In this document: positions 1 through 13,408 of the stretch, piece after piece | Layout of the letters: each line of letters begins with the position of its first letter | How positions within the stretch are numbered: position 1 is the first letter of the stretch | Assembly: GCA_023137655.1 (NCBI GenBank) | Contig: JAGLOT010000003.1 | Coordinates: forward strand, 1 to 13,408 | Length of the DNA: 13,408 bases | Source: Nanobdellota archaeon | GTDB lineage: Archaea; Nanobdellota; Nanobdellia; Woesearchaeales; BS150m-G63 | Reading direction: 5' to 3' | The notes under the pieces: model-generated | The model's database searches: none | What the model saw: only the letters and a program-made list of their open reading frames with translations | What the model was told of the DNA's origin: nothing | Translations under genes and position numbers: made by a program

Positions 1-550
1 CAGTTTTTTTACAACCTTCTTTTGAAGTACTACCTACATTTCTAGCAATATTATAAACATTCCATTTTTTATCCCCTGGATTTATTCTTTCAGGACAATG
101 AGATAAATCAAAATTTTGCCCACTCTTAAAATTAGGGCCTTCTAATAAAGGTAAAATTATATCTTCACAAACTCCTGGATTTACAGTAGATTCAAGAATT
201 ACAATAGCACCTTCTTTTAAGTAAGGTTTAATGGATGTAGATACTTTGATTATTGGATTTAAATCAGGTTCTTTTTCTTCATCTACAGGTGTTGGAACAC
301 ATATCAGTATGATATCTGAATTTTTAATTAATGAGATGTCTATTGAAACTTTTAATTTTGTGGTCTTAATATCTTCTTCAGCTTGTTTGTCTTCAATGGG
401 CATGATTCTATTTTTAATTTGATTAATTTTCTCTTTATCTAAATCAATTCCTACAACATTATTAAACTTTTTAGAAATTGCTAATGCTAAAGGTAATCCA
501 ACATAACCTAAACCCATTATAGCTACTTTAATATTTGAATTAATTTGCAT
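1..550 (-). CDS. UDP-N-acetylhexosamine 6-dehydrogenase (UDP-glucose/GDP-mannose dehydrogenase family), C-terminus outside window
   Basis: NAD-dependent oxidation of the C6 hydroxyl of a UDP-N-acetylhexosamine to a uronic acid is the expected reaction, supplying an acidic sugar for a surface glycan. The 183 residues visible start with a Rossmann nucleotide-binding loop GLGYVG (residues 13-18), followed by GIDLD (34-38), the VPTP strand (85-88), ESTVNPG (120-126) and CPERINPGD (152-160). The PERINPGD form is typical of the TviB/WecC/WbpA branch rather than of plain UDP-glucose dehydrogenases; substrate assignment is inferred. The catalytic cysteine region and C-terminal domain would lie beyond base 1, so completeness cannot be judged. 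The start at 550 is supported by a TATA element centred 25 bases upstream, which implies a leaderless message and transcription separate from the membrane-protein gene ending at 622. Confidence 0.93.
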   Translation of the reverse strand, partial: MQINSNIKVAIMGLGYVGLPLALAISKKFNNVVGIDLDKEKINQIKNRIMPIEDKQAEEDIKTTKLKVSIDISLIKNSDIILICVPTPVDEEKEPDLNPIIKVSTSIKPYLKEGAIVILESTVNPGVCEDIILPLLEGPNFKSGQNFDLSHCPERINPGDKKWNVYNIARNVGSTSKEGCKKT

Positions 551-570
551 AAATTATTATACTTATTTCA

Positions 571-579
571 TTATTTAAA
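571..579 (-). promoter_or_regulatory. Archaeal TATA box for the nucleotide-sugar dehydrogenase
   Basis: On the minus strand the sequence reads TTTAAATAA, preceded by GAAAAG (about 580-585), which resembles a BRE. Its centre is 25 bases from the ATG at 550, so transcription would begin at or within a few bases of the start codon. Confidence 0.6.
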
Positions 580-621
580 CTTTTCTAAAATGGCTAATTC
601 ACTAAAATTCTTTATTTGACC

Positions 622-1005
622 TTATTTTTTAAATAAGGCAGTTAATTTAGATTTATAAAAATATAATCCAGCAATTAAAGAGATTATCAAAGGAGTGATT
701 AGGTAAAATTGTTGGAATGGAATTTCAGTAAACCAATTGATATAATAAACCAATAAACTTTGAACTGAAAAACCAATACCTATGGCTAAAACTAATCTTG
801 TTAATACATCAAGTTGTTTATGAAAGTTAATCATAATCAAAAATCCTGGAATAAAATAGAGATAGACATATGAACTGAAAAATTTAACTAATACTAATAT
901 ACTTTCTTTATAATAAAGACTTTTGAGAAATATGAAAAATAAGGCTAGGAAAACTCCAAAATAAATTAAATCCTTTTTCATATTATATTTCTTAATTTTT
1001 TCCAT
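622..1005 (-). CDS. Small four-helix membrane protein of unknown function (DUF1616-like)
   Basis: A 127-residue membrane protein with four predicted hydrophobic segments at about residues 12-30, 42-60, 69-88 and 99-117, and a lysine-rich C-terminus. The stretch FIPGFLIMINF (51-61) followed by a charged loop and LTRLVLAIGIGFS resembles the PGY...ieRlalsigls pattern of DUF1616-type archaeal membrane proteins often found near glycosylation genes; this is a weak, recalled resemblance. It starts 6 bases after the stop of the upstream GT-C-like gene and has no promoter of its own, so it is probably co-transcribed and may form a complex with it. ATG at residue 9 (base 981) is an alternative start; neither has a clear ribosome binding site. 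The function is unknown. Confidence 0.8.
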   Translation of the reverse strand: MEKIKKYNMKKDLIYFGVFLALFFIFLKSLYYKESILVLVKFFSSYVYLYFIPGFLIMINFHKQLDVLTRLVLAIGIGFSVQSLLVYYINWFTEIPFQQFYLITPLIISLIAGLYFYKSKLTALFKK

Positions 1006-1011
1006 TTTTAT

Positions 1012-2586
1012 TTATTTCTTTAAAATTATTATGTGTGGAGTATTAAATATTTTTGTATAATTAGATTCTTTTTGTAATTCCTGACTGAATAACTGGGTAT
1101 ATTTTTGCAATTCTTTTTGGGTATACATATTTATAAAAATATAATCAAAATCTTTTAACTTTTTTGAAGGTATTGTAATGTTAGATAAACTGACCCAGTC
1201 AAACCCCCCATTATAAATATAGTTCCCATCATGTTTTAATTGATCAAATTCGCTATCTTGGTGGATATTTAATTTGCCATTGGAATTTATATATTGATAG
1301 ATATCAATTACTGAAATGAATTTTTTATTTAAGCTAAAAAATCCAAAACGCATTTGTCCACCATTAATCACTAATATGGAATCATTAAAGTCTAATTGGT
1401 TCTGTGAATATAAAACACCTTCCCAGATATGGCTAGTCATCATTGCATCTTTTGGTACTTCTTTAGGTGGAGCTATAACACAAATTAATACTAAGATTAT
1501 TATGCAAATAGTTAAAACAATTATTGATCTATATTTTTTAAGTCTTAAATAAATATAATAAATTGGCAATCCAAGAAATGGGGATAAAATAATTGGCCAA
1601 AAATGTCTTATTTGTAATGCTCCTTTCGTATATCCAAAATAAATTGCATATGTGAGGAGTAATAGAGATCCAGAAAATAATGTAAGATAATTAAATTTAT
1701 TATATTTTTTATTAAATAATAGAAATAATGAAAGTATTAACCCTAAAATTAAAATATATTTTATTAATCCAAAATCTGAAAAGAAAATGGCATCCCCCAC
1801 TGTTTTATAATTAAGGGTGCTAGTTAATCCGGTTTTACTCAGAAGTGAGAATATTAATATTGGAATAAATCCAAAAATTAAAGGTACGATTAACATGAGA
1901 CTTATAAGTATTTTTATGATTAAATGAATCTTGATTTTTTTATGGATTAAAAGATAAATTGCTAATATGAATAAGAAAAAAATGAAATAAAGAAATTCTC
2001 TTCCATGACTTAAAAAGCCTACGGCATTTAATATTGTGAACATTATAATTAATTTGTTTAATGGATTTTTAATAATATGATATAGGATAATTGTAGTTAA
2101 AAAAACAAAAAATAGGTTATAAGAAGTTGGTTGACAGCCCCAGGTTATGAAGGTGTTAAATGGAAATTTATATAGGAATAACATCAAAGGGAGTGAAAAA
2201 TATGCTATTTTTTTATTGATGTTCCAAATTAATGCAAAAAATGCAAATATCAAGAATAGAGTTATCATTAATTGAGATGCCAAAAATCCATCATAGCTTT
2301 CTAATCCAGAAAAAGAAGTAACCATAGTCGGTATAAAAATATTTAAGGGAGATCTTGAATGATAACTATTGTTATATCCATAATTATAGTGGGGGGCAAC
2401 CCATTTTGCACCGCCTGAATCAGTTATTTCATCTATCTGGTTCATACCCCAAAAATTGTCTCTTGCAAGAAAATATGAAGGTGAATTATGACTTAAATAT
2501 CCATCTGATATTTTTGAAGAAAAAGAGATTAATATTATAAAAAATAGTATTAAGTAAATAAATAGTAATTTTTTATTTAATTCCAT
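1012..2586 (-). CDS. Polytopic GT-C-like membrane glycosyltransferase
   Basis: A 524-residue protein with an N-terminal membrane anchor (6-22), a large hydrophilic first loop (about 24-80), roughly eight to ten further transmembrane helices up to residue 371, and a soluble C-terminal domain (375-524) expected outside the cell. The first loop holds acidic pairs (RDN at 42-44, DE at 52-53) where GT-C enzymes carry their metal- and donor-binding acidic motif. QIRHFWPIILSPFLG (325-339) resembles the R/H-P region ahead of the last helices in GT39/GT83-like proteins. The likely role is transfer of a sugar from a polyprenyl-phosphate carrier to an extracellular acceptor. Context supports this: the divergent operon encodes a polyprenyl-phosphate sugar synthase and a small putative flippase. 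Family membership is inferred from topology and loop motifs only; acceptor and sugar are unknown. It has its own near-leaderless promoter at 2615-2622. Confidence 0.82.
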   Translation of the reverse strand: MELNKKLLFIYLILFFIILISFSSKISDGYLSHNSPSYFLARDNFWGMNQIDEITDSGGAKWVAPHYNYGYNNSYHSRSPLNIFIPTMVTSFSGLESYDGFLASQLMITLFLIFAFFALIWNINKKIAYFSLPLMLFLYKFPFNTFITWGCQPTSYNLFFVFLTTIILYHIIKNPLNKLIIMFTILNAVGFLSHGREFLYFIFFLFILAIYLLIHKKIKIHLIIKILISLMLIVPLIFGFIPILIFSLLSKTGLTSTLNYKTVGDAIFFSDFGLIKYILILGLILSLFLLFNKKYNKFNYLTLFSGSLLLLTYAIYFGYTKGALQIRHFWPIILSPFLGLPIYYIYLRLKKYRSIIVLTICIIILVLICVIAPPKEVPKDAMMTSHIWEGVLYSQNQLDFNDSILVINGGQMRFGFFSLNKKFISVIDIYQYINSNGKLNIHQDSEFDQLKHDGNYIYNGGFDWVSLSNITIPSKKLKDFDYIFINMYTQKELQKYTQLFSQELQKESNYTKIFNTPHIIILKK

Positions 2587-2614
2587 TTTAAGTAAATAAT
2601 ATTAGGTAAAAATA

Positions 2615-2622
2615 TTTATAAA
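2615..2622 (-). promoter_or_regulatory. Archaeal TATA box for the GT-C-like gene
   Basis: A perfect palindromic TTTATAAA, preceded on the minus strand by the purine-rich GGAAGA, which fits a BRE. Its centre lies about 32 bases from the ATG at 2586, implying a 5' leader of only a few bases. It is one of two back-to-back promoters in the 133-base divergent intergenic region 2587-2719. Confidence 0.65.
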
Positions 2623-2690
2623 TCTTCCTATATTTTATATTGTTGTAGTGGTGAATATTCTTTATAGGGGTTTCTTTGTTTATAGGTAGA

Positions 2691-2698
2691 TTTATAAA
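2691..2698 (+). promoter_or_regulatory. Archaeal TATA box for the GT2-flippase operon
   Basis: TTTATAAA preceded by GGTAGA, a BRE-like purine run. The centre is about 25 bases before the ATG at 2720, so the transcript should begin at or next to the start codon. The element is about 76 bases from its divergent partner. Confidence 0.68.
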
Positions 2699-2719
2699 TT
2701 CTAGAACCATTTTATTATT

Positions 2720-3436
2720 ATGGAAATTTCAATTGTACTTCCAGCATATAATGAAGAAAAAAGGATAGGCCTTACATTAAAAAAAGTTATAAAATACTGT
2801 AAATTAAATTTTGATAGGTATGAAATAATAGTTGTAGATGATGGCTCAAAAGATAATACTTCAAAAATAGTAAATAATTATTCTAATAATAATGTTAAAT
2901 TATTAAAAAATAAAAAGAATATGGGGAAGGGATATTCAGTTAAACGGGGGATATTAAATGCAAAATATTCCATAGTTTTATTTTCAGATAGTGATTTAGC
3001 AACACCCATAGAAGAACTCAAAAACTTTTTACCTCATATTAAAAAGTATGATGTTTTAATAGGTTCTAGAAAACTTAAAAATTCTAATATTAAAATAAAA
3101 CAACCAGTACATAGGCAATTGATGGGGAAAGTTTTCCCTTTGTTTGTTAGATTAATTGCATTAAGAGGTTTTAAAGATACTCAATGTGGTTTTAAATTAT
3201 TTAAAACATCTGTCGCAAAAAAAATAGTGAAATTACAAACATTTAATAGATTTTCTTTTGATGTAGAGATTTTATTTATTGCAAAAAAGAAAGGTTATAA
3301 AATCAAGGAATTACCTGTTGTTTGGATAGATCAAGAAAATAGTACTGTGGATCCGGTTAAGGATGGGATTAGGATGGTTTTAGATATATCCAAAATTAGA
3401 TATAATCATATGTTAAAAAAATATGGGGTGGAGTGA
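2720..3436 (+). CDS. Polyprenyl-phosphate glycosyltransferase, GT2 family (DPM1/ALG5-like)
   Basis: Transfers a sugar from a nucleotide donor to dolichyl/polyprenyl phosphate on the cytoplasmic face. The GT-A fold signature is complete: SIVLPAYNEE (4-13), VVDDGS (38-43), the GKGYSVKRG loop (69-77) typical of dolichyl-phosphate sugar synthases, the metal-binding DSD at 90-92, GSR (115-117), the QCGFKLF block (155-161) and FDVEIL (180-185) followed by ELPVVW. The FKDTQCGFKLF and FSFDVEILFIAKKKGYKIKELPV blocks match the ALG5/DPM1-like group of about 240 residues. There are no C-terminal membrane helices, unlike GtrB or ArnC enzymes, so it should be membrane-associated only. The gene is first in a two-gene operon, with one base separating its stop from the preferred start of the putative flippase gene. 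The sugar (glucose or mannose) is not decidable. Confidence 0.93.
   Translation: MEISIVLPAYNEEKRIGLTLKKVIKYCKLNFDRYEIIVVDDGSKDNTSKIVNNYSNNNVKLLKNKKNMGKGYSVKRGILNAKYSIVLFSDSDLATPIEELKNFLPHIKKYDVLIGSRKLKNSNIKIKQPVHRQLMGKVFPLFVRLIALRGFKDTQCGFKLFKTSVAKKIVKLQTFNRFSFDVEILFIAKKKGYKIKELPVVWIDQENSTVDPVKDGIRMVLDISKIRYNHMLKKYGVE
3427..3433 (+). promoter_or_regulatory. Shine-Dalgarno-like site deciding the flippase start
   Basis: The sequence GGTGGAG lies 4 bases before the ATG at 3438 and pairs well with the conserved archaeal anti-SD. It favours 3438 over an in-frame ATG at 3423 that overlaps this site and the previous gene. Confidence 0.5.
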
Positions 3437-3437
3437 A

Positions 3438-3782
3438 ATGGCTATAAAAATATCATTAATTTTACTTGTTGCTTTTTGTGCCTTATTGGGTGCTGCAGGA
3501 CAAGTTTTTTTTAAATTAGCATCAAAAGATTTAAGTTTTCAAATAATGTCCTTATTGACTAATTGGAAATTATTTTTGGGATTGTTTTTGTATGGAGTCG
3601 CTACAATCCTTTTCATATATGCACTTAAACAAGGTAATTTGTCTGTTTTATATCCTATTATTGCAACAAGTTATATTTGGGTGAGTATTTTCTCAGTTAA
3701 ATTTTTAGGAGAAACATTTGCCCCATTTAAGTGGGTGGGAATTTTATTAATTATTTTAGCGATTGGGATAATTACTCGTTAA
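3438..3782 (+). CDS. Small EamA/SMR-type membrane transporter, putative lipid-linked sugar flippase
   Basis: A 114-residue protein with four transmembrane segments at about residues 4-26, 46-64, 69-90 and 95-112, the size and layout of the small multidrug resistance/EamA half-transporters that act as dimers. GQVFFKLA at the end of helix 1 (21-28), YALKQGNLSVLYPI (61-74) and FLGE (89-92) before helix 4 are family hallmarks; the first two recall the ArnE/ArnF flippase subunits. The gene directly follows a polyprenyl-phosphate glycosyltransferase with a 1-base gap, so the inferred job is to flip the polyprenyl-phosphate sugar to the outer face for the divergent GT-C-like enzyme. Drug or metabolite export is the alternative. 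The start at 3438 is chosen for the GGTGGAG site; a start at 3423 would add five residues. Confidence 0.85.
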   Translation: MAIKISLILLVAFCALLGAAGQVFFKLASKDLSFQIMSLLTNWKLFLGLFLYGVATILFIYALKQGNLSVLYPIIATSYIWVSIFSVKFLGETFAPFKWVGILLIILAIGIITR

Positions 3783-3789
3783 TTTTTTT
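3783..3789 (+). terminator. Oligo-T archaeal terminator
   Basis: A run of seven T directly follows the stop codon at 3782, with more T-rich sequence after it (3796-3800). Archaeal RNA polymerase terminates at such runs without a hairpin. It sits between the converging flippase and PIG-L genes. Confidence 0.5.
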
Positions 3790-3798
3790 AATTTATTT

Positions 3799-4377
3799 TT
3801 AATTTATTTGATAAATATCTTTATCTCTTGGAGTAACTTTGAATTTTTTTTGTATGTTGATTTTGGTCTTTAATTGAAAATCACAACTTAAATCAGGTGA
3901 ACCTTTCCTGAAACTAGTATAAACTATATTCTTGGTTATTAATTTACATTTATTAATTAATCTAGTATAGGGGTTGATAGAATTATTATAACTACAATAT
4001 TGAAATAATTGGTTACTTAATGTTTGTTTACTGGTTTGATTTATTAATCGATGGTCTGGATGAGTATCATAATCTGGGATATAAACAAGGTCTGTTTTAT
4101 TGACTTCTTTTTTTAAGAATTGTTTGAGTTTATTAATATTTATTTTTCTAGATGTTTCATTTAAACATTTAATTTGATAGTTAAATTTTTTACTTAATTC
4201 TTTTGAAACAAGAATCCTTCTTTTTAATCCTTTGGTGCTTTTTTCATATATTGATTTGGATGTGATGATTAAAACTTTAACTTTTTGTTTATGGGATAAG
4301 GTTTCTAGAATTTTACATCCACAACCAATCCATTCATCGTCTGGGTGTGGTGCTATTATAACTATGTTTTGAGACAT
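3799..4377 (-). CDS. PIG-L family zinc-dependent N-deacetylase
   Basis: Expected to remove the N-acetyl group from an amino sugar in a glycan or glycolipid precursor (the family includes GlcNAc-PI, MshB and BshB deacetylases). The catalytic motif PHPDDE lies at residues 10-15 and the second zinc/active-site motif HPDH at 106-109, so H11, D14 and H109 are available as ligands and D13 as the general base: the enzyme looks active. Its 192 residues are somewhat shorter than the usual 220-260. It has its own promoter, whose TATA box overlaps the stop codon of the upstream FemAB-like gene, so it can be transcribed independently of the long glycan operon. Its neighbour suggests that the freed amine may be re-acylated or aminoacylated. 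The exact substrate is unknown. Confidence 0.93.
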   Translation of the reverse strand: MSQNIVIIAPHPDDEWIGCGCKILETLSHKQKVKVLIITSKSIYEKSTKGLKRRILVSKELSKKFNYQIKCLNETSRKININKLKQFLKKEVNKTDLVYIPDYDTHPDHRLINQTSKQTLSNQLFQYCSYNNSINPYTRLINKCKLITKNIVYTSFRKGSPDLSCDFQLKTKINIQKKFKVTPRDKDIYQIN

Positions 4378-4398
4378 GATTTAAATTTGATAAATTAC

Positions 4399-4406
4399 TT
4401 TATAAA
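4399..4406 (-). promoter_or_regulatory. TATA box for PIG-L gene, overlapping the upstream stop codon
   Basis: TTTATAAA preceded on the minus strand by GAAAGA. Its centre is about 26 bases from the ATG at 4377, predicting a leaderless transcript. It covers the TAA stop (4400-4402) of the FemAB-like gene. Confidence 0.62.
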
Positions 4407-5014
4407 TCTTTCTTATACTTAAGTTTTTTTTGAATTTCGTATTTTAATTTTCGTAATATTTTACTGTGCCTTAACCATCTCCACCAAATATATTTGATAA
4501 GGTTGATTTTATTTTCTTTTTTGATGATTTCGCCACCCCACCTTATTTTAAAGGTGTCTATATTTTTTAAGTATTTAGAGTGTATATTTATTCCACCAAG
4601 ATCAAAATATTGATATCCTTTTTTCTTAAAATACAATAATATTTTCCAATATAATAGGACATTTGCTTGGGTATTCCTATATTCATAATCACTTGAGTTA
4701 TATGTTAAACTTATAGTGTCTTTACTTTTAGTATTAACAATTGCAAACCCAATAATTTTTTTATTTAATAAAACAACAAAAAGAAATCCATTATCAAATA
4801 TATTAGAATTTGGATGGAGATAATTAATTTCACAAGTTTTTTGGTATAATTCATAACATTTTTTATGGTCTTGCTTTTTTCCTGGCCTAAAAACTACCTT
4901 ATTTTTAATGGCTTTTTTAATGGACCACCTATGATTTTTATGAATCTGTTTAGTGAATAATTCTTCTTCAGATTTTTCAAGGTTTATAATAACAATTCCA
5001 TGTTTTAGTTTCAT
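4400..5014 (-). CDS. FemAB-like GNAT acyl/aminoacyltransferase
   Basis: A 204-residue single GNAT-type domain of the FemAB/BioF2-like group. Visible family features are HRWSIKKAIKNKV (28-40), matching the w.irkA...GV segment that opens the second FemX domain; a GNAT core strand with FVVLLNKKIIGFAIV (79-93); and YFDLGGI....DTFKIRWGGEII (136-163), the near-diagnostic YDLGG...FKxxFGG block. Bacterial FemABX proteins have two such domains (about 330-420 residues); here only one is present, so it is a short form. They transfer amino acids from aminoacyl-tRNA, or acyl groups, to amines. Here the target may be an amino sugar exposed by the PIG-L deacetylase; that is inference. The ATG overlaps the stop of the upstream fusion gene by four bases (ATGA), indicating translational coupling. 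Confidence 0.82.
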   Translation of the reverse strand: MKLKHGIVIINLEKSEEELFTKQIHKNHRWSIKKAIKNKVVFRPGKKQDHKKCYELYQKTCEINYLHPNSNIFDNGFLFVVLLNKKIIGFAIVNTKSKDTISLTYNSSDYEYRNTQANVLLYWKILLYFKKKGYQYFDLGGINIHSKYLKNIDTFKIRWGGEIIKKENKINLIKYIWWRWLRHSKILRKLKYEIQKKLKYKKDL

Positions 5015-6645
5015 TTTTTATAACAAATATAATAATTTGTACCTTTATTAGACATTTTGATTATTTTTGAAAATCCTACTTTTTTAGGTTCATCTAAGGA
5101 ATTATTTTTACAATATGTTTTTAAGCCACCAAATTGGTGCTTTTCATATCTGTAATTGTTAAATGCAAAAATACTATGGATCATACTTTTGATATAGTGT
5201 ATTCGAATAAATGGGTATTTTGTATATATTGGAGATTTTAAATAAAATCTTTTGTGTGAAGAATATATAAATACCCCTCCTTTTTTTAATATTCTAAACG
5301 ATTCTTTCATACATCTAATTCTTTTTTCATAGGGGGCTAAATAATCAATCCCATTATAACTAAAGAATACAGTATCAAAAGTTTTATTTTTAAATTTTAA
5401 ATTTGAAGCATTCATGATTCTAAAGTCAATATTTGGAAATTTTTCTTTTGCCTTTTTTATTAAATTGGTGGCATAATCAATTCCAATAACCTTAAATCCT
5501 TTTTTGTATAAATTAATTGTAGTCCTTCCACAACCACAACCCATATCTAATACTTTATTTTTTTTAAAATACTTGCCTATAATCATTTTTTCTTTAGGCA
5601 TTAGATGTTCTAAATCATAAATTTTAGTGGAATTGTTAAATGAAACTAAATTTAAATCTGTTTTTTTAATCATTTTTTTAAATTTTGTTGAAAAAGTGCT
5701 GGTGGATTTTGTATTGTGGTATTTTTTTGCAATAATCCTTGATTTATTTGAAAGCATAATCAATTCTTTTTTGGATAACTTTTGTAAATCAGTTATTTTA
5801 TTTAAATATGCCTTATAATCAAATGAATTTATTATTAAGGTAGGGTCTAATTCTTCAACTAAATCCTTATTTCCTGTTTTATATGAAACAATTGGAATTA
5901 ATCCTGCGGCCATTGATTCTATTACTGATGTGCCACCTGCATCAAATCTAGACGGGAATAAGAGGAATAAACTTTTTGCCATATAGTTAATTGGGGGTTT
6001 AAAACCAGTAAAATGAAGATTTTTAAGGTGATTATATTTATTGTAAATTTTTTGTGCCTTCCAAATATCCCCTAAGATATAAACTTCATATTTAATTTTA
6101 CTTGCAATTTTTGCAGAAATATCTGTACCTTTTCCAAGACGTGTTTTAATACCGATAGATAATATTGATTTTGTTTTAAAATTGGGTTTATTTTTAAAAT
6201 AATTCGGATTTAATACAGGAGTATATAAATAATCTAGGGGGATTTTATTATTATACTTTTTCAATTTCTTTTTTAACATTTTAGATATGATAAATACTCC
6301 ATCTAGTTTTTTAGCCAATGGTTTATAGAATGCTTTTTTTAAAAAAAAGTTAGATTCAAACCTTGCATCATTAAGTCGAAGAATTAATTTACAATTTTCA
6401 TGCCTTAATGTTTTTTTCAAATAACCTAGAAACATGGAACTTGGACTATTCAATAAATATATGTCATGTTTAGGTATTTTAAAACATAAATACCAAGAAT
6501 TTATTAATTCTATTAGAATTTTTAAGGTCCCATTTTTTATGCAAGTGGGTGATTTGTTATAATAGATAGTTTGAGTGACCTGATTAAATGAGTCCTTGGC
6601 AGACTTATGTATGGAGCCCCCAGTTAAAATTGCAATTTTAATCAT
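5011..6645 (-). CDS. Bifunctional GT4 glycosyltransferase - SAM methyltransferase fusion
   Basis: A 544-residue two-domain protein. Residues 1-330 are a GT-B glycosyltransferase of family 4: an N-terminal Rossmann half starting MIKIAILTGGS, a central LSIGIKTRLGKG (162-173) where the donor half begins, and the donor-site helix FDAGGTSVIESMAAGLIPIVS (234-254) with E243, followed by GNKDLVEE. Residues 345-544 are a class I methyltransferase: motif I VLDMGCGCG (365-373), the SAM-ribose acid D390 in IGID, FDTVFFSYNG (423-432) as motif IV, and LKKGGVFIYSSH. A sugar would be added and that sugar or a neighbour methylated in the cytoplasm; substrate is unknown. The start at 6645 is preferred over 6678 because it begins the canonical first strand and gives an ATGA four-base overlap with the upstream stop, whereas 6678 adds 11 residues and a 37-base overlap. 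Confidence 0.9.
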   Translation of the reverse strand: MIKIAILTGGSIHKSAKDSFNQVTQTIYYNKSPTCIKNGTLKILIELINSWYLCFKIPKHDIYLLNSPSSMFLGYLKKTLRHENCKLILRLNDARFESNFFLKKAFYKPLAKKLDGVFIISKMLKKKLKKYNNKIPLDYLYTPVLNPNYFKNKPNFKTKSILSIGIKTRLGKGTDISAKIASKIKYEVYILGDIWKAQKIYNKYNHLKNLHFTGFKPPINYMAKSLFLLFPSRFDAGGTSVIESMAAGLIPIVSYKTGNKDLVEELDPTLIINSFDYKAYLNKITDLQKLSKKELIMLSNKSRIIAKKYHNTKSTSTFSTKFKKMIKKTDLNLVSFNNSTKIYDLEHLMPKEKMIIGKYFKKNKVLDMGCGCGRTTINLYKKGFKVIGIDYATNLIKKAKEKFPNIDFRIMNASNLKFKNKTFDTVFFSYNGIDYLAPYEKRIRCMKESFRILKKGGVFIYSSHKRFYLKSPIYTKYPFIRIHYIKSMIHSIFAFNNYRYEKHQFGGLKTYCKNNSLDEPKKVGFSKIIKMSNKGTNYYICYKK

Positions 6646-7367
6646 TTTTGGATAATAAAAAAGTATTGTGAGGCACATTTACCCTTAAATAATCTTTTAA
6701 ATATATTATTTAGTTTTAAATAATTCTTGAAATATAATTTATTTGTTTTAAATATCAAAGGTAAATAAAAAGAAGGGAGTATTTTTAATTTCTTTTTATT
6801 TATTTTGAAATACTTAATTGCAGATTTAGTATAATATGATTTGGGCATTGTTTTTTGTTTAAATCCTAGGATATGTTTGATTAATTTGAAATTTTGACCA
6901 AATCCACTTAGGCTGAATTTATTATTAACTTCAAAGATAACTAACTTTTTAGATACCCTTAACATTTCGTCATATGCCTTTTTTGGATTTTCTAAATGCA
7001 TTAGGACATGTACAGAAAAAACTACATCAAACTCATTATCCTTAAATGGCAAATTATAAGCATCTCCTTGAATTGTTTTGATATCCTTGTTAGTTTTTTT
7101 TAATACCCCTAACATACTTTTTGAAAAATCTAAACCATATAGATTTTTATATCCTTTTTTATTTAAAGAATTTAAGAATCTGCCGGTACCACATCCAACT
7201 TCTAATATTTTAATATTTTTTTTATATGATGAAATGTTGTTTAGAATAATTTTAGTTTGTAAATTATGCATAATTTTTCCCTTAGGATTATTTTTAAATC
7301 TATTATTATACAGTTTTGCACTTTCTTCATAGAAAGATTTGATGTATTTATCATTAATTTTTGACAT
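6642..7367 (-). CDS. Class I SAM-dependent methyltransferase (Methyltransf_11 type)
   Basis: A 241-residue methyltransferase acting on an unknown small-molecule, lipid or sugar acceptor. Motif I is ILEVGCGTG (54-62), the ribose-binding acid is D80 in GLDFS, motif III is QGDAYNLPF (100-108) and motif IV DVVFSVHVLMHL (114-125). The C-terminal part (about 150-241) carries a basic, hydrophobic lid that would define the substrate. It resembles the methyltransferase encoded at 12668-13375 in motif spacing and in the VLxHL block, so the two may be paralogues flanking the same locus. It is translationally coupled (ATGA) to the GT4-methyltransferase gene. The 42-base gap before it contains a weak TATA-like sequence. 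Confidence 0.92.
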   Translation of the reverse strand: MSKINDKYIKSFYEESAKLYNNRFKNNPKGKIMHNLQTKIILNNISSYKKNIKILEVGCGTGRFLNSLNKKGYKNLYGLDFSKSMLGVLKKTNKDIKTIQGDAYNLPFKDNEFDVVFSVHVLMHLENPKKAYDEMLRVSKKLVIFEVNNKFSLSGFGQNFKLIKHILGFKQKTMPKSYYTKSAIKYFKINKKKLKILPSFYLPLIFKTNKLYFKNYLKLNNIFKRLFKGKCASQYFFIIQK

Positions 7368-7383
7368 ATTCTATTAATTCTTT

Positions 7384-7396
7384 TTATTAAATATTA
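7384..7396 (-). promoter_or_regulatory. Possible weak TATA element before the methyltransferase gene
   Basis: On the minus strand TAATATTTAATAA is centred about 23-24 bases from the ATG at 7367, in the only gap over 40 bases inside the run of genes from 12615 to 4400. It lacks a clear BRE and is in very AT-rich DNA, so it is only a candidate internal promoter. Confidence 0.3.
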
Positions 7397-7409
7397 GATC
7401 ACTTAAATA

Positions 7410-8090
7410 TCACTCTATTAAGTGGCCTTCATGTGTGAATAAGAGAATCTCCTTGATATCTTCCATTTTTTGGAAATCATCCAATAAAGCTTGTTCATTA
7501 TTTTGTTTGATTGTTAATTCAATGGATATCTCACATCCGCTCTTCTTGGAATAAATAGTACTTCGGGTTTTATAATTTTTACAGTATTTTTTTAAACTCT
7601 TATTTATTTCAACTTTTTTAATGGAATTAGTTTTTAATATTAACAAATGTTGAGTTTTAAATGTCATATATTTAGATGAGATGAGTACTAATGCCGCTAT
7701 AAAGAATGTGGATATAATTGATAATTTGTATAATCCTACTCCTGCAGTAATACCTATGGAAACTGCCCAAAATAAAAATGCAACATCTTTTGGGTCTTTT
7801 ATAGCTGTCCTGAATCTTATGATTGATAATGCACCAACCATACCCAAAGATAATGCAAAACTTCCACTAATCGCCTTCATAAGTACAGCAACTATAAGGG
7901 TGATTAGTATTAACGTAATATTGAAGTTTTTTGAATATAATATCCCAGAATATGTTTTTTGGTATATATAGTAAATAATTAGGGATAGCATTAAAGCAAT
8001 TGTTAGACTAATAAAAATTTCTTTAATACTAAAAGAGCTTATTAGTGTGGTTGATCCGCTGAATATGTCTTGGAATGTTATTTGTGCCAT
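7410..8090 (-). CDS. DUF4956 integral membrane protein
   Basis: A 226-residue membrane protein of uncharacterised family DUF4956. Hydrophobic segments lie at about residues 22-42, 56-73, 78-92, 101-119 and 123-138, followed by a cytoplasmic C-terminal domain (140-226) of mixed alpha/beta character. The family signature is intact: SLGMVGALSIIRFRTAIKDP (81-100) and KDVAFLFWAVSIGI (101-114). The conserved RFR...KDPKD stretch between helices resembles that of MgtC-type proteins and is unusually polar for a membrane boundary. Biochemical function is unknown. The gene directly follows the VTC-domain gene (10-base gap) and the CotH gene, the association in which I know this family. A channel or translocase for the product of the VTC enzyme is one hypothesis. 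Confidence 0.92.
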   Translation of the reverse strand: MAQITFQDIFSGSTTLISSFSIKEIFISLTIALMLSLIIYYIYQKTYSGILYSKNFNITLILITLIVAVLMKAISGSFALSLGMVGALSIIRFRTAIKDPKDVAFLFWAVSIGITAGVGLYKLSIISTFFIAALVLISSKYMTFKTQHLLILKTNSIKKVEINKSLKKYCKNYKTRSTIYSKKSGCEISIELTIKQNNEQALLDDFQKMEDIKEILLFTHEGHLIE

Positions 8091-8095
8091 TTTAT

Positions 8096-8100
8096 CTCCC
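8096..8100 (-). promoter_or_regulatory. Shine-Dalgarno site of the DUF4956 gene
   Basis: On the minus strand GGGAG (within GAGGGAGAT) ends five bases before the ATG at 8090. It is one of the clearest ribosome binding sites in the window and occurs at an operon-internal gene, in contrast to the leaderless first genes. Confidence 0.6.
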
Positions 8101-8790
8101 TCAAGGTACTATTTTGTTTAATCTACCTATGCAATACTTACTTATTGCACATTTTTCGAATTTGGGTAGTTGAATAAGCTTTTTAATCCATACAGGTAAA
8201 AACTTATCAAATTTTATTTCTAATATGATATTATTCTGATTTAATAATTTATGGGTTACTATTGAATCCGAGAATATATTAAAGTTACTATTATTTATTT
8301 GAAGATTTTGATCAAATGTGATTCTGATATTATTTAATTCATGCATATACGCATCCCTATAGTAATCAATTATTATTACAGGTTTTAATTTTTGAGTCTT
8401 AAAATTTATATAAATTTTATTTAATATCTGATTTTTATATTTTAATAGGGGTTCATAATCACCTTCAATGATTTTTAAGGCATCATTATATTCAATTATA
8501 CCTGTTTGTTTTAATACCTGATTATTAAATTTTTGCTTAATTTCAAATTTTACAGTTTTATCTTGTGTATTGTAAATTCTTAGTCTATATTTCTTCCTAG
8601 TTTCAATACCATCTAATTTTTCATGAACTGCCTGATCATTTATACTATCAAAATATAAACTTCTTATAAAATAAGGCCCATTTATTGCGTGTGGGTCAGG
8701 TTTCATAAACTTTTTTAAAATATTAGTTAAGTATATGTAATCTAGATAGGTAATATAAAATTTTAGTTCATTTCTTTTGATTTCTAGCAT
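8101..8790 (-). CDS. VTC-domain protein (polyphosphate polymerase-like triphosphate tunnel enzyme)
   Basis: A 229-residue stand-alone VTC domain of the CYTH/triphosphate tunnel superfamily; in yeast Vtc4 the domain makes polyphosphate from ATP. Tunnel-lining residues are recognisable in order: RSLYFDS (43-49), the basic YRLR (68-71, R69 and R71), FEIKQK (82-87, K85), YYRDAY (143-148, R145), RITFD (156-160, R156), the metal-ligand strand LEIKFD (190-195, E191) and ISKY (216-219, K218). By position these correspond to the residues known to bind triphosphate and metal in Vtc4, so catalytic competence is likely; polyphosphate as product is inferred. No membrane segment or signal peptide is present, so it should act in the cytoplasm. 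It sits between the CotH gene (5-base gap) and the DUF4956 gene (10-base gap). Confidence 0.92.
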   Translation of the reverse strand: MLEIKRNELKFYITYLDYIYLTNILKKFMKPDPHAINGPYFIRSLYFDSINDQAVHEKLDGIETRKKYRLRIYNTQDKTVKFEIKQKFNNQVLKQTGIIEYNDALKIIEGDYEPLLKYKNQILNKIYINFKTQKLKPVIIIDYYRDAYMHELNNIRITFDQNLQINNSNFNIFSDSIVTHKLLNQNNIILEIKFDKFLPVWIKKLIQLPKFEKCAISKYCIGRLNKIVP

Positions 8791-8795
8791 TTTAA

Positions 8796-11441
8796 TTATT
8801 TTCCTTTATTAAAATAGTTAGTATTATTTAATTGATAAACTTTCCCCATGCCATATATCTCTTTTTTTTGATAGGCAGTGATATTGATTTTATTATTTAG
8901 AAATGAATTATTAAATAGATATGCAATAGACAAATCCTTTATCGCAATAGCATTATAATTGTTTCTAAAATGGTTATTGTTTATTAAAACAGTAGATTGT
9001 TCCCCTATACTTAATCCTTTATCTTGGAAATTTAAAAAGGTATTGTTTGTTATGATTATTTGGGATCCACTAACATCTAGGCCATCCCCATTGTCATTAG
9101 CACCACCTATAAATACTGATTTTTTGATAATTCCATTACAAAAATCTAAATCTATTTGGTCTGCAGAATTTTTATAAAATTGGAGATTCTCTAGATGGGT
9201 ATTATTTGCATATTTGATATTTATACCATCATCTGCAGTGCCACCTTCAAAATAACTATTGTTTATTTTAACATTTTCAATGTGGTAGATAGATAAAGCC
9301 CCAGAAAAATAAATTCCATTAATAAAATGTTCATTACCATTTTTTATAATTAAATGATTAATTATGGTTTCTTTATTATTTGAATTTCCCACTACACCAA
9401 TAACCCCAAATGGTTTATTTTCATGTAATGGGGAGATGGTAACTTTTAAATTTTCTTCACCCAAAATATATGTGGGACTATAACTTATGATTGATTTGTT
9501 TTCACTGAGAAATATTTTTACCCCACCTTTAATAATAAAATTATATCCTTGAGGAATTATTATATTTTCTTTGATTTGATAGGTTCCAGAAGTTAAAATA
9601 ATATTTTCTTTATTTTCATAATTATCTTCTGTATCCTCAGAAAAGAACCAATTAATTGAATTATAGGTTTTAGAAAATGAGTCATAATCATAATTTTTTA
9701 AGTTTAAATAATTTTCATTATTATCTCCAATATTAAAATAAATATCATTAATTTCAATTTGTTGTTGTGATATTGAATTTTTAATGTTAAAATCCACATT
9801 AATTAATTTAATATTTTCAACGTCATTGAAAATTATTTCTACATTATAAGTTTTCTTTTTAGGATATAACTCATTATCTAAACCTGGGCTTAATTTTATT
9901 GTTTTCAAATCAGTAAGATTTACTTGGTTTCCATTGATAGATGTATTTAATACTTGGACCATATCATAATCACTTGAATTGATTTTTAATGTAATACTAG
10001 ATGACATATTGTCTTTAAATTTCAACACCATATTATTGATAATTAATGGAGATAACGAATCAGGCATTATTTCTAGATTGATTTTATTAGATTCTTGTAA
10101 TACATTAATATATACTTTGGAATATTCAAGGTTTTCTTTAATGAGTTTTAAATTAAACTTTATTGCATCTTCCATATCATGCATTCTTTTTCTTAACACA
10201 TAGGTACTTATTTTATTTTTTTTGTAAGAGGGTACAAAATTAATAGATTCTTTAATTAAAGATTGAATATCATTTTCTATTGAATTATTTTTGATTGTTT
10301 CATATAAAATTTGATTTCTCAAATCCCTTATTTCTGGATCTTGTATTAATGAAGAGAAGATAGGAATTTTTTTGTTTTGATAATAGAATAAATTATGTTC
10401 AAATCCCCCCTTTTCTAATTTTAATTTTTGGATTGTTTCTGCGATTGGTATGGGTTCAAATTTACCATTTGTTGTACAATATTTTAAATTTAAATTATCT
10501 CCACTAATCATATGTGGGCTTCCAATAATTGTGTGGAATGCCTCAAACCTTGCTATCTCTTCTTTATTAACATATTCTAATAACTTTTGAGAATCATTTT
10601 GGTTATATGCATTATAAAATTCATTTAAACTATTCAATATTTTTTGTTGGTCTAATTCTGTTTTGATTTCTTTTGAATTGCTGATATCTGTGATAAAATA
10701 TGTGATGTGGCCAGTGTTGTTAAATGGGCTATTATAATCATCACGGCCCTTAATTATAACACAATTAGATAGCTTGTTTTTTTCTAACATATCTTTATCA
10801 ATATTTTCTTGTAATGAATATAACCCTTGTGGGACCCCATTTATTTGTAAATTAACTATATCTCTTTTTATGTTTAATTGGTTCAATTCTTTATTTATAA
10901 TCTGAGAAATCATTTCACTTATAGTTCGATCTTCGAATATTGTTAAATGGAATGTTCTTACCCTACTTATTGAATCATTAATTATTTTTATTTTATAGGA
11001 TTTTAAGTTACTTTCCCAGTGATTGGATCCATCACCTTTAATCTTAATTTTAATAGGGTATTTAGTATTATTATAAAAAAATGTTGCTTCCCTCCAGTTT
11101 TGGGGGACTAAGTACCCATTCTCCAAAGAAATTTTGGAATTTAAATCAATGTAATTTAAATCATTTGTAGATAATTTAATGTTATAAGTAGGTAAATCTT
11201 GGTTTATTAATGATTTCTCATAATAAATGGGGAGTATATTTTCCATTTCTAATAATAATGTATTTATTTTCTTAGGATTGATTTTAGAAGTAATGAAGTT
11301 TTTTAATGTCTCAAGGTTTACAGTAATTGTCGAACTTTTTGGATTGATTTTAAGGTTAATTGTATTTTGAGATATTATAACGGAAACTAATAATAATATG
11401 ATAAAAATTAAGATCCCATACTTTATTTTAGTTTTATTCAT
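8796..11441 (-). CDS. Membrane-anchored CotH-type kinase fused to a right-handed parallel beta-helix
   Basis: An 881-residue extracellular protein. A lysine-rich start and one hydrophobic segment (8-24) act as signal anchor. The CotH domain covers about 90-430: IKIKGDGSNHW..NLKSYKIKI (132-153) is the family's nucleotide-binding RG.S...K.y block, NLQINGVPQGLYSLQENIDK (197-216) the NG..qG.Y.l.E block, and GDNLNLKY (314-321) the D-N segment. CotH of Bacillus phosphorylates serines of spore-coat proteins. The expected PWD acid is replaced here by PIAE (332-335). Residues 450-600 look like beta-sandwich linker. Residues 610-870 form a beta-helix with about six coils ending NNSYF, ENLQF, KKSVF, TNNTF, NNNHF and FNNSF, with stacked aspartates in DDGI, DQIDLD and GDGLD. 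The helix may bind or process a polysaccharide. ATG at 11471 would add 10 residues and overlap the GT4 gene by 17 bases. Confidence 0.9.
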   Translation of the reverse strand: MNKTKIKYGILIFIILLLVSVIISQNTINLKINPKSSTITVNLETLKNFITSKINPKKINTLLLEMENILPIYYEKSLINQDLPTYNIKLSTNDLNYIDLNSKISLENGYLVPQNWREATFFYNNTKYPIKIKIKGDGSNHWESNLKSYKIKIINDSISRVRTFHLTIFEDRTISEMISQIINKELNQLNIKRDIVNLQINGVPQGLYSLQENIDKDMLEKNKLSNCVIIKGRDDYNSPFNNTGHITYFITDISNSKEIKTELDQQKILNSLNEFYNAYNQNDSQKLLEYVNKEEIARFEAFHTIIGSPHMISGDNLNLKYCTTNGKFEPIPIAETIQKLKLEKGGFEHNLFYYQNKKIPIFSSLIQDPEIRDLRNQILYETIKNNSIENDIQSLIKESINFVPSYKKNKISTYVLRKRMHDMEDAIKFNLKLIKENLEYSKVYINVLQESNKINLEIMPDSLSPLIINNMVLKFKDNMSSSITLKINSSDYDMVQVLNTSINGNQVNLTDLKTIKLSPGLDNELYPKKKTYNVEIIFNDVENIKLINVDFNIKNSISQQQIEINDIYFNIGDNNENYLNLKNYDYDSFSKTYNSINWFFSEDTEDNYENKENIILTSGTYQIKENIIIPQGYNFIIKGGVKIFLSENKSIISYSPTYILGEENLKVTISPLHENKPFGVIGVVGNSNNKETIINHLIIKNGNEHFINGIYFSGALSIYHIENVKINNSYFEGGTADDGINIKYANNTHLENLQFYKNSADQIDLDFCNGIIKKSVFIGGANDNGDGLDVSGSQIIITNNTFLNFQDKGLSIGEQSTVLINNNHFRNNYNAIAIKDLSIAYLFNNSFLNNKINITAYQKKEIYGMGKVYQLNNTNYFNKGK

Positions 11442-11454
11442 TTTTATGCTATGA

Positions 11455-12615
11455 TTAAAATTTAGCCTCATTTATCAATTTATCAATTAGAGTAATATAT
11501 TTTTGGCTTATTTTATTAATATCAAATTGTTTAGATAATATATATCCTTTATGTTTTAATTCTTTCTGAAGGTCTTTATTCTTTAATAATTTGTTTATTT
11601 GATTAGAAATATCTAATGGGTTTTTGGGTAAAGCATATAAAATATTATTTTGGAAAACTAGTTTTAATTCTTTTAGTTTGCTAGTAATCACAGGAGTTTT
11701 ACAACTTAAAGATTCTATTATGCAAGAAGGGTTAGATTCGGTGGAAGTTAATTGAGGGTAGGGTAAAACCACTACATCTGCAATGCTTAAAACTTCAATA
11801 ATAGGGGTTTTAGCAGATAAAATCTTAATTCTATGTTTGAATATATGATTTACTAATAGATCCTGATATTTATTTTTGTGGGAATTATCGCTAGGGATTA
11901 AAATTAGATTAATGGTTTTATTTTTAACTAATTTAAATGCTTCAATTAAATATTCAACACCTTTAAATCTATTAAAATGACCATAATATAGGATTATTTG
12001 TTTATTTTGTAAACCATATTTTTGTTTTAATTCCTTTTTGTTTTTTAGGGATTTAAATTTTAAGGTATTTATTGGAGAATTGATTAGTGTAATTTTTGTT
12101 TTAATTCCTTTTTGTTTTAATTCATATTTTAAAGATTTATTTTGAACGATTATCAAATCTAGTTTATTTAATAACCACTTATATGTATAATTACCAAAGT
12201 CAGATTTACTTTTGAATACATGAATTGTTTTTGTATTTTTATTAAATAATTTGAATAGTAAAGTACGTATAACTAATAAATTAGAAGCGCTAAATCCAAT
12301 AACTAAATCCAATTTAAGGTCATTTTTCTTTTGAAATTTATAATAGGATAAAAAAGAAGCAGTAAGGTGGGTTAATGTTGCATTTAGATATTTTAAGGGT
12401 CTAAATGATTTTGGAAATCCAGATATTTTAGAATATCGAATAATTTGTATATTCTTATAAATCTCCTTTTTCTTTTTTTTACGAATATTTCCTGTAAAAA
12501 TATATGTATTATATAATTTAGCAAATTTTTCAGCTAGTAGTTTAGTTGTAATATTACTTGCTTCATTTCGGTCTATTTCAAAGGAAGTCGGTAGGATAGC
12601 TATATTATTTTGCAT
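11455..12615 (-). CDS. GT4-family (GT-B) glycosyltransferase
   Basis: A 386-residue cytoplasmic glycosyltransferase expected to add a sugar from a nucleotide donor to a growing surface glycan. The acceptor half starts MQNNIAILPTSFEI and continues with a strand-helix pattern (DLVIGF at 103-108). The donor half begins ILYYGHFNRFKGVEYLIEAF (208-227), then VVVLPYP (281-287) and the signature ESNPSCIIESLSCKTPVITS (293-312) with E301, followed by KELKL. No membrane helix is evident. The open frame reaches upstream to 12714, but the start at 12615 is preferred: it opens the first beta-strand, avoids 47 bases of overlap with the divergent methyltransferase gene, and lies 26 bases from the centre of a TATA box. 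It is first in the run that continues with CotH, VTC and DUF4956. Donor and acceptor are unknown. Confidence 0.9.
   Translation of the reverse strand: MQNNIAILPTSFEIDRNEASNITTKLLAEKFAKLYNTYIFTGNIRKKKKKEIYKNIQIIRYSKISGFPKSFRPLKYLNATLTHLTASFLSYYKFQKKNDLKLDLVIGFSASNLLVIRTLLFKLFNKNTKTIHVFKSKSDFGNYTYKWLLNKLDLIIVQNKSLKYELKQKGIKTKITLINSPINTLKFKSLKNKKELKQKYGLQNKQIILYYGHFNRFKGVEYLIEAFKLVKNKTINLILIPSDNSHKNKYQDLLVNHIFKHRIKILSAKTPIIEVLSIADVVVLPYPQLTSTESNPSCIIESLSCKTPVITSKLKELKLVFQNNILYALPKNPLDISNQINKLLKNKDLQKELKHKGYILSKQFDINKISQKYITLIDKLINEAKF
12019..12118. repeat. Two perfect 26-base direct repeats inside the GT4 gene
   Basis: Copies at 12019-12044 and 12093-12118 are identical (T5-G-T4-AATTCC-T5-G-T4 on the plus strand), offset by 74 bases. 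Because 74 is not a multiple of three, the two copies are read in different frames (KKELKQK and QKGIKTK). The first 15 bases recur once more from 12109. The sequence is AT-rich and of low complexity. Confidence 0.75.
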
Positions 12616-12636
12616 ATAAAAATTAAATTCATAAGG

Positions 12637-12645
12637 TTTATATAT
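12637..12645. promoter_or_regulatory. Shared bidirectional TATA box between divergent GT4 and methyltransferase genes
   Basis: TTTATATAT on the plus strand and ATATATAAA on the minus strand. Its centre (12641) is 26 bases from the minus-strand ATG at 12615 and 27 from the plus-strand ATG at 12668. BRE-like purines occur on both sides (AAGG on the plus side, AAAAGA on the minus side). The 52-base intergenic region has no other good TATA box, so one element appears to serve two leaderless genes. Confidence 0.6.
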
Positions 12646-12667
12646 CTTTTCTATTTGTGAATGAATA

Positions 12668-13375
12668 ATGAAAACTCGCTTAAATTTTAAGACTAAGAAG
12701 GAATTTTTAACCAAATATGAAGCTATTGCAGAAGATTATGATTCTCAGAGATCAACAACTTTTGAGGACAAAAAAGTACTAAAAGAACAATTAAATATTA
12801 TTAATCAAATTATTAAAAAAAATCAACCGAAGAAGATACTTGAAGCAGGTTGTGGTACTGGGAGAATTTTAATTCCTTTGACTGCTAATGGAAATAAAAT
12901 CGATGGTTTTGATTTATCTAAAAATATGTTAAATCAATTATCTAAAAAAGATCCTAAAATTAGAACAAAAATTGGAGATATTGAAAAAATACCCTATAAA
13001 TCAGATACTTATGATTTAGTTTATTCAATCACTGTTTTAATACATCTTACTAATTTTGAAAAAGGATTTAGGGAGATGTATAGGGTTGCTAAAAAAGGAG
13101 GTTTAGTAGTATTTGATTTACCCAATAAATGTTCATTTTGGACTAGGTTATCTTTATTATTTGATCCAAATAAGAAAAGAACTAGATTATATTCCTTGAA
13201 GGAATTAAAGGAGTATTTTAAGGGTTATGAATATCAAATCACAGGTATCTTTTCATATGCAAGAACTTTTTATAAAATACATGTCCTGAGATATATAATT
13301 AATTTTTTAGATAATTATTTAAAATTACCAATTAGTCAAAGAACACAATTCATAGTTATTGTTAAGAAGAACTAG
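12668..13375 (+). CDS. Class I SAM-dependent methyltransferase (Methyltransf_11 type)
   Basis: A 235-residue methyltransferase with motif I ILEAGCGTG (57-65), the ribose-binding acid D82 in GFDLS, motif III IGDIEKIPY (102-110), motif IV DLVYSITVLIHL (116-127) and a KKGGLVVFDLP strand (142-152). The C-terminal region is aromatic and basic, as in enzymes acting on lipids or glycans, but the substrate is unknown. The N-terminal 50 residues are helical and lysine-rich. The start at 12668 is the only ATG in frame near the beginning and lies 27 bases from the TATA centre, so a leaderless transcript is expected; an out-of-frame ATG at 12661 is ignored. It resembles the methyltransferase at 6642-7367 and is probably a paralogue. 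Confidence 0.92.
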   Translation: MKTRLNFKTKKEFLTKYEAIAEDYDSQRSTTFEDKKVLKEQLNIINQIIKKNQPKKILEAGCGTGRILIPLTANGNKIDGFDLSKNMLNQLSKKDPKIRTKIGDIEKIPYKSDTYDLVYSITVLIHLTNFEKGFREMYRVAKKGGLVVFDLPNKCSFWTRLSLLFDPNKKRTRLYSLKELKEYFKGYEYQITGIFSYARTFYKIHVLRYIINFLDNYLKLPISQRTQFIVIVKKN

Positions 13376-13408
13376 CTATCTTATTGTATAATTTTTCATA
13401 TTCTTTGA
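13362..13408 (-). CDS. Possible C-terminal end of a convergent gene
   Basis: A minus-strand frame enters from the right edge and ends at a TAA at 13362-13364. The 14 visible residues read KEYEKLYNKIASSS, the amphipathic style of a glycosyltransferase C-terminus. It would overlap the last 14 bases of the plus-strand methyltransferase gene. Too little sequence is present to name it or be sure it is coding. Confidence 0.3.
   Translation of the reverse strand, partial: KEYEKLYNKIASSS

Follow-up and report, generated by a model that had tools for sequence, protein, structure and literature searches.

A conserved unit of three genes, encoding a CotH-like protein, a VTC-domain protein and a DUF4956 membrane protein, is carried by a Nanobdellota archaeon within the window, the whole stretch of 13,408 nucleotides that was analysed. 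The VTC protein keeps its tunnel residues and has no hydrophobic segment, while the CotH-like protein, which carries such a segment N-terminally, has lost two catalytic Asp residues and continues into a right-handed beta-helix with a ladder of acidic residues. As far as the available texts of the sources go, the trio has already been published as an accessory set of Pel; described here is an archaeal trio, from a genome in which no PelG was found, with a CotH part that is joined to a beta-helix and has neither catalytic Asp. It is tentatively proposed, as a plausible reading that falls short of probable, that a polyphosphate synthase is coupled via the membrane protein to an anchored protein which would bind a surface polymer, with putative steps of synthesis, export and binding.

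All three genes lie on the minus strand, namely those for the CotH-like protein (8796..11471, 891 aa), the VTC protein (8101..8790, 229 aa) and the DUF4956 protein (7410..8090, 226 aa), with intergenic gaps of 5 and 10 bases, just as the preliminary description had given them. The CotH gene was also correctly placed there, whereas the start assigned to it, 11441, is the second ATG of the frame (881 aa); the first, at 11471, yields 891 aa and shares 17 bases with the upstream GT4-type glycosyltransferase gene (11455..12714, minus strand). Downstream, a run on the same strand (3799..7367, minus) starts 42 bases past the DUF4956 gene and holds genes for a methyltransferase (6642..7367), a glycosyltransferase-methyltransferase fusion (5011..6678), a FemAB-like protein (4400..5014) and a PIG-L deacetylase (3799..4377), all on the minus strand. 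Glycan-type genes flank the trio in the window and in five of six archaeal relatives, which bears out the placement originally noticed. Kinship supports an archaeal origin of the locus: the nearest DUF4956 among the matches listed is on a Woesearchaeota contig (48% identity), and archaeal ribosomal protein S8e occurs in 6/8 genomes of the phylum with DUF4956 and CotH. S8e was not found in the window's own genome, which is 86% complete.

The neighbourhood survey covered the best 80 of 588 DUF4956 loci by similarity, a sample which leans towards the DUF4956 subfamily of the window. Of these 80, 77 contain VTC (two of the three loci without it sit at contig ends), 61 contain CotH, and 13 contain Cthe_2159 without CotH; the kinase is, therefore, not the common denominator of the module. 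A simple test found an N-terminal hydrophobic segment in only 8 of these 13 Cthe_2159 partners, so export of Cthe_2159 is supported for part of them. Moreover, among 371 genomes of the phylum, DUF4956 occurs in 8 and CotH in 9, all 8 lying within the 9 (chance about 1e-15), and VTC adjoins DUF4956 in 7 of the 8, the contig of the eighth ending within CotH. Distances between VTC proteins and between DUF4956 proteins are correlated over 81 loci (r 0.915, compared with at most 0.277 in 999 shuffles). Within the order, VTC was found in one of 60 genomes, the window's own. Three of 60 relatives carry CotH, and in two of them no match to VTC or DUF4956 reaches the cut-off, so that CotH also occurs alone. 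Of 14 control genomes, that of Methanosarcina acetivorans and that of Corynebacterium glutamicum have matches to all three families (genome-wide matches, not adjacency), that of Bacteroides ihuae to VTC and DUF4956 but not to CotH, and that of Bacillus subtilis to CotH alone. The trio is thus a real conserved unit, as the preliminary description had supposed.

In the reading tentatively preferred here, VTC and DUF4956 would form the core of a trans-membrane module. Inside its tunnel, the cytosolic VTC protein would turn ATP into polyphosphate or a similar phosphoanhydride, and the MgtC-like DUF4956 protein, with its ACT-like domain, might pass the chain out or control its passage. The third gene would provide a partner, probably exported and variable between lineages, which may be a canonical CotH kinase, Cthe_2159 or a protein combining the CotH fold and a beta-helix; in the last case, the acidic ladder could hold an anionic polymer or glycan via metal ions at the cell surface. 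The layout of hydrophobic segments agrees with the earlier assignment of VTC to the cytoplasm, CotH to the outside and DUF4956 to the membrane: none was found in the window VTC or in 86 of 88 VTC frames, while one starts at residue 13 of the CotH-like protein and one is found N-terminally in 70/70 CotH frames of at least 450 aa.

The DUF4956 protein matches PF16316 at E 6.7e-15, and its R92-F93-R94 (7809..7817, minus strand) is invariant in 90/90 and 85/85 aligned sequences; the DUF4956 signature described as intact holds on the alignment of 85. In an AlphaFold2 model, five long helices are joined by a C-terminal domain with the ACT-like order beta-alpha-beta-beta-alpha-beta. The NCBIfam MgtC/SapB model is matched at E up to 0.1 by 76 of 85 DUF4956 proteins and Pfam MgtC, with the same limit, by 35 of them; the window protein reaches E 1.1e-5 on the former but only 25.1 bits, the curated cut-off being 214, and 15.2 bits on the latter (cut-off 31.4). 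From these profile matches, DUF4956 appears akin to the MgtC superfamily without being a named member. At E up to 0.1 the window protein matches only DUF4956, EbsA and MgtC, and DUF202, which we take to be the family name for the three-helix membrane domain of Vtc1, is also missing among the 25 families shown of the 32 matched by the 85 proteins. Homology with Vtc1 was rejected on these profile searches, since the matches go to MgtC/SapB models, and the part of Vtc1 that had been assigned to DUF4956 survives as an analogy only.

The MgtC/SapB similarity of those 76 proteins and the ACT-like tail would also suit a possible, though rather unlikely, alternative, namely that DUF4956 is an MgtC-type regulator and no conduit, sensing or tuning the phosphate or energy state by its ACT-like domain, reading an internal pool made by VTC and controlling surface-polymer output. 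In this regard, a scan of 128 neighbouring proteins returned families of two-component parts most often (HATPase_c 13, HisKA 12, response regulator 10). According to the available text of PMC12345266, Salmonella MgtC acts on ATP synthase and PhoR and is described as no channel, which weighs against the reading preferred above. In Streptococcus intermedius, the same text has DUF4956 and CotH mutants losing more than half of their aggregation in one medium while Pel shifts in opposite directions; the DUF4956 deletion raises Pel and lowers aggregation, which speaks for a regulator. Nevertheless, the fact that an enzyme of the cytosol is so steadily paired with a membrane protein and with a partner bearing an N-terminal hydrophobic segment in all 70 CotH frames favours a substance crossing the membrane, and the invariant R92 and R94 beside the membrane helices would suit an anion path. 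Furthermore, deleting a VTC that supplied the regulator should have an effect, whereas in S. intermedius aggregation and Pel persist after VTC deletion, with no change reported in the available part of PMC12345266. The mutant phenotypes given there also count against a simple chain of synthase, exporter and user, which does not predict them. The solitary CotH genes, the PPK1 found in 28 of 50 carriers and the missing profile homology between the window beta-helix and Cthe_2159 likewise weigh against the preferred reading.

The VTC protein matches PF09359 at E 1.2e-39 (136.7 bits, cut-off 23), and a five-member VTC profile matches Vtc4 at 9e-17, Vtc2 and Vtc3 scoring worse. Residues K10, R69, R71, K85, K94 and E191 correspond to Vtc4 K200, R264, R266, K281, K294 and E426, the last equivalence coming from a local alignment below threshold, and are invariant in all 81 aligned sequences of the 88 VTC frames found; the tunnel residues reported for the window are indeed in place. 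We take Vtc4 K200, K281 and K294 to be tunnel residues, and K58 of the window protein stands at the position of R253, presumably a further Vtc4 site. R264, R266 and E426 are named in the available text of PMC9911596. These similarities support a Vtc4-like protein with conserved tunnel residues, which probably makes polyphosphate inside the cell. A query of viral_contigs with the single protein, which detects close relatives only, returned no VTC match. Tunnel enzymes include triphosphatases, and the R-x-E-x-K of the family carries Glu where Vtc4 has Thr, both of which fit a triphosphatase or a maker of some other triphosphate-derived product instead of long polyphosphate. This is held to be improbable, given that the best solved match is the polymerase subunit Vtc4 and that equivalents of the six Vtc4 residues listed above are kept.

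The CotH kinase-fold domain (residues 142-423; 10203..11048, minus strand) matches PF08757 at E 7.7e-9 (35.9 bits), over the Pfam cut-off of 23.8. An 11-member CotH profile matches the Bacillus CotH structure 5jd9 at E 3.4e-24, and hhalign gave 99.8% to 55 trio CotHs, a set which contains the window protein; solved-structure searches with single window proteins gave no useful match. B. subtilis CotH is inactivated by changing either D228 or D251 (available text of PMC7821199), and 5jd9, by a count on its sequence, has two Asp 23 apart, the same spacing. Alignment and profile comparison place H320 (10512-10514) and A344 (10440-10442) at these positions, so that the window protein presents His and Ala instead of the catalytic Asp, and phosphorylation by CotH is therefore unlikely at this locus. 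Judged by its residues, the protein is classed as a member of the fold family and not as an active CotH kinase, and its CotH part probably serves for binding or as a scaffold. The "CotH-type kinase" of the preliminary description thus stands as regards the fold family (PF08757) and fails as regards the catalytic residues; an acting kinase is unsupported here, three relatives in the 11-protein alignment likewise lacking both Asp. Among these 11, the Asp of the W-D motif is absent only in the window protein, L099, L100 and L068. D325-N326 and E345 are conserved across the four-member subclade of the window protein. Loss of W-D in all beta-helix CotHs was ruled out, as L022, L026 and L070 retain it.

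Polyphosphate is not known to us as a donor for CotH. It is very doubtful that polyphosphate from VTC leaves the cell by way of DUF4956 and serves CotH, directly or as a derived nucleotide, in phosphorylating a glycan or protein at the surface. Conservation of the unit and intact tunnel residues speak for such a chain, and with both catalytic Asp retained in 63 of 76 aligned CotH proteins it may hold for canonical bacterial trios; against it stand H320 and A344, either Asp change abolishing B. subtilis CotH activity (PMC7821199, available text), and the 13 of the best 80 of 588 loci with Cthe_2159 and no CotH. That the trio is adjacent by chance inside a glycan locus is virtually impossible and was rejected, since nothing was found in its favour (carriers are rare in the order) and since the conserved neighbourhood, the overlap of 8 within 9 genomes and the distance correlation refute it, the co-occurrence survey having been set beforehand as a possible refutation.

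The right-handed beta-helix region spans residues 610-880 (8832..9644, minus strand), with PF13229 on residues 724-863 (E 2.4e-10, 40.7 bits, cut-off 25.9); the preliminary description was silent on this fusion. The 11-protein alignment has 25 invariant columns, 18 of them in the beta-helix region (18/255, as against 6/230 in the CotH domain), and conservation of the beta-helix is periodic with peaks at 22-25 residues. The invariant acidic residues (D748, D771/774/776, D796/799, D817, E824 and D846) are spaced by about one coil, and this acidic ladder is likely to be the working surface. Pfam detects the beta-helix in relatives L022, L026, L068 and L100 and does not in L099 and L101-L104, where it was assigned through the alignment. 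Against solved structures the beta-helix profile gave weak matches, the best being an alpha-1,3-glucanase (E 0.018). The window protein does not match PF14262 at E up to 0.1, and homology of its beta-helix with Cthe_2159 was rejected, profile comparison showing none (hhalign probability 0.4%).

In the available text of PMC7112168, cotH, poly-phosphate polymerase and DUF4956 genes are accessory genes of Gram-positive pel loci with function unassigned, and that of PMC12345266 (2025) reports that the arrangement is not found outside Pel. Contrary to the latter statement, we find the trio mostly outside Pel: PelG was unmatched in 39 of 50 surveyed carriers of the module, and was found neither in the window nor in any of 8 archaeal carrier genomes (84-97% complete). 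Replacement of a missing PPK1 by VTC was also considered; it fits the archaea (PPK1 in 0/8 carrier genomes) and fails in the wider set, where 28 of 50 carriers have PPK1.

In bacteria and archaea alike, VTC and DUF4956 stay together, whereas the third member may be a kinase, a carbohydrate-binding beta-helix or a protein of both folds whose kinase site is lost; the pair, and not the kinase, is therefore the constant to be explained. The survey loosens its tie to Pel and touches on whether prokaryotes secrete polyphosphate on purpose, and on how extracytoplasmic kinases like CotH could work without ATP. A bolder and unlikely possibility is that VTC and the MgtC-like DUF4956 are a prokaryotic, Pel-independent apparatus of polyphosphate secretion with an interchangeable outer partner, the archaeal pseudokinase-beta-helix protein anchoring polyphosphate via metal ions on its acidic ladder to surface glycan, as a phosphate-based surface layer. 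The matches to all three families in M. acetivorans and C. glutamicum point to testable organisms.

Among known systems, the nearest are the pel accessory genes and SIR_1594/SIR_1593/SIR_1592 of S. intermedius, which comprise the same three families in one cluster, the DUF4956 counterpart being described as MgtC plus ACT (PMC12345266 and PMC7112168, available texts). The window trio differs in being archaeal, in coming from a genome where no PelG was found, in its beta-helix-fused CotH without both Asp, and in lacking contiguity with pel genes. With the yeast VTC complex (Vtc4 catalytic, Vtc1 channel; available text of PMC9911596) it shares the tunnel residues and an adjoining membrane-protein gene, whereas its VTC, at 229 aa, leaves no room for SPX, and the membrane partner, unmatched to Vtc1, is MgtC-like with an ACT-like tail. 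The Bacillus spore-coat kinase CotH (5jd9; PMC7821199, available text) belongs to the same fold family, but the window protein has both Asp positions changed, an added beta-helix and an N-terminal hydrophobic segment. Carbohydrate-binding Cthe_2159 (PF14262; available text of PMC6712302) is likewise a beta-helix and fills the third position next to the VTC-DUF4956 pair in 13 of the best 80 of 588 loci, although the window beta-helix shows no detectable sequence homology with it. Finally, DUF4956 matches MgtC/SapB models (E up to 0.1), but the window protein falls far under their curated cut-offs, and DUF4956 has a conserved core of its own that includes RFR, with VTC almost always next to it.

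The three genes lie on the minus strand, a CotH-like gene (8796-11471; PF08757) followed by a VTC gene (8101-8790; PF09359) and a DUF4956 gene (7410-8090; PF16316). The three families named in the preliminary description were all matched, its gaps of 5 bases (CotH/VTC) and 10 bases (VTC/DUF4956) were borne out by the gene coordinates, and its limits for the trio were correct apart from the CotH start, which was chosen differently. The trio sits inside a same-strand run of glycan-type genes, with a GT4 gene upstream and methyltransferase, GT-methyltransferase fusion, FemAB-like and PIG-L genes downstream. In the window, a single ORF (5011-6678) carries a GT-B glycosyltransferase and a methyltransferase and shares 4 bases with one of its two neighbours and 37 with the other; at 2720-3782, the genes for a GT2 glycosyltransferase and a small EamA protein overlap, the latter being similar, at E 9e-11 but short of the cut-off, to subunits of the ArnE/ArnF undecaprenol-aminoarabinose flippase.

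Among 60 genomes of the order, the window's own included, the latter was the only one with VTC and the only one with DUF4956 over cut-off (2 more matched weakly below it), while CotH exceeded the cut-off in 3. As no VTC or DUF4956 match was found in the other two CotH genomes (G015 and G030), CotH also occurs alone; their CotH-like frames (loci L119 and L120) measure 942-981 aa. In 371 genomes of the phylum, VTC, DUF4956 and CotH were over cut-off in 10, 8 and 9, respectively, all 8 DUF4956 genomes falling within the 9 with CotH (chance ~1e-15) and 7 of the 8 within those with VTC (chance ~5e-12). The trio is contiguous in the window and in all six relatives read out, in the order CotH-VTC-DUF4956 in the window, L099 and L100, and DUF4956-CotH-VTC in L101-L104. 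In the eighth genome a 3,716-base contig stops within CotH, and therefore VTC may lie past its end. The remaining three VTC genomes (G172, G177 and G186; L105-L107) hold long, weakly similar frames of 425-461 aa, possibly another tunnel-enzyme family, with CotH and DUF4956 not found within the stretches read. The phylum is archaeal, since ribosomal protein S8e was present in 6/8 of its DUF4956-carrying genomes and, among 14 control genomes, in four archaea only; the window's own genome, which is incomplete, gave no match.

When GTDB genomes were scanned with a DUF4956 profile, at least 588 relatives emerged, of which the best 80 were kept, so that the survey leans to the window's DUF4956 subfamily. 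In these best 80 of at least 588, scored with profiles built in this analysis, VTC was present in 77 loci and CotH in 61; 13 had Cthe_2159 without CotH, and 6 neither. This neighbourhood survey, proposed in the preliminary description, showed the trio to be conserved, adjacency by chance being contradicted both by the VTC count and by the co-occurrence within the phylum. Of the loci lacking VTC, L009 and L059 begin less than 250 bases from DUF4956, and L028 has full flanks. The gene orders in the same best 80 were VTC-DUF4956-CotH in 42 (plus 1 with two CotHs), VTC-DUF4956 in 18, CotH-VTC-DUF4956 in 14 and others in 5. The VTC-DUF4956 pair travels together: across 81 loci the correlation between their pairwise distances is 0.915, a value that no more than 0.277 was reached by in any of 999 shuffles. 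Of 10 proteins from CotH-less loci examined with Pfam, 9 were identified as Cthe_2159 (eight from the best 80 of at least 588, one from a plasmid), the tenth being a polysaccharide deacetylase; the other five of the 13 Cthe_2159 loci were recognised with a profile made from these nine. The Cthe_2159 gene is on the opposite strand about 3 kb away in L032 and L042; in L073 it is adjacent, again on the opposite strand. The commonest families among the 128 nearest neighbours of these best 80 of at least 588 loci were two-component parts (HATPase_c 13, HisKA 12, response regulator 10), and three neighbours matched purple-acid-phosphatase-type domains. In L027, L045, L058 and L060, CotH ORFs adjoining VTC-DUF4956 are fused to lamin-tail and chitobiase/Fn3-type domains.

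The window CotH had been described as a kinase. Profile comparisons identify its domain as a true CotH fold (hhalign 99.8% against 55 trio CotHs, a set including the window's own protein; 3.4e-24 for an 11-member profile against 5jd9), but both catalytic Asp are replaced (H320 and A344). Both are retained in 63 of the 76 proteins that were aligned to the canonical profile. Another seven combine His at the first position with Asp at the second: L022, L026 and L101-L104, which belong to the beta-helix class, and L118, which lacks its end. The last six, five Cthe_2159 proteins and one fragment, gave no residues there. The window, L068, L070, L099 and L100 were read in separate alignments. The second Asp is replaced by A in the window, N in L099 and L100, and Q in L068; the first, as we read the alignment, by H, K, Q and H in the window, L099, L100 and L068, respectively, the window's pairing being obtained also from a profile-profile alignment. 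In B. subtilis, CotH is reported to be inactivated by D228Q and likewise by D251A (available text of PMC7821199). L022, L026 and L070 may be active, since an Asp lies near the first position. Because the window, L068, L099 and L100 keep G-D-N (D325, N326) and Glu (E345), their CotH domains might still have an altered chemistry.

The C-terminal end of this protein, absent from the preliminary description, is a right-handed beta-helix (PF13229, residues 724-863). In a CotH-domain tree of 30 proteins, a branch (100/98) separates the 11 beta-helix proteins from the others, with the window, L068 (on a long branch), L099 and L100 as one subclade (96/94). Pfam detects the beta-helix in the window, L022, L026, L068 and L100; in L099 and L101-L104 it detects none, and the assignment rests on alignment. 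Judged by invariant columns, 18/255 in the beta-helix versus 6/230 in the CotH domain, conservation has shifted from the latter to the former, whose acidic residues stack at about one coil spacing.

As regards the other two proteins, a profile of five trio VTC proteins matched the yeast catalytic subunit Vtc4 (9e-17) better than it matched Vtc2 and Vtc3. E8, K10, K67, R69, R71, E83, K85, K94, R145, R156, E191, K193 and K218 are invariant in 81/81 aligned VTC proteins, drawn from 88 frames, 86 of which have no hydrophobic segment. For DUF4956, 76 of 85 proteins matched MgtC/SapB at E up to 0.1 (35/85 in Pfam), the window's scores falling below the curated cut-offs, and kinship with MgtC/SapB is suggested by these matches. 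R92, F93 and R94 are invariant in 90/90 aligned sequences; the 85 sequences behind an AlphaFold2 model (mean pLDDT 87) also all share K98. The model shows five long helices followed by a beta-alpha-beta-beta-alpha-beta domain. By analogy with the yeast channel subunit Vtc1, whose basic residues K24 and R31 are described as giving a positively charged path (available text of PMC9911596), the RFR motif could form a charged path.

These features would fit a trans-membrane module in which a cytosolic polyphosphate-type synthase and an MgtC-like membrane protein act with an outside partner differing by locus: a kinase-competent CotH, Cthe_2159 or the window's CotH/beta-helix fusion. An N-terminal hydrophobic segment is present in 70/70 CotH frames of at least 450 aa and in only 8/13 Cthe_2159 frames, so that export of Cthe_2159 is partly assumed. 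Cthe_2159 is reported to bind cellulose and polygalacturonate (accessible part of PMC6712302), and the simplest common denominator of the partners would be a surface polymer, not protein phosphorylation. A simple export chain is opposed by the S. intermedius VTC mutant, which retained aggregation, no change being reported in the available text of PMC12345266, and by the known actions of MgtC. DUF4956 might instead be a regulator and not a conduit, which we consider less likely than not.

The trio has to be set beside published clusters; no paper explaining it was found in the literature searched (preprints and most subscription papers lay outside its scope). A VTC-CotH cluster is listed for Clostridium perfringens (available part of PMC2879425), where the "tubulin/FtsZ GTPase" genes adjoining VTC (222-226 aa, membrane) are probably DUF4956; in that cluster and on a Planococcus plasmid (L005:5389-12824), the genes after CotH encode an unknown protein, one with HEAT repeats and a glycosyltransferase. 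The trio itself has already been published, as an accessory set in pel loci of Gram-positive bacteria (PMC7112168, as far as available). Paenibacillus PelG-CotH fusions occur as single ORFs immediately upstream of VTC-DUF4956 (L015:3992-7255 and L033:4152-7256, by Pfam; L072:4158-7265, by a profile built here). In S. intermedius, according to the accessible text of PMC12345266, aggregation in one medium falls to less than half when the DUF4956 or the CotH gene is deleted, Pel being up in the former mutant and down in the latter. Its DUF4956 is described there as MgtC-plus-ACT, to which the window model is close, although four membrane segments are counted as against five long helices here. The same text states that its analyses find no three-gene arrangement outside Pel. 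In contrast, the exopolysaccharide exporter PelG lay within the fetched flanks (at most 8 kb, many shorter) of 6 of the best 80 of at least 588 loci and anywhere in the genome, some genomes being incomplete, in 11 of 50 carriers (48 with the trio, and L010 and L073 with Cthe_2159 replacing CotH; 49 bacterial) and in 0/8 archaeal ones, of which seven have the complete trio. The trio is thus not only a Pel gene set.
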